Virus record (IMG/VR): IMGVR_UViG_3300021962_007571
Coordinates: 19,526 to 83,525 of that record
DNA from: a virus
Length of the DNA stretch: 64,000 bases
Reading direction: 5' to 3' (one strand)
Shown here: positions 1 to 64,000 of the stretch, piece after piece
Position numbering within the stretch: position 1 is the stretch's first letter
Layout of the letters: each line of letters opens with the position of its first letter
Made by a program: the position numbers and the translations under genes
The notes under the pieces: model-generated
Databases searched by the model: none
What the model was told of the DNA's origin: nothing
What the model saw: the letters and a program-made list of their open reading frames with translations, nothing else

Positions 1-71
1 ACATCCAATGCGTAGTCTTCAGCTCCAAAGAACTTTCCTAATCTTGTAATTGGCACTTTATTTTGACTCAT
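1..71 (-). CDS. N-terminal fragment of an unknown protein (cut by window edge)
   Basis: Reading leftward from an ATG at 71, an open frame encodes 23 residues beginning MSQNKVPITRLGKFFG and runs off the window. A TATTTAT motif lies 4 bases upstream of the start, as for other probable late genes here. Too little is visible to assign a function. Confidence 0.6.
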   Translation of the reverse strand, partial: MSQNKVPITRLGKFFGAEDYALD

Positions 72-75
72 ATTG

Positions 76-83
76 ATAAATAT
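76..83 (-). promoter_or_regulatory. candidate phage late promoter (TATTTAT)
   Basis: Minus-strand ATATTTAT, inside GATATTTATC, 4 bases before the ATG at 71. Member of the recurrent TATTTAT motif class. Confidence 0.4.
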
Positions 84-118
84 CTAAAAATTTATTATCA
101 TTACATAAATAATGTACT

Positions 119-1900
119 TTGGAAAATAACAACCGAGAAATAAGTCAATTATTAGAACAAAAGGCACTCAATATTCTTGAGTCGTATTCTGGTGCAAACA
201 ATTATCTACTTAGATTAAAAAGACAACAAGAATTAAATAAAAAATTCTACCCAACAAGGGCTCAGTCAGAATACATTGTTAATTTTCATAATGTTGTTCC
301 AAAGATTGCAAAAAAATGGGTTGACTTAGACCCATACTTTGCTAAAAAAATTGCCGACGAAAAACTATACACTAAAATACCTGAACAAGTTTGGATTGAA
401 AAGTTATTAGTTGAGAAAGATAAGTCCTACCATATTTGGGGTAAAATATTTGAGAATGAGGATTTACACGAATTTTGGTTACCAAAGGGTGCCGTAATTA
501 AAACCCACAAGGTTGAGAAAGTTGAAATAGACTACTCCAAGTACGGTCACAGACCTCCACTACAACATCAAAAAGAAGCAATAGAAAAATTAGTAGGGTG
601 TAAAAAGTTTATTTTGGCGGATGATATGGGGTTAGGTAAAACTACCTCAACAATTATTGCCGCATTAGAAACAGGTGCTAAGAAAATTTTAATTGTTTGT
701 CCAGCATCTTTAAAAATAAATTGGATGAGGGAAATTCAAAATTATACAGATAGAAGTGTTTTTATATGTGATGGTAAAAACTATTCAACTGAACACGATT
801 TTGTTATTGTAAATTATGATATCCTTAAAAATTTTCACAATAACGATAAAAAAGAAAGACACACTTCATTAATATTACAATCAAACTTTGAATTAGTAAT
901 TTTAGATGAAGCTCACGCAGTTAGTAACTCTCAAGCACAAAGAACAAAATTAGTTAATGATTTTGCTAAAACAATTGACAAAATTTGGTTGTTATCAGGA
1001 ACACCTATGACTTCAAGACCAATGAATTATTATAATTTATTAAATCTAATTGATAGTCCTGTTGCCCAAAATTGGATGGCTTACGCAATTAGATATTGTG
1101 AAGGGTATCAATTTAAAGTTGGTAATAGAAAAATTTGGAAAACAACAGGTGCGTCTAACCTTGAAGAACTTAGGGATAGGACTTCAATGCAATTTTTAAG
1201 AAGATTAAAAGAAGATGTTTTAGATTTACCTGATAAAATTATTACACCTGTATATCTAAGATTACGTTCAAGACTGTATGAAGAATTGATGGGTGAGTAT
1301 TATGATTGGTACGATAAAAAAGAAGAAGAGTCATCATCATTAACTTTACAGTTTTCAAAGTTAATGAAAGTACGTCAAATTATTGCTGAAGAAAAACTAC
1401 AATCAACATTTGAATTAGCCGAAAACATTTTAGAACAAGGTAAGAAAGTTATTATTTTTACAAACTTTACAGACACTTTAAAAAAGATTGTTGAGAAATT
1501 TGGTAAAGAGTGCGTGTATCTTGATGGTAGTTGTTCTCCCGCTCAGAGACAATATGCGGTAGACCAATTTCAAGAAAATGATAAAATAAGAATATTTGTT
1601 GGAAACCTAAAAGCTGCGGGAGTCGGATTAACCTTAACCGCGGCTGAGGCGGTTATTATGAATGACTTATCATTTGTACCTGCAGAACACAGTCAGGCTG
1701 AGGATAGAGCTTATAGATATGGTCAAAAATCAAATGTTTCAGTGTTTTATCCAATATTTGAAAACACTATTGAAGGAGCAATCTATGATATTCTCTCAAA
1801 GAAAAAACAGATTATCAGTGTTGTTATGGGGGATAATGTGAACTCAGACCCTGCGGATGTTGTAGAGGAAATTCTTAAGATGATACAAAACAGTAGATAA
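119..1900 (+). CDS. SNF2-family DEAH-box helicase/ATPase
   Basis: A 593-residue superfamily 2 helicase of the SNF2 type, an ATP-driven DNA translocase likely used in phage recombination, repair or fork remodelling. Visible motifs are DDMGLGKT (motif I, K174), LDEAHA (motif II, D263-H266), LSGTPM (motif III), and in the second RecA lobe YLDGS, GVGLTLT and QAEDRAYRYGQ, the last typical of SNF2/SMARCAL1-like proteins. The C-terminal half is complete; no chromatin-type accessory domain is seen. The only start giving a full N-terminus is TTG at 119; an ATG at 112 is out of frame and stops after five codons. It may fill the place of T4 UvsW, but UvsW is not an SNF2 protein, so that is inference. 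Confidence 0.9.
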   Translation: MENNNREISQLLEQKALNILESYSGANNYLLRLKRQQELNKKFYPTRAQSEYIVNFHNVVPKIAKKWVDLDPYFAKKIADEKLYTKIPEQVWIEKLLVEKDKSYHIWGKIFENEDLHEFWLPKGAVIKTHKVEKVEIDYSKYGHRPPLQHQKEAIEKLVGCKKFILADDMGLGKTTSTIIAALETGAKKILIVCPASLKINWMREIQNYTDRSVFICDGKNYSTEHDFVIVNYDILKNFHNNDKKERHTSLILQSNFELVILDEAHAVSNSQAQRTKLVNDFAKTIDKIWLLSGTPMTSRPMNYYNLLNLIDSPVAQNWMAYAIRYCEGYQFKVGNRKIWKTTGASNLEELRDRTSMQFLRRLKEDVLDLPDKIITPVYLRLRSRLYEELMGEYYDWYDKKEEESSSLTLQFSKLMKVRQIIAEEKLQSTFELAENILEQGKKVIIFTNFTDTLKKIVEKFGKECVYLDGSCSPAQRQYAVDQFQENDKIRIFVGNLKAAGVGLTLTAAEAVIMNDLSFVPAEHSQAEDRAYRYGQKSNVSVFYPIFENTIEGAIYDILSKKKQIISVVMGDNVNSDPADVVEEILKMIQNSR

Positions 1901-1915
1901 TTTTACAATTCTTGT

Positions 1916-1922
1916 TATTTAT
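1916..1922 (+). promoter_or_regulatory. candidate phage late promoter (TATTTAT)
   Basis: TATTTAT in the 45-base gap between the helicase and the SOD-nuclease gene, 23 bases before the ATG at 1946. Confidence 0.4.
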
Positions 1923-1945
1923 TAGATATACAAAAGCCTTAAAAT

Positions 1946-3613
1946 ATGAAAAATCTGGTAAATAAGATTGAAACGTTAGAAGAGGAAGTTCAGAAAAATG
2001 AAAAGGACTTCGCAAAAAAATTCTTCATTAACGAAATGAAAAAAATAGGAATAGAAAGACTACCCTACTCATATAGTTCCCTTAAAAGATTTATTGACCC
2101 TGAAACTATGGATGTTCACTATAACAAACATTATAAAGGGTATGTCGAAAAATTAAATTTAGCCTTAGATAAGAAAAAATTTGGTGATTTAGATTTAGAA
2201 CAAATTGTTAAAACTATTAGTAGATTTAATAAAACTGTTAGAGATAATGCGGGTGGTGCTTACAATCACGCTTTATTTTGGAAAATGTTGTCACCAAAAA
2301 CTCAAAAACCAAAAGGTATGATTTTAAAACGTGTTGAAAAAGAATACGGTACCTTTGGTAATTTTAAAAAGAAGTTTGAGGAAATTGCTAAAGAAAGATT
2401 TGGTTCTGGTTGGGTTTGGTTAGTAGTAACAAAAACTAATAATCTAAAAATAATGTCCACCCCAAATCAAGACAATCCTTTGATGAACGATGTTAAAAAT
2501 GGTGGATATCCAATATTAGGATTAGATTTATGGGAACACGCATATTATCTAAAATATCGTAATAAAAGAGACGAATACATTAAAAACTTTTGGGATGCGG
2601 TTAATTGGGATTTTGTAGAAAAATTATACAAAATGAAAATTGAAACAAGAATTGATGAGGATATTGTGATGCAACAACTTATGAACGCTTCCAATAAAGA
2701 CATCATCACAGAACAAGAAGCTAAGTCTCAAAGTTGTTCTCACGGTGAAGAAATAAAATTTAAACAATTACTATTTCCCTCTTCAGATTTAAAACAAAAA
2801 ACAACCCTCTATTCAAGATTCAAACAAGACTATGTTAGAGGATGGATGGATATACTTAAAAAATCGTATCCTGAAAATTGGAAAGAAAAAAATTCTTTAT
2901 TTGTTGGTCACGAATCAGGTTTATACAATAAAGAAAACGTTAGGTCGTTACTAATGAACTTAACTTCATCTTATTCGGCATTCTGTATTATTCATAAGGA
3001 TGTTAATCAATATTTAGTCCAAAATAATCAATCACCAATAGAATACACAAACGACCCAAAACACAATTTGTCTGAATTAAGAAGATTTTTCTCAGTTTTA
3101 GATGGTATTCGTTCGATTATTTTTAATAGAGAAAATCAATCAAATACTTTAAAACAAATTGGAGGAGTTCTTAAAAAAACAGATTGTCTTGGTAAAAGAA
3201 ATGAGGACGCCGCTTGTAAAATAATTAATCAAAATTTAGGTGATGGTTCTTGTAAGATAGAATCAGGTGCGGGACATTCAAATGATATGTTATCAGGTAT
3301 TGACGCAACATTAAAATTAGAAGGTAATAATTTAACCGCTCAAATAAAACCTTACAAAACAATTGTGGTTTCTGATAATTTTGTAGCAATACAAGGGTCC
3401 TCAAGTACTCAAGAATATAAAAAGGTTGATACTATCATTTTTGTTAATGTAAAATCACTATCTGTTAAAATATTCAAAACTAATAATATTAAAATTGAAA
3501 AGGGTAACTTTTTAATTCCAAAAGAAAATGAAATTATGTCTATTGTTGGAACAGGAGATATTGAACTAATTGATTGTAACAAATATTTATCAGAAAACGC
3601 AATATGGGAATAA
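1946..3613 (+). CDS. Fe/Mn superoxide dismutase-like domain fused to a PD-(D/E)XK-like nuclease domain
   Basis: Residues ~35-232 align by eye with Fe/Mn superoxide dismutases: ETMDVHYNKHYKGYV, AYNHALFW, FGSGWVWLV, PILGLDLWEHAYYLKY and NFWDAVNW. All four metal ligands are present (H58, H108, D194, H198), as is the second-sphere Tyr (Y66), so the domain may be active. Residues ~270-555 are unrelated to SOD; E420, D453 and Q466-I-K468 (GID...AQIK) are spaced as in PD-(D/E)XK nucleases. The first 30 residues form a charged helix ending FFINE, like the capsid-targeting peptides of T4-type phages. The gene overlaps the next, neck-like gene by 10 bases and has a late-type motif upstream, which suggests late expression. 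SOD identity is strong; the nuclease call and the packaging are inference. Confidence 0.85.
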   Translation: MKNLVNKIETLEEEVQKNEKDFAKKFFINEMKKIGIERLPYSYSSLKRFIDPETMDVHYNKHYKGYVEKLNLALDKKKFGDLDLEQIVKTISRFNKTVRDNAGGAYNHALFWKMLSPKTQKPKGMILKRVEKEYGTFGNFKKKFEEIAKERFGSGWVWLVVTKTNNLKIMSTPNQDNPLMNDVKNGGYPILGLDLWEHAYYLKYRNKRDEYIKNFWDAVNWDFVEKLYKMKIETRIDEDIVMQQLMNASNKDIITEQEAKSQSCSHGEEIKFKQLLFPSSDLKQKTTLYSRFKQDYVRGWMDILKKSYPENWKEKNSLFVGHESGLYNKENVRSLLMNLTSSYSAFCIIHKDVNQYLVQNNQSPIEYTNDPKHNLSELRRFFSVLDGIRSIIFNRENQSNTLKQIGGVLKKTDCLGKRNEDAACKIINQNLGDGSCKIESGAGHSNDMLSGIDATLKLEGNNLTAQIKPYKTIVVSDNFVAIQGSSSTQEYKKVDTIIFVNVKSLSVKIFKTNNIKIEKGNFLIPKENEIMSIVGTGDIELIDCNKYLSENAIWE

Positions 3614-4716
3614 TATCAGAACCACACAGGTCAAAATTATACACAAGAGTTAAACATCTTTTAGGTGCACCGATAAGAAGTGTCGAATTAGAAGATGAAA
3701 TGTTAGACTCGTTATTAGAATTAGCAATTGGAGATTATTCACAATATATCCAAGATTGGTTAATTGAATCTCAATGGTCGGCATTACAAAATTTAAATTT
3801 AGATGAACAATCTTTAGCCAGAGCTTTTGTAACTAGAAGTTTAGACTATGAAACACGTTATAGTTACGCATATTCTAAAATTGTTGGACTACAGGCTGGT
3901 GGTGATTGGGTGTTGAAAAAAGATTTTATTGAACTTAAAAAAGGTCAACAATTGTATGAAATACCTAAAGGTAGAGAAATCAATGAATTACTTTGGTTTA
4001 CACCTGCTGAGTTAACAAATATTTTATTTGACCCTTGGTCTTTTGGGGCTATGGGTGGACCTGGACTTGGAGGTCCTGGCGGATACTCTCAATTAGGTTA
4101 TAGTGGTTCTTATTTCTTAATGCCTGCGTTTGATATGTTGTTAAGAATGCAAGAAATTAACATACAGAGAAGAATTATTTCTTCAGAATTAACATATAGA
4201 ATCACCGCGTTACCTGATGGTAAAAAAATGGTTCATTTAATGAACACACCAGGAGGTAAATTTGATTTTGGTAATTCAAATTTTTACAGTGGTAAAGTTT
4301 GGTATTGGTATTATGATGTTGATGGCCCAGATAGAGATAAGTGTTTGGCAGAAAATCCTGATATTATCAAACTACCTTCAGATGTTCCTTTTGATGAAAT
4401 AGCTTGGATTGATTTAAATAACCCCGCCCAACAATGGGTTAGAAGATGGTTTATCGCTCTTTGTAAAGAAACGTTAGGAAGAGTTAGAGGGAAGTATAGT
4501 GGTAACTTAAAAACACCTGATAGTGAATTAACTATGGATTATCAAAGTTTATTAACTGAAGGTAAAGATGAAAAATCTAAGTTAGAAGAAGAACTTAAAC
4601 TAAGGTTAGAGAGAATGAGACCTGAAAAAATGATGGAGAAAGAAGCTTTAACCGCAGAAAATTTAAATAAGGCAATGAAATTTAGAGCAATGCCAAGACA
4701 AATATACGTAATTTAA
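3604..4716 (+). CDS. neck/head-tail connector-like structural protein
   Basis: A 370-residue protein with an N-terminal helical part (IGDYSQYIQDWLIESQWS), a Gly-rich insert (GGPGLGGPGGYSQ, ~150) and a charged helical C-terminus. The pattern resembles gp13-type neck proteins of T4-like phages, which join the portal to the tail; I recognise it only by general resemblance. The start overlaps the end of the SOD fusion gene, so the two are probably co-translated. The C-terminus ends 4 bases before the next gene. Alternative: another virion connector or baseplate protein. Confidence 0.55.
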   Translation: MGIISEPHRSKLYTRVKHLLGAPIRSVELEDEMLDSLLELAIGDYSQYIQDWLIESQWSALQNLNLDEQSLARAFVTRSLDYETRYSYAYSKIVGLQAGGDWVLKKDFIELKKGQQLYEIPKGREINELLWFTPAELTNILFDPWSFGAMGGPGLGGPGGYSQLGYSGSYFLMPAFDMLLRMQEINIQRRIISSELTYRITALPDGKKMVHLMNTPGGKFDFGNSNFYSGKVWYWYYDVDGPDRDKCLAENPDIIKLPSDVPFDEIAWIDLNNPAQQWVRRWFIALCKETLGRVRGKYSGNLKTPDSELTMDYQSLLTEGKDEKSKLEEELKLRLERMRPEKMMEKEALTAENLNKAMKFRAMPRQIYVI

Positions 4717-4720
4717 TTAT

Positions 4721-5056
4721 ATGGGAATAATACGAAATACACCTTCAGAAAGAATAGTACAAGGTAAATTGGTTGTATCATCAGAACAAGTTATAGTTTC
4801 TGATTCACAATTTAAAACAAGAGGTGAAGGTGTTGTAATTGTAAAAGGTATCGACAGTAGTAAAGTTATTTTAGACCACACAACAACTGATAGAGTAGTG
4901 ATTAAGGCATTAACTAAAGTATTAATAATACCTATGAATGGCAAAATTGACGATGAATATGATGAACTTTTATTAGATAAAGGTTCTTGTGTGGAATTTT
5001 CATATTGTATTGGAAATTGGTACATACTAAGTTCAGACGGATTAAAAATGAGTTAA
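4721..5056 (+). CDS. small beta-rich protein, probably virion-associated
   Basis: 111 residues, rich in Val/Ile and short alternating strands, with no catalytic motif, membrane segment or Cys cluster. It follows the neck-like gene by 4 bases and is the last gene of this rightward operon, ending just before a strong bidirectional terminator. I infer a head or neck accessory role from position only. Confidence 0.6.
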   Translation: MGIIRNTPSERIVQGKLVVSSEQVIVSDSQFKTRGEGVVIVKGIDSSKVILDHTTTDRVVIKALTKVLIIPMNGKIDDEYDELLLDKGSCVEFSYCIGNWYILSSDGLKMS

Positions 5057-5060
5057 AAAT

Positions 5061-5085
5061 AAAAGGGGGTTTTAGACCCCCTTTT
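5061..5085. terminator. bidirectional intrinsic terminator
   Basis: Perfect 10-bp stem AAAAGGGGGT/ACCCCCTTTT with a 5-base loop, followed by T-runs on both strands. It separates the convergent operon ending at 5056 (+) from the DNA polymerase gene ending at 5086 (-). Confidence 0.9.
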
Positions 5086-7800
5086 TTAATTTATATATTC
5101 TTCCCATCCTTCTTCCGCCAACTCATACATATAATCGGGACTTAATCCTCTTTTATCCCAATACTTTAATTCTTGTTCTGAGATATCCAAAACATCTTCT
5201 TGTAGTCTATCTTGACCTGATGGGTCAAATGGTTTCCCGTTAATCAATTCACATTGTTCTTTGGTAAACAATCCACGTTTTTCAGGGTCTAAAACTAATA
5301 AGTTATCTCTAACCTCATCTTTAAACACAACTAATAAAGGTTCAATACGTTTATTAAACGTTGTAATAGCTCGTGGGACATTATACTCACCTGTTAAGTC
5401 AGGATTATCTTCTAACGCTTTACTGTCTAACATATAACAGTTTAATACTGTTTCTTCACCTTTCTTTTGTACGTCACCGTGAGATGCTCTAATTCCGTTA
5501 TTAACATAAAATATGACATCACCTAAGTTAATATTAAGTCCGTGTTTGATGGCTAATTCCATATGAGCCATTTTACTCATAGACCCACCCGACTTTGTTT
5601 TTTGAGTACTTCTAATTCTATAATCTTCTAAAGACAATTTAACTTTAGCTCTTTGGGCAATTTGTTTTAATGGAATCTTTTGGTCAAATATTTTCTGTAA
5701 GTATTCGTAATACCACTCAACAAATTCTTGACCTTTACCCTCTAACAATAGTTTAACTCCTTTATCCAAAAATGCCTCAATATATAAAGGTAGTTTTTTA
5801 GATTTAATAGTGTTACCCGTTAACTTAACTTTACCTTTGGCATCCATAACCGCATAGTTCTTACGAGCCAAGTTAATACAAGAAGGCCAAGTACCATCAG
5901 TATCTAACGCCATTTCACCTCTCATAAATAAATCGTTGAACTCCGCAACGTCCGCGTCATCGCCAGTATATTCCTTACCCTCTTTAACTTTCCAATTTAA
6001 ACCTTTACCGATATAACGTCTGTTTTCCCATCCTTCAGGTTTAGAGAAGTTCACACCGTCCGTATCCATTACAAGAGGGGTATATCCTCGTTTCATAAAG
6101 AACTTAATCATCATACGAAGATATTGTCTTCCTGTACAAGTAATCTGTTCACCCATATACATATCACCCCAAGCAAATACCTGTGGAGCTGATAACGCAC
6201 CGAACATCGAGTTAATAAAAATCTTAATTGGTAACTGTTTACGGTCATAAGATAACGACTTCTTAGGGTCGGTTTTCTCATATTGACCCGCCAAGTTTTT
6301 ATACAAGATACGAGTATCACGGAAGTACTTCAACATCGCTTTCATACCACCTGTAACGTCACATTCAGGAAATACATCGTGTACCAACTGAATAGAAGGG
6401 TATAGGGAACTAAAGTCAAGTTTCAATACGTTTCTTGAGTAACCTACTTTAAGTAGTCTTGATAAACCACCAACAAAGTCTGTTTTATCTTGTTTTTTAG
6501 GTATTGCTAACTTGAACTTATAAGACCAAGCTAACATTAACATTTTCCATAATGTTGCGGTACCCATAGTTGAAACTCTTTCGTAGGTTGTCGGAATCAT
6601 AGATGCCAACAAAAATGAACCCTGATTAAATTCATCATCGACAACAAGAGTTTCTTCCAAGTCATCGTCAAGATATCTTTCAACTACATTATCACCTGTT
6701 ACTTTAATGTAAGTACCAGGAAATCTAACATCTAAATTATCAAATTCAGGTTTGTCGGCTCTCTTATACTTACCGTTAGTAACGTTTAACCAATACTCTT
6801 CTTTTTTGGCATACATAGGACCAATCTCTAAATGGTCAATATATACACGGTCTTGAGCCTCAGCATCAATATATTGAGTAATGTATTTCAAACCTGCAGA
6901 CTTAATACTTGAATTAATTGCCTGAGCTCTACGTACAGAGTGAATAATATCAATTACGTTGTAACCCCAAATTGATACTTGATTGAATCGTTCTACTTCA
7001 TTCGCAAGTTTCAACATACTCTCTTTTTGAGATATGGTTCTTGCAGGATTCAATGAACGGCAAACCTTTTTAATGTCTAAATTAAGTGCCTTACATCTTT
7101 CAAATATCCAAAACCAGTCGAAGTTAGCTGAATTGTAACCACCAATAATACTTGGTTTTATTTCGTCAATAATGTTAAAAAACTGAACTAACCCCTGTCT
7201 TTCTTGTTCTTCAGTTGCACATTCGATTACCTTTTGATAACCTTTGTTAGTTTTTATTCCAATCATAAAGATACGACCGTCCTTAGGTTCAAGTGCGGTC
7301 GTCTCTAAGTCGAATACAAGTCGAGTAACATCATTGTACTCCTCATATCCTTTAAATAAACGTTTTTCTCTTTGTATTAAGTATTGTTCTACAGGAGGTA
7401 GAATCATAATTAAATCTTTCGCCCTTTCACTCCAAGGGTCTAAACCACCATCTCTAAAGAATTGGATTAGAGTACGGTAACCTTTTAAAGATTTAACCAT
7501 ATACTTAAGACCTTGTTCCATTCTATCATTACCTTTAGTTTCTAACTTTTCGATAACAATACCATATTTGGTCATATTTTCTTTTTGAGCGCCTTTAGAA
7601 TTTTGATAAAAGTTTAAACCTTTCAAATCTCCAACCCACGCAAATGCAATAAAACTGTCTTTTTGGATTACTTTTCCCTGACCAGGGATTTCTTTAATTT
7701 TGTAAATTGAATCTGACACATAATCAAATTCGACCGCCACGATAAATTCTTCGGGGTCATTACCTTCAAGGAAGGATTTAATTTCTTCTTGACTAATCAT
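5086..7800 (-). CDS. family-B DNA polymerase with 3'-5' exonuclease
   Basis: 904 residues, the replicative polymerase of the phage. The proofreading domain shows Exo I FDLETTA (D164, E166) and an Exo II-like GGYNSANFDWF. The polymerase domain has motif A DFSSLYPSI (D462), motif B-like INSMFGALS and motif C MDTDGV (D579, D581). The length matches T4 gp43-type enzymes (~900 residues). The N-terminal ~150 residues are poorly conserved, as in gp43. The gene stands alone between a terminator and a 92-base leader that has a TATTTAT motif about 60 bases upstream. No intein or split is seen. Confidence 0.95.
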   Translation of the reverse strand: MISQEEIKSFLEGNDPEEFIVAVEFDYVSDSIYKIKEIPGQGKVIQKDSFIAFAWVGDLKGLNFYQNSKGAQKENMTKYGIVIEKLETKGNDRMEQGLKYMVKSLKGYRTLIQFFRDGGLDPWSERAKDLIMILPPVEQYLIQREKRLFKGYEEYNDVTRLVFDLETTALEPKDGRIFMIGIKTNKGYQKVIECATEEQERQGLVQFFNIIDEIKPSIIGGYNSANFDWFWIFERCKALNLDIKKVCRSLNPARTISQKESMLKLANEVERFNQVSIWGYNVIDIIHSVRRAQAINSSIKSAGLKYITQYIDAEAQDRVYIDHLEIGPMYAKKEEYWLNVTNGKYKRADKPEFDNLDVRFPGTYIKVTGDNVVERYLDDDLEETLVVDDEFNQGSFLLASMIPTTYERVSTMGTATLWKMLMLAWSYKFKLAIPKKQDKTDFVGGLSRLLKVGYSRNVLKLDFSSLYPSIQLVHDVFPECDVTGGMKAMLKYFRDTRILYKNLAGQYEKTDPKKSLSYDRKQLPIKIFINSMFGALSAPQVFAWGDMYMGEQITCTGRQYLRMMIKFFMKRGYTPLVMDTDGVNFSKPEGWENRRYIGKGLNWKVKEGKEYTGDDADVAEFNDLFMRGEMALDTDGTWPSCINLARKNYAVMDAKGKVKLTGNTIKSKKLPLYIEAFLDKGVKLLLEGKGQEFVEWYYEYLQKIFDQKIPLKQIAQRAKVKLSLEDYRIRSTQKTKSGGSMSKMAHMELAIKHGLNINLGDVIFYVNNGIRASHGDVQKKGEETVLNCYMLDSKALEDNPDLTGEYNVPRAITTFNKRIEPLLVVFKDEVRDNLLVLDPEKRGLFTKEQCELINGKPFDPSGQDRLQEDVLDISEQELKYWDKRGLSPDYMYELAEEGWEEYIN

Positions 7801-7860
7801 TTATATATTTTTTAAAGTGGTTTATTAGCTGCCGTATATAACGACATTTACCTTACCTCA

Positions 7861-7867
7861 ATAAATA
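7861..7867 (-). promoter_or_regulatory. possible TATTTAT promoter before the polymerase gene
   Basis: Minus-strand TATTTAT 60 bases upstream of the polymerase ATG, farther than for most copies. It could be chance in AT-rich DNA. The rest of the 92-base gap shows no other clear signal. Confidence 0.25.
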
Positions 7868-7892
7868 TAAAAATTTTAAAGATTTAAGTCAA

Positions 7893-8276
7893 TTAGCAAC
7901 AAGGATTATCTGAAATAAAACTATCTTGGATATTGACAAACAATCGTTCTCTGATTGGGACGATTAGGTCTCCTTGGTCATTTTTTAACATAAACTGACC
8001 TTCGTATCTACCGACCTTATTGGTGTCTTTCTTTTTGAATTGGTAGTAAATATAATATTCTGTAGGAGTATTTGGGTCTACAAAAGTTTTTGAGACAAAC
8101 CCTGCGGCTTTACCAGTTATCTTAGGGATACCTGTTTCAGTATCAATCATAGTGAAAATAATAGAAGAAGATTCTATCAAATCCATAAATTTATGATAGT
8201 CACTTCTACCATCTTTAACTACTTGCATTTTAAGAATAGGTAGGGTTGCGTTCTTTTTAATAAAAAATTCCATCAA
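7893..8276 (-). CDS. unknown protein, 127 residues
   Basis: A soluble, beta-rich protein with no motif I can name; it ends with a Cys pair (DNPCC). Two adjacent ATGs (8276, 8273) could start it. A TATTTAT motif lies 10 bases upstream, placing it in the probable late class, so a virion or assembly role is possible. Confidence 0.65.
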   Translation of the reverse strand: MMEFFIKKNATLPILKMQVVKDGRSDYHKFMDLIESSSIIFTMIDTETGIPKITGKAAGFVSKTFVDPNTPTEYYIYYQFKKKDTNKVGRYEGQFMLKNDQGDLIVPIRERLFVNIQDSFISDNPCC

Positions 8277-8286
8277 ACTTTTTATA

Positions 8287-8293
8287 ATAAATA
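8287..8293 (-). promoter_or_regulatory. candidate phage late promoter (TATTTAT)
   Basis: Minus-strand TATTTAT (within GTATTTATTA) 10 bases before the ATG at 8276. Confidence 0.45.
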
Positions 8294-8338
8294 CATTGTA
8301 ATTTAAAATAATGATATAACTATGCTTATTTTACTTCA

Positions 8339-9142
8339 TTACAACATAATATCAAAATATTCTCTCCAATCAGATTTAATTAAATGAAATAAATCTTTTT
8401 GTTTAGAATAACAGATATCAAATATCTTCTCATCACTACCAATATATCCATCATTAATTGACTCTTCTATTGTATTAACAACTAAGTCCAATAAATTATC
8501 TATTAAATGTGAAGGTAATAAAAATGCGGTTCCCTGTATATGTCTTATCTGTGATAAACTATGATATTCTTTATTTGGTATTGTAAAATCTTCATTGTGA
8601 CTAAAAAATGTGATTTTGTTAGGGTCCAAAGATTTAACTTTTAATATGTTTGGCCATTTTTTGTTTTTATAAAGATTAATATCATTTCTTAAACCTCCAG
8701 CATCTGCCCAAATAACAATATCATTATTAAAATAATTGTTGTCTATAGTGTCTTTAAGAAAAAAAACTTTGTTAAACATTATTATGTTGTATAAAGGTTG
8801 ACACATTTCGGGAACATCGGGGAAACTAACCTTAGATTTAAAATCTTCTGAAAACATTAGACCACTTAAAGAGTCGTAATATTTTTGATACATAGGTAAC
8901 TCAGATAGAGGTTTCTCAATAAAGATAGTTTTTTCAAGATTAGGGTCAAACTCTTTTCTATATTTAGTTAATTCGTCAACAAATTTAGATTCTGTGTATA
9001 CCACAATATTACAATCTAATGATAGTGTATTTCTCATCCACCAACCATAGGTGTGATAAGACATTCTAAAATTATTCCAATTTTCTCTACCAATATCATA
9101 TAGAGCCATTACTATAACAGGATTATTTATATCCATTCCCAA
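8339..9142 (-). CDS. HtrL/YibB-like sugar-transfer protein
   Basis: 267 residues resembling the HtrL/YibB family (predicted glycosyltransferases of surface polysaccharides): an N-terminal VMALYDIGRENW, a central YNIIMFNKVFFLKD and an acidic IVIWADAGGLR in the position of the family's W-x-D-x-G motif. No signal peptide or membrane segment, so probably cytoplasmic. Last gene of a five-gene leftward sugar-transfer cluster; its start overlaps the end of the preceding gene by 16 bases (10 if the second Met at 9136 is used). Acceptor unknown. Confidence 0.7.
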   Translation of the reverse strand: MGMDINNPVIVMALYDIGRENWNNFRMSYHTYGWWMRNTLSLDCNIVVYTESKFVDELTKYRKEFDPNLEKTIFIEKPLSELPMYQKYYDSLSGLMFSEDFKSKVSFPDVPEMCQPLYNIIMFNKVFFLKDTIDNNYFNNDIVIWADAGGLRNDINLYKNKKWPNILKVKSLDPNKITFFSHNEDFTIPNKEYHSLSQIRHIQGTAFLLPSHLIDNLLDLVVNTIEESINDGYIGSDEKIFDICYSKQKDLFHLIKSDWREYFDIML

Positions 9143-9882
9143 TTAACTTTAATATTTTTATGTTGAATATCCACTTCGTTTACATCAAAATAATTTGAAG
9201 TGTTATCAGAGTTTATTAATGTACTTAATTTAAATCCGTACTTATTTAAAACTGTAGGGACAAATCCTTCAGAATATGCGTAATACCCGTTATTGTTAAG
9301 CTCAAGTAATTTTTTTAACGCCTTATTTGAAAATCTTGTTGTCGGGAAAAACGAACCAAACATTTCGTTAGTTTCTTCAGGTAGTACGTCTCCGTCACCA
9401 GGAAATCTATCAAACCAAAGACTTTTTGAGAAAGTTTTATTGTCAATAGTTGGCACATTTTGTTGTGAGATTACCCCGTCTTTTTTAAAACAAAAATATG
9501 ACATAAAATCAGAATCATCTTTGTCTGTTCCTAAGAAAAACTCTTCCCAATTTTTTATTTTAATATCATCATCAAAAAACCAATAAAAATCGTAATTAGG
9601 ATTTTTCACATAAAAGTATAACATCCTTAAATGAGCAAAAAACCAAATAATATTTCTATTACCATACGAGTTCCAATAATGATTTTTACTAACATCTATG
9701 TTAAAATTAAGATTTTCTCTAATTTCTTTTTCGGTATATTTAAATCCGACATCAAATGAAGAATCATTTGTAATATCTGACACCCAAATTAATCTTTTAT
9801 CTTCTTTTGGAAAATTATTCCAATTATCAACATAACTTGGGTACATATTAGGTGTTGTACAAACACAATTTATATTATTCAT
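9127..9882 (-). CDS. predicted glycosyltransferase (GT-A type, DDD motif)
   Basis: 251 residues with a hydrophobic strand running into FYWFFDDDIKI (~100-110), the usual metal/nucleotide-sugar signature of GT-A fold transferases, and a later region with FPGDGDVLPEETNEMFG. It overlaps both neighbours by a few bases, indicating a translationally coupled operon. Precise family not recognised. Confidence 0.65.
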   Translation of the reverse strand: MNNINCVCTTPNMYPSYVDNWNNFPKEDKRLIWVSDITNDSSFDVGFKYTEKEIRENLNFNIDVSKNHYWNSYGNRNIIWFFAHLRMLYFYVKNPNYDFYWFFDDDIKIKNWEEFFLGTDKDDSDFMSYFCFKKDGVISQQNVPTIDNKTFSKSLWFDRFPGDGDVLPEETNEMFGSFFPTTRFSNKALKKLLELNNNGYYAYSEGFVPTVLNKYGFKLSTLINSDNTSNYFDVNEVDIQHKNIKVNWEWI

Positions 9883-10693
9883 ATTCTTTAGTTAAAATTT
9901 CATTCCATTCAGGAATTCTATTAAATTGATGTACTATATCGTACTTTAAATTTTCGTGAGTAAAAACTTCATTACCGACTAACTGAGCAACTCCGCCATA
10001 TCTACCTATAAATCCGTTTTTAAAACCCCAACTTTCAAAAAATTGTGTTGGTCCGCCTAAAGCACAATGTAACGTCCACCCTTCAGTAACTTCAAATATT
10101 CTTAAATTATCAATTTTATTTTCAAATATCATAATAATTAAAGCCGCTTGGTCTTTAATGTTGTGGTTATTTAATCCGTTTTCACACATCAAAAACAGTT
10201 CATCGTACAATTTAATTAATGACTCTCTTTTACCTCCAATAACTCCTGAACAAATAATGTCTTGATTTAAACACTTACCAAAGTATTCGGGAAAAACCTT
10301 ATTTATTACGTCAGTATTCCAAGGTTCCTGTATTAATTTTAACCCTTCAGAACCTACAAATACGTCATAGTTTAAATCCATTTTAGTAAAAGGGTCTGAT
10401 TGGAATACAACATCAAAAACGTCAGTGATTAAGAATAAATCTATATCACTAGTTTTTAAAAATTCTAATGTTTTACCAAGTCTTTTATGATTAATATAAT
10501 AGGTATCGTCAATACTAACAGGTATTGATATGATACCAATTTCTTCACACATTTTAATTTCTTCTTCAGTTGAGTTGGCACATAATAGGATAATATCACC
10601 ATCCGAATATTTTTTAAAACTTTTTGACCATACTTTTATTTTATTAAAATTTAATTTAATATTATTTGATAATCCTAATAACGCTTTTTTCAT
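9875..10693 (-). CDS. PLOD-like predicted glycosyltransferase
   Basis: 272 residues. The segment LFLITDVFDVVFQ carries a D-x-x-D motif after a hydrophobic strand, as in the glycosyltransferase domain of procollagen galactosyl/glucosyl transferases (PLOD type). SGVIGGKRES and NHNIKDQAAL match the middle of that fold. It overlaps the next gene by 8 bases. Acceptor unknown; the collagen-like virion protein encoded just downstream of this cluster is one speculative substrate. Confidence 0.65.
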   Translation of the reverse strand: MKKALLGLSNNIKLNFNKIKVWSKSFKKYSDGDIILLCANSTEEEIKMCEEIGIISIPVSIDDTYYINHKRLGKTLEFLKTSDIDLFLITDVFDVVFQSDPFTKMDLNYDVFVGSEGLKLIQEPWNTDVINKVFPEYFGKCLNQDIICSGVIGGKRESLIKLYDELFLMCENGLNNHNIKDQAALIIMIFENKIDNLRIFEVTEGWTLHCALGGPTQFFESWGFKNGFIGRYGGVAQLVGNEVFTHENLKYDIVHQFNRIPEWNEILTKEYE

Positions 10694-10700
10694 ATGTTTT

Positions 10701-11270
10701 TTAACAATTATTTAAAGATAAATTTAATTCTTCATTAAAGTTTAAAATTGTCGGCCAAAGATACTCAACACAGTAATTGGTTTGATTTATTATTTCAGTT
10801 TTAGACAAAGTTTCTTTTATTTTTTTATAATATTCTAAACTATTTTTTAATATTAATTTTTTAGATACTATACATTGGGCAGAACTAATAAATTTTATTG
10901 GTTGGTTATATGAAATATTATTTCTATTTGCATATTCTATTGTCTTTTCTAATTCATTACCGTCTCGAATATAAGTACAACCTAAAGGATAAAATTCGGT
11001 TTTAAAATCAAAACCATTAACTTTTTCAATAAACGACGGGCAATGGTCAAAAGGATAATCTTGAGAGAAACAAACATAGTCAGGTAAGTTTTCATAATTA
11101 TCTATCATATATGTTAGATACGCAATAGTGTCGAAACCAACATTAGGTAAATTATTTTCAAACTTACTATTATTTTCAGGATTTTTATTATAGACAATGT
11201 TAGGGTATTTTATATTACTTAACCATTCTAAATTTCTATTGTAATGACAAACAATTACTACCAAATCCAT
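10701..11270 (-). CDS. DUF3431-like protein of the sugar-transfer cluster
   Basis: 189 residues matching the pattern of DUF3431: VVCHYNRNLEWL near the N-terminus, NIVYNKN, LPNVGFDTIAYLTYMIDNYENL and CFSQDYPFDHCP. That family often occurs with glycosyltransferases and is presumed to act on glycans, but its chemistry is not known to me. Separated from the upstream glycosyltransferase gene by 2 bases. Confidence 0.65.
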   Translation of the reverse strand: MDLVVIVCHYNRNLEWLSNIKYPNIVYNKNPENNSKFENNLPNVGFDTIAYLTYMIDNYENLPDYVCFSQDYPFDHCPSFIEKVNGFDFKTEFYPLGCTYIRDGNELEKTIEYANRNNISYNQPIKFISSAQCIVSKKLILKNSLEYYKKIKETLSKTEIINQTNYCVEYLWPTILNFNEELNLSLNNC

Positions 11271-11272
11271 TT

Positions 11273-12523
11273 TTATAATTTTCCTTCAATTTTATCACAC
11301 CATCCTTTAGATTCAGAATGAGGCCATACAACCCAATACGATGGTTTTTCTGCGGTTAAAAATTCTCTCCAAATTTTACAATAACCATCTTTATCATTCT
11401 TCAATCTATTGATTTCATTTTTATCGGCGTCTTTTCTATGTAAAGTTTCACCACCTTCTCTATGAAACGCAACCACCCAAAAATCGTAATCCGTTTCAGA
11501 TACTTGACTTAAACTAACATCAATACAATGTTTAAAAATTTGTGAAAAACTATTAATCCATTCTTCTTCATTTTCAAAATTATATGTGTTAGGAGGATAT
11601 TTTTTATCTAAAGTTTCTTGTTGTACTGCCCTTTTACCAAATAAAATACCCGCATATTTTTCATAGTCACGTAAAGTTCTTTCAGTACCAAAACCAAAAA
11701 TACCAAATTCTTCAGGGTCAAATACTTCACCATCCATACTAAATAATCTTCTATTTTTAGAATGTGAAAATTTATTCTTCTCTCCCCAAGTTTTATCATC
11801 ATCCCATTGTTTAGTTCTACCTTTACGAGTGTATTCGTGCCAACAAATAATTTTATGTGGGTGAAATAAATCATATCCGTGAGTATAAGCTCTTGCGGCA
11901 ATAGAAATTTCTTCACCGTGGAAATAAAATTCAGGGTCGTGTTGTACTTCTTTGGCAAACGAGCCTAAAGTAAATGCGAAATGTGCGGAATAGAACCTAC
12001 TCGGTACTGGTTCTTCTAAAGTATCCCAATTAGGGATTGTTTCAGGTAAAAAGAATATCGCGCCTTCAGGAATAAATCTATCAAAAGACATTCTCCAAGG
12101 AACCATAACTCTACCATTTGGGTCGTTCTCTGGGTCAAAAGAAGATACATAACTTGTTAGTAAAGGTTTTTTATAACCCTTTTCTTGTAGTTGTTTAATC
12201 ATATTAATAGACATCTCATCCCAATCTTGTTGAAATCTCATATGAGAATCTATTTGTAAAGTATACTCTTCTCCATCATATAACTGTTGAGTTAGATTTC
12301 TTGCCCAACAAACACCTTTAGACTCTTCATAAGGAATATTTAAAATTCTAAATCTATTATCATTTTCATACTCAGACAAATCATCAAACTTATCATTAGG
12401 GTGAAATTGTCTTGCAATTGAAAAAATTAAGTTCTCAGGATTTTTAGCCTTACTAATGGCATCCTTAATAGTTGGTATTAGTTGGGGGTCTCGATAAGAC
12501 GCAATTTGGATAAAAATTTTCAT
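11273..12523 (-). CDS. GlcNAc-transferase-like glycosyltransferase
   Basis: 416 residues. The N-terminus IFIQIASYRDPQL, then GVCWARNL, LQIDSHMRF (DSH in place of DXD), HGEEISIAARAYTHG and a C-terminal HEYTRKGR region fit the Skp1 GlcNAc-transferase-like family of GT-A enzymes. The residues that bind metal and sugar nucleotide appear intact. First gene of the 8.3-12.5 kb leftward cluster. The acceptor is unknown. Confidence 0.75.
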   Translation of the reverse strand: MKIFIQIASYRDPQLIPTIKDAISKAKNPENLIFSIARQFHPNDKFDDLSEYENDNRFRILNIPYEESKGVCWARNLTQQLYDGEEYTLQIDSHMRFQQDWDEMSINMIKQLQEKGYKKPLLTSYVSSFDPENDPNGRVMVPWRMSFDRFIPEGAIFFLPETIPNWDTLEEPVPSRFYSAHFAFTLGSFAKEVQHDPEFYFHGEEISIAARAYTHGYDLFHPHKIICWHEYTRKGRTKQWDDDKTWGEKNKFSHSKNRRLFSMDGEVFDPEEFGIFGFGTERTLRDYEKYAGILFGKRAVQQETLDKKYPPNTYNFENEEEWINSFSQIFKHCIDVSLSQVSETDYDFWVVAFHREGGETLHRKDADKNEINRLKNDKDGYCKIWREFLTAEKPSYWVVWPHSESKGWCDKIEGKL

Positions 12524-12576
12524 ATCATTATTTTAGATACTAAAATATAATAAACAAAGAGTGAATATAAATAAAA

Positions 12577-12601
12577 AATCCCCCAAGTTAGTTGGGGGAT
12601 T
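12577..12601 (-). terminator. intrinsic terminator after the collagen-like gene
   Basis: Stem AATCCCCCAA/TTGGGGGATT with a 5-base loop, followed on the minus strand by a T-run. It ends the fibre operon before the sugar-transfer cluster. Confidence 0.85.
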
Positions 12602-12625
12602 GTCAAATATTGTGTGATGTTATTT

Positions 12626-13483
12626 TTAATATATTTTATTTAACACAAATATGTCAGAGTATATTGAATTTAAAGCACTATTACTACTAAATTCTACTGT
12701 AACATCTAACGTATTTGAAACCGTGGTATTAAATGTTGTGTTATTAACCGTATTAAAGGCAAAACCTTCAGGTGCCGCATTAGATTGCTTTGTGGTATGA
12801 AATACTCCAAGGGACACAATTTCTCCAACTCCAGCAACACCTGTGTTTCTAATTGTGAAATTTATTGAGAATTGCCATACGTCATTTACCGCACCATTCA
12901 TATTTTGAAGTCCACTATCAGCTAAAACAACTGAACCTGCTTTAACTCGTATTCTAATATCGTCGCCATTTCTTGATGATAACAAACCTCCAAAATCGGC
13001 TCTAAAACTATCTCCAATTTGGAATTGGTTAGGCCCTACAGTAAGGGTACCTACACCACCATTGATTATTGATGATTCTACAGTTGTGGCACTTACCACA
13101 ACACTGTTACCTGTTTGAGAAAATAAACCATATACCGTAGGGAATGGTGCTGGTGGAGCAGATGTTCCTGAAGAACCGCTAGTACCACTAGTTCCATCAG
13201 TACCTGAAGTACCACTAGTTCCATCAGTACCTGAAGTACCACTAGTTCCATCAGTACCTGAAGTACCACTAATACCATCTGTTCCAGAATTTCCTGAAGT
13301 CCCACTAGTACCATTATTACCTGAAATACCACTAGTACCTGAAGTCCCATTTTGAGTTACCGCAGAAAAAGGTATTGACTCAGTTTGTCCTGAAGCTACA
13401 GTATTGTAGTTTACGATAACCATCAAAGAATCTGAATATCCTGTGGTCGCTTTTGGTAATAATGATATTGGTAAATCCGCCAT
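12626..13483 (-). CDS. collagen-like virion protein
   Basis: 285 residues. After a ~45-residue N-terminal part comes a run of about 21 uninterrupted Gly-X-Y triplets (GTS, GTD, GIS, GNN, GSS), then a Pro-rich hinge (APPAPF) and a ~170-residue beta-rich C-terminal domain of the sort that trimerises fibres. Such proteins usually form rod-like fibres on the virion. It lies 8 bases after a small gene and follows the large fibre genes. Triplets are Thr/Ser-rich with little Pro, so helix stability would rest on trimerisation or glycosylation. Confidence 0.85.
   Translation of the reverse strand: MADLPISLLPKATTGYSDSLMVIVNYNTVASGQTESIPFSAVTQNGTSGTSGISGNNGTSGTSGNSGTDGISGTSGTDGTSGTSGTDGTSGTSGTDGTSGTSGSSGTSAPPAPFPTVYGLFSQTGNSVVVSATTVESSIINGGVGTLTVGPNQFQIGDSFRADFGGLLSSRNGDDIRIRVKAGSVVLADSGLQNMNGAVNDVWQFSINFTIRNTGVAGVGEIVSLGVFHTTKQSNAAPEGFAFNTVNNTTFNTTVSNTLDVTVEFSSNSALNSIYSDIFVLNKIY
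13160..13345. repeat. tandem repeat encoding Gly-X-Y triplets
   Basis: Nine-base triplet units, partly organised as nearly identical 27-base units (GTDGTSGTS) in the stretch 13184-13264. Such arrays can change length by slippage or recombination. Confidence 0.85.
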
Positions 13484-13491
13484 TGTATTTT

Positions 13492-13749
13492 TTATTTTTT
13501 ATTTAATTCCATATAATATTGTAAACCTGACTTGTTATTAGGTACAATATTATCATCATTTAATTCGTTACTACCTAAATAAACAATCTCTTTTTCGATT
13601 GTGTAAAGGTCTAAGAATTTAGTTGTTTTTTTAATTTCTGTTTTAAAATCGGCAACTTTGATGTTGTCGTTTAAATCAAGCGAAGTAACGTAATTTTGTA
13701 TGTTACCCTCACCTTTTAGTTTTACTGTTATTTGTGTTTGATATCTCAT
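13492..13749 (-). CDS. unknown small protein, 85 residues
   Basis: Short charged protein, MRYQTQITVKLKGEG at the start, beta-strand-like in its first third. It lies tightly between the adhesin gene (1 base away) and the collagen-like gene (8 bases). Position suggests a fibre-assembly or accessory function; nothing in the sequence proves it. Confidence 0.6.
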   Translation of the reverse strand: MRYQTQITVKLKGEGNIQNYVTSLDLNDNIKVADFKTEIKKTTKFLDLYTIEKEIVYLGSNELNDDNIVPNNKSGLQYYMELNKK

Positions 13750-13750
13750 A

Positions 13751-15802
13751 TTAGTCCCACCATATGTAATCGTTTATCATATCCCAACTGGTATATTCAT
13801 TGTCTATTGTAATTTGTTTTACTTCATCATTAGAAATCATAGTTAATAGATATTGACCATCAATATTATTTTTTACAACATATCTATCTTTAACTGCGTA
13901 AACATCGTTCCAATAATCATCTTCAATAAGAGTACTATTTAATAGTGCCCCGTTAAAATTGTATAGATTAACTCTTAAATTATCGGAGTTAGTAAGGTAA
14001 ACATATAAGAAGTTATCTTTACCAATTCTTAAATCTCTTTCACCAAAATCTTCAGGTAAAGTAAATTGATTACTTATTGAATCTTTAGTTAAAACTCTAG
14101 CGGTTGAATTTTGAGAATTATATAAAAGAATATTTGAATTTGTAGAATAGTATTCTTGAGTGTAATAATTAGTTGATGTATTAATATCATTATACACTTC
14201 TGTTTGTGTATACCCTGTTACTTGGTTATTAACATAGTAACCATCCTCGTAATTAGTCATATAAAAAGTTCCATAACTTGTTGAAATATTATACCAACTA
14301 GGTATTGGAAATCCTAATGAATCGACTAATTCACCGTTTAAGAATAATCTATGGTTAGCGTATGAGTCACCATCGGTAGTGTAACTATAATTAAAATAAT
14401 CACCAAACCAATTAGTATTCCATCCGTTTATATCATTATAACTTACATTTGTTGATGTGATATTAACACCATTTTCAGTTATTGAGAAAACCGATGAATT
14501 AGTGTCACCTGTCGAACATATTGTATAAAAAGTCTTATTTCCCCAAGAATAAGGATAAAAAGTTTTATCATTTGAACCGCTATTTTGGAAAGTATAGGTT
14601 GTAAGTTCGGTTTGATTTTCTAATCTATAAATAATATCTAAATAACTAACTTCATATCCACCACCTGTGTAATAATTCCCCGTACCGTTATATAAGATAA
14701 TAAAAATACCTCCAGAAGGAACATCGTCAGGATAAAATTTTGTTTCGTACTGAGTTGTTATATTAGTATAATTATTACCTCTTACGTGGGTTGTTGATGA
14801 AACGTAATCAGTAACACCGTTATAATTATTAATTAAATAATCAATATTATCATCATCACTATTCCACATAGTAATGTTAAATGATTTATCACCATACCAT
14901 TGAAAATACCACTGATTGTATGTGTTTGGTATTATTAATAAATCAGACTTTACTGTAAGTGACGTGTCGTAAATTTTTAGAGAACTAAGTGTATTATTAC
15001 TTATCAAATAAGATAATTCGTAAAAATAATTTGACGAATAATACGTACCATAATATCTTTGTTCAATAGTATAGTCCCAACTATTAATTAATTCGGTAGA
15101 ACCATTATTATTGACTTTATATGAATATGCCGTGTTATTGTCATTATTATAAATTACGAAAAAGAATGAACCGTCTTGACAAGTTCCGTCCCAATCCCAT
15201 TGAATATCTAAACTTTCATAATTTGAGTCAAATGTATATTGATAAACTGATTTACCGTTAAACCAATAAAATAACCCTCCATCAGGGTCTTGGAAATAAA
15301 CAATTCTACCATCTATTATACCAGAATTAGAGTCAAAGGTAGTTGCACTGAATTGTTCAACAACATTCCCATTAACATCAATAAACAATGATAAACGTTC
15401 AGTATAACCATCATTACGAAAATCTAATAAACAACCACTTTCAGATAATGGATACCAGTTGTTGATATTCCAATATGTCGTATCAACACCTAAATCTATA
15501 ATTTCAGCGGTAAAGTCGTTAAAGTTTAAGAACCCTAAACTAAAAGTTGTTTGACCTGAAACATTACCTAATTGCATATAATTTTGGTTTTGTCCGTAAG
15601 GCTCTGAAACTGTTAATGTATAAACATAATCGTATGTTGTTGATGAAATAGTATACTCACCATAAGGTAATTCACTATAATAATTGAAAGGTATTGTCTT
15701 AATACCTAAGTCAATTGGTGTTCCACCTGTCATTGGTTGGAACGTAACATTTGCGGTCTGTCCCGATAAATTATTACTTGTTATTCTAACTCCTATAGCC
15801 AT
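13751..15802 (-). CDS. large beta-rich adhesin/tail fibre-like protein
   Basis: 683 residues, extremely rich in Asn, Tyr, Ser and Thr and poor in charged residues, as in secreted or virion adhesins. Many short strands separated by NNN/DNN turns suggest a beta-propeller or beta-solenoid, with repeats of the type YY-x-N-Y and W-x-WG. No enzyme motif. It sits between the 1325-residue fibre gene and the collagen-like gene, with a TATTTAT motif 15 bases upstream. Likely a receptor-binding component. Confidence 0.65.
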   Translation of the reverse strand: MAIGVRITSNNLSGQTANVTFQPMTGGTPIDLGIKTIPFNYYSELPYGEYTISSTTYDYVYTLTVSEPYGQNQNYMQLGNVSGQTTFSLGFLNFNDFTAEIIDLGVDTTYWNINNWYPLSESGCLLDFRNDGYTERLSLFIDVNGNVVEQFSATTFDSNSGIIDGRIVYFQDPDGGLFYWFNGKSVYQYTFDSNYESLDIQWDWDGTCQDGSFFFVIYNNDNNTAYSYKVNNNGSTELINSWDYTIEQRYYGTYYSSNYFYELSYLISNNTLSSLKIYDTSLTVKSDLLIIPNTYNQWYFQWYGDKSFNITMWNSDDDNIDYLINNYNGVTDYVSSTTHVRGNNYTNITTQYETKFYPDDVPSGGIFIILYNGTGNYYTGGGYEVSYLDIIYRLENQTELTTYTFQNSGSNDKTFYPYSWGNKTFYTICSTGDTNSSVFSITENGVNITSTNVSYNDINGWNTNWFGDYFNYSYTTDGDSYANHRLFLNGELVDSLGFPIPSWYNISTSYGTFYMTNYEDGYYVNNQVTGYTQTEVYNDINTSTNYYTQEYYSTNSNILLYNSQNSTARVLTKDSISNQFTLPEDFGERDLRIGKDNFLYVYLTNSDNLRVNLYNFNGALLNSTLIEDDYWNDVYAVKDRYVVKNNIDGQYLLTMISNDEVKQITIDNEYTSWDMINDYIWWD

Positions 15803-15817
15803 TTTATTTTTTTATTT

Positions 15818-15824
15818 ATAAATA
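15818..15824 (-). promoter_or_regulatory. candidate phage late promoter (TATTTAT)
   Basis: Minus-strand TATTTAT (within ATATTTATAA) 15 bases before the ATG at 15802. Confidence 0.45.
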
Positions 15825-15843
15825 TCAATTGATATTATTTAGT

Positions 15844-18800
15844 TTATTGTATTAACCATTTATTTTTAAGATATAACGTTAACGTTGATAATTCTGTTGG
15901 TGATAACGCCCTACTATAAGCTAAAACGTCAAATAAAAATCCGTTTAAATAGAACTGAGCAACTCCCGCGGGAGCCCCTGTGTAGGAAACACCTAAGAAC
16001 ATATATGTAATTAATGATGAAGTTAATGTCCCTACATTTGAAGAAAAAGTTAATGATTGTTGAACCCCATTAATATAGAATTTAAGTCTATCAATATTTG
16101 TTAATCCTCCACCATCAAACACTAATGTTAATATACGAGCATCATTATTTACAATCCCACCGCTAGCAAAACCATTAGCAATGGCCACATTATATGTACC
16201 TCCACTTTGTCTAATGTAAGACGCGTTTAATCCTGTATTACCATCTTCACCTCCTTGGATATATTGTTGTGTGGTGCCAGTATTTAATGTTTTAGCAACT
16301 AATACTAAAGTCTGACCTGATTTGGATGATAAATCAGTTAATGGGTTAACACTTAAACCGTCCGAGGTACCATTAAAGTAAACCCCACCTAAACCATTTT
16401 GTATATTACTCCACCATTCAGGTGCAGGTACAGGTCCTCCGCCAATAGGGTTTGCGTTATGTGCGGAAGACGATGAGTCAGTCCATTGAGTAAATGTACT
16501 TCCACTTGTTGGTACTGGATTAAAATATGATGATAAATCACCTTGATAATATATTTCTAGTGTAGGGTCAGATGGAGGTGGTGGAGGTACTGGAGTCGGA
16601 GTAGGGGTTGGAGTCGGAGTAGGGGTTGGAGTTGATGTAGGTGTTGGTGTTGGAGGTATTGGGGTAGGTGTTGGTATTGGCGTTTCAGTAGATGTAGGTA
16701 TTGGCGTTTCAGTAGATGTTGGTGTAGGTATTGGCGTTTCAGTAGATGTTGGTGTAGGTATTGGCGTTTCAGTAGATGTAGGTATTGGCGTTTCAGTAGA
16801 TGTAGGTATTGGCGTTTCAGTAGATGTTGGTGTAGGTATTGGCGTTTCAGTAGATGTAGGTATTGGCGTTTCAGTAGATGTTGGTGTAGGTGTTGGCCCT
16901 ACTAATAACTCATACCAAATACAAACAGGTTCTCCCTCAATAAAATCAACAGGTGAAGGTTGGATTAATACTAATGGGGACGTTCCAGGATTAATACCTC
17001 CGTTTATTAAACCACCGAATTCATTTGAGAATGAAAATGGGTTACCTTGATAAATTGCGGTATTTTCATTTTGACTAAAATAGATTAAATAATTGTTTGT
17101 TAATAATTGTATATAATAATCATATAAATTATTCCCCTCATTATCTATAAAATTAAAATCAACTCCGTTTATATCAAAAGTATTTGGATTTAATATTCCT
17201 TGACCAGTCCCAAGATTTGAAAATTCAGGAAATATTATATTACCCTCTGTTGGGTAAAAATAAGGTAATGTTATTAAATTAAAACATCCGCCAGTTACTA
17301 CTAAAAATTCAGGTATAAAATCATTGTTAGGTATTATTTCAGAACCTAATCCATCGTTTGGTATGTGATTGTCGTAGAAATCATTAAATGGAATATAACC
17401 TCCATTTAAATCATTATTAGGAATATACCCACCATTTAAATCGTTATTAGGAATATACCCACCATTTAAATCGTTATTAGGAATATATTCTACATTTAAA
17501 TCATTATCTAATATATTGTCACTATCAATATCATTATTTGGTATGATTAAATAATTGATATCGTTTGGAGGTGTAGAGTTACATTGTATGATTAGCTTAT
17601 CACCATTTTCTTGTAAAACATAAAAACCATTTTCTTGTAATAAAAAACAATTTTCAATAGGAGTTGGTGTTGCAGTAGGTGTCGGAGTTGGTGTCGGAGT
17701 TGGTGTTATCGTAGGTGTAGGTGTCGGAGTTGGTGTTGGAGTTGGTATTATCGTAGTAGTAGTTGTAGTAAATGGATTGGTAGTAGTAGTTGTAGTAAAT
17801 GGATTGGTAGTAGTAGTTGTAGTAAATGGATTGGTAGTCGTAGTTGTGGTAAATGGATTGGTAGTCGTAGTTGTAGTAAATGGATTAGTGGTTGTAGTTG
17901 TGGTAAATGGATTAGTGGTTGTGGTCGTAATGATAACATCACAATCAGGACAATCAGGATTAAATAAATCAAAAGTATCTTTTAATAATAAGAAATTGTG
18001 TTTAACCTCATCGGCAGATAAAGGTTCAGTATACATTCTAAATTGCGTTATACCACCATCAAAAGAACCTGCAAAATTTTGTTCAATTAATATGTGTGTT
18101 GTTAGCGCAGATAATGATGTACCACTTAATATATTATTAGGAAAACACTCAGGGTCTTGTTGATATGTTAGTCCTGTTAATGTTTCAGGACAACCTGTGA
18201 ATGTTAAGTTATTATGTAATCCTTGTGTACCACCACCCCAAGATATATTGTAAGGAACACCAACCTGTCTTTCTTTTTCCGTATCAAGACCTCTTGGAAT
18301 AATTTCTTCAATATTTTCAAAAATGTAAAATACTCGTCCATTAACATAAACTTTTATTCTACCTTGTCTATATTCTTTTTCAATTAACCATCTTTCATTA
18401 AGTTTAACCACCTCTATTTTTTCAGGAGGGGTAGAACCACTACTAGTTACTGGCGGCTCAATTAACTTAACTGATTCATTAAGTAATGAAAACAAATAAG
18501 GGTTAGTTGATATTAAACCTAGACCCCCTTTATACCAAAGGTCACAAGTGTCTAACCAAGTATACCTTTCCCATACCAAATCTAACTGTACCCAATGTTC
18601 TTGACTTAAAAACGCAGGATTTATTTGTGCACAAAAATCGTAAATTCCTTTAGGTGTACATAAATTCTCGACAGTATATCCTGTTTGATAAGTTATTCCT
18701 GTCGTTGAACAAGTTCCTGTTGTAACACAATCACCAGTAAAACGTAAAATTCTAACACCTATTTGAGGGTTATGTGGGTCACCACAAAGTTTAAACGCCA

Positions 18801-19821
18801 AGGCATTTGACATTGAATCAAATAAAGGGTCTTTATCAGGTTCAATTTTTGTATCAATAGTTGCGGCACACCCACAATTACAATTTAGACCGTGAGAAAC
18901 TATTTCATTTGTTGGTTGGTATACTTCAATACAAGACGAATTAGTAACTCCTGTATCAGAACAAGCACAAGTTTTTAAACACGTTAAAGTTTCAGTAACT
19001 CTAGTGTAACCTGTATCAGATACAGGACTTCCACTTGCGTGGTGATAAAATTTATTTTCAGCTCTTGTACCTAAATAAAAGAAAATATCTTTGTTATTGG
19101 GATAAAAGTTATTTAGTGTCGTTTGACCTATTGGTGGATTATATTCATCAACAAATCTTGGTTTTAATAACAACTCAACGGTCCAACCTTTATTAACCCT
19201 TTCAGGATATAAAGTGTAGTCATACCCAAATAACTTATAAAATCCTTGGTAAAACCCTCCGTATAACTCGTGATAAACTCCGACCTTAGGGTCTTGTTTT
19301 GAAACTATATTATATGATATGTCTAAAGGTAATCCTGAAAATCTAATATTTGGAGATTGGGTATATCCTGTAACTTGGTGTAATTTTAATCTTCTGTCAA
19401 AATATAATCGTTCAAACTTTAAAAAGTCTGAGAACAATCCCTCAGTTACCGTAATTGTTTGTCCTGTCATTTCAGACACCAAACCATTATCAATACCCGT
19501 CAAACCAATATCACATATAGTTTTTGCGGTATAACAATTTAAATCAATATTATTAGGGTTATAATAATTTGATGAAACTAAGTTGTTATACTGATTATAT
19601 TGGTTAAATGTCAAAACAAATAACTCACTATTATCAGGATTATTTAAATCAAAACTAAATGGTAACCTATTTCCGTCATTTTCGGCAATTAGGTTTGGGG
19701 AAAAGATTACCTCCTCCTTATAGTCCCTCTCATCGGATGCCAAAGAAAAATCTTGTATTTCCGACTTATTTAGGAGATACCACTTATTAAAATTATATTG
19801 GTTTATATTTTGATATGCCAT
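15844..19821 (-). CDS. giant repeat-rich tail fibre with C-terminal LamG/ConA-like domain
   Basis: 1325 residues. Order: N-terminal ~600 residues with Cys clusters (SNALAFKLCGD region) and LamG-like strands; six TTTTTTNPF repeats; a Pro-Thr linker; a domain with IPNNDLNGGY repeats; a second beta domain; eight STETPIPT units; another Pro-Thr stalk; and from ~1110 a domain resembling concanavalin/LamG lectins (IYYQGDLSSYF, VYFNGTSDGL, INGVQQ, LAYSRALSPTEL). The stalks probably act as flexible spacers and could be O-glycosylated. Likely the main receptor-binding fibre. It opens the leftward fibre operon and has a TATTTAT motif 9 bases upstream. Confidence 0.8.
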   Translation of the reverse strand: MAYQNINQYNFNKWYLLNKSEIQDFSLASDERDYKEEVIFSPNLIAENDGNRLPFSFDLNNPDNSELFVLTFNQYNQYNNLVSSNYYNPNNIDLNCYTAKTICDIGLTGIDNGLVSEMTGQTITVTEGLFSDFLKFERLYFDRRLKLHQVTGYTQSPNIRFSGLPLDISYNIVSKQDPKVGVYHELYGGFYQGFYKLFGYDYTLYPERVNKGWTVELLLKPRFVDEYNPPIGQTTLNNFYPNNKDIFFYLGTRAENKFYHHASGSPVSDTGYTRVTETLTCLKTCACSDTGVTNSSCIEVYQPTNEIVSHGLNCNCGCAATIDTKIEPDKDPLFDSMSNALAFKLCGDPHNPQIGVRILRFTGDCVTTGTCSTTGITYQTGYTVENLCTPKGIYDFCAQINPAFLSQEHWVQLDLVWERYTWLDTCDLWYKGGLGLISTNPYLFSLLNESVKLIEPPVTSSGSTPPEKIEVVKLNERWLIEKEYRQGRIKVYVNGRVFYIFENIEEIIPRGLDTEKERQVGVPYNISWGGGTQGLHNNLTFTGCPETLTGLTYQQDPECFPNNILSGTSLSALTTHILIEQNFAGSFDGGITQFRMYTEPLSADEVKHNFLLLKDTFDLFNPDCPDCDVIITTTTTNPFTTTTTTNPFTTTTTTNPFTTTTTTNPFTTTTTTNPFTTTTTTNPFTTTTTTIIPTPTPTPTPTPTITPTPTPTPTPTATPTPIENCFLLQENGFYVLQENGDKLIIQCNSTPPNDINYLIIPNNDIDSDNILDNDLNVEYIPNNDLNGGYIPNNDLNGGYIPNNDLNGGYIPFNDFYDNHIPNDGLGSEIIPNNDFIPEFLVVTGGCFNLITLPYFYPTEGNIIFPEFSNLGTGQGILNPNTFDINGVDFNFIDNEGNNLYDYYIQLLTNNYLIYFSQNENTAIYQGNPFSFSNEFGGLINGGINPGTSPLVLIQPSPVDFIEGEPVCIWYELLVGPTPTPTSTETPIPTSTETPIPTPTSTETPIPTSTETPIPTSTETPIPTPTSTETPIPTPTSTETPIPTSTETPIPTPTPIPPTPTPTSTPTPTPTPTPTPTPVPPPPPSDPTLEIYYQGDLSSYFNPVPTSGSTFTQWTDSSSSAHNANPIGGGPVPAPEWWSNIQNGLGGVYFNGTSDGLSVNPLTDLSSKSGQTLVLVAKTLNTGTTQQYIQGGEDGNTGLNASYIRQSGGTYNVAIANGFASGGIVNNDARILTLVFDGGGLTNIDRLKFYINGVQQSLTFSSNVGTLTSSLITYMFLGVSYTGAPAGVAQFYLNGFLFDVLAYSRALSPTELSTLTLYLKNKWLIQ
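16679..16890. repeat. tandem repeat encoding STETPIPT units
   Basis: Eight copies of a 24- or 30-base unit containing GGCGTTTCAGTAGATGT, encoding a Thr/Pro/Glu stalk in the giant fibre gene. Confidence 0.9.
17385..17500. repeat. 30-base tandem repeats encoding PNNDLNGGYI
   Basis: Three to four near-identical 30-base units coding for a 10-residue Asn/Asp/Gly repeat in the middle of the giant fibre; a repetitive turn structure is likely. Confidence 0.8.
17745..17930. repeat. 27-base tandem repeats encoding TTTTTTNPF
   Basis: Six copies exactly 27 bases apart (AAATGGATT at 17770, 17797, 17824, 17851, 17878, 17905). They code for a Thr-run plus Asn-Pro-Phe. The regular spacing is a coding minisatellite; there are no spacers, so it is not a CRISPR array. 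Confidence 0.9.
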
Positions 19822-19830
19822 AATACATTG

Positions 19831-19837
19831 ATAAATA
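19831..19837 (-). promoter_or_regulatory. candidate phage late promoter (TATTTAT) for the fibre operon
   Basis: Minus-strand TATTTAT (within GTATTTATCA) 9 bases before the fibre ATG at 19821. It is paired back-to-back with the plus-strand copy at 19850. Confidence 0.5.
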
Positions 19838-19849
19838 CTTTGTTCGCAG

Positions 19850-19856
19850 TATTTAT
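19850..19856 (+). promoter_or_regulatory. candidate phage late promoter (TATTTAT)
   Basis: TATTTAT (within GTATTTATAT) 14 bases before the ATG at 19871, diverging from the fibre promoter. Confidence 0.5.
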
Positions 19857-19870
19857 ATATAAAAACTAAA

Positions 19871-20728
19871 ATGGTAGAAACTAATAAAGAGTATTTTTTC
19901 AGTCCTTACTATTTTTTCATATCTGAAAAACACGATAAAATATCGTTATACTATTCTATTGCCGAAACTTTAACCGAATCAAGAAAAAATGACGATAAGT
20001 TAGATTTTGATAAAAAAGATTTGGATAAAGTAAAAAAAGGTGTGTCTAATATATTAAAAGACAAAAAAATCAAAACTAAAAGTAACATTAAAAAATATTT
20101 TGATAAACTTAACAAGGGTAAAGAAGAAATCGAAGAATTGGTTGATTCTGACGGAACTCTTGTAAGTTCAAGAATACCCCCTCTTAATATGGGATTGGCA
20201 CCTAAGAAGACTACCGACCAAACAGTAGTTATGGGTAGAATGACAAATAACCCCGTAACTAGAGGTTATAGAAAATACTATGGTGAATCTGAAGAATCAG
20301 AAGATAATGTAGTTAATGAAGTTGATTACTCAGAAGCTTTTGGTTACGAAGAAACTAAAGATATGGATGGAGAAGAAACGTTCAAATATTTAGTTAAAAA
20401 AATGGGTATGGAACCTGATGAAGCTAAAGACAGAACTAAACAATTTGGAAAAGACCCATCAGGTAAAAGGACAAAAAACGCACCTAAACAAATTAGAAAC
20501 AAAAAAGGATTTATCGATAGAATGACTTTATCTGAAATTGAAAGACAAAAGATGATGGACATTTTAGATGAAATTATTTTGAATAAAAAAAGTGGTGATG
20601 GTGAGTTGGGAGAGAAAGACAGTAAAGTTTCCAAGATAATTAAAAAAAATATCGAGTCTTTAAAAAAGATGGCAGATAAAGAAGGTCTTACCATAAATCA
20701 AATAATTAAAATGTTAAAAAGTGAATAA
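19871..20728 (+). CDS. unknown charged protein, 285 residues, probably virion-associated
   Basis: Highly charged, Lys/Glu-rich and mostly helical. After an aromatic N-terminus (YFFSPYYFF) it has a disordered middle (RIPPLNMGLAPKKT) and a C-terminal helix. I recognise no domain. It opens a rightward set of five tightly packed small genes (19871-22420) under a late-type motif. Overlaps the next gene by 8 bases. Confidence 0.65.
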   Translation: MVETNKEYFFSPYYFFISEKHDKISLYYSIAETLTESRKNDDKLDFDKKDLDKVKKGVSNILKDKKIKTKSNIKKYFDKLNKGKEEIEELVDSDGTLVSSRIPPLNMGLAPKKTTDQTVVMGRMTNNPVTRGYRKYYGESEESEDNVVNEVDYSEAFGYEETKDMDGEETFKYLVKKMGMEPDEAKDRTKQFGKDPSGKRTKNAPKQIRNKKGFIDRMTLSEIERQKMMDILDEIILNKKSGDGELGEKDSKVSKIIKKNIESLKKMADKEGLTINQIIKMLKSE

Positions 20729-21146
20729 TCAGTTATACGGAAAAAAATATGAAATTCCTGAAACTATTTTGAATCACTTAAATAATCATTCAGGGGAAGA
20801 GACTATTGATAACCTTTTAAAGTCTCCTGAAAATGGTATTTCATATTCTTTACTTAAAAAAATAAAACATAGAATGGAGAATGGTGAAAAACCTCAATTG
20901 GGTGGTGATACATTCTTAAATTGGATTAACAACACATTAACCTCAGATAGAAGCGGTGTAGAGATATCTAAACAAGCGAAGTCTGATGTATTGCCGAATT
21001 CTTATAATAAATCACCTAATGATGGAATTGATAGTTTAAAAAATATGAACCGACCATCAAAAAGTCATAGAAAACATATGACGGATGAACAAAGAATTAC
21101 GGAAAATTTAAAAAGAATAAACGAATTAATTTCTAAAATAATATAA
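20721..21146 (+). CDS. unknown small protein, 141 residues, GTG start
   Basis: Basic, helical protein. GTG at 20721 overlaps the end of the previous gene, the arrangement expected for coupled translation. The C-terminus is an amphipathic helix (KRINELISKII). No recognised domain; probably virion-associated from position. Confidence 0.6.
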   Translation: MNNQLYGKKYEIPETILNHLNNHSGEETIDNLLKSPENGISYSLLKKIKHRMENGEKPQLGGDTFLNWINNTLTSDRSGVEISKQAKSDVLPNSYNKSPNDGIDSLKNMNRPSKSHRKHMTDEQRITENLKRINELISKII

Positions 21147-21148
21147 CT

Positions 21149-21439
21149 ATGGCACAACAAGAACCAATAGATTTAGCACAAACAGAAAACAATACTCTAT
21201 CTGCAGTTGCTGAACAAGAAAGAAAAAAATTATTCCCAAGAAACGACTACAACACATCGAATAAATACTCTTCAGTTAATCCTGACGCATTAGCAACAGG
21301 TGACGAATTGGGTAAAGGTACTGGTGGTGATTTAGACGTTTATAATACTATCGCAGGTAGTAGTGTGGATAATATTGAAAGAAAAAATGAAATAAAAATC
21401 AACAAATTTAACGCAAGTAAAACATATCCTGATTTTTAA
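21149..21439 (+). CDS. unknown small protein, 96 residues
   Basis: Polar, probably disordered protein (MAQQEPIDLAQTENN at the start), no hydrophobic core and no motif. Its stop shares a base with the next start codon. Position suggests a structural or assembly accessory. Confidence 0.6.
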   Translation: MAQQEPIDLAQTENNTLSAVAEQERKKLFPRNDYNTSNKYSSVNPDALATGDELGKGTGGDLDVYNTIAGSSVDNIERKNEIKINKFNASKTYPDF

Positions 21440-21846
21440 TGAAATTAATTAACACCATAAAAACAATAATATCTGAAGCGGCTACTATCGAAGATATTAC
21501 AGATTCTATCAAAAATAGAAAAATCTGTATTATATACTATGATGGTGATGAACCTGGTGGTAGAGGGTTGCGTCAGATTGAACCTGTTTGTCTTGGTGTT
21601 AGTAAAGCGGGAAATAAAGTTTTAAGAGCTTGGGATGACGAAGGTTCTTCACATACCGCGTATAAAGGAGAACAACCATTACCTGGTTGGAGATTATTCC
21701 GACTTGATAAAATTTTATCTTTAAAACCTACAGGAGAAATTTACAATCAGCCAAGACCTGGTTATAATTTTACAGGAGATAAAACAATGGCAAGTGTTAT
21801 TATCAACGCAAAATTTAATAATCCACCAGAACAAAACGTAGCATAA
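21439..21846 (+). CDS. WYL-like domain protein with possible capsid-targeting N-terminus
   Basis: 135 residues. Residues ~17-100 resemble a WYL domain: ICIIYYDG, RGLRQIEPVCLG, NKVLRAWDDEG and GWRLFRLDKILSL, matching the R-x-I-x-P and W-R-x-F-x-L-D-R-I patterns of that ligand-binding fold. There is no DNA-binding domain, so it is not a normal WYL regulator. The first 13 residues (MKLINTIKTIISE) form an amphipathic helix ending I-S-E before Ala, the processing pattern of T4 prohead protease substrates. Inference: a small ligand- or nucleic-acid-binding protein packaged in the head. Confidence 0.6.
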   Translation: MKLINTIKTIISEAATIEDITDSIKNRKICIIYYDGDEPGGRGLRQIEPVCLGVSKAGNKVLRAWDDEGSSHTAYKGEQPLPGWRLFRLDKILSLKPTGEIYNQPRPGYNFTGDKTMASVIINAKFNNPPEQNVA

Positions 21847-21847
21847 T

Positions 21848-22420
21848 ATGAGTGATTTAATGTCTAAATTAGCAATATCTAAAGCCATTATGGATAAACA
21901 TAATGGGATTAACAGAGGAAGCGTTCCACAAGGAAACATACCGTCTATAAATCACCCCGAACTAAATGATTACTCCGCCCCTGAAGCCAAATATAACATA
22001 CCTCAAGATATGTTACAGGAAACTCAACAGGTGAAACCTATGAATATGGAAATTCCATCTAAAGATAGAATTCTTAATTCTAAATTACCTGACGAGATTA
22101 AAAGATTAATGATTGAAAACCCAATCGAATCTAAAAACCCATTAATGGGTGGTGGTGGTTCAGTATTATCTGACGAGTTAGTTGAGAAAGCAACAAAACT
22201 TATGGGTAATTCAAAACCACAACAACAACCACAAAGACAATCTAAACCAATTACTGAAGACTCTAATTTAAGAAAAATGATGAAAGAAGTAGTTGAAGAG
22301 GTGTTAAAAGAAAATGGTCTAATAGTCGAATCGACTTCAAAAACCAATGATATTATGGTTATTAAAGTTGGTCAACATTTATTTGAGGGTAAAATATCTA
22401 AGGTCAAAAAACTAAAATAA
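21848..22420 (+). CDS. unknown protein, 190 residues
   Basis: Low-complexity middle (Gln-rich, PQQQPQRQ) between a helical N-terminus and a small folded C-terminal part (IMVIKVGQHLFEGKISKVKKL). The segment SNLRKMMKEVVEEVLKENG is an amphipathic helix like those in other small proteins here. Last gene of the 19871-22420 set; a 51-base gap follows. Confidence 0.6.
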   Translation: MSDLMSKLAISKAIMDKHNGINRGSVPQGNIPSINHPELNDYSAPEAKYNIPQDMLQETQQVKPMNMEIPSKDRILNSKLPDEIKRLMIENPIESKNPLMGGGGSVLSDELVEKATKLMGNSKPQQQPQRQSKPITEDSNLRKMMKEVVEEVLKENGLIVESTSKTNDIMVIKVGQHLFEGKISKVKKLK

Positions 22421-22471
22421 AACTTTCTTTCTTCGTATTTTTTTGTTATTCTTATATCAAACAATATTAGA

Positions 22472-23689
22472 ATGACAAAAATTAATGTACTAGTCTTACC
22501 ATCAGATAAAACGGGTGTTGGTAAATTTAGGTCTGTAGACCCTCACATCTTTTTACAAAAATTATATCCTGAAGATTTTCACGTAGATATTGATTACGAG
22601 CCAAAATTAAATGACCCTAACTATTGGAAGAAATACCAAATAGTTCATTTCCATAGAAATATTGGTCAAAACTACGAAGCGACTCCACAAATTTTAAAAT
22701 GGTTAAAGAGTCAAGGTATCATCACAATTGGTGATATTGATGACTATTGGATGCCCACCCAAGAACATCCAATCTATCATTTAATTCAACAACATAAACT
22801 AAATGAAAAGATTGTTAAAAATCTAAAAGAGGCGGAATACGTAACTACAACTACTAATCTATTTGCTAACGAAATTAAAAAGATTAATAAAAATGTTGTG
22901 GTGTTCCCTAACGCAATTGACCCAAGTGAACCCCAATTTTGTGAACCAACATTAGAAAGTGATAGACTTAGAATTGGTTGGTTAGGAGGTTCTTCTCACT
23001 TACACGACTTAATGTTAATTGATGGTTCCTTAAGTAAACTTGGTTCAGATAGAAATAATACTCAATTTGTTCTTTGCGGATTTGACACTAGAGGAACGGT
23101 AACAGAAATTAATAAGAATACAGGAGAACAAACTCAGAGACCTATTAGACCTGAAGAAACTGTTTGGGTTAAATACGAAAAAATTATGACAAGTAATTAT
23201 TACGGAGTGTCTGATGATTATTTAAAATTCTTAAACAAATATAAAGAAGAGGTTTATCCTAATGAAATTGACCAACCTTATTTGAGAGTTTGGACACGAC
23301 CTGTTACATCTTACGCTAAAAATTATTCAAAATTTGATGTATCTTTGGCACCAATTAAAAATCACATTTTCAATAGAATGAAATCTCAACTTAAAGTTAT
23401 TGAGGCAGGGTTTTATAAGAAAGCGTTAATCGCATCTGAAATTGGTCCATATACTATCGATTTAAAACACGCATATAAAGATGGACAATATACTAAAGGT
23501 GGTAACGCATTTTTAGTTAGTGAAAATAGAAATCATAGTGATTGGTATAAAAACATTAAAAGATTAATGAATAACCCTAATTTAGTTACAGATTTAGGGG
23601 AAAGTTTATACGAAACAGTTAAAGATACTTACGATTTAAATAATGTCACAAAAACAAGAGCTGAGTGGTACAAATCCTTAATTAAATAA
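22472..23689 (+). CDS. glycosyltransferase (GT-B type)
   Basis: 405 residues with a two-domain GT-B layout: N-terminal KINVLVLPSDKTGVGKFR, an inter-domain VVVFPNAIDP, then LRIGWLGGSSHLHDL starting the second domain and KVIEAGFYKKALIAS near the nucleotide-sugar site. This is the pattern of GT4-like transferases. It heads a rightward run mixing sugar-transfer and nucleotide-metabolism genes. Acceptor unknown. Confidence 0.8.
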   Translation: MTKINVLVLPSDKTGVGKFRSVDPHIFLQKLYPEDFHVDIDYEPKLNDPNYWKKYQIVHFHRNIGQNYEATPQILKWLKSQGIITIGDIDDYWMPTQEHPIYHLIQQHKLNEKIVKNLKEAEYVTTTTNLFANEIKKINKNVVVFPNAIDPSEPQFCEPTLESDRLRIGWLGGSSHLHDLMLIDGSLSKLGSDRNNTQFVLCGFDTRGTVTEINKNTGEQTQRPIRPEETVWVKYEKIMTSNYYGVSDDYLKFLNKYKEEVYPNEIDQPYLRVWTRPVTSYAKNYSKFDVSLAPIKNHIFNRMKSQLKVIEAGFYKKALIASEIGPYTIDLKHAYKDGQYTKGGNAFLVSENRNHSDWYKNIKRLMNNPNLVTDLGESLYETVKDTYDLNNVTKTRAEWYKSLIK

Positions 23690-23690
23690 T

Positions 23691-24392
23691 ATGATAAAAA
23701 TACCTATTACTAAAATTTTATTTTTAGACATTGAAACTGTTGGTGGTTGTAAAGATTATGAATCTTGTAAAACGAGTAACCCTAAAGTCGCTGAACAATT
23801 TATTAAATACATCGATTGGTTTCAAAAAAGATTTCCTGAAGATTCTCAATTATCTTTAGATGAGATATTCGCAAAGAGAACCGCACTTGTTCCTGAGTTT
23901 GCCAAAATTATTTGTGTTAGCGTAGCATTTGTTATGGATAACGGAGAAATAAAAAGACAAACATTTTCAGGTGACAATGAACAAGAATTATTATCAGGAG
24001 TTCAAAAATTATTAGATAGATGTGGTAAATTAGATTTCCATCTATGCGGACATAATCTTAAGAATTTTGACATTCCTATGTTGGCAAAACGTATGATTAT
24101 CAATGGATTATTACCACCGTCAATCTTACCTTCATACGACACTAAACCTTGGGAAATCAAAGCTATTGATACTAAAGAAATTTGGCAGTACGGAGCTTAC
24201 ACCGCCATAGGTTCATTAGATTTAATGTGTGCTTGTATGGATATTCCATCTCCAAAAGAAGGAGAAGTTACAGGGTCTAAAGTACACGACGCTTATTGGA
24301 ATAAAAATATGTTAAATGAAATTTCAGAATACTGTGAAAGAGATGTTGACGTATTAATAGACGCAATTAAAAAACTTAAAAATTTAAAATAA
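23691..24392 (+). CDS. DnaQ/PolB-like 3'-5' exonuclease
   Basis: 233 residues with the RNase H-like exonuclease motifs: ILFLDIETVGG (Exo I), LCGHNLKNFDIPML (Exo II) and YCERDVDVLIDA (Exo III). This matches stand-alone predicted PolB-like 3'-5' exonucleases. It could process DNA ends or degrade host DNA. Starts 1 base after the upstream glycosyltransferase and is followed after 1 base by the dUTPase gene. Confidence 0.85.
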   Translation: MIKIPITKILFLDIETVGGCKDYESCKTSNPKVAEQFIKYIDWFQKRFPEDSQLSLDEIFAKRTALVPEFAKIICVSVAFVMDNGEIKRQTFSGDNEQELLSGVQKLLDRCGKLDFHLCGHNLKNFDIPMLAKRMIINGLLPPSILPSYDTKPWEIKAIDTKEIWQYGAYTAIGSLDLMCACMDIPSPKEGEVTGSKVHDAYWNKNMLNEISEYCERDVDVLIDAIKKLKNLK

Positions 24393-24393
24393 T

Positions 24394-24957
24394 ATGTTAG
24401 ATATCCAAAATATTGAAGATATGTTCGGAGATGACGAACAAGAACTTAAAGAAATGTTAAAAGGAATGGGGGTTGATTTAGATTCCCTTGAAAAAGAGTT
24501 TCAAGATTACAAACCAAAAAAAGAGTTAAGATATGAAACATTATCTTACGATACCGTTAAACCTAAATATAATTACCCTTCTGACTCAGGTTTTGACCTT
24601 CATTCAACAGAAGAAATTATTGTTGAGGCGTTTGGTAGAGCTTTAGTCCCTACAGGTTTGAAGTTTAATATACCAACAGGTACTGAAATACAAGTAAGAC
24701 CTAAAAGTGGTTTGGCAATCAATCAAGGACTTACCGTGTTAAATACTCCAGGTACTGTAGATTCAGGATATAATGGAGAGGTTAAGGTTATCATATTTAA
24801 CACGACAAAAGAACCATTTAAAATCACTAAAGGGATGAAAGTAGGACAAGCGGTATTGTGTCCCGTTATTAATGGTGAGTGGGTAGATTTAATTGAGGTT
24901 GACTCAGTTGAAAATAAAGATAGAGGAGAAAACGGATTTGGTTCCACAGGAATTTAA
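24394..24957 (+). CDS. dut: dUTP diphosphatase (dUTPase) with acidic N-terminal extension
   Basis: All five trimeric dUTPase motifs are readable: SDSGFDLHS (I), RPKSGLA (II), GTVDSGYNGEV (III), a motif IV region around KGMKVGQAVLCPV, and RGENGFGSTG (V). It would hydrolyse dUTP to dUMP, limiting uracil in phage DNA and feeding dTMP synthesis. Total 187 residues; about 45 acidic residues (FGDDEQELKEML) precede the enzyme core, an addition over the usual ~150-residue form whose role is unknown. Confidence 0.95.
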   Translation: MLDIQNIEDMFGDDEQELKEMLKGMGVDLDSLEKEFQDYKPKKELRYETLSYDTVKPKYNYPSDSGFDLHSTEEIIVEAFGRALVPTGLKFNIPTGTEIQVRPKSGLAINQGLTVLNTPGTVDSGYNGEVKVIIFNTTKEPFKITKGMKVGQAVLCPVINGEWVDLIEVDSVENKDRGENGFGSTGI

Positions 24958-24959
24958 TT

Positions 24960-25520
24960 ATGGATAATTTAATATATACAATGAGACCTAAAGGTACTCA
25001 TTTTGAAAAGGGATTTAGAGAGTTTTGTAACGAAATAAAACAAGTCATAGGGGAATCACCTGTTATTGTTGAGCTTGGTTCTTATATGGGAGAAAGTAGT
25101 TTAATATTTTCAGAAGAATTCCCAAACGCAAAAATTTACTGTATCGATACTTGGGAAGGCGGATTTGATAATTTAGATAGTTGTAGTAATCAAAATTATA
25201 ACCAGGTTGAATCTCAATTTGACCTAAGACTAAAACTATCTAATAATATTACAAAAATAAAAAGTCTATCTACAAGTGAAAAAATTGAGTGTGATTTAGT
25301 CTATATTGACGCCTGTCATAAATATGAATGCGTTAAGGAAGATATACTACATTGGTTACCATTAACTAAAAAAGTTATTTCTGGTCACGATTATTATACT
25401 AATCAATCGTTTATTAATAGTCATCCTCATATTGCAGGTGTTAAAGTTGCCGTTGACGAGTTTTTGGGTTCTCCTGATAAAACATTTGTGGACGGGTCTT
25501 GGTTTAAAATTAAAAGTTAA
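24960..25520 (+). CDS. class I SAM-dependent methyltransferase-like protein
   Basis: 186 residues with the Rossmann-type motif VIVELGSYMGESSLIF, an acidic end of strand 2 (IYCIDTWEG) and CDLVYIDACHKYECVKEDI (motif IV region), as in Methyltransf_24-type proteins often found in polysaccharide clusters. Gene lies 2 bases from its neighbours, between dUTPase and a glycosyltransferase; a sugar methylation role is likelier than DNA methylation because no N-P-P-Y type motif is seen. Confidence 0.75.
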   Translation: MDNLIYTMRPKGTHFEKGFREFCNEIKQVIGESPVIVELGSYMGESSLIFSEEFPNAKIYCIDTWEGGFDNLDSCSNQNYNQVESQFDLRLKLSNNITKIKSLSTSEKIECDLVYIDACHKYECVKEDILHWLPLTKKVISGHDYYTNQSFINSHPHIAGVKVAVDEFLGSPDKTFVDGSWFKIKS

Positions 25521-25522
25521 AT

Positions 25523-26227
25523 ATGGTAACAGTACATATTATAACATATAATGAAGAAGTTATGATTGGTTTCTGCATTGAACATTACAGAAAAAAATTT
25601 CCAAATTGTATTATAAAGATTTATGACAATTATTCAACAGACAATACAGTCGCAATTGCTGAAGGTTATGGTTGTGAAATTTCAAATTACAATTCTTACG
25701 ATAAATTTGATGAACAAACTTTGATTAAATTAAAAGACACGTGTTGGAAAAATTCTGAAACGGATTGGGTTGTTGTTTGTGACTGTGATGAACTAATTGA
25801 TATAACCCAAGAAGAACTAGTTAATGAGCATAAAAACGGTACTACTTTGTTTAAATTCACAGGTTATAATATGGTAAACACTGGTGATACTATTAATTTA
25901 AATGAAATTTGTTACGGTTATGCCGATAATATATATGATAAAATATTATTATTTAATAAGTCAAAAATATCTGAAATAAACTATAGGCCAGGTTGTCACA
26001 CCGCAAAACCAAAAGGAATTATTAATTATAACGGTAACAATTATAATATGTTACATTATAAATTTTTAGGTGCGGAATATACCGTAAATAGATACAGATT
26101 GTTTGCAAATAGATTGTCAACCTTAAATATGAAAAAGAAATGGTCTATCCATTATACTGAACACGAATCAAATTTGTTAGAATTTTATAAACAAATACCG
26201 TCAAAAGATTTAAAAAAATTATTATAA
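25523..26227 (+). CDS. GT2-like glycosyltransferase
   Basis: 234 residues. The N-terminus VHIITYNEEVMIGF, then IKIYDNYSTDNT and VVVCDCDELID (DXD in CDCDE) are typical of family 2 GT-A enzymes; the C-terminal part has YNMLHYKFLG. No membrane segment. Two bases after the methyltransferase gene, three before the next glycosyltransferase gene. Confidence 0.8.
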   Translation: MVTVHIITYNEEVMIGFCIEHYRKKFPNCIIKIYDNYSTDNTVAIAEGYGCEISNYNSYDKFDEQTLIKLKDTCWKNSETDWVVVCDCDELIDITQEELVNEHKNGTTLFKFTGYNMVNTGDTINLNEICYGYADNIYDKILLFNKSKISEINYRPGCHTAKPKGIINYNGNNYNMLHYKFLGAEYTVNRYRLFANRLSTLNMKKKWSIHYTEHESNLLEFYKQIPSKDLKKLL

Positions 26228-26230
26228 TTT

Positions 26231-27739
26231 ATGTTAACAATTATATACTCGACGCATAAAGATGCGGAATACAATAAAAAATTTAAAGAACATTTATTAC
26301 ATACCGTAGGTCTTAAAGATGTTCAAATATTAGAGTTTGTTAATCATAATGAATATTCTCTATCTGAAGTTTATAACAGTGGAATAACCCAATCAATTCA
26401 CAATATTATAGTTTGTTGTCATAATGATATTAAACTTGATAAAAATTGGGGTAAAAAATTATTATCCGAATTTTCAAATAATCCCGATTATGGTATAATT
26501 GGTAAAGCAGGTTCTTGTTATTTTCCTGAGTCAGGAATCTATTGGGAAAAAATGGGTCAAACAATGGTTGGACAAGTTTATCACCATCCACCAGGTCAAA
26601 AAAAATGGTTAAGCCGTTATTCGACAAAGATGCCCGATTTAATACCCGTAGTAACACTTGACGGACTATTCATATCGTTTGATAAAAATAAAATCAAACA
26701 TAACTTTGACGAATCTATTGGTAAATTCCACTTCTACGACCATCTATTCTGTGTTCCAAATTATTTGTCAGGAGTTAAGATTGGGGTTACAACTTCATTT
26801 GAAATAACTCACGAATCTGTAGGGCAACCAAATCAAGAGTTTTGGGATAGTAGAGAAAGATTTGTTGAGAAATGGGGAGATAAACTACCATTAGATTTAA
26901 AACCTAAGTCCCCATTAGTTGAAGAAATTAAAGAAAAAGAATTAAAAAATATTGGTAAGGTTGCGGTGATAATCCCAACCAAGGGTAAGGTTGATATGTT
27001 ATTTAATTGTATTAATTCTTTTTATGAGCATTGTAACCCTAATAATTTTGAAGTGTTTATTGCCGATACAGGGTCAACTTTAGAAGAAAAAGAATGGATT
27101 AAAAATAATATTTTAACATTAGGGAATGTTAATTTAATAGAATATGATTATTATAATTTCGCTAAAATTAACAATGATGTTGTTAAAAATCACATAGATA
27201 ATAATTTTGATTTTTTATTATTCTGTAATAACGATATTAAATTATTAAATAATGTTATATATGAAATGTTGTCTATCTTTAAACAAAAATCAAATGTAGG
27301 TACCGTAGGTGCTAGATTACATTACGAAGATAATACAATTCAACATAATGGAATTGTTCTATTTTTAGATAAAGAAAAACAAATACAGATTTCACATTTA
27401 GGTCTTAAAGGTTATTATAATTTTAATCGAGACACTACTGAAACAATTGGTAATACCGCAGCATTAATGATGATTAGAAAAAACATATTTACAAAGTGTG
27501 GTATGTTTAATGAAAATTATATTAATTGTTTTGAAGATGTGGAATTGAATTTTCAATGTATTTCTTATAACTTAAAAAACTACGTATCGGGTAAATCTGT
27601 CGCATATCATTATGAGTCTCAAACAAGAAATGATAATAGTAGTAAAATATCAGAATTACTTACTGACTATCGTGAAAGATTATTTCCATATATTACTCAA
27701 AATATAAAAAAATTACTTCCATATCTTAAAGGAGTTTAA
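26231..27739 (+). CDS. two-domain glycosyltransferase
   Basis: 502 residues with two GT-A-like halves. Residues ~1-215 have IIVCCHNDIKLDKNW and FHFYDHLFC; residues ~235-500 form a family 2 transferase with VAVIIPTKGKVDML, VFIADTGST, DFLLFCNNDIKLL and INCFEDVELNFQC (the ED-x-E acidic motif). Tandem domains suggest two successive sugar additions or a chain-extending enzyme. Followed by an 80-base gap before phoH. Confidence 0.8.
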   Translation: MLTIIYSTHKDAEYNKKFKEHLLHTVGLKDVQILEFVNHNEYSLSEVYNSGITQSIHNIIVCCHNDIKLDKNWGKKLLSEFSNNPDYGIIGKAGSCYFPESGIYWEKMGQTMVGQVYHHPPGQKKWLSRYSTKMPDLIPVVTLDGLFISFDKNKIKHNFDESIGKFHFYDHLFCVPNYLSGVKIGVTTSFEITHESVGQPNQEFWDSRERFVEKWGDKLPLDLKPKSPLVEEIKEKELKNIGKVAVIIPTKGKVDMLFNCINSFYEHCNPNNFEVFIADTGSTLEEKEWIKNNILTLGNVNLIEYDYYNFAKINNDVVKNHIDNNFDFLLFCNNDIKLLNNVIYEMLSIFKQKSNVGTVGARLHYEDNTIQHNGIVLFLDKEKQIQISHLGLKGYYNFNRDTTETIGNTAALMMIRKNIFTKCGMFNENYINCFEDVELNFQCISYNLKNYVSGKSVAYHYESQTRNDNSSKISELLTDYRERLFPYITQNIKKLLPYLKGV

Positions 27740-27772
27740 AATGAGAAATAAATTAACGAGTATTTAATCCTC

Positions 27773-27779
27773 TATTTAT
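27773..27779 (+). promoter_or_regulatory. possible TATTTAT promoter before phoH
   Basis: TATTTAT 40 bases before the phoH ATG; spacing is longer than typical, so this copy is uncertain. Confidence 0.3.
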
Positions 27780-27819
27780 ATCTCAATTAAAAACATTACA
27801 ATTATATAAAAAAACAAAT

Positions 27820-28557
27820 ATGACTGAGAGAAGAAAAAAAGTAACGACTCAACCACAAAAAGAAAATGAGTATAAACCGACACTATCTAAAAAAGAACTT
27901 ATTTCACAAATAATAAAGAAAAAAACCAAAGAAAAGTTCTTATCTGAAAGTCAAAGAAAGTATTATGATATTTTAACTAAAAATCAAATTACCATTTGTT
28001 CAGGACCTGCAGGTGTTGGTAAGAGTTATATCTCTATGAAAGCTGCGGTTGACTTATTATCCGACCCAACAACTCCTTACGAAAAAATTATTATTGTTAG
28101 ACCCGCAGTTGAAGCGGAAGAAAAACTTGGTTCTTTACCAGGTAATGTTGAGGAGAAATTGGACCCTTACATTTTCCCATCTTACTATCTATTAAACAAG
28201 ATAATCGGAAAAGAGACAAGAGAAAAATTAAAAGAGATTGAAGCTATTGAGGTGTTTGCCTTAGCTTATATGAGAGGTATGAACATTGACAATTCAATTT
28301 TAATTTTTGAAGAAGCTCAAAACTCAACACCAAGTCAAATGAAACTTTTATTAACCCGTATTGGGTTTAATTCTAAGTTTTTCTTATCGGGAGATTTAGA
28401 ACAGTTTGATAGACATAAAGATAAAACACAAACAGGATTATGGGACGCTCTTAAGAAATTTCAAAATGTAGACGATATTGGTACTTTTGAATTTAAACCT
28501 GAGGATGTAGTGAGAAACCCATTAATTAGTAGAATCTTAAAAAGATACGAAGAGTAA
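27820..28557 (+). CDS. phoH: PhoH-like ATPase
   Basis: 245 residues. Walker A SGPAGVGKSY (62-69) and Walker B ILIFEEAQN (160-165) with the PhoH signatures IIVRPAVEAEE and LSGDLEQ. PhoH proteins are ATPases, some with RNA-helicase-like activity, and are common in phages; their exact job in infection is unclear. A basic ~40-residue N-terminus precedes the core. Separate transcription unit likely: 80-base gap upstream. Confidence 0.92.
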   Translation: MTERRKKVTTQPQKENEYKPTLSKKELISQIIKKKTKEKFLSESQRKYYDILTKNQITICSGPAGVGKSYISMKAAVDLLSDPTTPYEKIIIVRPAVEAEEKLGSLPGNVEEKLDPYIFPSYYLLNKIIGKETREKLKEIEAIEVFALAYMRGMNIDNSILIFEEAQNSTPSQMKLLLTRIGFNSKFFLSGDLEQFDRHKDKTQTGLWDALKKFQNVDDIGTFEFKPEDVVRNPLISRILKRYEE

Positions 28558-28585
28558 TAATACTCTTATTAGAAAAAACAAATTT

Positions 28586-29188
28586 ATGAGAATTGGTATT
28601 GAAATAAATGGTGTATTGAGAAATACAATAGGTAAACTAGAGTTAGTTTATCAGAAATACCTTATTGACAAAACTGAGGGTATTGAAGAAGAAAATACAT
28701 TTAAATATGAAATGATTTTACCCGTAACTAGTTTAAATTTAAGAGACCATTTTAAATTTGAAAACGATGAGGAGTTTTTTTCTTTCTTATATGAAGAATT
28801 TCCTATGGAAATATTTGGTCACGCAGGTTCGACAGAAACAATGACTTTTAACGACTTTAATGAATTTTACGTAGATAATAGAACTGAACACGACATTGTT
28901 ATTGTTTCAGATGAAATTGGTAAATCAAAACCAGCTTCATTATTTTTCTTATCTAAATTTGGATGTTTAACAGAAAAAGTAAAATTTTATAGTAATACTA
29001 CAATAAATTCAATGTGGGATGAAATAGACATTTTACTTACGTCTAACCCTACCTTATTATTAGAACATCCGAAGAATAAAATTGTTGTAAAATATGTTAC
29101 AGAATATAACAAAGATATTGAAAGTGAATATGAAATTACAACACTTAAAGACTTAAATGATAAACTAAAACAAATATGGACACAATGA
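28586..29188 (+). CDS. HAD-like protein with degenerate active site
   Basis: 200 residues shaped like a small HAD phosphatase/5'-nucleotidase: IGIEINGVLRNT at the N-terminus where D-x-D-G-V is expected, IVSDEIGKSKPASLFFLSKFG in the motif II/III region, and DILLTSNPTLLLEHP where a D-D-N-P motif usually sits. The nucleophile Asp is Glu and the second Asp is Asn, so catalysis is doubtful; it may be a binding or regulatory relic. Identification is by fold pattern only. Confidence 0.55.
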   Translation: MRIGIEINGVLRNTIGKLELVYQKYLIDKTEGIEEENTFKYEMILPVTSLNLRDHFKFENDEEFFSFLYEEFPMEIFGHAGSTETMTFNDFNEFYVDNRTEHDIVIVSDEIGKSKPASLFFLSKFGCLTEKVKFYSNTTINSMWDEIDILLTSNPTLLLEHPKNKIVVKYVTEYNKDIESEYEITTLKDLNDKLKQIWTQ

Positions 29189-29457
29189 TGTTTAAAATAA
29201 TGAATGAACACTATTTTTTAGATTTGGACGAAATAGATAATTTCATTCAGATTAAATCAAACCCAACTACGGGGGAAACAAGTGATAATCATATCAGTAT
29301 TGTAAAATACGAAACAATTAAATTAATGTTAGAAGTATTAATGGATGGTAATGAAGAAGTTGATGAAGCCTTAGGACAAAAGGGTTCAGGACTTTCAATA
29401 CCATTTAAATTGGCCTTTAACACACTATTAAGTAAAAAACTATTAAAATCATTTTAA
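29185..29457 (+). CDS. unknown small protein, 90 residues
   Basis: Acidic small protein beginning MMFKIMNEHYFLDLDEIDNF. ATG at 29185 overlaps the previous stop as ATGA, the usual coupled arrangement; an earlier ATG at 29176 is also in frame. No recognised domain. Confidence 0.6.
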   Translation: MMFKIMNEHYFLDLDEIDNFIQIKSNPTTGETSDNHISIVKYETIKLMLEVLMDGNEEVDEALGQKGSGLSIPFKLAFNTLLSKKLLKSF

Positions 29458-29459
29458 TT

Positions 29460-30515
29460 ATGGAAGATAACAGAATATTAAAACTAGAGAAATCAATCGA
29501 AAACTTAAAAGATAAAAAATGTCGAATTTATCTATTTGTACAGGATACAAAAGGTAACCCTAAAGCTGGTGTACGATATATGTACCAAATGGGTATGTCA
29601 TTAAAAAATCAAGGATTTAATCCTATTATGCTTCACGAAAAACCCGAATACATTGGTGTTAAAGAATGGTTGGGTGAGGAGTATATGGAATTACCTCATA
29701 AACCAATTGAAGGTCAAAATTTAGAGATTTCACCTGAAGACTTTATTGTCATCCCTGAAATTTTTGGTTTCATTATGGAACAAATTAAAGATTTACCTTG
29801 TGCTAAAATTGTACTTTGTCAGGCTTATGACCATATGATGGAAACTTTACAACCAGGGTTTGGTTGGGCTAACTATGGATTTTACAAGTGTATCACAACT
29901 TCAGAATTCCAAAAAGATTATATCTCAGGTGTTATGAAAAATGTGTCAATTGACATCTTAAAACCATACATCTCTGAAAGATTTGTTAAATCAGAATATC
30001 CTCAAAAACCTATTGTGGCAGTTCATTCAAGAGACCAAAGAAAAACATTAAACTTTATTAAAACTTTTTATCTTAAATTCCCTCAATATAGATGGATTAC
30101 TTTTAGAGATATGAGAGGTTTAAGTGAAGAAGACTTCTCAAGTTTCTTAAAAGATTGTTTCTTAAGTGTTTGGATAGACGACACCAGTGGTTTTGGAACT
30201 TTTCCATTAGAATCAATGACTTGTGGAGTTCCTGTTATTGGAACAATACCTTCTTTATTCCCTCATTGGATGAATGAAGACAACGGATTATGGATTAGTG
30301 AGGAAACTAAATTAACTGATTATACCGCAGACTTTATTCAAAATTGGTTGGAGGATAACATTAAACCAGAATTATACGATAAAATTAACGAAACAGTCGC
30401 AACTTTATCTAATAAAACTGAATTTGAGACGACCTTAGTTTCTTTATTTAACAATTATTTAGAAACAAGAGAAAAATCATTCACAGAACAATTAAATAAA
30501 TTAAAATCAGAATAA
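29460..30515 (+). CDS. GT-B-like glycosyltransferase
   Basis: 351 residues. CRIYLFVQDTKGNPKAGVRYMYQMG at the N-terminal nucleotide-fold start, KPIVAVHSRDQRKTL at the second domain, and SGFGTFPLESMTCGVPVIGT, the conserved E-x-x-x-C-G-x-P-V-I motif that binds the nucleotide sugar in GT4-like enzymes. Ends 1 base before the next glycosyltransferase gene. Confidence 0.8.
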   Translation: MEDNRILKLEKSIENLKDKKCRIYLFVQDTKGNPKAGVRYMYQMGMSLKNQGFNPIMLHEKPEYIGVKEWLGEEYMELPHKPIEGQNLEISPEDFIVIPEIFGFIMEQIKDLPCAKIVLCQAYDHMMETLQPGFGWANYGFYKCITTSEFQKDYISGVMKNVSIDILKPYISERFVKSEYPQKPIVAVHSRDQRKTLNFIKTFYLKFPQYRWITFRDMRGLSEEDFSSFLKDCFLSVWIDDTSGFGTFPLESMTCGVPVIGTIPSLFPHWMNEDNGLWISEETKLTDYTADFIQNWLEDNIKPELYDKINETVATLSNKTEFETTLVSLFNNYLETREKSFTEQLNKLKSE

Positions 30516-30516
30516 T

Positions 30517-31320
30517 ATGGAAAACACATTTAACGTATCAGTAATATTACCAATTAAAACCGCAACGTCTAAAGATTTTGAGGATTTATTTGCTAAAGCT
30601 ATAACATCAATTAAAGAACAAAAAACTAAAGTTAACGAATTAGTAATTGTATATACAAACGAAGAACTTTTAACTAAAAAAATCAACGAGTTTGATTTTG
30701 GAGATTTAAATGTTAAAAAATTAGTTTGGGAACAAGAACCTAACTTCTCAAACCAAGTTAATTTTGGTGTTGAGAACGCATCATCAGAATGGGTATCTTT
30801 CTTTGAATTTGATGACGAGTATTCAAACATTTGGTTTAAGAATGTAGAGAAATATTCTTCAATCTATAAAGATGTTAACGCATTCCTTCCTATCGTAGTT
30901 GATGTTGATGCTAAAGGTGGATTTGCTGGTTTTACAAACGAGGCAACATTCGCATCAAACTTCTCACAAGAAATGGGATTTTTAACTAACGAAACACTAC
31001 ACGATTTTCAAAACTTTCAAACTTCAGGTATGGTTATTAAAAAATCAACAATCACTGAATTTGGAGGACTTAAATCTAATTTTAAATTAACTTTTGTGTA
31101 CGAATTTTTATTAAGACTGACATTCAACTCTGTAAGAATAATGACAATACCTAAGATAGGTTATAAACACGTTAATCTCAGAGAAGGTTCAATATTTTGG
31201 AACTACAAATACGGTTCAGATATCTTGTCCGAAAATGAGGTTAAATTTTGGATTGAATCTGCAAAGAAAGAGTATTTTTTTAAAGACGAAAGACCATTAA
31301 ACTATGAACCACAAATTTAA
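30517..31320 (+). CDS. GT2-like glycosyltransferase
   Basis: 267 residues, family 2 type: VSVILPIKTATSKDF, ELVIVYTNEE, NQVNFGVENASSEWVSFFEFDDEYS (acidic DXD-like FDDE). The later part has SGMVIKKSTITEFGG as in the acceptor side of these enzymes. Its stop codon overlaps the start of the sigma-factor gene by one base. Confidence 0.8.
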   Translation: MENTFNVSVILPIKTATSKDFEDLFAKAITSIKEQKTKVNELVIVYTNEELLTKKINEFDFGDLNVKKLVWEQEPNFSNQVNFGVENASSEWVSFFEFDDEYSNIWFKNVEKYSSIYKDVNAFLPIVVDVDAKGGFAGFTNEATFASNFSQEMGFLTNETLHDFQNFQTSGMVIKKSTITEFGGLKSNFKLTFVYEFLLRLTFNSVRIMTIPKIGYKHVNLREGSIFWNYKYGSDILSENEVKFWIESAKKEYFFKDERPLNYEPQI

Positions 31321-32075
31321 TGCTAAGCGAAGACACATTGTTAAGTGCGTCTACGGAAAATATTGATTCAAAAAAAAGAGGTAGGAAACAAAAACAAGCA
31401 AATTATTTTGATGTACAAGAAGAAGCTGCGGTTAGAATGTTTTTATTAGAACCATCTTGGGAAGAAAGAAACAAAATCTATAATCAATATTTACGAGACC
31501 CTTTGGATAAAATGATATCGTCTATTATTAGACGATATAAATTATACAGAAAAGATATGGATTTTAAAGAAATCCATACTGATACTCATTCTTTTTTGAT
31601 GACTAAAATTGAAAAATTTAAACCGTCAAAAGAAAAGAAAGCATACTCTTACTTTGGTACTATTTGTAAGAACTATTTAATGGGTCAAATTATTAAAGAC
31701 CAAAAAGAGTTAAATAGAAAAATATCTTATGAAGATATATCAACATCAATCGAGGAAAATGTAAAATATTCATACTCTCTTGAAAATGATTATATTGAAG
31801 CAACTACAATTATTGAGAAATTCATAGATGAACTAAGATTGTACATTGATACCGAATCTCTGTCGGACAATGAAAAAAAATTAGGATATGCTTTAATGGA
31901 ACTCTTTGAAAATTATGAAACAATTTTTATGGGGGCCGACAACAATAAATTTAATAAGAATGTAATTTTACTATCGTTAAGAGAAATGACTAATCTATCT
32001 ACTAAAGAGATTAGAAATTCAATGAAGAAGTATAAAAAACTATACGGTAGTATCTTAGGAAATATTTTAAAATAA
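31320..32075 (+). CDS. gp55-like late-transcription sigma factor
   Basis: 251 residues with a sigma-70 region 2-like core: PLDKMISSIIRRYKLY, DMDFKEIHTDTHSFLMTKIEKF, AYSYFGTICKNYLMGQIIKDQ. This is the arrangement of T4 gp55, the small sigma factor that directs host RNA polymerase to late promoters. A basic N-terminal segment (KKRGRKQKQ) precedes it; no region 4 is obvious, as in gp55. It would explain the second, non-host promoter motif (TATTTAT). Located directly before the tail/baseplate-like genes. Confidence 0.75.
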   Translation: MLSEDTLLSASTENIDSKKRGRKQKQANYFDVQEEAAVRMFLLEPSWEERNKIYNQYLRDPLDKMISSIIRRYKLYRKDMDFKEIHTDTHSFLMTKIEKFKPSKEKKAYSYFGTICKNYLMGQIIKDQKELNRKISYEDISTSIEENVKYSYSLENDYIEATTIIEKFIDELRLYIDTESLSDNEKKLGYALMELFENYETIFMGADNNKFNKNVILLSLREMTNLSTKEIRNSMKKYKKLYGSILGNILK

Positions 32076-32084
32076 ACACTGAAG

Positions 32085-32091
32085 TATTTAT
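32085..32091 (+). promoter_or_regulatory. candidate phage late promoter (TATTTAT)
   Basis: TATTTAT (within GTATTTATAG) 4 bases before the ATG at 32096; transcripts from it would be almost leaderless or start inside the gene, so it may also serve downstream genes. Confidence 0.4.
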
Positions 32092-32095
32092 AGAT

Positions 32096-32464
32096 ATGAG
32101 TAGACCTAAGAAAAAAGAAGTAAAATTTACTAAAGATTCTGTATTGTCAATTTTACAGGAAGTATACAATGAGATTGTTGAGCAGAGAAATACTGCTTTA
32201 AGAATCCAAAATAAAATGTTGGCGATGATGAAGGAACCTGAAGATATGACCCTTATTGGACCTGTTATCGAAAAACAACAAAAAATAATCAACGACTGTG
32301 TTGAGAAAAAATTAACTTTATCTAAACTACAATCATCTATTTGGGAAAAAAGTCAAAACGAAAAATCCGATTTTACTATCGATGATTTAAGTGATGATTT
32401 AATGGAAAGTTTAATAAATAAAGACGTTGAGAGGTCTGACGACTCTTATAAATTAGGTAAATAA
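32096..32464 (+). CDS. unknown helical protein, 122 residues
   Basis: Mostly alpha-helical and charged, with heptad-like stretches (ILQEVYNEIVEQRNTALRIQNKM). No catalytic motif. First gene of the tail-like operon; could be an assembly chaperone or small baseplate part. Confidence 0.6.
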   Translation: MSRPKKKEVKFTKDSVLSILQEVYNEIVEQRNTALRIQNKMLAMMKEPEDMTLIGPVIEKQQKIINDCVEKKLTLSKLQSSIWEKSQNEKSDFTIDDLSDDLMESLINKDVERSDDSYKLGK

Positions 32465-32465
32465 T

Positions 32466-34358
32466 ATGGGAGAAGCATCTGTAGATTTAAATAGTGCTTA
32501 CGGTTCAGTTGAGCAAAAAATGAAGGCGAATAGAACCTATCTCGAAGTAAAACAGGATGCCCAAAAAATTAAAAAAGACCTAAAAGACAATTTAGAAAAA
32601 AATAAGGAGTCCGTCACTACTACAGTTGAGAAACTGAAAGAACAGAAAAAAAGATATCAGAGACAAGTTAAGACTCAGATGGACCAAATGTTAAGTATGG
32701 TTCAATTCAATAAAGGTTCAGGTAGCTCAACAATGAGATACATTAAAACAAAGTTTATTGAAGCGGCCGTTAGAATTGGACCGAAAATCTCTGATATGTT
32801 AGAGAAAGAAAGTATTAAAAGTTTAGGTTGTTCTCAACAACAAGCTTTTACCGCAACAACAGTATATATCAAAGTTAAAAGTACTGATTTACAGAATCTA
32901 TTAAAAAGAGACCCAAACGAAGATAGTGCGGCGGTTGCTTATGAAAAAACACCACCTGTTTTAGGAACTAAACCATATAGTATGAATAGAGAAATGTGGG
33001 ATAGACTACAAAATCTAAACGTGCCATCCCAATATAATGGAGGTTCAGGTCAAAAGTTATTTGATATAACTTATGTACAACAAGATAATAATAGTATCAC
33101 AGGTGATTTCTATAAAATAGATTTAGTTAACAAACCTACAGGTAACACTGTTGGTAGTTTTTTAAGTGACTATTACAAAGCAATTAATTTAGTAGATAAC
33201 AATAATTTATTTGCACAACTAATGGACCAAATTAGTGGTGCGGTTTCATTTGACGCTAAATTAGGTTATGGGGAGTTAGATGAAAAAAATAAATTCATAC
33301 TATTATTACAAAGAATTTTAGGACTTTGTTTTGATAATAGAAAAGAAATTGATGTTAGTGGTAATGCCAAAGTTGCGGAATTAGATGGTGTTGACGAAAG
33401 TTTTTTTGAGTTTACAGATATTGATTTAAGATATTTGGATGATTTAATATCTAACATACAGAATGGTGTTGTTGAATTTGAAGATTGTGAAAATGTAAAA
33501 TTTCCTGTAAACACTGCCGCGGTTATGGATAGTTTACTTAAATTTAATGATTTAACAAAGATTGAGGATATTGAAAAACAGGCAATGAGTTTGACTGACA
33601 CTTTGATTGATGATGATAGATGGAAACTACCTAACTCTTTCGATATTAACTTATCAGTTGATTTAAGTTTTTTAACTAACCTACCTAAAGCAATTATGAT
33701 GGCGTTATTATCACCCAAGATAATTTTACCATTATTAATTATGTCAAAAGCAATCTCACAAAGTATTGCAGACACCATAGAAAGTTTAGGTGATTTTATA
33801 AGAGCCTTTAAAAAGTATGTAATTAATGTTATGTCTAAAATTGGGGGATTATTTGTTGAAACTCTTTTTGATATTATCAAAGAAGATATTAAAACATTAA
33901 TTGGACAGATAATTTCAGATATTGCAAAAGAAAAAATATTAAAAAAATACGCAATAATCTTAAAATTAGTTGAGTTAATTTTAATTATTGCCAGATTTAT
34001 AGAAGATTGGAGGAAATGTAAAAGTGTTGTTGATGAGATTTTAGCATTACTGAACTTAAGTGGTATTGGAAATGCAATTCCTTCATTCCTATTATCCGCT
34101 TCAGAATTATTAGACGGATTTTCAAATACAAGAGCGTCAATTAATGTTATTGAGGAGTTACAAAAAATAGGAATTCCAACGGGACCTATGCCTGATGGTA
34201 GTCCAAATTTATATTTACAAGCTAAAGTTGCGGAAATTAAAGGGGTTGAAAAAGAAAGAACTGAAAATGGTAAGGTACAAGTTTTTGTTAAACCATTACC
34301 TGTGAGTCCTGCTGGGGTAACACTACCCGCAGGTAATATATTTGGTAAAGCATTTTAA
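32466..34358 (+). CDS. large tail/baseplate-like protein with hydrophobic segments
   Basis: 630 residues. A long coiled coil (~25-75, KKDLKDNLEKNKESV) is followed by a globular middle. Around 400-530 are two hydrophobic stretches (AIMMALLSPKIILPLLIM and IILKLVELILIIARF) that could cross membranes or be buried in an assembly. Located between the late sigma factor and an OB-fold baseplate-like gene. I cannot match it to a named tail protein; hub, tape-like or baseplate roles are all possible. Confidence 0.6.
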   Translation: MGEASVDLNSAYGSVEQKMKANRTYLEVKQDAQKIKKDLKDNLEKNKESVTTTVEKLKEQKKRYQRQVKTQMDQMLSMVQFNKGSGSSTMRYIKTKFIEAAVRIGPKISDMLEKESIKSLGCSQQQAFTATTVYIKVKSTDLQNLLKRDPNEDSAAVAYEKTPPVLGTKPYSMNREMWDRLQNLNVPSQYNGGSGQKLFDITYVQQDNNSITGDFYKIDLVNKPTGNTVGSFLSDYYKAINLVDNNNLFAQLMDQISGAVSFDAKLGYGELDEKNKFILLLQRILGLCFDNRKEIDVSGNAKVAELDGVDESFFEFTDIDLRYLDDLISNIQNGVVEFEDCENVKFPVNTAAVMDSLLKFNDLTKIEDIEKQAMSLTDTLIDDDRWKLPNSFDINLSVDLSFLTNLPKAIMMALLSPKIILPLLIMSKAISQSIADTIESLGDFIRAFKKYVINVMSKIGGLFVETLFDIIKEDIKTLIGQIISDIAKEKILKKYAIILKLVELILIIARFIEDWRKCKSVVDEILALLNLSGIGNAIPSFLLSASELLDGFSNTRASINVIEELQKIGIPTGPMPDGSPNLYLQAKVAEIKGVEKERTENGKVQVFVKPLPVSPAGVTLPAGNIFGKAF

Positions 34359-34359
34359 T

Positions 34360-34557
34360 ATGGATGAAAGAGAAAAAGTTAACAATATAATTAAGAATTT
34401 AAACGAAAGTTCAAATTCAGAATTGGCATACGCTTTAGATTTCCTAAATTCAGATTTTGAACAAACTAAAACCGCAATTATTAAATTAACAAAACATATT
34501 GATACTGTTGAGTTAGTGTATAATAAAGTTTTAAAAGAATTAGAGAGTAGAAAATAA
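34360..34557 (+). CDS. unknown small helical protein, 65 residues
   Basis: Chosen start is ATG 34360, 1 base after the previous stop; an upstream in-frame ATG (34342) would overlap the previous gene. The product is a helical, acidic peptide. Its stop overlaps the start of the next gene by one base. Confidence 0.6.
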   Translation: MDEREKVNNIIKNLNESSNSELAYALDFLNSDFEQTKTAIIKLTKHIDTVELVYNKVLKELESRK

Positions 34558-36143
34558 TGACAAGTAATTACGAAAATAAAAGGTTATGGACAGGTCACGT
34601 TATTGATAATAATGACCCCCTTATGGTTAATAGGGTTAGGGTTCAATTTGACACTAGTAACAATGAGGCAATTTTAAAAGGTGTACCTGAATATATTGAC
34701 AATAAAAAAACAATCGCTGATGATGGAAAAGATTTAAATCCTGAATTTAAATGGACTTCTATTGACCCGTTTGTTTTCTTACCATTAATACCTTTATTTG
34801 TTAAAGTTACTCCAAAGATAAAAGAATCTGTTAATTTAATATATCCTAACGTAGAAACTAACTATACGGAACAATATTACGTTCAAGGGACTTTAACATC
34901 ACCATTAACTTTATATAAAGAAGATTATGAATCATCTAGAAGGTTTGCAACTAGAGATAGATTAAAACAACCTAGAAATCTTCAAAACGTTCCTGGTGTT
35001 AATAGAAATAACAGAACAAAATCTATACAAAAAAGATATACTCACCCACCAACTGAAGGTGCGTTTATGGAGGCCGAAGATGTTGGTCTACAAGGTAGGG
35101 GTACTTGCGATTTAATCATTAAAGATAATGATATAATTTTAAGAGCTGGTAAGACTACCACAATACCTAAAAATGCAAATACTAATGTTGACGTTAAATC
35201 AACAAGAAGTTTTATACAACTTTCAGATTTTAATTTCAGAATTAATGATTTGGGGACTTCTGAGACTGCAAGATTAGAACAAGATGTTTTATTTGTTAAG
35301 TCTTTAGTAGAATGGAATATTGTTAATCCCGATAATGCTGCAAATCCAAATCAATTTATTTTGGATGTTTATTTATACAACCTACCGCAAAAAACAGGTT
35401 ATACTACAAATAAGATATACAGAGATACACCTATTGACGCTGCTGACAAGAGCTTAGTTTATTATGTACAATACACTAATCAAACAATGCAAAATGTAAT
35501 TGATGTCATTAATAACTTTATTACCCAATGTAATGATGGTGTTATTAATTTACCTCCAAACGAAATAAAAGAAATTAGTAATCAATTCCCACTGTTTTTT
35601 AGACCATCTCCATTAACATTAAAATGTTTAACAAGTGATAATGGTTCTCAACAATATAAAAACATTTCTGAAATTAATTCTAAAATTAAATTTAAATCAA
35701 TCAAACAAGGTGACGGTTTAATTTTCTATAAAAATAAAACAGGACAACAATCAACTGTTAGAAAGGAAACTATTAAAAATTACGACACCGAGGGAACTTC
35801 AACAACGTATAACATATTAGGTGCGGATAAATTACTAATACTTTCACACGAATCTAAAATACCAAGTAAGGGTAAAATAATTTTAGATAGTACTACTATG
35901 AGAGGTATGGACCAAAAATTTTTGGTTGAGAAGGTTTTACCAAATACAGACCCTGTAGTTAGAGGTGAAGAACTTATGAAGTTTTTAAACTTAGTTGTTA
36001 AATTTTTAGTGGCTCACGTTCACCCATTTCCAGGTGTACCTCCAGTACCTGTGGCTACTGATGGTACTCAAGCAATTAAAATTCTTACCGAGATGCAAAA
36101 CGCATCTAACACTATTCTTAATCAGAATATCAGAATTAACTAA
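34557..36143 (+). CDS. baseplate hub/spike-like protein with gp5-type OB region
   Basis: 528 residues. The N-terminus LWTGHVIDNNDPLMVNRVRVQFD resembles the OB-fold of T4 gp5/VgrG-type spike proteins (G-x-V-x(n)-R-V-K-V). The C-terminus has FLVAHVHPFPGVPPVPVAT, a His/Pro-rich tail like those in phage spike-associated proteins. No lysozyme active site is seen, so it lacks the lytic domain of T4 gp5. A central insert of ~300 residues is unassigned. Confidence 0.55.
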   Translation: MTSNYENKRLWTGHVIDNNDPLMVNRVRVQFDTSNNEAILKGVPEYIDNKKTIADDGKDLNPEFKWTSIDPFVFLPLIPLFVKVTPKIKESVNLIYPNVETNYTEQYYVQGTLTSPLTLYKEDYESSRRFATRDRLKQPRNLQNVPGVNRNNRTKSIQKRYTHPPTEGAFMEAEDVGLQGRGTCDLIIKDNDIILRAGKTTTIPKNANTNVDVKSTRSFIQLSDFNFRINDLGTSETARLEQDVLFVKSLVEWNIVNPDNAANPNQFILDVYLYNLPQKTGYTTNKIYRDTPIDAADKSLVYYVQYTNQTMQNVIDVINNFITQCNDGVINLPPNEIKEISNQFPLFFRPSPLTLKCLTSDNGSQQYKNISEINSKIKFKSIKQGDGLIFYKNKTGQQSTVRKETIKNYDTEGTSTTYNILGADKLLILSHESKIPSKGKIILDSTTMRGMDQKFLVEKVLPNTDPVVRGEELMKFLNLVVKFLVAHVHPFPGVPPVPVATDGTQAIKILTEMQNASNTILNQNIRIN

Positions 36144-36151
36144 TTCTTTGA

Positions 36152-36158
36152 TATTTAT
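36152..36158 (+). promoter_or_regulatory. candidate phage late promoter (TATTTAT)
   Basis: TATTTAT (within ATATTTATTA) 15 bases before the ATG at 36174. Confidence 0.45.
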
Positions 36159-36173
36159 TAGTAAAAAGAATAA

Positions 36174-37712
36174 ATGTCAACTCACAGGTCATATTTTAGC
36201 AAAAACAATACGATTATTAGTGATTCACTATCTAATACGGGTAGAAATCCTATAACTGATTTATATTTTGGGTCTGCGGTGGATACTATCGCCCCAAATG
36301 GATATACTAGATTTATATTTGATTTAGATTTATCACAACTATTTGAAAAAATCTTAAACGGAACAATTACTACCGAATGTGTTAATAATATGACACATAC
36401 TTTAACTATGACTAACACAATTCGTTTTGACGAAGATTTGTTAAATAGTTATAATTCAGACCAAAGAAGAAGAGCAAGTTCTTTTGATTTACTTCTATTT
36501 AGAATTCCTGAGACTTGTTCACCTACAACAGGTACTACAACAACAACTACACAATCTTGTAATCCATTACCACAAACTTGGGATGAGGGTGTTGGTTATG
36601 ATTATAATAACACTAGAAAAGCCGTTAATACAAGTATTGGGACATCAGTTAGTAGTGCTCCATTAATTGACAATGAATATTCGACAAGACCATCTAATTG
36701 GTTCCAAACCGATAATTTAAATTTATGGTCTGAACCTGGTATGTATTCAAATACCAATACATCACCATTTGTTAATTATAATGATTTACATATTGTTGAT
36801 ATTCAACATTTTGATAAAGGTAATGAAGACATTAATTTTGATATGAGTTCAGAAATTAATGGAATTATTGATGGTACAATTACAGGTGTAACAGGATGGG
36901 GTATAGCGTATAGACCTGATTTTGAATTAATCACGGGATTAACATCTAACTATAGTGTGTCTTTCTTTACAAGACATACCCAAACTTTCTATGAACCTTA
37001 TTTACTAACAACATATGATGATTTAGTTCAAGATGATAGAAATCTGTTTGTAGAAAAAACGATAAATAAACTTTATTTATTTGCTTACGTTGATGGGGAT
37101 TTAGTTAATTTAGATTCTAATCCATCGGTTTCAATCTTAGACCCTAATGGTGACCCTATTCCGTCATTGACTAATCTACCTACCTGCCCAAGAACAAAAG
37201 GTGTGTACGAAGTTGTAATACCTCCTATGAGTGGTTATAACACTCCTTGTCAATTCACAGATGTATGGTCTAATGTAGTTTATAACGGTGTGACATTACC
37301 TAATGTAGAAAACGAATTTACTCTACAGACATATAAAAATAGAATGATAATAGGTCCACAATCTAAAGAACCTGAAGTATTTGGTTTTGATTTTTATGGT
37401 ATTAAACAAGATGAGAAAATATTAAATACCGAATCAAGAAAAGTTGGTGTGTCAATTAAGAAGGCATACACAACAAAACACTTACTTCAAAATGTAGATG
37501 CTTATTATCGAGTTTATGTAAGAGAAGGAAATACAGAAGTCCAAGTTCAAGACTGGACTAAAATTAATAGAACTCCTAATGAATATTATTTTATTTTTGA
37601 CACTGTCGATAAAATACCTAATGAATATTATATTGATATAAAAGTTAATACTAGTGGAGAAACTGACGTTTATAAAAGAACAATTAAATTTATGATAGTC
37701 AACAAAAAATAA
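36174..37712 (+). CDS. unknown tail/baseplate-associated structural protein
   Basis: 512 residues, beta-rich, Asn/Thr-rich, with a short Thr-run linker (TTGTTTTTTQSC, ~120) like those of the fibre proteins. The C-terminal ~90 residues look like an immunoglobulin-like strand set (YYRVYVREG, YYIDIKVNTSGETDVYKR). Starts a unit under a TATTTAT motif; followed by two related Cys-rich genes. Confidence 0.6.
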   Translation: MSTHRSYFSKNNTIISDSLSNTGRNPITDLYFGSAVDTIAPNGYTRFIFDLDLSQLFEKILNGTITTECVNNMTHTLTMTNTIRFDEDLLNSYNSDQRRRASSFDLLLFRIPETCSPTTGTTTTTTQSCNPLPQTWDEGVGYDYNNTRKAVNTSIGTSVSSAPLIDNEYSTRPSNWFQTDNLNLWSEPGMYSNTNTSPFVNYNDLHIVDIQHFDKGNEDINFDMSSEINGIIDGTITGVTGWGIAYRPDFELITGLTSNYSVSFFTRHTQTFYEPYLLTTYDDLVQDDRNLFVEKTINKLYLFAYVDGDLVNLDSNPSVSILDPNGDPIPSLTNLPTCPRTKGVYEVVIPPMSGYNTPCQFTDVWSNVVYNGVTLPNVENEFTLQTYKNRMIIGPQSKEPEVFGFDFYGIKQDEKILNTESRKVGVSIKKAYTTKHLLQNVDAYYRVYVREGNTEVQVQDWTKINRTPNEYYFIFDTVDKIPNEYYIDIKVNTSGETDVYKRTIKFMIVNKK

Positions 37713-37727
37713 ACATAAAAAAAGAAA

Positions 37728-37734
37728 TATTTAT
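37728..37734 (+). promoter_or_regulatory. candidate phage late promoter (TATTTAT)
   Basis: TATTTAT (within ATATTTATAA) 11 bases before the 58-residue gene at 37746. Confidence 0.45.
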
Positions 37735-37745
37735 AAATAAAAATT

Positions 37746-37922
37746 ATGTCAATATCAGCAGGAACTTACGATTACACAGTTTGTACTATATGTAGTAGTG
37801 GAGATACTGAAACTGCAATCTCAGTTGAGGTACCTCATCCATCATATACTAATGATAAAGGTGAAACTGTAATACAAACTCAAATGGTAACATTAGGAGG
37901 ATTAAACGGATTAAATAACTAA
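37746..37922 (+). CDS. mini-protein duplicating the C-terminal module of the next gene
   Basis: 58 residues beginning MSISAGTYDYTVCTIC and ending GGLNGLNN. It is nearly identical to the last ~57 residues of the protein encoded at 37931-38554, and the DNA is also closely similar (for example GAGGTACCTCATCCATCA in both). It has its own ATG, stop and TATTTAT motif, so it is probably expressed as a stand-alone structural module. It conserves the C-x-x-C pair. Confidence 0.75.
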   Translation: MSISAGTYDYTVCTICSSGDTETAISVEVPHPSYTNDKGETVIQTQMVTLGGLNGLNN

Positions 37923-37930
37923 AAAATAAA

Positions 37931-38554
37931 ATGCCAAATTATAATATAAATCAATGCTTAACTAATACTCAGTATGTTGTTTCTGCGAGTACATTAACTC
38001 TTGGAGAAACTATAGGGTTTTTTATTGGAGAAGAACCGTTATGTGGAGTAGTTGGGGATGTAACAAGTAATTCCCCAACCCCACTTTCTTTTTATAATGG
38101 AGATACTTTTTCAGATTGTTGTGAATGCTTGAGTGCAGTAACAGATTCTTTAAATTTTAGATTTATATCTTGTGATACTTCTAGAGAAATTGATATAGAG
38201 GCAACTAATTTTTGTCGTGAATATGGAATACCGTTAACAGGTAAGTTTTATGAAATACAATACGGGTCTGAATCACCATTTTGTGCAGTATTTACCGAAT
38301 TAACTCCGACAGGTCAAACTAACTATTTTTACGTTGGCGGTCCTTTTAATGATTGTAAAAATTGCCAAACTGAAATACCGACAATATCCGCAGGAACTTA
38401 CGACTACACTGTTTGTGTGATATGTGACGATGGAAGTACTGAAACCGCAGTTACAGTTGAGGTACCTCATCCATCATATACTAACGGTTATGGTCAAACT
38501 GTAATACAAACTCAAATGGTAACATTAGGAGGGTTTAATGGATTAAACAGTTAA
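37931..38554 (+). CDS. Cys-rich repeat structural protein
   Basis: 207 residues composed of two related ~75-residue modules (each with a G-x-E/S-x-P-x-C core and a closing F-x-D-C-x-x-C) followed by a C-terminal module duplicated in the preceding mini-gene. No signal peptide or enzyme motif. Probably a small decoration, fibre or baseplate protein; the Cys pairs may form disulfides outside the cell or bind metal. Confidence 0.65.
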   Translation: MPNYNINQCLTNTQYVVSASTLTLGETIGFFIGEEPLCGVVGDVTSNSPTPLSFYNGDTFSDCCECLSAVTDSLNFRFISCDTSREIDIEATNFCREYGIPLTGKFYEIQYGSESPFCAVFTELTPTGQTNYFYVGGPFNDCKNCQTEIPTISAGTYDYTVCVICDDGSTETAVTVEVPHPSYTNGYGQTVIQTQMVTLGGFNGLNS

Positions 38555-38574
38555 AATAAAATACAAAATATAAA

Positions 38575-39066
38575 ATGAAAAAAGTTTTTAAATTAAAAGA
38601 GTCTGAATTAATAAAGATAATTGAGAAGGTTGTTAAAGAACAAACTGATGAAAGGTATATGTTCTTTAGTAACTTAGAACAAATTCAAAGACAAATGGGT
38701 TTGTTGTTAGATTTAAACCACGACCAAGTTAGTGAAATTTTAGAAAATGGTCACGATTGGGCTCAAGACCATATTGCCACCGCAAAAGAATCTATTGACC
38801 AAGTATTTGATTTCTTAATGAATGAAACTAAGAGTTTCCATAAAATGGGAGATGAATTAGGTACCGCACCAAAAGAAGACCAATTGGTTATGGGTGAAGG
38901 TAAGAAAAAAGCAGGTACTAAATTATGTAGTAGAGGTAAATCAGCCGCTAAATCTAAATTTAAAGTTTATCCTTCGGCTTATGCTAACGGATATGCGGTA
39001 CAAGTCTGTAAAGGAAGTATGCCAGGATTAGATGGTAAAAAACGATGTTCACCACCTTATTGTTAA
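38575..39066 (+). CDS. unknown protein, 163 residues, with basic Cys-containing C-terminus
   Basis: Begins with an amphipathic helix (KESELIKIIEKVVKEQ) resembling the targeting helices of other small proteins here. The C-terminus (LCSRGKSAAKSKFKVYPSAYANGYAVQVCKG) contains the K-x-K-V-x-P-S-A-Y-A motif seen in small phage proteins. No function known to me. Ends 6 bases before a bidirectional terminator. Confidence 0.65.
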   Translation: MKKVFKLKESELIKIIEKVVKEQTDERYMFFSNLEQIQRQMGLLLDLNHDQVSEILENGHDWAQDHIATAKESIDQVFDFLMNETKSFHKMGDELGTAPKEDQLVMGEGKKKAGTKLCSRGKSAAKSKFKVYPSAYANGYAVQVCKGSMPGLDGKKRCSPPYC

Positions 39067-39072
39067 TAAAAT

Positions 39073-39100
39073 AAAAAACCCTCATTACTGAGGGTTTTTT
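39073..39100. terminator. bidirectional intrinsic terminator
   Basis: 12-bp stem AAAAAACCCTCA/TGAGGGTTTTTT with a 4-base loop between convergent genes ending at 39066 (+) and 39101 (-). Confidence 0.9.
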
Positions 39101-39529
39101 TTATTCTTCAATACTTACAACTTCTAAGTCAAAAATCAATTTTTTACCTGCTAAAGGATGATTTCCATCGATTACCACAGTTTCTTCTTTGATTTCAATA
39201 ACCTTAACGTTAATTGGACCCATAGGACCCATACCTTGTAACATTTGGCCTTCTTGAATATCTTCAGGTACTTGATTTCTTGGTATTTCAATAACCATTT
39301 CAGGTCTTGGTTCTCCGTAAGCTTCAGTATGTTCAAGTTCGATTGTTTTAGTTTCTCCTTCGGACATATCAATTAATCCTTTTTCAAAACCAGCAATTAA
39401 TTGACCTTCCCCTAATTTTACCGTTAAAGGTTCTCTACCTTCAACTAATGATGAATCAAACACTGAACCATCTTCCAATTTACCAGTGTAGTTCACACTA
39501 ACGGTATCTCCGTTTTTAATTTTTTTCAT
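39101..39529 (-). CDS. FKBP-type peptidyl-prolyl isomerase, SlyD-like
   Basis: From the internal Met at 39529 the protein begins MKKIKNGDTVSVNYTGKLEDG and shows the FKBP core (VFDSS, REPLTVKLGEGQLIAGFEKGLIDMSEGE) split by an inserted IF domain (~70-120), then GNHPLAGKKLIFDLEVVSIE: the SlyD layout. It would speed proline isomerisation and act as a chaperone in the cytoplasm. The 21 codons upstream of this Met do not look like protein. SlyD-like proteins are normally bacterial; here possibly used for virion protein folding. The His-rich metal tail of E. coli SlyD is absent. Confidence 0.9.
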   Translation of the reverse strand: MKKIKNGDTVSVNYTGKLEDGSVFDSSLVEGREPLTVKLGEGQLIAGFEKGLIDMSEGETKTIELEHTEAYGEPRPEMVIEIPRNQVPEDIQEGQMLQGMGPMGPINVKVIEIKEETVVIDGNHPLAGKKLIFDLEVVSIEE

Positions 39530-39624
39530 AATATTTGTTTTATATGATAAAATATAGGAAGAAAATATTTCGATATCAATACCTAAAAACAAAAAAAAAC
39601 CTTGTCTAATCTAAAAATTCTATA

Positions 39625-39632
39625 TATATTTG
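39625..39632 (+). promoter_or_regulatory. host-type promoter (TTG-N20-TATATTTG)
   Basis: TATATTTG with TTG at 39602-39604, spacer 20 bases, matching the Bacteroidetes consensus. Drives the gene at 39657. Confidence 0.75.
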
Positions 39633-39656
39633 TATAATTAATTAACACACAAGAAA

Positions 39657-40073
39657 ATGTTTTTACTAACTAAAAAAAGTAGAATGAGATTTATGGTCAG
39701 ACTACGTAGATTCTTTAAAAAACTATCGATTAAAATTGATGGTGGTGAATCTAAACTTGACGATATTCAAATTGAATCAATTAATATCGTCAGAAAGATG
39801 ATGATTAAGCCCGATGCTACTTTATTAATTGCCCCAATATCTTCAATATGTTATATTGAGTGGAAACATTATTTTATTAGGTTTGGTGATTCGGCATTAA
39901 CAATTACTAATGGTAAATTTTCATATTACATATGGTTACCATCAAGGTCTATAGAACAACTAAGGGAAAATTTTTACCGCAATGTTGAGCTACGTAGAAA
40001 AAATATGGAAGTTAAATACGATAGGAGAACTTTAGAAAATATGAAATCAATCTCAGACGAGGTTAGAAAATAA
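39657..40073 (+). CDS. unknown basic protein, 138 residues, under a host-type promoter
   Basis: Basic N-terminus (KKSRMRFMVRLRRFFKKL), then a probably mixed alpha/beta region with CYIEWKHYFIRFGDSALTITNG. No known domain. It has its own TAnnTTTG promoter and terminator, so it is a single-gene unit, expected to be expressed early. A host-directed role is likely but unproven. Confidence 0.65.
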   Translation: MFLLTKKSRMRFMVRLRRFFKKLSIKIDGGESKLDDIQIESINIVRKMMIKPDATLLIAPISSICYIEWKHYFIRFGDSALTITNGKFSYYIWLPSRSIEQLRENFYRNVELRRKNMEVKYDRRTLENMKSISDEVRK

Positions 40074-41039
40074 TTACTTATTCTTAATCACTTCAGTTAT
40101 AACATCTTTTAAGAGTCTTGAGAAAGACTCTTTTTTTGTTTTATAACTAACCATTTTAGGTTTATTACCCGTACCTGATTTGTTATGTGTTTTTTCTACC
40201 CTTCTTTTTTGCTGACAAGCTGATTTTTTTTGAGAGTCACTCATTTTACCCGCAACTCCCGCGGCTCTACATTTTGGGTATCCTTTACTTGATGCGTCAG
40301 GTCTGCCACAGGGAGGATGTTTACCATCTTTATCTTTTCTACATATATTAACCCAAGGACCTTTAGGTTGTTTACTACCTTTTGGTTTTTTCTTAGTACC
40401 AAACCAAACCCCTAAATCTTCAACAACTGTATTTTCGGTAATTTCAACCCACTCACTTACAGTATGTACATCGTGAACATCTCGTTCATAACTTCCGTTA
40501 GAATCTTTTTCCCAAACACCAATAACTGTTTTAATATTATTTTTCAATGTTTTCTGCTTACTTTTTTTATTTATTTTATGTTTTGAATGTTCTTTAAATG
40601 GACCCAATTCACTATCAGACCATTTTTTTAAACCTATTTCAATTGGGGCTGAGTAAGGTCCCGAAGTTACTGTAGAACTAATTTCGTTAATTTTTTTGTT
40701 TCTACCAGGTGTCGGATTAATAATATCTCCATCATCGTCATTTTGAATAGGATGATTTTTAGAATAATTAGAACTCTGTTTAGCTTTCTTTTCAATCTTT
40801 TTTATAACCTTTTTAGGTTCGTCCATAGTCCCATCATAACTATCCACCGCCAATAAAGGACTAAAATATTTTGAAACGGGCTCATTAAAAGGGTTTAATT
40901 GACTTTTATCAAATATTTTTTTACCTAATCGTAATGGTGCAATATATGAACCCCTTCCCGCAGAATCTGAGGTAGCCTCATTTATTGGTTTTTTAAAGTA
41001 CCAATTTCTAACATCTTCTTCAAGTCTATCTCTATACAT
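40074..41039 (-). CDS. DUF5872-like basic protein with predicted protease-processed N-terminus
   Basis: 321 residues, highly basic. Residues ~220-290 match the DUF5872-type pattern: GPWVNICRKDKDGKHPPCGRPDASSKGYPKCR and KMSDSQKKSACQQKRR. The N-terminus reads YFKKPINE followed by ATSDSAG; I-N-E/A equals the predicted cleavage site of the major capsid protein (FLINE/A), so this may be an internal head protein. The C-terminal helix RLLKDVITEVIKNK recurs in other proteins here. A TATTTAT motif lies 27 bases upstream. Confidence 0.65.
   Translation of the reverse strand: MYRDRLEEDVRNWYFKKPINEATSDSAGRGSYIAPLRLGKKIFDKSQLNPFNEPVSKYFSPLLAVDSYDGTMDEPKKVIKKIEKKAKQSSNYSKNHPIQNDDDGDIINPTPGRNKKINEISSTVTSGPYSAPIEIGLKKWSDSELGPFKEHSKHKINKKSKQKTLKNNIKTVIGVWEKDSNGSYERDVHDVHTVSEWVEITENTVVEDLGVWFGTKKKPKGSKQPKGPWVNICRKDKDGKHPPCGRPDASSKGYPKCRAAGVAGKMSDSQKKSACQQKRRVEKTHNKSGTGNKPKMVSYKTKKESFSRLLKDVITEVIKNK
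40111..40137 (+). terminator. intrinsic terminator inside the convergent gene
   Basis: AAGAGTC/GACTCTT stem, 8-base loop and a T7 run on the plus strand. It ends the transcript of the gene at 39657-40073 while lying inside the C-terminal codons of the opposite gene. Confidence 0.8.
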
Positions 41040-41066
41040 TTATAAAAAAAATTTGTATTATTATCT

Positions 41067-41073
41067 ATAAATA
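41067..41073 (-). promoter_or_regulatory. candidate phage late promoter (TATTTAT)
   Basis: Minus-strand TATTTAT 27 bases before the ATG at 41039. Confidence 0.4.
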
Positions 41074-41081
41074 TTTGATTT

Positions 41082-41336
41082 ATGGAAAACACTCAAGAAA
41101 ACTTAAAAGAACCTATGGGGTTTCTTTTTGACAGTATAGCATATTACAATATTGAAGACTTGGAAAAGTTTGTAACTGATATGACACCTGACCAAGCTCT
41201 TTACTGTGTCATACAAGCCTCAAAATCGGCTTACTCTAAAAACATTTTTGAATTAGAGGAATCTGAAGTTTTATCTAAAGCAATTAGAAAATTATCAATA
41301 CCTAATGTCATTGAAGATGCACCTGTTGAAGAATAG
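41082..41336 (+). CDS. unknown acidic protein, 84 residues
   Basis: Small acidic helical protein (FDSIAYYNIEDLEKFVTDMTPDQALY). No motif recognised. It overlaps the start of the methylglyoxal synthase gene by up to 32 bases, so the two are coupled. A weak -7-like AATATTTG (41070-41077) lies upstream but has no well-placed -33 box. Confidence 0.6.
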   Translation: MENTQENLKEPMGFLFDSIAYYNIEDLEKFVTDMTPDQALYCVIQASKSAYSKNIFELEESEVLSKAIRKLSIPNVIEDAPVEE

Positions 41337-41718
41337 AATTAAGATTGCGGTTATTGCCCACGATGGTAAAAAGGCTGATATGGTTTCATTTATTATGAAA
41401 CGATTAGATTTTTTCACCTCTGAAAATGTTGAAGTTATTGCCACAGGTACTACAGGTAAACATTTGATTCACGCAGGGCTAAGTAAAGTCCATACTGTTT
41501 TAAGTGGTCCTATGGGTGGAGATGCTCAAATTGCGTCTATGATTACTGAGGGTAAGATTGATGCCGTAATATTTTTTATAGACCCTTTAGAAGTACACCC
41601 ACACCAAGTAGACGTTAGTATGTTATTAAGAATTTGTAATGTCCACGACATTCCGCTAGCAACTAATTATAAAACAGGTAAGATGGTTATTGATTGTTTG
41701 GAAAGTTTTCCAAAATAA
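41305..41718 (+). CDS. mgsA: methylglyoxal synthase
   Basis: Converts dihydroxyacetone phosphate to methylglyoxal and phosphate, bypassing lower glycolysis. All catalytic segments of the enzyme are present: IAHDGKKADM (H19, D20), IATGTTG, LSGPMGGDAQI (D73, the general base) and IFFIDPLEVHPHQVDV (D93, H100, D103), with PLATN near the end. Length fits the family (~130-150). The start may be ATG 41305 or ATG 41317; both overlap the upstream gene. IAHDGKKADM resembles Bacteroidetes versions, suggesting acquisition from a host. It would let the phage free phosphate or disturb host carbon flow. Confidence 0.95.
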   Translation: MSLKMHLLKNRIKIAVIAHDGKKADMVSFIMKRLDFFTSENVEVIATGTTGKHLIHAGLSKVHTVLSGPMGGDAQIASMITEGKIDAVIFFIDPLEVHPHQVDVSMLLRICNVHDIPLATNYKTGKMVIDCLESFPK

Positions 41719-41743
41719 ATAATTTTATTTAAAAAAAAAGTTG

Positions 41744-41751
41744 TATATTTG
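41744..41751 (+). promoter_or_regulatory. host-type promoter -7 element (TATATTTG)
   Basis: TATATTTG 23 bases before the lipoprotein ATG. No clean TTTG/TTG at -33, only a T-rich stretch, so the match is partial. Confidence 0.55.
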
Positions 41752-41774
41752 TATTGTAATTAAACGTAAACAAT

Positions 41775-42002
41775 ATGAAAAACTTAGTATTAGTAATCTT
41801 ATCAGTAATCTTCTTATCTTCTTGCGCTACACAAATCCAACTTGCCGACGGACGAAAAGTTTCTAAAAGAGAACACAAAAAAATGTTGGAGAAGGCTTGG
41901 AACGAAAGTTTTGGTAAAATGTCAGACCAAGAAAAAGACTTGATTTACAGTGTTCCTGTTATCGTAGACACTATGACCGTGGTTCCAGATACTATTAAGT
42001 AG
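41775..42002 (+). CDS. small lipoprotein
   Basis: 75 residues with a type II signal peptide: KN followed by a hydrophobic core (LVLVILSVIFLSS) and the lipidated C17 in LSSC. The mature part is small and charged (KREHKKMLEKAWNES). Expected in the periplasm-facing or outer membrane. A host-type promoter just upstream suggests early expression; phage lipoproteins of this kind sometimes block superinfection, an inference here. Its end overlaps the convergent gene by 8 bases. Confidence 0.8.
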   Translation: MKNLVLVILSVIFLSSCATQIQLADGRKVSKREHKKMLEKAWNESFGKMSDQEKDLIYSVPVIVDTMTVVPDTIK

Positions 42003-43467
42003 TTGGTTTTTGGAATATAATGTGTTGACCTGTTTTATACATTTTTCCATTATAACCAGCATCTTTTAATAAAGTGTAAGAACCATCAGTATTAGGAGTT
42101 TTACCAAAAAACCCACCATTAATAAATTTGTCAGTTGCAACTTTAACAGAATCGTTGTTAGTTGTATTAACAATAATTGGTTTGATGACTATTGTAGACG
42201 TTTCAGTTTTTGGAATAACTTTAAGTTTATCCCCAGCAAACCATTCAGTATTTGTTGGGGTGTGTTTAAAGTATTTTAATACAATGTATGTTCCATCAGA
42301 CTCTGGTTTTTTATTAATAATACCATTTTCAATATAGAAATTAGTGGTTTTTTCAGGATTTAACATTTCTAATTTTTTAACGTTACCTGTTAGTTTTGGT
42401 AAATTTTTATTTGAAGGACTGTCAACTTTAGTCGGTTGACCACTATCAACCCCTTTTTTCTTTAAATTACCACAATTATCCAATTCCAATATTTTAATAT
42501 CACCTGTAACACCTCTACCAATAGCGGGAGTACACTGATGAAATAAAACTGTATTACCTTTACTTATTCTAACTTCAGGTCTATCGGAGTGACAATCTGA
42601 AGGGGACAAACATTGTAAACTAATTACAATATCTTTACTTTCATTACCTATTATCGCCTTTGCTTTGGCATCATCCACAACTAATTTTCCACTTGTTCTA
42701 TCACCACCAATTGGAGGATTTTTCTCTCCGTTATTTAAATTTGCCTTACCAATTGAAACTCCATTTAATTTAACATCAAACAATGCAACATCACAATCGT
42801 GGTCCCCTCTACAACTAAATGGTCTACCATCAGTACCTATTGATGGTTGTGAAGATTTATCTTTTTTGTACATAACCTCAACAGTTAGTCCTATAATACA
42901 TTCCTCAGGTGGTTTAATAGCTAAAATTACTTTAACATATCTTTCTTTATCGTAATCAGGATTATTCTTATTACTTTGACCCTTAACATATTTAGTATTA
43001 CCTAATATAAGTTCTGATGGTTCAAATATTGGCATTTCACTAATAACATTTTGAGATTTTAAACTTGAAAAATATTGTTTTAAATAATTTTTCATAGTTT
43101 CGGCTCTTAATCTTGATAACTCTAAAGGTTTTAAAGATTTTTCTTCTGTAAAATCTTCGGACTTACCTGTTGACGGGTATTTTTCTCTATCATAATTTGT
43201 TACTTGAGATTCACTAGCGATAACTTTAACGTAAGTAATTCTACCTTTATTATTTCTTAAAAAATTTGCAGCTCCTTCTAAATCAGACTTTAATTTTTTT
43301 TCATCTTTCTTAGAAAACCCTGAATATTTCCCATCATCAAAAAATGATTGTCCTGACATAGTATATTCATTTTTACCAGCAGGAGTTACTTGTTCAACAA
43401 TATCATATAAAGATAATATTCCTATTCTCTCTTCTTCGGTTATTAATAATTTTCTTCTACAAGACAT
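41995..43467 (-). CDS. large protein with OmpA-like segment, probably virion-associated
   Basis: 490 residues. N-terminus RRKLLITEEERIGIL (I-T-E processing pattern). Residues ~70-180 resemble an OmpA C-terminal (peptidoglycan-binding) fold: ITYVKVIASES, PLELSRLRAETMKNYL and RYVKVILAI. The middle has Cys pairs (SCRGDHDCDV) and a beta-rich jelly-roll-like part; the C-terminus carries two similar ~50-residue units (INKKPESDGTYIVLKYF and FGKTPNTDGSYTLLKD). May bind cell wall during infection; uncertain. Confidence 0.6.
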   Translation of the reverse strand: MSCRRKLLITEEERIGILSLYDIVEQVTPAGKNEYTMSGQSFFDDGKYSGFSKKDEKKLKSDLEGAANFLRNNKGRITYVKVIASESQVTNYDREKYPSTGKSEDFTEEKSLKPLELSRLRAETMKNYLKQYFSSLKSQNVISEMPIFEPSELILGNTKYVKGQSNKNNPDYDKERYVKVILAIKPPEECIIGLTVEVMYKKDKSSQPSIGTDGRPFSCRGDHDCDVALFDVKLNGVSIGKANLNNGEKNPPIGGDRTSGKLVVDDAKAKAIIGNESKDIVISLQCLSPSDCHSDRPEVRISKGNTVLFHQCTPAIGRGVTGDIKILELDNCGNLKKKGVDSGQPTKVDSPSNKNLPKLTGNVKKLEMLNPEKTTNFYIENGIINKKPESDGTYIVLKYFKHTPTNTEWFAGDKLKVIPKTETSTIVIKPIIVNTTNNDSVKVATDKFINGGFFGKTPNTDGSYTLLKDAGYNGKMYKTGQHIIFQKPTT

Positions 43468-43485
43468 TCAAATAATATTTATTAT

Positions 43486-43492
43486 ATAAATA
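43486..43492 (-). promoter_or_regulatory. candidate phage late promoter (TATTTAT)
   Basis: Minus-strand TATTTAT 18 bases before the ATG at 43467. Confidence 0.45.
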
Positions 43493-43536
43493 GTTTAAAT
43501 TTTTAAAATACTTTTGGCAGATTAAATAATCCGCCG

Positions 43537-43544
43537 TATATTTG
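43537..43544 (+). promoter_or_regulatory. host-type promoter (TTTG-N20-TATATTTG) of a small RNA
   Basis: TATATTTG with TTTG at 43513-43516, spacer 20 bases. Predicted start near 43549-43551. Confidence 0.8.
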
Positions 43545-43549
43545 TATTG

Positions 43550-43661
43550 TGATTGAGGGAAACGATTTAGATACAAATAAATCAATCATAGTTGTTGAGT
43601 CGAAAGAAGCTCAATTAGGACGGAGAAGGAACGATTTAGATACAACCCTCCGTCTTTTTTT
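43550..43661 (+). ncRNA. candidate phage small RNA, ~110 nt, with duplicated 16-nt motif
   Basis: A compact unit: a host-type promoter immediately upstream, three possible hairpins and an intrinsic terminator. Hairpin 1 pairs TGATTGA (43550-43556) with TCAATCA (43582-43588). Hairpin 2 is TTGAGT-C(GAAA)G-(AA)-GCTCAA (43595-43614), closed by a GNRA tetraloop. Hairpin 3 is GACGGAG/CTCCGTC (43619-43654) plus T7. The 16-nt AACGATTTAGATACAA occurs at 43561-43576 and 43630-43645 and lies in the loops of hairpins 1 and 3. An alternative pairing GATTTA/TAAATC competes with hairpin 1. Function unknown: antisense RNA or a decoy for a protein or RNA. Confidence 0.65.
43619..43661 (+). terminator. intrinsic terminator of the small RNA
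   Basis: GACGGAG (43619-43625) pairs with CTCCGTC (43648-43654), extended by GG/CC across an AA bulge, and is followed by seven T. The loop carries the second copy of the 16-nt motif. Confidence 0.8.
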
Positions 43662-44073
43662 ATACCCAAATAACTATTTGGTCTTCACCAACTCTAAAAG
43701 GGTTTTCGTAGGATTCTCGGAATACTGTAACAATTAATAATTTCCACCCAACACCACCTTCATTAATGGCTTTGATTGCAATCGCGATTTCTTTTTCAGG
43801 AGATTTAATTACAAAATAATCATTATTTTTAATGTCACCTATAGCGATTAATTCGGCAATTTTTTTACGACCAAGTTCAATAATATATTTAATTTCGGCG
43901 TTAGATATTTCTTTAGTATTATAATCTTCTATATCAGTTCTAGTTCTTCTATCATATGCGTGCGGACTTCTATCAAGTTCAAATGAATAGGTTACCTCAA
44001 TCTTAGTGATTAAGCTACCTATCTTCTTCTCTAACAATAACTGTTCTCTGATTATTTGACGTAGTCTATTCAT
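43660..44073 (-). CDS. unknown protein with capsid-targeting-like N-terminus
   Basis: 137 residues. MNRLRQIIREQLLLE at the start is an amphipathic helix with I-R-E and L-L-E processing patterns; the rest is a small alpha/beta protein (RTRTDIEDYNTKEI, DYFVIKSPEKEIAIAIKAI). Stands between the major capsid gene and the small RNA, under a TATTTAT motif 5 bases upstream. Likely an internal head protein; fold unknown. Its end lies 1-2 bases from the RNA terminator's T-run on the other strand. Confidence 0.6.
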   Translation of the reverse strand: MNRLRQIIREQLLLEKKIGSLITKIEVTYSFELDRSPHAYDRRTRTDIEDYNTKEISNAEIKYIIELGRKKIAELIAIGDIKNNDYFVIKSPEKEIAIAIKAINEGGVGWKLLIVTVFRESYENPFRVGEDQIVIWV

Positions 44074-44078
44074 ATTAT

Positions 44079-44085
44079 ATAAATA
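44079..44085 (-). promoter_or_regulatory. candidate phage late promoter (TATTTAT)
   Basis: Minus-strand TATTTAT (within GTATTTATAT) 5 bases before the ATG at 44073. Confidence 0.45.
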
Positions 44086-44098
44086 CCTATAAAATAAA

Positions 44099-44126
44099 AA
44101 AAGGGGACTAATAATAGTCCCCTTTT
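44099..44126 (-). terminator. intrinsic terminator after the major capsid gene
   Basis: 12-bp stem AAAAGGGGACTA/TAGTCCCCTTTT with a 4-base loop, and a T-run on the minus strand. Confidence 0.9.
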
Positions 44127-44146
44127 AGATATCATTAAGATATTGA

Positions 44147-45979
44147 TTATCTTAACTCGTTTAAGTCAAATGTTCTAACTCCATCAACTTGGATACGTCC
44201 GTAGAAACGGTTGTTAACCATTTTCTTAGCGTAACGTGTCATAATACCTTTGATAGGTGTAAAGTTGAATGGATTGTACATTGTAGGAGTTAATTGTAGA
44301 GGTACGTATGGAGCGTAGATGTAACCAGTGTCTAACAATGACGTTCCTTTGTGTCCCATTAACACAGTGTTTGGTGGGAAGTAAGGGTCACGGTAAACTT
44401 GGTATCTACCTGCTAATGTACCAACTCTTTCAATACCCATATTGTATTGGTCTTGCTCAGGAGCCGCGTTAGATACGTGGAAGTATTCTAAATCGTCAAA
44501 GATTGCACTGATTTCAGAAGAAACAACAATCCAGTTAGCACCACCTCTTAAAGTAGATTTGTGGATTTGAGCTGAGATTTGGTTGATTGCCGTAATCAAT
44601 GTTTGGTTCCAATCTTTCTGAGTGTAAGCGTTAGTTTGAGGAACTCTCTTCCATCCGTTGTAATCCCAACGTAATGTCCAAGCCGCACCTTTACGTAAGT
44701 CACGTAAAATTTCACGGTCGATTTCTGCTGCAACTTGTTCAGATAATAAAGCCGTTAATTCAGCTTCAGCATCGATGTTGTGGAAAGCCGCAACGTCTTG
44801 AGCTAACTCAGGAGACCATTGTGCTCTTAATTTTCTTTCAGTTACAGAAACAGTTACTGATTCTAAGTCGAAAGAAACCTCACCAATTTTATCTTCAAAT
44901 TCAAGTTCTTCATATCTTCTGTATACACCGATGAAAGAGTCACCTGAAGCTGCAGTTTCAATAGTAGTACCTGTGTAACCGTCAAGAGAATCTTGACCAC
45001 AAGTAGCACATACTGGACACTGTAAATCAACTTCTAAGTAGATACAACCTGTAGCGTCACAGATGTCATAGAATGAACCACCGTTACCTGCTGGGTTACT
45101 ACCACTTGTTCTTGGGAAGTTAGTTTTAGTGTTTTCACCGTATTGAACGATACCTTTACCATATTGTTGAGTAACAACTCTGAAAGATAAAGAAGTAGCA
45201 TCTTCTACAGTACAAGTACTAGCAGTACTTACTTCTAAACCTGGACCTGCGATAATGTGTAAGTCAGATAAGAATGCTTCGTTATCCATTTCGTTACCAT
45301 CAGGACCGATTAATTTACCAGCACCTGCGTTAGCGAAACCACATAATTTCATAATTACTTTTCTAACGTTTTTACCATCGTATTCGTCAACTGCGTTTAC
45401 TAAGTTACCGTCAGACCAAACTTGTAATGTTGTGTTAGCAGTGATAACTTCAAATCTACCTTTTGAGTAGTCGAATAAACCTGCTGGATTTAATGTAGGT
45501 TCAGAACCTTCATAGAATAAATCGTAAAGGTTTTTAGCATATGCACCTGTACCTTGATAACCTGCGTCAGGATTTCCAGGATAGTTTCCAGGAGAACCGA
45601 TTGGAGCGTAGTGGTCACCAGATGTAGTAGTACCTGTGTTATAACCTTGGATTTTAGGTACGAAGTAGAACAATTTACCGATTGGTAAGTTCATAGCTTG
45701 TACTGATACGATGTCATTCGCTAATAATTTAGAGAATACTCTTCTAACGATAGGGAATACAACTGTTTCGAATGAACCAGATGAATCTGTCGCAGAAGCT
45801 TCGTTGATTAAGAAAGACGCTTGGTTCTCATATAATTGAGCTACGTTTTCTTTTAAATGACCTTTAAGACCCTCTAAGAATCCTAATTTGTCCCATTTGT
45901 TGATTGTGTCTTCTTTAATAACTTTAAGGTGTTTTAAACCAATGTTACCAACAAGACCGCTTTCTAATAATGCACCCAT
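44147..45979 (-). CDS. major capsid protein (T4 gp23-like)
   Basis: 610 residues, the HK97-fold shell protein of a T4-type head. The leader of about 60 residues ends SFLINE before ASATDSSG, matching the T4 gp23 site FLTE/A cut by prohead protease; the mature protein would start at A61. Then FETVVFPIVRRVFSKLLANDIVSVQAMN corresponds to the gp23 entry region, and LRAQWSPELAQDV and VSSEISAIFDDLEYF are typical later segments. Four Cys form a loop (CPVCATCGQ), possibly a metal or disulfide site. Placed after scaffold and protease genes as in T4, and closed by a strong terminator. Confidence 0.92.
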   Translation of the reverse strand: MGALLESGLVGNIGLKHLKVIKEDTINKWDKLGFLEGLKGHLKENVAQLYENQASFLINEASATDSSGSFETVVFPIVRRVFSKLLANDIVSVQAMNLPIGKLFYFVPKIQGYNTGTTTSGDHYAPIGSPGNYPGNPDAGYQGTGAYAKNLYDLFYEGSEPTLNPAGLFDYSKGRFEVITANTTLQVWSDGNLVNAVDEYDGKNVRKVIMKLCGFANAGAGKLIGPDGNEMDNEAFLSDLHIIAGPGLEVSTASTCTVEDATSLSFRVVTQQYGKGIVQYGENTKTNFPRTSGSNPAGNGGSFYDICDATGCIYLEVDLQCPVCATCGQDSLDGYTGTTIETAASGDSFIGVYRRYEELEFEDKIGEVSFDLESVTVSVTERKLRAQWSPELAQDVAAFHNIDAEAELTALLSEQVAAEIDREILRDLRKGAAWTLRWDYNGWKRVPQTNAYTQKDWNQTLITAINQISAQIHKSTLRGGANWIVVSSEISAIFDDLEYFHVSNAAPEQDQYNMGIERVGTLAGRYQVYRDPYFPPNTVLMGHKGTSLLDTGYIYAPYVPLQLTPTMYNPFNFTPIKGIMTRYAKKMVNNRFYGRIQVDGVRTFDLNELR

Positions 45980-46006
45980 TTTAGTATTTGTTTTTAAATT
46001 TTATTT

Positions 46007-47485
46007 TTATTTTATGATGTTCATTTTTGACATCAAGTCCTTCATTCTTAAGAATTGAGGATTTTCGTAAGTTTTAGACTCAATCAAGTTAGCTGCTGAA
46101 CCTGAAGATGGAGTTCTTTCCATTTTTTCTTGTAAAGATTCTTTTACAACTGTTGCACTTCCTTGAGTAGATAACTCGTCTTTTATTGTTTTATAAAGAG
46201 ATTTAGACTCTTTTAAAGATTCAACGGAATCAAATCTTCTTAAAATGTTGATTTTCTCATTTTTAGTTGTTGAATGTTCTGTGAATAATCTTGTAGCGTA
46301 TGCTAAGTTTGAATTAAACACTGCAACTTCATTTAACTTACTTCTGAAAATATTTAAAGCTTTTCTATACTCTTCGTTTCTTTCTCTTAGTGTAGTAAGT
46401 TCTTTCTCAACGTTTTCAACTTTTAAGTGACGTGGTGCAGCTTTTGGTTTATCTAAACCATTTCTACCCCATCTTTTTCCATTACCTAATGTTCTTGATG
46501 CTTCTGAAGTTTCACCGTCTTGTTTAACAGTTTTTTTCATATCCATCTTTTTACCTTCTTTGTATTCGAATTTAGCTTTACCCATTCCAACACCTTTTGG
46601 TTTTACAGTCATAGAACCTTCTTTGGTTTCCATTTTCTTACCTTCTTTGTATTCGAATTTAGGTTTACCCATTCCCATACCTTTTGGTTTGAATCCTTCT
46701 TTTGTTTCTGATTTTTCAACATCAGCGTTTTCGTTCCAGCCCTCAGTGAATTCGAACTCTTCTTCTTCAGATTCTTCAAGGTCAAAGTTTCCTAAGTCTT
46801 CTAGGTCGTCAAGATTGATTTCATAATCGTCATCATCATCTTCATCATCCATAGAAATTTCTTCGAAATCTTCCATCTCGTCATCCATTTCAATTTCAAA
46901 CATAATCTCAGAATCATCATCAGATTCTTCAATTTCTAAATCAATATCATCAACCTCTTCTTCTTCTTCACCTAAAGAAATTTTATATTCAACGTCTTCG
47001 TTAGTGTCTTCTAAGTCAATCATATCACCGTCTTTTTTAACGATAATACCATCTTCTTCACCCATTGCTTTGAATACTTTTAAAATTTCCTCGTCAGAAG
47101 CCATTGTTAAATCAATTGGTTCTTCGTCATCCATATCCATAGATGTGAAATCGAACTCGTCATCAGAAGACATATCGTCCATATCGTCAGTATCTTCGAT
47201 ACCTTCAATATCTTCTAAATCATCTTCCATTTCGTCGTCCATTTCGTTATCATCTGAATCCTCGTCTCCCATATCTTCAATGTCGGTATCTAATTGTTCG
47301 TCAACCTCCATTGTAGTGTCGTCAAGGTCAGAATCGTCTTCAGTCTTTAAAGACTCTTTTACTAATTCGCTGATTTCTTGCTTCATAGTTGAAGCTAGTA
47401 TTCCTTTTGCATTTTCAGCAACTACATTTTCCAAACTTTTCATTTGGATTAGTGCCTCTTCTACAAGATTTTGTTTTTCTGCCAT
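46007..47485 (-). CDS. prohead core scaffold (gp22-like), Asp/Glu-rich
   Basis: 492 residues from ATG 47485 (MAEKQNLVEEALIQM); an upstream in-frame ATG at 47524 lies before the promoter-like motif. Residues ~50-260 are an extreme Asp/Glu tract (DDDDDYEINLDDLEDL). A 30-residue unit, KPKGMGMGKPKFEYKEGKKM, occurs twice. The C-terminal third is a coiled coil (ELTTLRERNEEYRKAL) of the kind found in T4 gp22. Location between protease and capsid genes supports the role. Such cores are degraded by the protease during maturation. Confidence 0.8.
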   Translation of the reverse strand: MAEKQNLVEEALIQMKSLENVVAENAKGILASTMKQEISELVKESLKTEDDSDLDDTTMEVDEQLDTDIEDMGDEDSDDNEMDDEMEDDLEDIEGIEDTDDMDDMSSDDEFDFTSMDMDDEEPIDLTMASDEEILKVFKAMGEEDGIIVKKDGDMIDLEDTNEDVEYKISLGEEEEEVDDIDLEIEESDDDSEIMFEIEMDDEMEDFEEISMDDEDDDDDYEINLDDLEDLGNFDLEESEEEEFEFTEGWNENADVEKSETKEGFKPKGMGMGKPKFEYKEGKKMETKEGSMTVKPKGVGMGKAKFEYKEGKKMDMKKTVKQDGETSEASRTLGNGKRWGRNGLDKPKAAPRHLKVENVEKELTTLRERNEEYRKALNIFRSKLNEVAVFNSNLAYATRLFTEHSTTKNEKINILRRFDSVESLKESKSLYKTIKDELSTQGSATVVKESLQEKMERTPSSGSAANLIESKTYENPQFLRMKDLMSKMNIIK

Positions 47486-47503
47486 TTTTGATTTTATTTG
47501 TAT

Positions 47504-47510
47504 ATAAATA
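47504..47510 (-). promoter_or_regulatory. candidate phage late promoter (TATTTAT)
   Basis: Minus-strand TATTTAT 18 bases before the scaffold ATG at 47485. A second copy overlapping a TATATTTG is at 47628-47639. The rest of the 170-base gap is AT-rich without another clear feature. Confidence 0.45.
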
Positions 47511-47653
47511 TTTCCAAATATCAAAAAAGATTAACTTAACGATATTGTTAAATTAAATTTTTTAAATTATTGGGTTTATTTTTTTATTTTTTTATAAAGT
47601 AACGTCAGATTTAAGTGTACAATACAACAAATATAAATATCTCCATAAACGAA

Positions 47654-47679
47654 AAAAGGAGGACTATTGTCCTCCTTTT
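47654..47679 (-). terminator. intrinsic terminator upstream of the scaffold gene
   Basis: 11-bp stem AAAAGGAGGAC/GTCCTCCTTTT with a 4-base loop, T-run on the minus strand. It ends the unit containing the protease gene, so scaffold and capsid genes need their own promoter. Confidence 0.9.
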
Positions 47680-47697
47680 AAATAATTTATTAATTGA

Positions 47698-47910
47698 TTA
47701 GTCTTCGATAACCTCATCAATTTTACTTTCAGATACTGAAGTAATTCTCCAATCTTGGCTAAATGATTCGTATCTCTTAGTAACTTTTGCCTCAACATCT
47801 GTTACTGAAAAACCTTTAACCAATTTCTCCTCTCTGATTTTTTTGATTTTCCCTGTATTCTCATCAGGTAAATCGTACTGAATTTTTGCTACAAAATATT
47901 TTTCGTCCAT
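47698..47910 (-). CDS. unknown small protein, 70 residues
   Basis: Acidic/charged small protein with short beta strands (MDEKYFVAKIQYDL, WRITSVSESKIDEV). Lies 5 bases after the prohead protease gene. It resembles small phage proteins of the head cluster by size and place (T4 has similar small genes near 21-22), but no homolog is recognised. Confidence 0.6.
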   Translation of the reverse strand: MDEKYFVAKIQYDLPDENTGKIKKIREEKLVKGFSVTDVEAKVTKRYESFSQDWRITSVSESKIDEVIED

Positions 47911-47915
47911 AATAA

Positions 47916-48644
47916 TTATTTTCCTAAATAATCGGATAATTTTTTCATTAAGTCAAGTGATTTGTTTCCTGAATTAACATTCATTCCTGTTGCTCTTGCC
48001 ATTTGCATCTTTTTTTCCTCGTCTAAATTCTCTTCATAGTTTGTTCTATCTTCAGGATTTAAAAATAAATAAGCTCCTGGTGTGGATGGAGATGATACTA
48101 AATCAAAACAAATTAATTCAAAATCATCCTGTACTTCGTTTTGTTCACCTTTTTTTGCTAAGGAACCAACTCCTCTTGATGATATACCAAGAGTAACTCC
48201 TTGTCTTAGGTAATTTGCTGCCATATCCCCTTTACAAGATATAACACCTCTTTCGTGAAATCCTGGCGATGTTAATAATTTAATTTTACCCATTAAGATA
48301 TTACCTTCCCACCAAATATCGGTAATTGAGTGAGATACTCTATCTAAGTCAATTAGTGATGATTCAGGGTGGTTTAGTTCTGATAATGCAGTACCTTTAG
48401 CAATTGCTTTCTTATAGTTGTCCGCTTCTCTTTTTAATATTCTTTCAGGATAGACTCTACCATTTCTATTCGGAGTGTTGTATTTTTGTAAAACCGCATA
48501 GAATTCAAACGGTTTTGAATAATCTAAAAAGTTTTTAGATTCTTTAATTATTTCCGAATTGTATTTGTCGTTTGGTGACACATATCCCGCATCCCATTCA
48601 ATCAGTATTCCTTTACCTGTTTCGTTTGGTCCTAATATTTTCAT
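47916..48644 (-). CDS. prohead maturation protease (gp21-like)
   Basis: 242 residues. The serine protease of T4-type heads: H92 in SELNHPES and S155/S156 in TLGISSRGVGS are the expected catalytic His and Ser; FYAVLQKYNTPNRNGRVYP near the N-terminus and ELICFDLVSSPSTPGAYL are also typical. It should cleave after I/L-x-E in capsid and core proteins. A TATTTAT motif lies 14 bases upstream. Confidence 0.92.
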   Translation of the reverse strand: MKILGPNETGKGILIEWDAGYVSPNDKYNSEIIKESKNFLDYSKPFEFYAVLQKYNTPNRNGRVYPERILKREADNYKKAIAKGTALSELNHPESSLIDLDRVSHSITDIWWEGNILMGKIKLLTSPGFHERGVISCKGDMAANYLRQGVTLGISSRGVGSLAKKGEQNEVQDDFELICFDLVSSPSTPGAYLFLNPEDRTNYEENLDEEKKMQMARATGMNVNSGNKSLDLMKKLSDYLGK

Positions 48645-48658
48645 TTTTTCTTTTCTAA

Positions 48659-48665
48659 ATAAATA
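48659..48665 (-). promoter_or_regulatory. candidate phage late promoter (TATTTAT)
   Basis: Minus-strand TATTTAT 14 bases before the protease ATG. Confidence 0.45.
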
Positions 48666-48687
48666 TACCGTAATATGGATATAATAT

Positions 48688-49134
48688 TTAAACCTTGTAA
48701 GTTTGTTTTTTAGTTAGTGTGAAATTAAACTCTTCATTTTTAATAAAATTACTTTTAATGATTTCATCAGATATTGATTTAATACTGTTTTTTAGTTCTA
48801 ATGATTTGAAATCGTTATCGAGTTCTTTTAGGTATAGATAACATTCTAAATTTAAAAACGATTTTTTATTTAGTTGGATTCCGCTTGACCTCAGGTCCAA
48901 ATCAACAATAAATTTGTCTTCAAAAATATTCGTATTTATTGACTCAAGGACCGAATGTTTTATTGACCTTGATAGGTTATTGACAACCCTGTTAGGAGAT
49001 TCAATTTCAATTTTAGGCTCTGCCCAAGTTTGAATGTTTATGTAAATTGATTTTAAGTTTTTTGAATCTACTGTACCATAATTAACTTTGTAATTTCGGT
49101 ACCCCGAAAGTTTTGCACTTTTCCCTTTTTTCAT
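48688..49134 (-). CDS. unknown protein, 148 residues
   Basis: Basic N-terminus (KKGKSAKLSGYRNYKVNYG), then a beta-rich body with IYINIQTWAEPKIEIESP. No domain recognised. Sits between the protease gene and the divergent bS21 gene. Position suggests a head protein. Confidence 0.6.
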   Translation of the reverse strand: MKKGKSAKLSGYRNYKVNYGTVDSKNLKSIYINIQTWAEPKIEIESPNRVVNNLSRSIKHSVLESINTNIFEDKFIVDLDLRSSGIQLNKKSFLNLECYLYLKELDNDFKSLELKNSIKSISDEIIKSNFIKNEEFNFTLTKKQTYKV

Positions 49135-49184
49135 TTTTTCTCATATTGTATACTGTTTATGTTTAGTAAAAAAATACACAATAT

Positions 49185-49215
49185 TTTGTGATTAGTCAAA
49201 ATATTTTTATATTTG
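49185..49215 (+). promoter_or_regulatory. host-type promoter (TTTG-N19-TATATTTG) for the bS21 gene
   Basis: TTTG at 49185-49188 and TATATTTG at 49208-49215 with a 19-base spacer, an almost perfect Bacteroidetes promoter. The predicted start lies only ~10 bases before the ATG. Confidence 0.85.
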
Positions 49216-49230
49216 CAGATATTTGTAATT

Positions 49231-49419
49231 ATGTTAATAGTAAAGATAGACCAAAAGACTCCAATTGAGAAAGCTCTTAAAACTTTAAAGAGTAAAGTTA
49301 TTAAGACCAAACAAAATGAGATTTTAAGGGAGAGAAAAGAGTTTGTTAAAAAATCAGTTCAAAAAAGGACTATTAAGAAAAATGCTATTTTTAAACAAAA
49401 AATTAAAGACTCTCATTAA
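49231..49419 (+). CDS. rpsU: ribosomal protein bS21
   Basis: 62 residues, starting MLIVKIDQKTPIEKALKTLK. A gapless alignment with Bacteroidetes bS21 can be read by eye: the N-terminal strand, A15-L16-K17, F38-x-K40-x-S42-V43, K45-R46 and the end KDS. F54 sits where I recall Flavobacterium bS21 having Tyr54, a contact of the sequestered anti-Shine-Dalgarno. The ATG at 49231 is preferred over the TTG at 49213, which overlaps the promoter. No AGGAGG-like sequence precedes it. bS21 joins the 30S subunit near the mRNA exit; a phage copy could replace or compete with the host protein. Has its own host-type promoter and terminator. Confidence 0.88.
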   Translation: MLIVKIDQKTPIEKALKTLKSKVIKTKQNEILRERKEFVKKSVQKRTIKKNAIFKQKIKDSH

Positions 49420-50110
49420 GATTCTTCAACTTTAATAATGACACTGAATCAATAGTGTCATTTTTTATTTTTAAAATAGTCTCATCAATTTTAACTTTAG
49501 TTTCACTATCTGAATTTTTAGATAATTTTTCTAATTTTTCAATGACTAATTCACTTAACACTTCGTATCTATTAGACACTTCTCCTTCAGATAATGTAGA
49601 ATATTTTTTAATCTGTTCTAAGTCAGATTCATTTAGACTTTCTAAATAATTTTTAATTGTTGAATTAGCAACCTCAACCATTTTTTCTAAAGGAATATTG
49701 ATACTTTCAGATTGTATTTCTTTTTTAGAAATAAGAGTATTAATAATACTTTGTCTACTTGTAACAATGTTCTCAATTACAAAAGTATTTTTATTCATTA
49801 CACTATCAATATCTTTGTACTGATTTTCAGATGTAACATCTTTAGTCCAATCAATCAACTTAGAAAGTGATTTTTCAGTAATATTTAATCTTTGGTATAT
49901 GTCAACACATTCCGATAAAAAGTCGTCGGCAAAATCTTTAGAAAAACCTTTCTCTTTAGATAATTCCTCATAAAGATGATAAGCCATATTAATTAGTTCG
50001 TTTTCTAAAACTAACTTTCTAAATGTTTTAATTTCCTTATTAAACGTATTAGTTTTATACGACTCAACTAATTTAGTTTCTATTTTAGATTTTAAGTGTC
50101 CAAATTCCAT
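49403..50110 (-). CDS. unknown helical protein of the head cluster
   Basis: 235 residues from ATG 50110; the ATG at 50137 is also in frame, but a TATTTAT motif (50127-50133) lies between them and favours the later one. Almost entirely helical, charged and Cys-free, ending KLKNLNESL, resembling scaffold/core or chaperone proteins. It lies between portal and protease genes. Overlaps the 3' end of the bS21 gene by 17 bases on the other strand. Confidence 0.6.
   Translation of the reverse strand: MEFGHLKSKIETKLVESYKTNTFNKEIKTFRKLVLENELINMAYHLYEELSKEKGFSKDFADDFLSECVDIYQRLNITEKSLSKLIDWTKDVTSENQYKDIDSVMNKNTFVIENIVTSRQSIINTLISKKEIQSESINIPLEKMVEVANSTIKNYLESLNESDLEQIKKYSTLSEGEVSNRYEVLSELVIEKLEKLSKNSDSETKVKIDETILKIKNDTIDSVSLLKLKNLNESL
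49437..49466 (+). terminator. intrinsic terminator of the bS21 gene
   Basis: AATGACACT/AGTGTCATT stem with an 8-base loop and T-run, 17 bases after the bS21 stop and inside the convergent gene. Confidence 0.8.
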
Positions 50111-50126
50111 ATCAATATTTTTATTA

Positions 50127-50133
50127 ATAAATA
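50127..50133 (-). promoter_or_regulatory. candidate phage late promoter (TATTTAT)
   Basis: Minus-strand TATTTAT 16 bases before ATG 50110; it overlaps the last codons of the portal gene region. Confidence 0.4.
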
Positions 50134-51972
50134 TCAACTATTTAGAAGTTTATCCAAAGCAACTCCCATTTCTCCTAAAGAGTTTCTTCCTTTAGATAAA
50201 TCTATCACTTCTTCCTCAGTTAAAAAGTCATCACTTTCAAGAAGAATGTTAAGATTTTCTCTCTTAGATTCAGGTGTAATTCCAGCTGGTTCACCACCTA
50301 TTGGTTCTTCAGTTGTTGGTGGTTCTTCTCCTCCTCCGATATCACTCATACCACCTAATGAAGATGGTGATTCACCACCTGTGTCCCCACCAGTTTCTGA
50401 ACTTTGTGTTGTTCCTGTAGTACCACCACCGTACAATTTATCTACCGTATCAAATATACCCGTTTTAACGATAACTGTTGGTGTATCTGTCAATTCTTTA
50501 CCAACTGCTCTTTCAAGTCTTTGTTGTTGTAAATCAAGTCTAATTTCCTCGTCAGAGAAACCAAGTACGTGTTTCTTAGCCCAAGATACTGATACAGGTG
50601 CAATACCTTCGATAGCGGTAACTGCGTCCTTGTATAATAATATTTTTTCTTTCCAAACATCAACCTTTAATAAATCCGCTTGTGTAGATGGATTAGTTAA
50701 TGTTAATGTAAAGTTTGATAACTCATCTTCAAATCCTAATAAGAATAAATGTATAATTGCAACTTTGTTCAATTCTTGCAACATACTTTTTTGTATTCTA
50801 TTGATAGTTCTTGCGAAACGAATATCTAATAATGATAAATTTTTACCGTCCCCTACAGATTCCTCAAACCCTAAGTAAGCTTTAGGTATTCTTAATGCGG
50901 TAACTAATTTTTTCTGAATATATTCGATATCCGCAATTTCTGAAAGGTTTTGAGCTCCAGGTAATGTTGTGATTGGGTCTGGCGCCGCCATATCACGAAC
51001 AGGAATAAAGTAATCTTGGTCAACCGCCATTTGATTAAATCTCATATCGACATTACCAGTTTTACTGTCTACAACTTGGTCTCTTTTAAATTTATTGGCA
51101 ACACGTTGTACATATGGTTCAACATCCTTATCATCCATATTACCGACGAAGACCTTGAAGATTCTTCTCTCAGGTGCACGTGATGTACGATAAATTAACA
51201 TCGCATCTTCAGATAATAAAAGTTGTTTCCAAATACGTCTTGCTTTTTCTAACATAGAGGTACCGTAAGGAAGTTTTCTATCGTCACCTAACAACCTAAA
51301 ATGGGCAATCTCCCAAGTGTTAAATTCCATATCCCTATTCTTCCAACTAAATCTTAAGGCTTTTTGTTCAGATTCATTATTGTCTAAATTAGATTTACCT
51401 TTCATTCCTCTTTCAACCCTTTCAATTTCAATGTTTGGTAATTGCATACAACCAACAACACCTTTTTCAGGGTCTAATTTTAAGTAAACAAAATTATCAC
51501 CATATTTGCAAGTGTTTCTTGTCCACATCGCTAAATTGGTATTGATATCTAAATTATTATTAAATAAATCTGTTAATACAGATTTAATTCTTTTTGATTC
51601 TGAATAGATTTGTAATATGTAACCGTTTTGGTCTGCCGTTGTTGATTCTTCAGCATATATGTCTAAAGCTGCCGATATTTCAGGGGTATATTCCATAGAT
51701 TCATAATCATAGTATGATGCCAATCTTGTTGGTTCAAAGTAAACCCCCTGTGTGTATAAATTATTCTCAATCTTAGTCCATTGGTTTGCTAAATAAACGG
51801 TTTGTTGTGCCTGTAATTTAGCCTTTTCGTATTCCTGTTGACTTGTAGTCTTAAGTAATTCTTTCTTATCATATCTAAAAGTTGGGTAGTCCTGATTCAA
51901 TAATGAATTGGGACCAAAGGTCTGTGATAACCTTTGCCAAACCGTTAAATTGTTATTTTTATTATTTTCCAT
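50134..51972 (-). CDS. portal protein (gp20-like)
   Basis: 612 residues, forming the dodecameric portal through which DNA enters the head. Recognisable from YYDYESMEYTPEISAALDIYAEEST (N-terminal wing), AHFRLLGDDRKLPYGTSMLEKAR, YRTSRAPERRIFKVFVGN and IPKAYLGFEES, all characteristic of T4 gp20 relatives. The ~100-residue C-terminal part is Gly/Pro/Glu-rich and disordered (GGTTGTTQSSETGG), longer than usual. Order terminase-portal-protease-scaffold-capsid follows T4, without tail genes in between. Confidence 0.92.
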   Translation of the reverse strand: MENNKNNNLTVWQRLSQTFGPNSLLNQDYPTFRYDKKELLKTTSQQEYEKAKLQAQQTVYLANQWTKIENNLYTQGVYFEPTRLASYYDYESMEYTPEISAALDIYAEESTTADQNGYILQIYSESKRIKSVLTDLFNNNLDINTNLAMWTRNTCKYGDNFVYLKLDPEKGVVGCMQLPNIEIERVERGMKGKSNLDNNESEQKALRFSWKNRDMEFNTWEIAHFRLLGDDRKLPYGTSMLEKARRIWKQLLLSEDAMLIYRTSRAPERRIFKVFVGNMDDKDVEPYVQRVANKFKRDQVVDSKTGNVDMRFNQMAVDQDYFIPVRDMAAPDPITTLPGAQNLSEIADIEYIQKKLVTALRIPKAYLGFEESVGDGKNLSLLDIRFARTINRIQKSMLQELNKVAIIHLFLLGFEDELSNFTLTLTNPSTQADLLKVDVWKEKILLYKDAVTAIEGIAPVSVSWAKKHVLGFSDEEIRLDLQQQRLERAVGKELTDTPTVIVKTGIFDTVDKLYGGGTTGTTQSSETGGDTGGESPSSLGGMSDIGGGEEPPTTEEPIGGEPAGITPESKRENLNILLESDDFLTEEEVIDLSKGRNSLGEMGVALDKLLNS

Positions 51973-52008
51973 ATTTTAAATTTAATCAATCAAAAAAAAT
52001 TATAAAGG

Positions 52009-53778
52009 TTATCTTCGAGAACCTCCGAACAACCATAAATATTTTTGATAATCATTTTTAGTCGCCTCATTATTATAATTATGATGATTTGGCATTCCAG
52101 CTGGAATTACAGGGTTGAATGCAATATTTCTACTTGCTTCTTCGTTATTATTAACAGTCCAAGAACTTAACATTGCTTTAGTTTGTTCAGTTACTTTTGT
52201 TAATTGACTAAACGAATTTTCACCGACATATGTTGCCATAGCAATGGCCATAATTAAATCATCGTGATGTCCTTTTTGGTGGTCAGGTCTACCATTAATG
52301 TAAATAAATGTATTCATCTCGTTAAAGAGTCTATTACTATAGATTCTAAACCCGTGTCTCATACACTCTTCAAATGAAGATATAATTTGAACTCTTTTAT
52401 TGTTAAAGTTTATACCAGGGATTTTATCTAAAGCTTTAGGGTCATACTTCCATTTATTCCCCATTTCAACACCATCAATATATAAGTTTTTGTAACCCAT
52501 TTCTTGTAATTTTCTTGCGGTAGAAACACCCATACCACCAGTGATATCAATTACAATAAAAGCATTATACATCATCGCCCATTTATACGCAATTTCCGCA
52601 GCGACATCAGGTGGTATTTTCCCTATATATTCTAGTACTTGTTCTCGTTCGTCAAAATCAATAATAATCATAGATGTGAAATCCTCAGAGTCACCTCTTG
52701 ATACGTCGACACCCATAATGTATTTATGACCCTGTATTGGCTCTTTCCATATCCATAAAGCACCCCCCATCATTTTATTGATGGGTTCCCTCAACATATT
52801 GTGATGTATGTCTTGTAATTGTTTAGAATCAAATACATTATCACCTGAACCTAAAAAGTTACATTCTAACTCCTGAGATACTTTACGTTTATCGTATTTA
52901 AGTTTTTTAACCATACCCTCAAACCAAGACGAAGTTGGTTTAAATCCCGCCGCCATTTTTTCTTTAATTTCATCAAAGTCTCTTTGTCTTGGGTCTATAC
53001 TAGAGTAATCAATCATCTCCACGTTAGAATAGTCTTCTCGATTTAAAAAATAATGTATTAAATCCTCAACTTTTAATAATTGGAAATCTTTAGTATATCT
53101 TGGGTCTTTAAACCAATACATTTCAGATATTTTAAATTCATTCATACCTCTTAACGCTTGGTCGTATATTTCATAATAAATTGGGTCATACCCGTTTGGA
53201 GTTGACACAACGATAACTTTACCCCCTGTAGATAGGGACGCCATACAAGCAGCCCAAAAGTCACTGTCCGCTTCAATATATGCGGCCTCATCAAATACAA
53301 GAATTGTAGGAGTATAACCCCTTAAGGCATCTCGTGATGTTGCAACGGCTTTAACTTCACATCCGTTAGTTAATTTATAATGTCTTTGTGAATTTTTTTC
53401 TGATGAAAACCCTACTCCTGTCCAGTTAGGCCACTGTTCAGTAAACCCTCGAATTTTATTCGCCATCTCAACCGCAGTATCTAATTTATTGGCAATTATT
53501 AGAATTTTTTCAGGTTTTTTCTTAGACGCAAAAACTAACTTCTTTGATGCCCAAGCGGCGGTTACTGTAGATACACCCGCTTGTCGGTATTTTAATGCAA
53601 TGTTTTCGTTATAATTTTCGTAATCCTCAAGTAGAGATACTTGGTCTGGAAATAGTTCTAATGGAACATACTGAGATACAGTATTATCGTAGGTTTGTAA
53701 ATAAGTTTTAAGTGCGTAAGGAGTATTCTTTACGCACTTAGTGTATTCTAATATTAATTGTTCTTTTGTAAATGACAT
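52009..53778 (-). CDS. terminase large subunit (gp17-like)
   Basis: 589 residues, the ATP-driven DNA packaging motor. ATPase domain: Walker A-like YRQAGVST (65-71), Walker B ILVFDEAAY (159-167), coupling motif VVSTPNG. Nuclease domain (RNase H fold): GVDVSRGDSEDFTS (D358), IVIDITGGMG and HHDDLIMAIAMA supply the acidic residues. Complete. Packaging by a gp17-type headful terminase is expected. Confidence 0.95.
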   Translation of the reverse strand: MSFTKEQLILEYTKCVKNTPYALKTYLQTYDNTVSQYVPLELFPDQVSLLEDYENYNENIALKYRQAGVSTVTAAWASKKLVFASKKKPEKILIIANKLDTAVEMANKIRGFTEQWPNWTGVGFSSEKNSQRHYKLTNGCEVKAVATSRDALRGYTPTILVFDEAAYIEADSDFWAACMASLSTGGKVIVVSTPNGYDPIYYEIYDQALRGMNEFKISEMYWFKDPRYTKDFQLLKVEDLIHYFLNREDYSNVEMIDYSSIDPRQRDFDEIKEKMAAGFKPTSSWFEGMVKKLKYDKRKVSQELECNFLGSGDNVFDSKQLQDIHHNMLREPINKMMGGALWIWKEPIQGHKYIMGVDVSRGDSEDFTSMIIIDFDEREQVLEYIGKIPPDVAAEIAYKWAMMYNAFIVIDITGGMGVSTARKLQEMGYKNLYIDGVEMGNKWKYDPKALDKIPGINFNNKRVQIISSFEECMRHGFRIYSNRLFNEMNTFIYINGRPDHQKGHHDDLIMAIAMATYVGENSFSQLTKVTEQTKAMLSSWTVNNNEEASRNIAFNPVIPAGMPNHHNYNNEATKNDYQKYLWLFGGSRR

Positions 53779-53781
53779 ACA

Positions 53782-55056
53782 TTACTTAGGTCTTGAGATA
53801 CCCAAGCCACCTAAGAAGTCGTCAAGTCCGTCATCATCATCGTCATCGTCATCATCACCGTAACTACCTAAAGAATCTTCTAAGTCTCGTTTCTTTAAAT
53901 CAGATACTATGTCGTTAACCATATCTTTAATGAATTTTTGACCTTCAGGACTACCCGATAATATTTTTTTAGCAACGTTAAAAAACTCTTCGGTTTCTAA
54001 CGCTGAAAATCTTGCAAATAGATAGTGTTGGATATGTTTTTTATCGTCATCAAATAACTCTATAGGATATGCTTGTAAAAATTTCTCCCAAATAACAGGT
54101 CCTAATCTTAAGTCCCAAATTTCATTAGGTAGGGTATCTGTACTACCCATAATCATTTGTTGTGATTTAGGGTCATCAGGTAAACCGTGAGTACCAAAAA
54201 CTTCCATAACACCTTTAATTAATTCGTGAAGTAATACTGGAAAAAATACACCTCTTGCTTTAATTGTAGGTGGGTCTGTTTGGTCATCAATTTCTTCTTT
54301 ACCCGCCATACTTTGTTCGTTACCCGCCATCATCATAACCGACTCATCTGGCATCAACCAATAGATTAAGTCATTAATTGACATTAACGTACCATATAAA
54401 CTTACTAAATCAGGATTTATTTTATTTAAAGATTCTCTACTTAATTCAAACATATAATGTCCTTTTTTAGATGAACCTTGTATTAACGCATTAATAAATC
54501 TACGTTTAGCCTTTTCTCTATCAAATTTTTCCATTGCAGACATAAAGTCCTCAAGGTCTTGTTCCGCTTGTTGACCAAATTGAGCTTCAATTTCTTCTTC
54601 TTCAGGTTCTTCACCTTGTTTCTGAAATCTACTTTGGTCAATACCACCCATAGGTACTAATTTAGCATCAAATTGAAATTGGTCAGTAATCCCCATTTCA
54701 TCTTTAACTAACTTTACCGCCAATTTTTCTAAATAATCTTTGTTTTGAGATTCAATCTGTAATACTTTTTGTACCGCACCCATTAACGCTCTTTGTAATT
54801 GCATAAAAGCGTTTTGGCCAGTAATCTCTTGCATTCCTGTATACCTCTTAACTTTCTCAACAACATCTTTAAATCTTTTAGATGCCACTAATTCTTCAAA
54901 ATTATCGGGAGTACCATCTTTATCCACATCAGGAAAAGCAGGGTTCTTAGATAATGTTGTTTGTTGTAATTTAAGCTTTCTCTCTAAATCAGGATTCATT
55001 CTTTCAGACCCTGAATATTCAATTGCTTCTTTAGTATCTTTTTTTAATTTTGCCAT
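53782..55056 (-). CDS. unknown protein with Ca-binding-like loop and poly-Asp tail
   Basis: 424 residues. FPDVDKDGTPDNFEEL (43-54) resembles a calcium-binding D-x-D-x-D-G loop (EF-hand/dockerin style). The middle is helical; the C-terminus ends in a run of nine Asp followed by GLDDFLGGLGISRPK. Positioned just upstream (in transcription) of the large terminase, overlapping the preceding gene by 1 base. A packaging or head-assembly role is plausible. Confidence 0.65.
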   Translation of the reverse strand: MAKLKKDTKEAIEYSGSERMNPDLERKLKLQQTTLSKNPAFPDVDKDGTPDNFEELVASKRFKDVVEKVKRYTGMQEITGQNAFMQLQRALMGAVQKVLQIESQNKDYLEKLAVKLVKDEMGITDQFQFDAKLVPMGGIDQSRFQKQGEEPEEEEIEAQFGQQAEQDLEDFMSAMEKFDREKAKRRFINALIQGSSKKGHYMFELSRESLNKINPDLVSLYGTLMSINDLIYWLMPDESVMMMAGNEQSMAGKEEIDDQTDPPTIKARGVFFPVLLHELIKGVMEVFGTHGLPDDPKSQQMIMGSTDTLPNEIWDLRLGPVIWEKFLQAYPIELFDDDKKHIQHYLFARFSALETEEFFNVAKKILSGSPEGQKFIKDMVNDIVSDLKKRDLEDSLGSYGDDDDDDDDDGLDDFLGGLGISRPK

Positions 55057-55967
55057 TATTTCTTAAATTTAATTCCTAGTGAGTCGAATGACATCCAACT
55101 TGGCATAGATTTCTTAGCCTTTGGTGCTGGTGATGTTTTTGGTTTATAAGGACTATCCTTATCTGGTTTTGGTGGTGTTTTAGTACCAGGTTTTGTTGTT
55201 GGTGCAGGTTTAGATGGTGCCGTTTGTTCCTTAGTTTCTTTTTTAGCTTTAGGTGCTGGTGAAGTCTTAGGTTTGTACGGACTGTCTTTATCAGGTTTTG
55301 AAGGTGTCTTAACAGGTGTCTTAACAGGAGCCTCTTTAGTATCCTCACTTACTTTACCCATAGACATTATTTTACCAATTGGTAAACTCATTTTTTTCTC
55401 TTCAACCATATTAATTAAATCTCCTTTTTTCATTCTTGGTTTGATATGTTTTTCAACCAAAGATAAGATTTTATTTTCTAAAATCACATCAAAAGGTAAT
55501 TTATTTTCATTCATTGATTTTTTAATAGCTTGAACACATCTTTCAAACTTAGGAGTTTTCTTAGGCCCTAATTGACTATGACAAATAGCCCAAGGATTTG
55601 GTTCAAATTCTTTTTTAGATTTCTTCTTTTTGTTTTCTGTCATTTCACCCTCATTTTGAGTAGCGTAAATATTACCTGAAGAATCTTGTTTAATTGAAAC
55701 TCCATCTACGACCGCTCCTGTTGTTTTTGCCGCGGATGCTGGAATTTTAGTTGTTTTTACTTGTTTAGTAGTTTGAGTTACTTGTTCCTTAGTTTCTTTC
55801 TTTGAATGGTTACATTTACAGTTTTCCATTCCACACTTAGGACAAGTTTCTTTTTTACCCTCAACTAAATTTTTGTGTAACTTATCAATCTCTGACTCAC
55901 TTAAAGTCATTAACGTTCTTTGGCTAAGACCAAATTTAACTAGATTCGCATATTTGTTAGTTTTCAT
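55056..55967 (-). CDS. zinc-ribbon-like, Lys/Pro repeat protein
   Basis: 303 residues. C42-P-K-C45-x4-C50-x-C52 forms a short zinc-ribbon-like knuckle. The middle has FEPNPWAICHSQLGPKK and FERCVQAIKKSMNE, a pattern seen in other phage proteins. The C-terminus repeats PKPDKDSPYKPKTSPAPKAKK twice, a basic flexible tail that could bind DNA. N-terminal QRTLMTLSE fits the prohead processing pattern. Overlaps the next gene by 11 bases. Confidence 0.65.
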   Translation of the reverse strand: MKTNKYANLVKFGLSQRTLMTLSESEIDKLHKNLVEGKKETCPKCGMENCKCNHSKKETKEQVTQTTKQVKTTKIPASAAKTTGAVVDGVSIKQDSSGNIYATQNEGEMTENKKKKSKKEFEPNPWAICHSQLGPKKTPKFERCVQAIKKSMNENKLPFDVILENKILSLVEKHIKPRMKKGDLINMVEEKKMSLPIGKIMSMGKVSEDTKEAPVKTPVKTPSKPDKDSPYKPKTSPAPKAKKETKEQTAPSKPAPTTKPGTKTPPKPDKDSPYKPKTSPAPKAKKSMPSWMSFDSLGIKFKK

Positions 55968-56367
55968 ATACTACTTTTTTTTCAAATTCAAGAACGATAT
56001 CTCGTTCATATAATTTATCTTTAATTTCTTGTTCTGATTCACCAAATCTAAAAACAAGTCTTTTAGTTGTGGTAAAATCAATGTCTTCGTTTTCTTTCTC
56101 CCAGGCCAATGAAACAACATCGTCCATAGAATCCATAAAACTAAAAAAATCGGAGTTCTGAATTAGCTCAAATTCTAACGAGGTATTTTTCAGTACTCCA
56201 ACTTTCTTTATAAATTCAAGTTCAGGTGGTTTTGGGTAACCGTTAGATGGTTTTGAGTCCCAAGATTCTCCCCAAACGTTTTTAATATCGTCAGAAAAAA
56301 TAAATTCATACATATTATCACCTTTATAATTAGGACCTAATCCATTTACATAAACTAAGTGAATCAT
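55957..56367 (-). CDS. unknown protein, 136 residues
   Basis: Mixed alpha/beta, acidic protein (YEFIFSDDIKNVWGESWDSKP; SLAWEKENEDIDFTTTKRLVF). Resembles no family I can name. In T4-like phages small proteins beside terminase genes often serve head completion; that is inference. Overlaps both neighbours. Confidence 0.6.
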   Translation of the reverse strand: MIHLVYVNGLGPNYKGDNMYEFIFSDDIKNVWGESWDSKPSNGYPKPPELEFIKKVGVLKNTSLEFELIQNSDFFSFMDSMDDVVSLAWEKENEDIDFTTTKRLVFRFGESEQEIKDKLYERDIVLEFEKKVVYEN

Positions 56368-57716
56368 AAAATTTGACCTTTAGGTGTGATTTTATATTGT
56401 CTGTTGTTTATTTCAAAAACTAAATTTTTCTTATTAGTTTTACCTACTAAAGTTGCTGATTTTTTTTCTTGTAAAAATTTTCTTGAAGCAATTTCTTGTT
56501 CAATATTCTCAGACAATCTTTTTATTTCACTATTACGTTTACTGATTCTTTCTTTATGTTCTTTGATTCTTTGTTTCGATAAATCATCATTATATTTTTT
56601 TTCAGATTCGTTAACGTTAAAATACTTCATAAGAACATTCTCAATCTTAGCTTCCATAAAGATAGAGTCAGCAATTTTACCTACGTGGTTAAATTCATCT
56701 TCTTCTTCACTAAACTGACCTGGTGTCATACCTTTCATAAGTGTTTTATCAGCGATGTCTTGAGCTAAGTCACTCCAAGTTTCACCAATTTCACCAAATC
56801 CAATTGGTTCTTCATCTTCAACCTCATCTGCAGGGATTTCCTCTTCTTCACTTCCAAATTCTTCTTCATCACTGAATTCATCAGAATCCATTTCCTCGTC
56901 CGCTTCAATACCTTCAAATTTATTAAGAATATCTTCTCTATCATCCTCATCAAGATTGTTTAAATCTAACGCAGAAATAATTGAATTAATAACATACTTA
57001 ATATCTTTTGAAGACATTTGATTTTCTTCATCAGAATTAAGAGCTCTTAATTTTTGACCTAATTTACCTGTAAGTTTTTGGATTAATTTAAAAGTAACCA
57101 CTTCATCTTTATCGTCATCTCCAATTGGTTCTGTGGTACCTTCTTCTCCGCCTTCCATATCCATATCATCCATTGGTGGTTCTGGCATATCCATATCATC
57201 CATTGGTGGTGGTGGAACATCTCCTCCTTCTGCAGGTGGTGGTGGAGGTGGTAATGTTGCCGCAGGTGCTGCTGGTGCAGGTGGCGCGGGTACATTTTCT
57301 ACGTCTTCGGTAGGGTTAGTATTTTTTTTTTCAGCGTTTGGTGTTTTCAAAACGAATTTCTTTTGTTCAGAAAACAATGAAATACCTTCTTTGTTGTCGT
57401 GTAAATCATTCATCTCTTTAGCCATTAAGTTTAATCTTTTTAAAGCTTGAGAATATGAATTAAAGTATTTTCTATCTTGAATAGGTGCAATATATCCTGT
57501 TTCAGATTCAGAAATGGTTTGTTTTATAATGTAACCTGATTTCTCTCTTACTATTTGATATTCATTTCCGTTAGCAAGTGTTAAACTATACTCACCTTTG
57601 GACGTTTCATTAATTGATGAAGGAACGTTTTCTCTGAATTTAGATAATTCAATTATTCTTTGAATCTTATCCATTCCTTGAAGTTTTTCACTTCCTAGTG
57701 GTTTTAAATCTCCCAT
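56364..57716 (-). CDS. acidic, Pro/Ala/Asp-rich unknown protein, 450 residues
   Basis: N-terminal folded part (~1-110), then a low-complexity Pro/Ala/Asp/Met-rich linker (APPAPAAPAATLPPPPPP; DMDMPEPPMDDMDM), an acidic middle with helical repeats, and a basic coiled-coil C-terminus (KERISKRNSEIKRLSENIEQ) ending in a small beta part (NKKNLVFEINNRQYKITPKG). Heads the terminase operon. Possibly a core, chaperone or decoration protein. Confidence 0.6.
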   Translation of the reverse strand: MGDLKPLGSEKLQGMDKIQRIIELSKFRENVPSSINETSKGEYSLTLANGNEYQIVREKSGYIIKQTISESETGYIAPIQDRKYFNSYSQALKRLNLMAKEMNDLHDNKEGISLFSEQKKFVLKTPNAEKKNTNPTEDVENVPAPPAPAAPAATLPPPPPPAEGGDVPPPPMDDMDMPEPPMDDMDMEGGEEGTTEPIGDDDKDEVVTFKLIQKLTGKLGQKLRALNSDEENQMSSKDIKYVINSIISALDLNNLDEDDREDILNKFEGIEADEEMDSDEFSDEEEFGSEEEEIPADEVEDEEPIGFGEIGETWSDLAQDIADKTLMKGMTPGQFSEEEDEFNHVGKIADSIFMEAKIENVLMKYFNVNESEKKYNDDLSKQRIKEHKERISKRNSEIKRLSENIEQEIASRKFLQEKKSATLVGKTNKKNLVFEINNRQYKITPKGQIL

Positions 57717-57794
57717 TGTATTGTTAATTTAATTTTTTTCTTATTTATTAGTCTCACTTAAGTTAGGGGTATTGACTATAATATTTTTTTCTTT

Positions 57795-57801
57795 ATAAAT
57801 A
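57795..57801 (-). promoter_or_regulatory. possible TATTTAT promoter for the terminase operon
   Basis: Minus-strand TATTTAT 78 bases upstream of ATG 57716. It is the only such motif in the correct orientation in this 107-base gap; spacing is unusually long. Confidence 0.25.
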
Positions 57802-57823
57802 TATCAATATACCTATTATTTCA

Positions 57824-58579
57824 TTAGTCGTTTATCTTATTTTCCATAGATAAACGTTTATTTAGTAATTCATTTTCAAAATCAAACAATTTTTCAATAT
57901 AACCATTTCGTCTAAGAACTTTAAAAACTAAGTTTTCTGTTGAGTATTCCCCTCCTCTATCTAATCCACATTGTCTAAATTTTTTAATCTTGTCTTTATA
58001 TTTACGAACCATTTTTTTTGCATCATCTATATCTTCATCTGATGCGTTTTCAATTACGTCATCAATTGTTTTCATCCACATATTAGATTTTTGTGTAATT
58101 TCTTCTTTATTAATTTCCACGTTTTCTTTTTTTGGTTTATTTAACCACTCATCAAACAATATAGAGTATACACCAGCACTTTTATGTCTAGGTTCATCCT
58201 CATCTTGAGCATACAATTCAACATCATAATTTTTTATTTTAATGTTAAATCTTGTATTAAATAACATTTTTTTTAAATTAAATAATTTTTCGTATAACTC
58301 TTTGGTACCTTTAGGAAATTGTTTATAATCTACTAATAAGTGTAAGTCAAAATCTGAATATTTAGACCAATTATAGTTAGTTAACGAACCTGTTAAAATA
58401 ATATCGCTAACAAATAAGGGGACATCTAAAAATTCTATGAATTGGTAAGCAATTTCTAAAAGTTGTTCTCTTATCTCAGGTTTTATTGTTTCATCACCTT
58501 TTTCAGATAAAATCCAAATCGCAGGATTTAGTTCATCCTGTAATAAAAAACTTTTTAAAATATTTTGATTAGACTCCAT
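57824..58579 (-). CDS. nucleotidyltransferase-fold protein
   Basis: 251 residues. The NTase signature is clear: LTGSLTNYNWSKYSDFDLHLLVD (G64-S65, D76, D78) and a third acidic strand NYDVELYAQDED. This is the fold of MNT/ANT-type minimal nucleotidyltransferases, which attach nucleotides to proteins, RNA or small molecules. The C-terminal helical part (KKMVRKYKDKIKKF) may hold the partner. Substrate unknown. TATTTAT lies 4 bases upstream, so it is likely a late gene. Confidence 0.75.
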   Translation of the reverse strand: MESNQNILKSFLLQDELNPAIWILSEKGDETIKPEIREQLLEIAYQFIEFLDVPLFVSDIILTGSLTNYNWSKYSDFDLHLLVDYKQFPKGTKELYEKLFNLKKMLFNTRFNIKIKNYDVELYAQDEDEPRHKSAGVYSILFDEWLNKPKKENVEINKEEITQKSNMWMKTIDDVIENASDEDIDDAKKMVRKYKDKIKKFRQCGLDRGGEYSTENLVFKVLRRNGYIEKLFDFENELLNKRLSMENKIND

Positions 58580-58583
58580 AACA

Positions 58584-58590
58584 ATAAATA
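58584..58590 (-). promoter_or_regulatory. candidate phage late promoter (TATTTAT)
   Basis: Minus-strand TATTTAT (within GTATTTATTG) 4 bases before the ATG at 58579. Confidence 0.4.
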
Positions 58591-58608
58591 CCTAAAAATT
58601 TAACTTTG

Positions 58609-58851
58609 TTAAACCTTTTTGTATTTATGCGTTTTTGAAATGTTTGAATTGAAAAACTTACCTTGTGATTCTGCCATTCTAAATTGGGTGTAAGTTTTGT
58701 GTTGAACGTCTTCGTATTCGTATCTTGTTCCGTTTTTAAATTCTACGACTAACTTACTTGTCTCTGTGTCGTATTCGGCTCTTACTAAATTACTTGAGTC
58801 TATCTCGTTAATAATTTTAGTACCTTCAATAATTTCTCTTTTAATTGACAT
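58609..58851 (-). CDS. KTSC-domain protein
   Basis: 80 residues. The KTSC pattern is visible: DSSNLVRAEYDTETSKLVVEFKNGTRYEYEDV, then FRMAESQGKFFNSNI (K-x-F-N/H-x-x-I). The domain is common in phages and some bacteria; function poorly known. It lies 6 bases from the following leftward gene. Confidence 0.85.
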   Translation of the reverse strand: MSIKREIIEGTKIINEIDSSNLVRAEYDTETSKLVVEFKNGTRYEYEDVQHKTYTQFRMAESQGKFFNSNISKTHKYKKV

Positions 58852-58857
58852 AATGTA

Positions 58858-59154
58858 TTAATTAGGATTGTTTAATGGAGTTTCATCATCAATTTGCTTC
58901 ATCTCTCTCTTAAGATAATCTACAAACTCGTTATGGTCAATATCAAAATACATTCTAATCTCATTAAATAATCTATTATGTTCTTGACTAAATTGTTGAT
59001 AATAAGCCATTATATCATTTGGATAATATGGCGGTTTTTCTAAATCCTCCTCTGACCATCCTTCTCTTTTGAAACAATCTCTGAGTTTACGGTATATAGA
59101 TTGTAATTCTTTATCCGCATTTAGTTGTTTAATATATTTTTCAAAAGGTCTCAT
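58858..59154 (-). CDS. unknown protein, 98 residues
   Basis: Helical, charged small protein with aromatic stretches (YYPNDIMAYYQQF). No domain recognised. Follows a TATTTAT motif by 4 bases and precedes the KTSC gene. Confidence 0.6.
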   Translation of the reverse strand: MRPFEKYIKQLNADKELQSIYRKLRDCFKREGWSEEDLEKPPYYPNDIMAYYQQFSQEHNRLFNEIRMYFDIDHNEFVDYLKREMKQIDDETPLNNPN

Positions 59155-59158
59155 ACTG

Positions 59159-59165
59159 ATAAATA
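59159..59165 (-). promoter_or_regulatory. candidate phage late promoter (TATTTAT)
   Basis: Minus-strand TATTTAT (within ATATTTATCA) 4 bases before the ATG at 59154. Confidence 0.4.
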
Positions 59166-59177
59166 TATTAAAAACAA

Positions 59178-59202
59178 AAAACCCCCAATCGAGGGGGGTT
59201 TT
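59178..59202 (-). terminator. intrinsic terminator
   Basis: AAAACCCCC/GGGGGTTTT stem with a 7-base loop, followed on the minus strand by a T-run; ends the UVR-motif gene. Confidence 0.85.
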
Positions 59203-59205
59203 AAT

Positions 59206-59613
59206 TTAAGACCTTAGTTTTTTTAATTCGTCTCTAATTTCGATTGCTTTTTCAAAATTTTGTTCATCAATCATTTTCTTAAGTTCTAATTCTAATTTCT
59301 CAAGTTTTTCTTGATTTTTTTCAAAACTTTTAATCTGGTCTCTTAATTTAACTGCCGACTCAAAATCCTCATTCTCGATTGCAACTTCTAATTGTTTTTT
59401 CAATTTTGTTAAACCGTTCTTTTCATTTGATTCAGGTTTAAACTTTTTACTAAAAGTTGTAATTTTAAGTGAGCCGTCTTCACTTTCATAAACCTGTTTA
59501 TCCCAATTATTTAAATCTAAATTAGATTTCCAACTTGAATTAAATTTATTGTCAAATTGGGACATCATTTTGTCGAAGTCTCTAAAAAAGTCATTAAAAT
59601 CTCTTCCAAACAT
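59206..59613 (-). CDS. small protein with two UVR motifs (possible Clp adaptor)
   Basis: 135 residues. The N-terminal 65 residues are Asp/Phe-rich (FGRDFNDFFRDFDKMM). The C-terminal half has two UVR (UvrB/C) motifs: LEVAIENEDFESAVKLRDQI and MIDEQNFEKAIEIRDEL. UVR motifs occur in UvrB/UvrC and in McsA and ClpC. Divergent from the ClpC-like gene across a 200-base region containing operator-like repeats, which suggests an adaptor or regulator of that unfoldase. No Cys zinc fingers of McsA are present. Confidence 0.75.
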   Translation of the reverse strand: MFGRDFNDFFRDFDKMMSQFDNKFNSSWKSNLDLNNWDKQVYESEDGSLKITTFSKKFKPESNEKNGLTKLKKQLEVAIENEDFESAVKLRDQIKSFEKNQEKLEKLELELKKMIDEQNFEKAIEIRDELKKLRS

Positions 59614-59697
59614 AATTTTTTAATTTTTTAGTTTAATTTATTTTTTATTTTCAATATTTCTATCTAAATTTGTTCCATAATAACAATAAGAGAAAAA

Positions 59698-59711
59698 TTG
59701 TCACAAGTCAA
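59698..59711. promoter_or_regulatory. half-site repeat TTGTCA...AGTCAA
   Basis: TTGTCA and AGTCAA in direct orientation, 8 bases apart, resembling half of the inverted repeats downstream. A weaker possible third operator. Confidence 0.4.
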
Positions 59712-59719
59712 ATACCTTA

Positions 59720-59736
59720 TATGACTTTTTGTCATA
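59720..59736. promoter_or_regulatory. operator-like inverted repeat TATGAC-N5-GTCATA
   Basis: Perfect 6-bp arms with a 5-base spacer, between the divergent UVR-motif and ClpC-like genes. Confidence 0.7.
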
Positions 59737-59750
59737 CATAAATATTTTGA

Positions 59751-59767
59751 TATGACAATTTGTCAAA
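59751..59767. promoter_or_regulatory. operator-like inverted repeat TATGAC-N5-GTCAAA
   Basis: Second copy with the palindrome TGACAA-T-TTGTCA, exactly 31 bases from the first, about three helical turns. It ends just before the -33 TTG (59770-59772) of the clpC promoter, so binding would probably block or affect transcription. Confidence 0.7.
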
Positions 59768-59769
59768 TG

Positions 59770-59800
59770 TTGAATTTTTAGAATAATTTTAGTATCTTTG
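59770..59800 (+). promoter_or_regulatory. host-type promoter (TTG-N20-TATCTTTG) for the ClpC-like gene
   Basis: TTG at 59770-59772 and TATCTTTG at 59793-59800 with a 20-base spacer. The start codon at 59818 is 17 bases after the -7 element. Confidence 0.8.
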
Positions 59801-59817
59801 TATAAAATAACGAATAT

Positions 59818-61842
59818 ATGATAGAGTCAATGGATAACGAAAACCAAAAAGAAAACAAAAGAACCTCAGATTCATCAACACCCGCGTTAGACAATTTTAG
59901 TCGTGATTTGATTAAGTTGGCGGAACAAGGTAAATTAGACCCTGTTGTTGGTAGAGAAAAAGAAATTTTGCGTATCGCACAAATTCTTTCTCGTAGAAAG
60001 AAAAATAACCCAATTATCATAGGGGAACCAGGTTGTGGTAAAACCGCAATTGTTGAAGGTTTAGCTATGAAAATATACGAGGGTGATTGTCCAAGGAATC
60101 TAGCGGATAAAAGAATCTTATCTTTAGATATGACATCTATTGTTGCTGGTACAAAATATCGAGGACAATTTGAGGAAAGAATGAAAGTTGTAATTGAAGA
60201 ATTACAAGCTAACCCTGATATTATCATTTTTATTGATGAAATTCACACCATTGTAGGTGCGGGTAACTCATCAGGTTCATTAGACGCTTCTAATATCTTT
60301 AAACCTGCACTTGCTCGTGGTGAAATCCAATGTGTTGGAGCAACTACTTTAGACGAGTACCGTAAAAACTTTGAGAAGGATGGGGCTTTGGAGCGTCGTT
60401 TCCAAAAAGTAATTGTAGATGGGGCAACTAAAGAAGAGACTTTGGTTATTCTACAAAACCTAAAAGATAGATATGAGAATTTCCATAAAGTGTCTTTTAG
60501 TGATGAAGTACTTCAAACTTGTGTTAATCTAGCTGAAAGATATATTACAGATAGAGAATTCCCCGATAAGGCAATTGATATCTTAGATGAGGTTGGGGCT
60601 CGTAGTCAGGTCGATATTAAATTACCTGAAATTATTGAAGAGTTGAAATTGAAAGCTCTTGATATTAAAAATCAAAAGGTTGAGGTTGTTAAAAGTCAGA
60701 AGTACGAAGAGGCTGCTCAACTTAGAGATAAAGAACGAAAAATTACTTCTAAACTTGAGGAAGAGAAAAAGAAATTTGAGGATAGTCTAATCACCAAAAA
60801 GAAAGAAGTTAGTTTAGATTTAGTCTATGACGTAGTTTCAAATATGACTAAAATCCCAGTTAGTAAACTAAATGCTGACGATACCAAAGCGTTAGTTGAC
60901 TTAGACTCTAATCTAAACAAAAAGGTTATTGGTCAACCTGAAGCGGTTAAACGTATTGCAAAATCAATCCGTAGAAATCGTTTGGGAATTAAAGACCCAA
61001 ATCGCCCAATCGGTTCATTTATTTTCTTAGGGTCAACTGGTGTTGGTAAAACTTACTTGGCGAAACAATTGGCAAGAGAAGTGTTTGGTAGTGAAGATAA
61101 CCTTATCCGTGTGGATATGTCTGAGTACCAAGAGAAACACACCGTATCTCGTTTAATTGGAGCACCTCCAGGATATGTAGGATATGATGAGGGCGGACAA
61201 TTAACGGAACAAGTTAAAAACAAACCTTATTCTGTAATCTTGTTTGATGAGATTGAGAAAGCAAACAAAGATATCTTCTCATCTTTACTTCAAATGTTAG
61301 ATGATGGTCATATGACTGATGGATTAGGTCGTAAGATTAACTTCAAAAACTGTATCATCATTATGACATCAAACTTGGGAGTTAAAAAATTACAGGACTT
61401 TGGTAATGGTGTTGGGTTTTCAAATTCAAACAACGCCTTCGTTAATGAAGAGTTAAGAAAACAAACTCTACAAAAAGAATTGAAGAAATTCTTTGCACCT
61501 GAGTTCTTAAATCGTATTGACGATACCATCATATTCAATAGTCTTGGACAAAACGATGTTGATAAGATTGTTGCAATTGAATTAGATAAGTTAAAAGTTC
61601 GTTTAGATAATATGAAGTATAATATCACTTTTGATGAGTCAATTTCTAAAATGATTTCTAAAGTAGGATTTGATGAAATGTATGGAGCTCGTCCTTTAAA
61701 AAGAGCGATTCAAGACAAAGTGGAAGACTTCATTTCTGAAGAAGTTCTTAAAGGAAATCTTAAAGAAGAAGTTAAGTATGTCCTAATAACCGAAGATGGT
61801 GAAAATGTAACCATCCAATTTAAAAATAAAAAAGGGGTTTAA
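59818..61842 (+). CDS. clpC: ClpC-like AAA+ unfoldase lacking the N-domain
   Basis: 674 residues. First AAA+ domain: GEPGCGKTA (69-76) and [13 protein letters not shown]; middle domain with a UVR-type helix ([15 protein letters not shown], ~290-305); second AAA+: GSTGVGKT (405-412), [10 protein letters not shown] and NRIDD. V532-G533-F534 sits where ClpC/ClpX-type partners carry the ClpP-docking tripeptide, so the enzyme may feed host ClpP. It starts directly at DNFSRDL, without the ~140-residue Clp_N domain that binds substrates and adaptors. Phage ClpC-type proteins are unusual; target probably host or phage regulators. Confidence 0.9.
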
Positions 61843-61858
61843 TACCCCTTTTTTTTAT
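61828..61858 (+). terminator. intrinsic terminator of the ClpC-like gene
   Basis: AAAAAAGGGGT/ACCCCTTTTTT stem with a 5-base loop overlapping the stop codon, followed by T8. Confidence 0.9.
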
Positions 61859-61882
61859 GACCAAATTTATAAATCATTAAAA

Positions 61883-61904
61883 AACCCCTCCAAAAGAAGG
61901 GGTT
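61883..61904 (-). terminator. intrinsic terminator of the peptidase gene
   Basis: AACCCCT/AGGGGTT stem with an 8-base loop and a T-run on the minus strand, between convergent genes. Confidence 0.8.
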
Positions 61905-61910
61905 ATTTTT

Positions 61911-62738
61911 TTACCAGTATCTAAACGATAAGGATTTTTGTTTTTCGTGAGTGTATTTTTGATACCCTAACAATTCAATCATTTGTTTACCAACATCAAT
62001 ACCGTTAAACGTATCTTCCACAACCACATATTCGTTTTTAGTATGATAATCGTAATACCCTATTGAAATATTAATACAGGAGAAATCAAATTTAGTTTTC
62101 AATGCGTAAACATCAGTATATGGATGTATCATATATTTTCGGTTACTCATACCTTCAGTGATTACTTTATCACATTTTTCAAAGAATTCACTGTCTCTAT
62201 CAAATAATTTAGCACCATAACAAGTTTCTGTTACCATCCAATTTTCAGGTGCGTCGAACTGAATTGCATATCCTACGTTTGTGAAGAAACTTGGGTCCGC
62301 CATTTTTGAACCGTGACAACCTGTTTCCTCAGATACAAAGAATGCCGCTTTAAGATTTGGTAATTCTTTTAGAAGTTCAAAACAGGCAAAAACTCCGCAC
62401 TTATCATCACCTCCAATACCTGTTGGGTTACCACTATCATTATACGCTTTAAGTGATAGTTTTAATTCACCCTCAGTATTTGGTAACATTTCTTCTCTAA
62501 CATTGATAGTGTCTAATTCGTGGACCGTATCGGTGTGTGCAATAACACAAGGAAAAACAAAGTCTTCAGGAAGTTCTCCTGTTTGTTTTATCGCATAAAC
62601 ATTTAAATGTTCGTCAACGTAGTGTTCAATATTATTGGACTTTAACCAGTCAACAATAAATTGAACCATTAAATCTTCTTGATATGTGTGGGTAGGTACT
62701 GATAGGACCTCCTTTAGTAACTGCAAATCTCTTGCCAT
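61911..62738 (-). CDS. M20/M42-type zinc aminopeptidase-like protein
   Basis: 275 residues. Metal-site motifs: VIAHTDTVH (H68, D70), GIGGDDKCGV (D111), FFVSEETGCHG (E137 as base, E138) and HTKNEYV (H232), typical of M20/M28/M42 di-zinc peptidases such as peptidase T. It lacks the full dimerisation (lid) domain, and at 275 residues is shorter than most (~370-420). It may trim peptides released by Clp or recycle amino acids. Has its own host-type promoter. Confidence 0.85.
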   Translation of the reverse strand: MARDLQLLKEVLSVPTHTYQEDLMVQFIVDWLKSNNIEHYVDEHLNVYAIKQTGELPEDFVFPCVIAHTDTVHELDTINVREEMLPNTEGELKLSLKAYNDSGNPTGIGGDDKCGVFACFELLKELPNLKAAFFVSEETGCHGSKMADPSFFTNVGYAIQFDAPENWMVTETCYGAKLFDRDSEFFEKCDKVITEGMSNRKYMIHPYTDVYALKTKFDFSCINISIGYYDYHTKNEYVVVEDTFNGIDVGKQMIELLGYQKYTHEKQKSLSFRYW

Positions 62739-62757
62739 AATTTTAGTTTATTAGACA

Positions 62758-62788
62758 CAAAGATAGGCATTTTATTTTAATCAAACAA
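62758..62788 (-). promoter_or_regulatory. host-type promoter (TTG-N20-TATCTTTG) for the peptidase gene
   Basis: On the minus strand, TTG at 62788-62786 and TATCTTTG at 62765-62758, spacer 20 bases. The -33 box lies in the end of the upstream gene. Confidence 0.75.
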
Positions 62789-63805
62789 CTCTGGATGATA
62801 TAAAAAATTATTAAATTGTTCTAAATCGTAATTCCCTTTCTTAAAATCCATAGTACCCTTTGCTTTATACTCAACTTCAATTTTATTGTTTTCAGGATTT
62901 ACTCTTATAACTTTGAACATCATTTTATTTTCATCTTTTGGTCTACCATACCAAACATTATATTTAAATTTTTTACCAATGAGTGATACTATTTTTTTAT
63001 ACTCATCTAAATTAGCGAACTTATCATCATCCTCCATATCGGATATAATAGACTCTAATTGGTATTTTACACTTCGATTAAATGAAGTAGAATCAAATTC
63101 ATTACTACCCATATAATCGTACATATTATTCCAATAATCACCATCAACTGACTTATCGTGACCAACTTTTTTTAATAACGTAAATAAGTCACTATTTTTT
63201 TCTCCGTACTTATCGTACAATTTAATTAAATTATCAACCGTTGTCATATATTTGTAAAAACAACCTTGGGTGTTGTGAATACCGTTTTCTAAAAATATAT
63301 CACATAATTCCTTATTTATTTCCTTTTCCATAGAATTCTTCATTCCTGAGTCCATCTCAACTTCATAATCACCTATAATATAATCAACTCGTTTACTAAA
63401 CAAATCATTAAGTAATCTACAAAATTCTATCGCCTGACTATCGTCTTGTAAGTTTAGATTTGGAGCTACTAATCTTTTAATTTCCTCCATTAATTCTTTA
63501 TTCTCATTATCAAAATAAGGAAACACATAACCTTGACTCCAATCTTCCTCGGCTCTGTAATTGTCAAATAATTCCAAGTTACTATATGATGAATATAAAT
63601 TATTTAAAAACCAAATATCGTCATCTGATAAGTCAAACAATCTAAAATATTGTTCATCATTTTCAAATTTTAGACTAATAATACCATTATCTCTAACATT
63701 AAAAATTAACTCGTCATTTAAACCTTTACCATCAATTAATCCCCTTTTAAACATATGTAGTTGCATATATAACCAATCGGGATTTGACTCTTTTAGTATT
63801 TTCAT
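62777..63805 (-). CDS. unknown acidic protein, 342 residues
   Basis: Soluble, acidic, mostly helical protein; N-terminus KILKESNPDWLYMQLHMFKRG. A C-terminal ~75-residue segment (KFKYNVWYGRPKDENKMMFKVIRV) looks like a small beta-barrel that could bind nucleic acid, but this is a guess. Preceded at 17 bases by a TATTTAT motif and divergent from the tmRNA. Confidence 0.65.
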   Translation of the reverse strand: MKILKESNPDWLYMQLHMFKRGLIDGKGLNDELIFNVRDNGIISLKFENDEQYFRLFDLSDDDIWFLNNLYSSYSNLELFDNYRAEEDWSQGYVFPYFDNENKELMEEIKRLVAPNLNLQDDSQAIEFCRLLNDLFSKRVDYIIGDYEVEMDSGMKNSMEKEINKELCDIFLENGIHNTQGCFYKYMTTVDNLIKLYDKYGEKNSDLFTLLKKVGHDKSVDGDYWNNMYDYMGSNEFDSTSFNRSVKYQLESIISDMEDDDKFANLDEYKKIVSLIGKKFKYNVWYGRPKDENKMMFKVIRVNPENNKIEVEYKAKGTMDFKKGNYDLEQFNNFLYHPELFD

Positions 63806-63822
63806 CTATATTTACTTTAACA

Positions 63823-63829
63823 ATAAATA
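63823..63829 (-). promoter_or_regulatory. candidate phage late promoter (TATTTAT)
   Basis: Minus-strand TATTTAT (within GTATTTATTG) 17 bases before the ATG at 63805. Confidence 0.45.
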
Positions 63830-63838
63830 CATTGAACA

Positions 63839-63870
63839 TTTGGATATTTAAAAAACAAATCGTATCTTTG
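63839..63870 (+). promoter_or_regulatory. host-type promoter (TTTG-N20-TATCTTTG) for the tmRNA
   Basis: TTTG at 63839-63842 and TATCTTTG at 63863-63870 with a 20-base spacer; mature tmRNA would start ~20 bases later at GGGG after 5' processing. Confidence 0.8.
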
Positions 63871-63889
63871 TACTGTTCTTTGAAAATAT

Positions 63890-64000
63890 GGGGATGAATG
63901 GAATCGATTGGCATTGTTGCGTATCGGTGGCACGTCGGAACTGAATTAATTCCGTAAAAACTGATTCAAAACTGTAAACGGCAACGTTTTAGACAAAATG
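63890..64000 (+). ncRNA. ssrA: tmRNA (5' part, cut by window edge)
   Basis: GGGGATGAATGGAATCGATTGG matches the conserved 5' tmRNA region (G-rich acceptor strand, then TGGxxTCGA of the tRNA-like domain). CGGAA/TTCCG (within 63926-63950) fits pseudoknot 1. The sequence AAACTGTAAACGGCAACGTTTTAGAC fits the region just before and at the resume codon: a GGC (Gly) resume codon would begin a tag reading G-N-V-L-D-K-M, with the rest outside the window. The 3' acceptor half is missing. Reading of the tag is tentative. Confidence 0.75.

Follow-up and report, generated by a model that had tools for sequence, protein, structure and literature searches.

The 64-kb stretch of DNA that we analyzed (the window; bases 19526-83525 of an 83,525-base IMG/VR virus record) comes from a T4-like phage and carries a gene for ribosomal protein bS21 of the kind found in T4-like Bacteroidota myoviruses. 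On balance, and with moderate confidence, we favor the view that this protein replaces the bS21 of the host, keeps the anti-Shine-Dalgarno (anti-SD) sequence of the ribosome hidden, and is synthesized blind to the feedback acting on the host gene. Genes of this kind, and their position on the opposite strand within the head cluster, were described in 2022 by Chen et al. (PMC9723584), and together with the results of McNutt et al. (PMC9976891) this means that the main frame of our finding is in print. Promoter, leader, and SD, for which we found no analysis in Chen et al., are examined here.

The bS21 open reading frame (ORF) spans 49231-49416 on the plus strand, with its stop codon at 49417-49419. 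The gene and its immediate neighbors are as follows.

49231..49419, plus strand: bS21 gene, 62 aa plus stop, with Phe54 and the phage-type signature S21-V23-I24-K27-Q28-N29
48688..49134, minus strand: gpB, the divergent neighbor, 148 aa, without family match, conserved in the cluster
49403..50137, minus strand: gpA, the convergent neighbor, 244 aa, its 3' end overlapping that of bS21 by 17 bases

The first-pass annotation had called a 62-residue bS21 gene with Phe in place of Tyr54, and both calls are borne out. The ORF matches Pfam PF01165 (Ribosomal_S21) at 29.4 bits (cut-off 27) over profile positions 2-52 of 55, and its top match in the PDB is 7jil_z, the bS21 chain of the F. johnsoniae ribosome (7JIL; E 4e-5). 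Alignment to this Bacteroidetes protein upholds the bS21 identity and places Phe54 opposite Tyr54. The phage protein belongs to the same family as the product of F. johnsoniae rpsU (PMC9976891, 7JIL), with which it is colinear and gapless over 61 residues, and shares with it an aromatic residue at the position that stacks on the 16S tail, but identity is ~42%, residues 21-29 are changed, and the phage gene has no extended SD. In a tree of only 64 columns, the window falls inside the phage set, separate from hosts, within an 11-row phage clade with support of 97/93. The ATG start is common to all listed relatives; an in-frame TTG upstream, at 49213, is not credible as a start and sits within a promoter box. 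PHROGs returned no match for bS21, gpA, or gpB, Rfam and tRNA searches of the 64-kb window found nothing, and a search of an annotated phage collection yielded four records only, all uncultured huge phages without annotation.

bS21 is the sole plus-strand gene amid a minus-strand head cluster, as had been noticed at first sight, the cluster being recognizable by its Gp23 capsid, S77 prohead protease, Gp20 portal, and terminase genes. This is the arrangement of the Bacteroidetes myoviruses described by Chen et al. (PMC9723584), in which an opposite-strand bS21 gene lies between terminase/portal and prohead protease/capsid genes, accompanied by two flanking hypotheticals, the signature block, an aromatic residue 54, and a Clp gene. 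Among 136 loci with both protease and portal (a count in which some contigs are represented by two loci), bS21 is present in 124, on the opposite strand in 124/124. It is missing from the other 12, which fall in about six groups, and is therefore an accessory gene. Two bS21-less loci, L334 and L336, have a protease 90% identical to that of the window, and a 261-kb contig without bS21 at the head-cluster site has none elsewhere on the contig. That some close relatives do without bS21 counts against our preferred explanation. A Clp-type (ClpA/ClpC-like) double AAA+ ATPase is encoded at 59818-61842 (+), preceded by a host-type TATCTTTG box. All 12 contigs that are long enough have this gene 10-12 kb downstream of bS21. 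Since it is present in bS21-less phages too, it is a backbone gene, and we reject it as a candidate for the protease that McNutt et al. envisaged as removing bS21. Elsewhere in the window, 41305-41718 (+) encodes a small protein with an MGS-like domain (PF02142).

Relatives of the protein were gathered by scanning viral contigs, which gave 90 distinct leader/protein pairs, or 89 phage pairs once a host rpsU (L305, see below) was taken out. Residue 54 is aromatic throughout these 89 (Tyr in 81, His in 6, Phe in 2). Both Phe54 rows belong to the lineage of the window, which comprises seven contigs (the window, L002, L003, L004, L005, L006, and the partial L009), so that Phe54 is not a sequencing error. 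It is absent from 80 Flavobacterium-type loci (all Tyr) and from 70 wider Bacteroidota loci that were among the best-scoring matches in 395 genomes (23 Tyr, 47 Arg). Chen et al. report that residue 54 is aromatic in every copy (Tyr in 54/61, a few His, one Phe; PMC9723584); to that single Phe54 we add its fixation in a seven-contig lineage. At the level of the alignment, then, the phage protein has the aromatic residue 54 of the anti-SD-sequestering, Bacteroidia type, whose ring is predicted to stack on A1534.

The first-pass annotation had read Phe54 as a change that could alter anti-SD exposure, which would open ribosomes to SD pairing. Sequestration might be weakened by loss of the hydroxyl, and in F. 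johnsoniae the Y54A substitution frees SD translation, raising that of an SD reporter ~3-fold (PMC9976891). The Phe54 substitution, however, keeps the aromatic ring, as every phage copy does, it occurs in one lineage only, and there is no strong SD in the window's phage to profit from it, so that we consider such an opening highly improbable. Judged by sequence, the change to Phe54 is rare and conservative, is fixed within one lineage, and leaves the ring in place. Since residue 54 is always aromatic, Phe54 is not evidence for an exposed anti-SD, and the data offer no reason for expecting one.

SD strength was scored as the energy with which a start region pairs to the 16S tail, which we took to have the Flavobacterium sequence, and an SD was called extended below -13 kcal/mol. 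The strongest pairing in the bS21 start region of the window is -1.5 kcal/mol, in keeping with the absence of an SD before the ATG noted at the outset. Across the 89 phage pairs the median is -1.5 and the strongest -8.8 kcal/mol, and no leader (0/89) has an extended SD; the strongest pairings lack a GGAGG-like core and were therefore judged to arise by chance. In contrast, Flavobacterium-type rpsU genes score -19.6 to -24.7 kcal/mol in 80/80 loci. A contrast of this kind across the group was not found in the literature consulted. McNutt et al. 2023 (PMC9976891) showed that F. johnsoniae rpsU controls its own expression through an extended SD, which is read by bS21-less ribosomes. Since it has no SD, the phage gene is probably outside the rpsU feedback of its host.

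The proposed escape from host autoregulation is supported by the contrast with Flavobacterium but depends on the host. In the wider sample (70 loci that are among the top-scoring matches in 395 genomes rather than chosen at random), 14/23 Tyr54-type rpsU genes pass -13 kcal/mol and 9/23 do not. Escape therefore needs a Flavobacterium-like host, and the phage may infect a host that has no such feedback to evade. The missing SD may also be passive, because every gene of the phage is SD-less. One candidate for an independent phage acquisition without SD, L305, was rejected: it is a host rpsU, with a leader identical to that in the host genome L566, and lies next to a XerC-like recombinase and a hibernation-factor-like gene (names from ORF inspection). 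L305:3001-3198 (His54, on a contig filed as viral) and L566 (Tyr54) represent a lineage of Bacteroidota host rpsU genes that lack the extended SD.

Whether the phage protein favors phage over host mRNAs was also weighed. The preference for phage mRNA suggested by the first-pass annotation is not supported in the form of SD pairing, as a search across the genes of the window's phage found no strong SD (strongest, -7.8 kcal/mol), so that a freed anti-SD would not help phage mRNAs. Another route to specialized ribosomes would be the changed N-terminal half (S21, V23, I24, K27-N29). Its KVIKTKQN block hardly varies among phages and is unlike that of hosts at most positions; Chen et al. describe divergence at residues 21-28 and propose specialization through residues facing the mRNA path (PMC9723584). 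However, the start regions of the phage are SD-less and A/T-rich by sequence, and the mRNAs of the host likewise lack an SD (McNutt et al., PMC9976891), which leaves no known feature for a specialized ribosome to choose by. We regard specialization of this kind as unlikely.

The elements around the bS21 gene, several of them putative, are as follows.

49185..49188, plus strand: TTTG, a possible -33 box, 19 bases upstream of the -7 box, poorly conserved
49195..49201, minus strand: GTCAAAA on the plus strand (TTTTGAC on the minus), promoter element of the divergent head gene, not of bS21
49208..49216, plus strand: TATATTTGC, a candidate host-type -7 box (TANNTTTG), kept in the clade of the window, where two N positions vary
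49218..49230, plus strand: GATATTTGTAATT, running up to the ATG and, of all elements in phage bS21 leaders, the one conserved most widely; other clades have RTATTTAT here, which resembles a late promoter
49437..49462, plus strand: intrinsic terminator of bS21, within the 3'-terminal coding sequence of the convergent gpA (49403-50137)

A near-perfect host-type promoter had been claimed for the gene. Its boxes, TTTG (49185) and TATATTTGC (49208), are present, but the -33 box is poorly kept and a general promoter scan gave no excess. Boxes of the form TANNTTTG, a possible sign of a Bacteroidota host, stand before some genes of the phage, but their number is not above shuffles (6 versus 3.5). The -7-like box is kept only in the clade of the window and one other leader group. 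Within that clade the TA..TTTG pattern is kept while its N positions read TA, GT, TT, or AG, and in the bS21-less L336 a TATCTTTGC occurs at the same offset as the bS21 -7 box. Conservation of the pattern with varying Ns, together with the L336 box, favors a working host-type box in the clade of the window, where such a promoter is plausible. The L336 box itself looks like the remnant of a lost gene. GTCAAAA was rejected as a -33 box for bS21, since most bS21-less phages keep TTTTGACA in the same junction; because it is kept without bS21 and lies at a near-constant spacing of 18-19 from an element on the side of the divergent gene (23-26 from the bS21 box), we assigned it to that gene.

In the wider group it is GATATTTGTAAT(AT), immediately 5' of the ATG (49218-49230), that is conserved. 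Among the 90 leaders, 31 have GATATTTG, 21 have RTATTTAT, and 11 have a similar element. RTATTTAT also precedes 21/83 called starts of the phage (those of the window plus the remainder of the record), versus 2.0 in shuffles (maximum 7 of 500), for example before 43660-44073(-), 57824-58579(-), 58858-59154(-), and 32096-32464(+), and TATTTAT is the most enriched 7-mer before phage starts. RTATTTAT resembles the T4 late promoter core in reverse complement and is probably a late-promoter motif. In five other phage genes the motif lies 4-5 bases ahead of the start codon, a gap that suggests leaderless late mRNAs. Spacings of T4 late and Bacteroidota -7 elements to the start site underlie our estimate of where transcription begins. 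If the motif acts like either of these, transcription would start on the ATG or only a few bases from it, and a start from the host-type box would fall ~9-12 bases before it. The bS21 leader, which is unstructured, is thus probably 0-12 nt long, and a leader of that length from either promoter would leave no room for an extended SD.

The terminator attributed to the gene at the outset is confirmed. The hairpin at 49437-49462, followed by T, is significant (1 found versus 0.2 in shuffles; -10.5 kcal/mol, z -3.5), and the sister lineage L006 retains it, differing by a single change in the loop. It occupies the last codons of gpA; the bS21-less L334 encodes nearly the same peptide there but has no hairpin, so that mostly synonymous differences create the hairpin of the window.

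Own promoter and terminator, along with the conserved aromatic residue 54, would also suit a gene that merely tops up an exchangeable protein, so that 30S subunits are complete after host shut-off, with specificity unchanged and no role in feedback escape. Loss of bS21 does reduce SD-less initiation (McNutt et al. 2023, PMC9976891). Such a supply role leaves the fixed phage-specific signature block unexplained, and we hold it to be a possible but less than probable account.

Under our preferred explanation, phage bS21 would be expressed from a promoter of its own at about the same time as the head genes, and the late-promoter-like leader of most relatives is consistent with the late expression measured by Chen et al. 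(PMC9723584). The protein would take the place of host bS21 on the 30S platform. Phe54 would keep stacking on the 16S tail, so that the anti-SD would remain hidden and SD-less initiation, used by phage and host mRNAs, would be retained. Since the bS21 mRNA has no extended SD, its synthesis would be blind to the feedback controlling Flavobacterium-type rpsU. Ribosomes filled with phage bS21 may read as replete, host rpsU would be held low, and the phage protein would consequently win the ribosome slot. We put forward only tentatively the full circuit, in which a near-leaderless, SD-free phage bS21 fills ribosomes, switches off the SD-controlled host rpsU, and becomes the main supply. A precedent is the phage-encoded bS21 of pelagiphage HTVC008M, which enters E. 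coli ribosomes (PMC6375957). It also rendered them nearly inactive (PMC6375957), so that simple replacement is not guaranteed. Unlike in the window's phage, the host of HTVC008M is alphaproteobacterial, and its authors trace the gene to that host (PMC6375957), which points to a separate acquisition.

The natural presence and absence of bS21 in close relatives offers a ready comparison. Phages carry bS21 more often than any other ribosomal protein, and SD-less phage copies set against the extreme SD of Flavobacterium rpsU raise the question of whether phage bS21 both evades and triggers host feedback.

Follow-up and report, generated by a model that had tools for sequence, protein, structure and literature searches.

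A phage tmRNA family with a long tag of its own, encoded beside a ClpC-type unfoldase gene

Phage-borne tmRNAs are already known, and the closest described cases share some features with the locus analysed here. In the portions of the sources that we drew on, tmRNA and SmpB are reported in huge phages (PMC7162821), and the 2025 tmRNA database (PMC11915505), in which tags most commonly have 10 residues, includes 79 sequences from phages; these tmRNAs are likewise phage-borne, at times with SmpB, but the same portions describe no tag family, tag selection or unfoldase linkage. Phage Melnitz also carries a tmRNA, with a proposed role in the degradation of tagged proteins, which is the same role as the one considered below; in the portion consulted, however, that tmRNA is a two-piece RNA of alphaproteobacterial type with a riboswitch (PMC9004378). 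Moraphages are large T4-like phages of Bacteroidota which, like the phage studied here, have a core ClpA-type gene and a putative peptidase, and the main text describing them, as far as consulted, makes no mention of tmRNA (PMC12619734).

Among bacterial systems, the one-piece tmRNA of Bacteroidota (ssrA, RF00023) has the same gene form as the phage gene, the same G3-U70 ends, the same position of the tag frame, the same GGC resume codon and the same type of promoter, whereas the phage tag is unrelated to its tag in sequence and has no NYALAA-type end. A literature search outside subscription journals and supplements, with some sources seen in part, found no description of the tag family or of its linkage to an unfoldase. 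Phage tmRNAs have been listed before and their purpose guessed at; here, a large family clearly has its own tag, which persists despite strong divergence and is genetically linked to an unfoldase. This raises a testable question, namely whether a phage sends the products of stalled ribosomes to its own proteolysis. If the phage degron is separate from that of the host, it would also give laboratory work in Bacteroidota a new degradation tag.

A tmRNA gene cut by the contig end and its full-length relatives

The window, a 64,000-nucleotide stretch of viral DNA (G000:C1:19526-83525), ends where its 83,525-base record ends, inside a tmRNA gene (Table 1). The Rfam tmRNA model matches the truncated gene over model positions 1-113 of 374, the 3' side being missing, with 26 bits and E = 8e-8; because the gene is represented by its 5' part alone, this score stays below the gathering cut-off of 47. 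A circular contig with the 3' half at its opposite end was considered and ruled out, as a search of the whole 83,525-base record with the Rfam tmRNA model returned no second match. ARAGORN called no gene in the window or in the three relatives described next, but its silence means little here, because it calls only 12 tmRNAs in 147 phage loci.

Table 1. Features of the window (coordinates within the 64,000 nucleotides)
Feature	Position	Strand	Basis or detail
bS21-like ribosomal protein	49213..49419	+	PF01165, 28.4 bits, at ~49240-49392 (G000:68765-68917)
ClpC-type AAA+ unfoldase, 674 aa	59818..61842	+	Pfam, alignment
M20 (PepT-like) peptidase homologue	61911..62738	-	in 79/79 loci
342-aa protein, adjoins tmRNA	62777..63805	-	family in 79/79 loci compared
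Bacteroidota-type promoter	63839..63870	+	TTTG 63839-63842, 20 nt spacing, TATCTTTG 63863-63870
tmRNA gene, 5' part	63890..64000	+	Rfam RF00023; remainder beyond contig end, known from L002
tmRNA 5' acceptor strand GGGGATG	63890-63896	+	part of tmRNA gene
Tag frame, first 7 codons (GNVLDKM)	63980..64000	+	GGC AAC GTT TTA GAC AAA ATG; rest from L002

A pattern scan of viral contigs yielded three close relatives (L001-L003), each with a full tmRNA gene of 386 nt. L002 is 98.7% identical to the window across the last 3 kb, and the final 162 bases of the window are unchanged in it. Over the whole gene, the Rfam tmRNA model gives 98.3 bits for L002, 99.6 for L001 and 101.8 for L003. The earlier note had read, from the letters of this stretch, a host-type promoter and a tmRNA 5' domain whose 3' half lies outside the window. 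All of this stood: the promoter is of Bacteroidota type, the covariance model matches both the truncated copy and the complete genes, and, judged from the relatives, the 3' tRNA-like half exists.

The family extends well beyond these close relatives. About 60 distinct full-length tmRNA relatives, with homologous tags of 21-22 residues, were found in viral contigs, and the full-model RF00023 scores among relatives range from 63 to 130 bits, above the cut-off. The tRNA-like ends are intact in 63 distinct genes, with a 7-bp acceptor stem and a T arm that carry compensated changes, and the G3-U70 pair is invariant across all 63; about 19 other genes fell outside the simple pattern used for this count. 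Every fully read phage tmRNA has a tag frame with a resume codon and a stop, and in several of them ARAGORN reports the same frame. TAnnTTTG occurs within 70 nt upstream of the tmRNA in 48 of 62 relatives, compared with 6% of random 70-mers, and TTTG mostly stands 19-20 nt ahead of it. As judged from its sequence, the gene is a real one-piece tmRNA of Bacteroidota type with an alanine-identity pair. Only some of the 63 genes encode CCA; many others have ends such as ACTA, ACAA or ACAT, with differences even between close relatives; where CCA is absent, the host CCA-adding enzyme must therefore supply it.

The phage itself is T4-like, with genes for Gp23, portal, prohead protease and terminase, and it may be near the Moraphages. 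Its presumptive assignment to a Bacteroidota host is based on the type of promoter and on likeness to phages already described.

The tag and its distribution

The tag frame that begins in the window continues in L002 to give GNVLDKMALLGLVKQDELVSVA, 22 residues followed by a stop, so that the start GNVLDKM proposed in the earlier note was read correctly. A degenerate pattern for the first 12 tag codons matched 39 viral stretches, all of them with a frame of 21-22 residues and a stop. The tags of relatives diverge widely (for example, GNVINKLSAVGLIRTEESVAVA, GNTIAKLQTLGFIRTEEVSVA, GNTFAKMAAIGLIAEEATVVA and GETFAKLSAIGLIREESVVAA). Their consensus, GNV(L/I)NK(M/L)xxxGL(I/V)R, is followed by a stretch that is often acidic and then by a small hydrophobic end in Ala; positions 1-14 are conserved, and the ends (VSVA and similar) are nearly all Ala after small residues. 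Three tags are odd: that of L265 ends in VVTI instead of Ala, that of L268 starts with GDV and that of L234 with DNV.

Among codons with a single change in 53 distinct tags, 526 changes are synonymous and 241 non-synonymous, a synonymous share of 69% against a neutral expectation of 25%; in the two shifted frames of the same tags, the share is 34% and 6%. The tag codons look to be under purifying selection, a strong trend that is given without a formal test and draws on related, non-independent pairs. Compared with shuffles, the tags carry no signal of an amphipathic helix or strand, and the other frames of the phage loci contain no tag-like stretch and no internal copy of the tag.

The tags of the presumed hosts are of another kind. 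A tmRNA match was obtained in 147 of 148 Bacteroidota genomes, and 49 of these loci, the 30 with the highest scores plus a scattering of the rest, were examined with ARAGORN. Apart from two loci without an ARAGORN call and one odd long reading, their tags have 9-10 residues, ending in ALAA, AMAA, RLAA or SLAA. The statement in the earlier note that Bacteroidota tags are short and end near ALAA thus held, length included, against 21-22 residues in the phage, and the phage tag has no sequence relationship to those sampled. One Bacteroidota genome contains a second tmRNA match of 49 bits (L330, G146:C1:772761-773172) with the host-type tag GENNYALAA, perhaps on a mobile element.

Outside this phage family, the tag was not encountered. 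The pattern for the first 12 codons, which covers the GNVL-KM branch only, matched none of the 84,980 prokaryote species whose genomes were searched; tblastn found the tag in none of 50,697 phage records, and no similar DNA was found in GenBank phages. A tag profile built from 27 tags, which in a positive control gave E ~1e-12 in ten phage records with one strong match each, was searched against Bacteroidota only and gave no tmRNA-like match in 395 genomes. Its weak matches there, not each inspected, gave no sign of a tmRNA and were set aside; the best (E 0.0018) lies inside a 1039-aa frame.

Unfoldase linkage and the possible fate of tagged products

All 38 tag-bearing records encode the unfoldase. 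When the phage Clp proteins were used as a query, 80 loci were obtained, some from contigs already sampled, and in 64 of these a nucleotide profile located the tmRNA downstream of Clp. Among the 16 loci without a tmRNA, 15 end no more than 3.4 kb from the Clp gene, and L219 extends 5.6 kb with no match. The block formed by the ClpC-type unfoldase, the PepT-like peptidase, the protein of the 342-aa type and the tmRNA recurs in 79 loci (some contigs being counted twice); in L058, the unfoldase is inverted relative to the tmRNA. Three huge phages and one Staphylococcus-labelled record have a Clp gene with no tmRNA found nearby, and the tag is absent throughout the records of two huge phages with a Clp protein 57-60% identical and of a third at 49%. 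Therefore, the link between tag and unfoldase looks like a trait of the lineage of the window.

The unfoldase has the Pfam domains AAA, AAA_lid_9, AAA_2 and ClpB_D2-small. It shares with bacterial ClpC the two AAA domains, a coiled middle stretch and the G-(V/I)-G-F motif at the place where ClpC binds ClpP; the motif is found in the second AAA domain of all 13 aligned phage unfoldases, as G-V-G-F in the window copy. In contrast to bacterial ClpC, which has an N-domain, the phage protein has no Clp_N match and starts almost directly with its first AAA domain, near residue 40. SmpB is encoded in 14 of the 38 tag-bearing records and 2 of 20 further ones (16 records), and ClpP in 9 of the 38 and 5 of the 20 (14 records). 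Neither was found on the record of the window, which, like the other records, is a fragment, so that such absences are weak evidence. Most records show no SmpB or ClpP, and several long ones (192-322 kb) are without ClpP; host partners would therefore be needed there.

We give a probability of about 0.5 to the reading that the phage tmRNA rescues ribosomes and that the tagged products go to the phage's own unfoldase. The earlier note had likewise put forward, as a hypothesis, that the phage may redirect trans-translation or tag proteins for its own ClpC. The phage would make the tmRNA inside a Bacteroidota cell. Once it carries alanine, the RNA would, with the SmpB of the host or, in some relatives, of the phage, free ribosomes stalled on broken messages during infection. 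Alanine and the phage tag of 21-22 residues would be added instead of the host tag. The tag would then probably act as a degron for the phage unfoldase, which lacks the N-domain where host adaptors dock and would feed ClpP, either that of the host or, in some members, that of the phage; the PepT-like peptidase, if it belongs to the same pathway, would finish the peptides, presumably to the benefit of the phage. The whole tag is conserved, not its end alone, which suggests that the inner motif has a reader, and the linkage suggests the phage unfoldase as the nearest candidate. However, neither an amphipathic pattern nor an internal tag copy points to a reader, and we go no higher than one in two because core genes inherited together within a single phage lineage could yield the same linkage.

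A more far-reaching form of this reading is a tag-and-destroy pathway apart from that of the host, in which a degron unused by bacteria would be read only by the N-domain-less unfoldase, perhaps with the 342-aa protein as adaptor, and phage ClpP, SmpB and peptidase would complete the pathway in some members. We consider this possible and advance it tentatively.

The small residues and Ala at the tag end could suit host ClpXP too. An ordinary rescue tmRNA may be at work, with host ClpXP reading the tag by its small hydrophobic C-terminus, the length and inner motif of the tag reflecting lineage history and the unfoldase being unrelated core machinery. E. coli ssrA variants ending in LVA are degraded fast, which, together with the nearly uniform ending in Ala after small residues and the long phage records without ClpP, speaks for such a route. 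However, the conservation of positions 1-14 exceeds what a C-terminal signal alone explains, and such a tag was seen in none of the bacteria searched; we regard host ClpXP as an unlikely main reader. Rather less probable is that the tag serves to escape degradation, so that ribosomes are freed while the truncated products of the phage are spared or marked otherwise: the tags do avoid the NYALAA-type end of the host, but their small hydrophobic ends are typical of ssrA degrons, and the tmRNA gene shares its block with genes for an unfoldase and a peptidase. That the phage tmRNA merely competes with host tmRNA for SmpB and ribosomes, its tag being irrelevant, is very improbable given the selection signature and the stop codon kept in the tag frame of all fully read genes.

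Other genes and RNAs near the tmRNA gene

The peptidase homologue largely conserves the motifs HTDTVH, GGDDK and SEETG. Its Pfam score of 23.8 is just below the cut-off of 24.6, and its PDB profile matches are peptidase T and relatives (E 4e-6). The 342-aa neighbour has no Pfam match. Its AlphaFold model is confident (pLDDT 90) but has no clear fold match: Foldseek gave nothing at E <0.001 among PDB or viral models, and VIA a Z of at most 5 over short stretches. A C-terminal (L/Y)xPELF is conserved in this family, and the N-terminus and the length vary; the protein might, as a guess, be an adaptor.

The earlier note had named bS21 and Clp components together with the tmRNA, and both kinds of gene are indeed present. 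bS21 was found in 28 of 29 records searched, and its gene is not linked to the tmRNA. UvrB/UvrC motifs occur in Clp partners, and a 135-aa protein with such motifs (PF02151; window 59206-59613) adjoins the ClpC-type gene; it is present in 30 of the 79 loci. Window positions 61820-61910, which separate the unfoldase gene from the peptidase gene, contain two C-rich hairpins with T runs, picked up among sub-threshold Rfam matches and probably terminators facing each other. GOLLD RNA (RF02032) lies at L236:14994-15407, L268:13934-14340, L350:9535-9940 and L351:6061-6467; in two relatives it is ~0.2-1.6 kb downstream of the tmRNA, and in two huge phages that lack such a tmRNA it is near the Clp gene.
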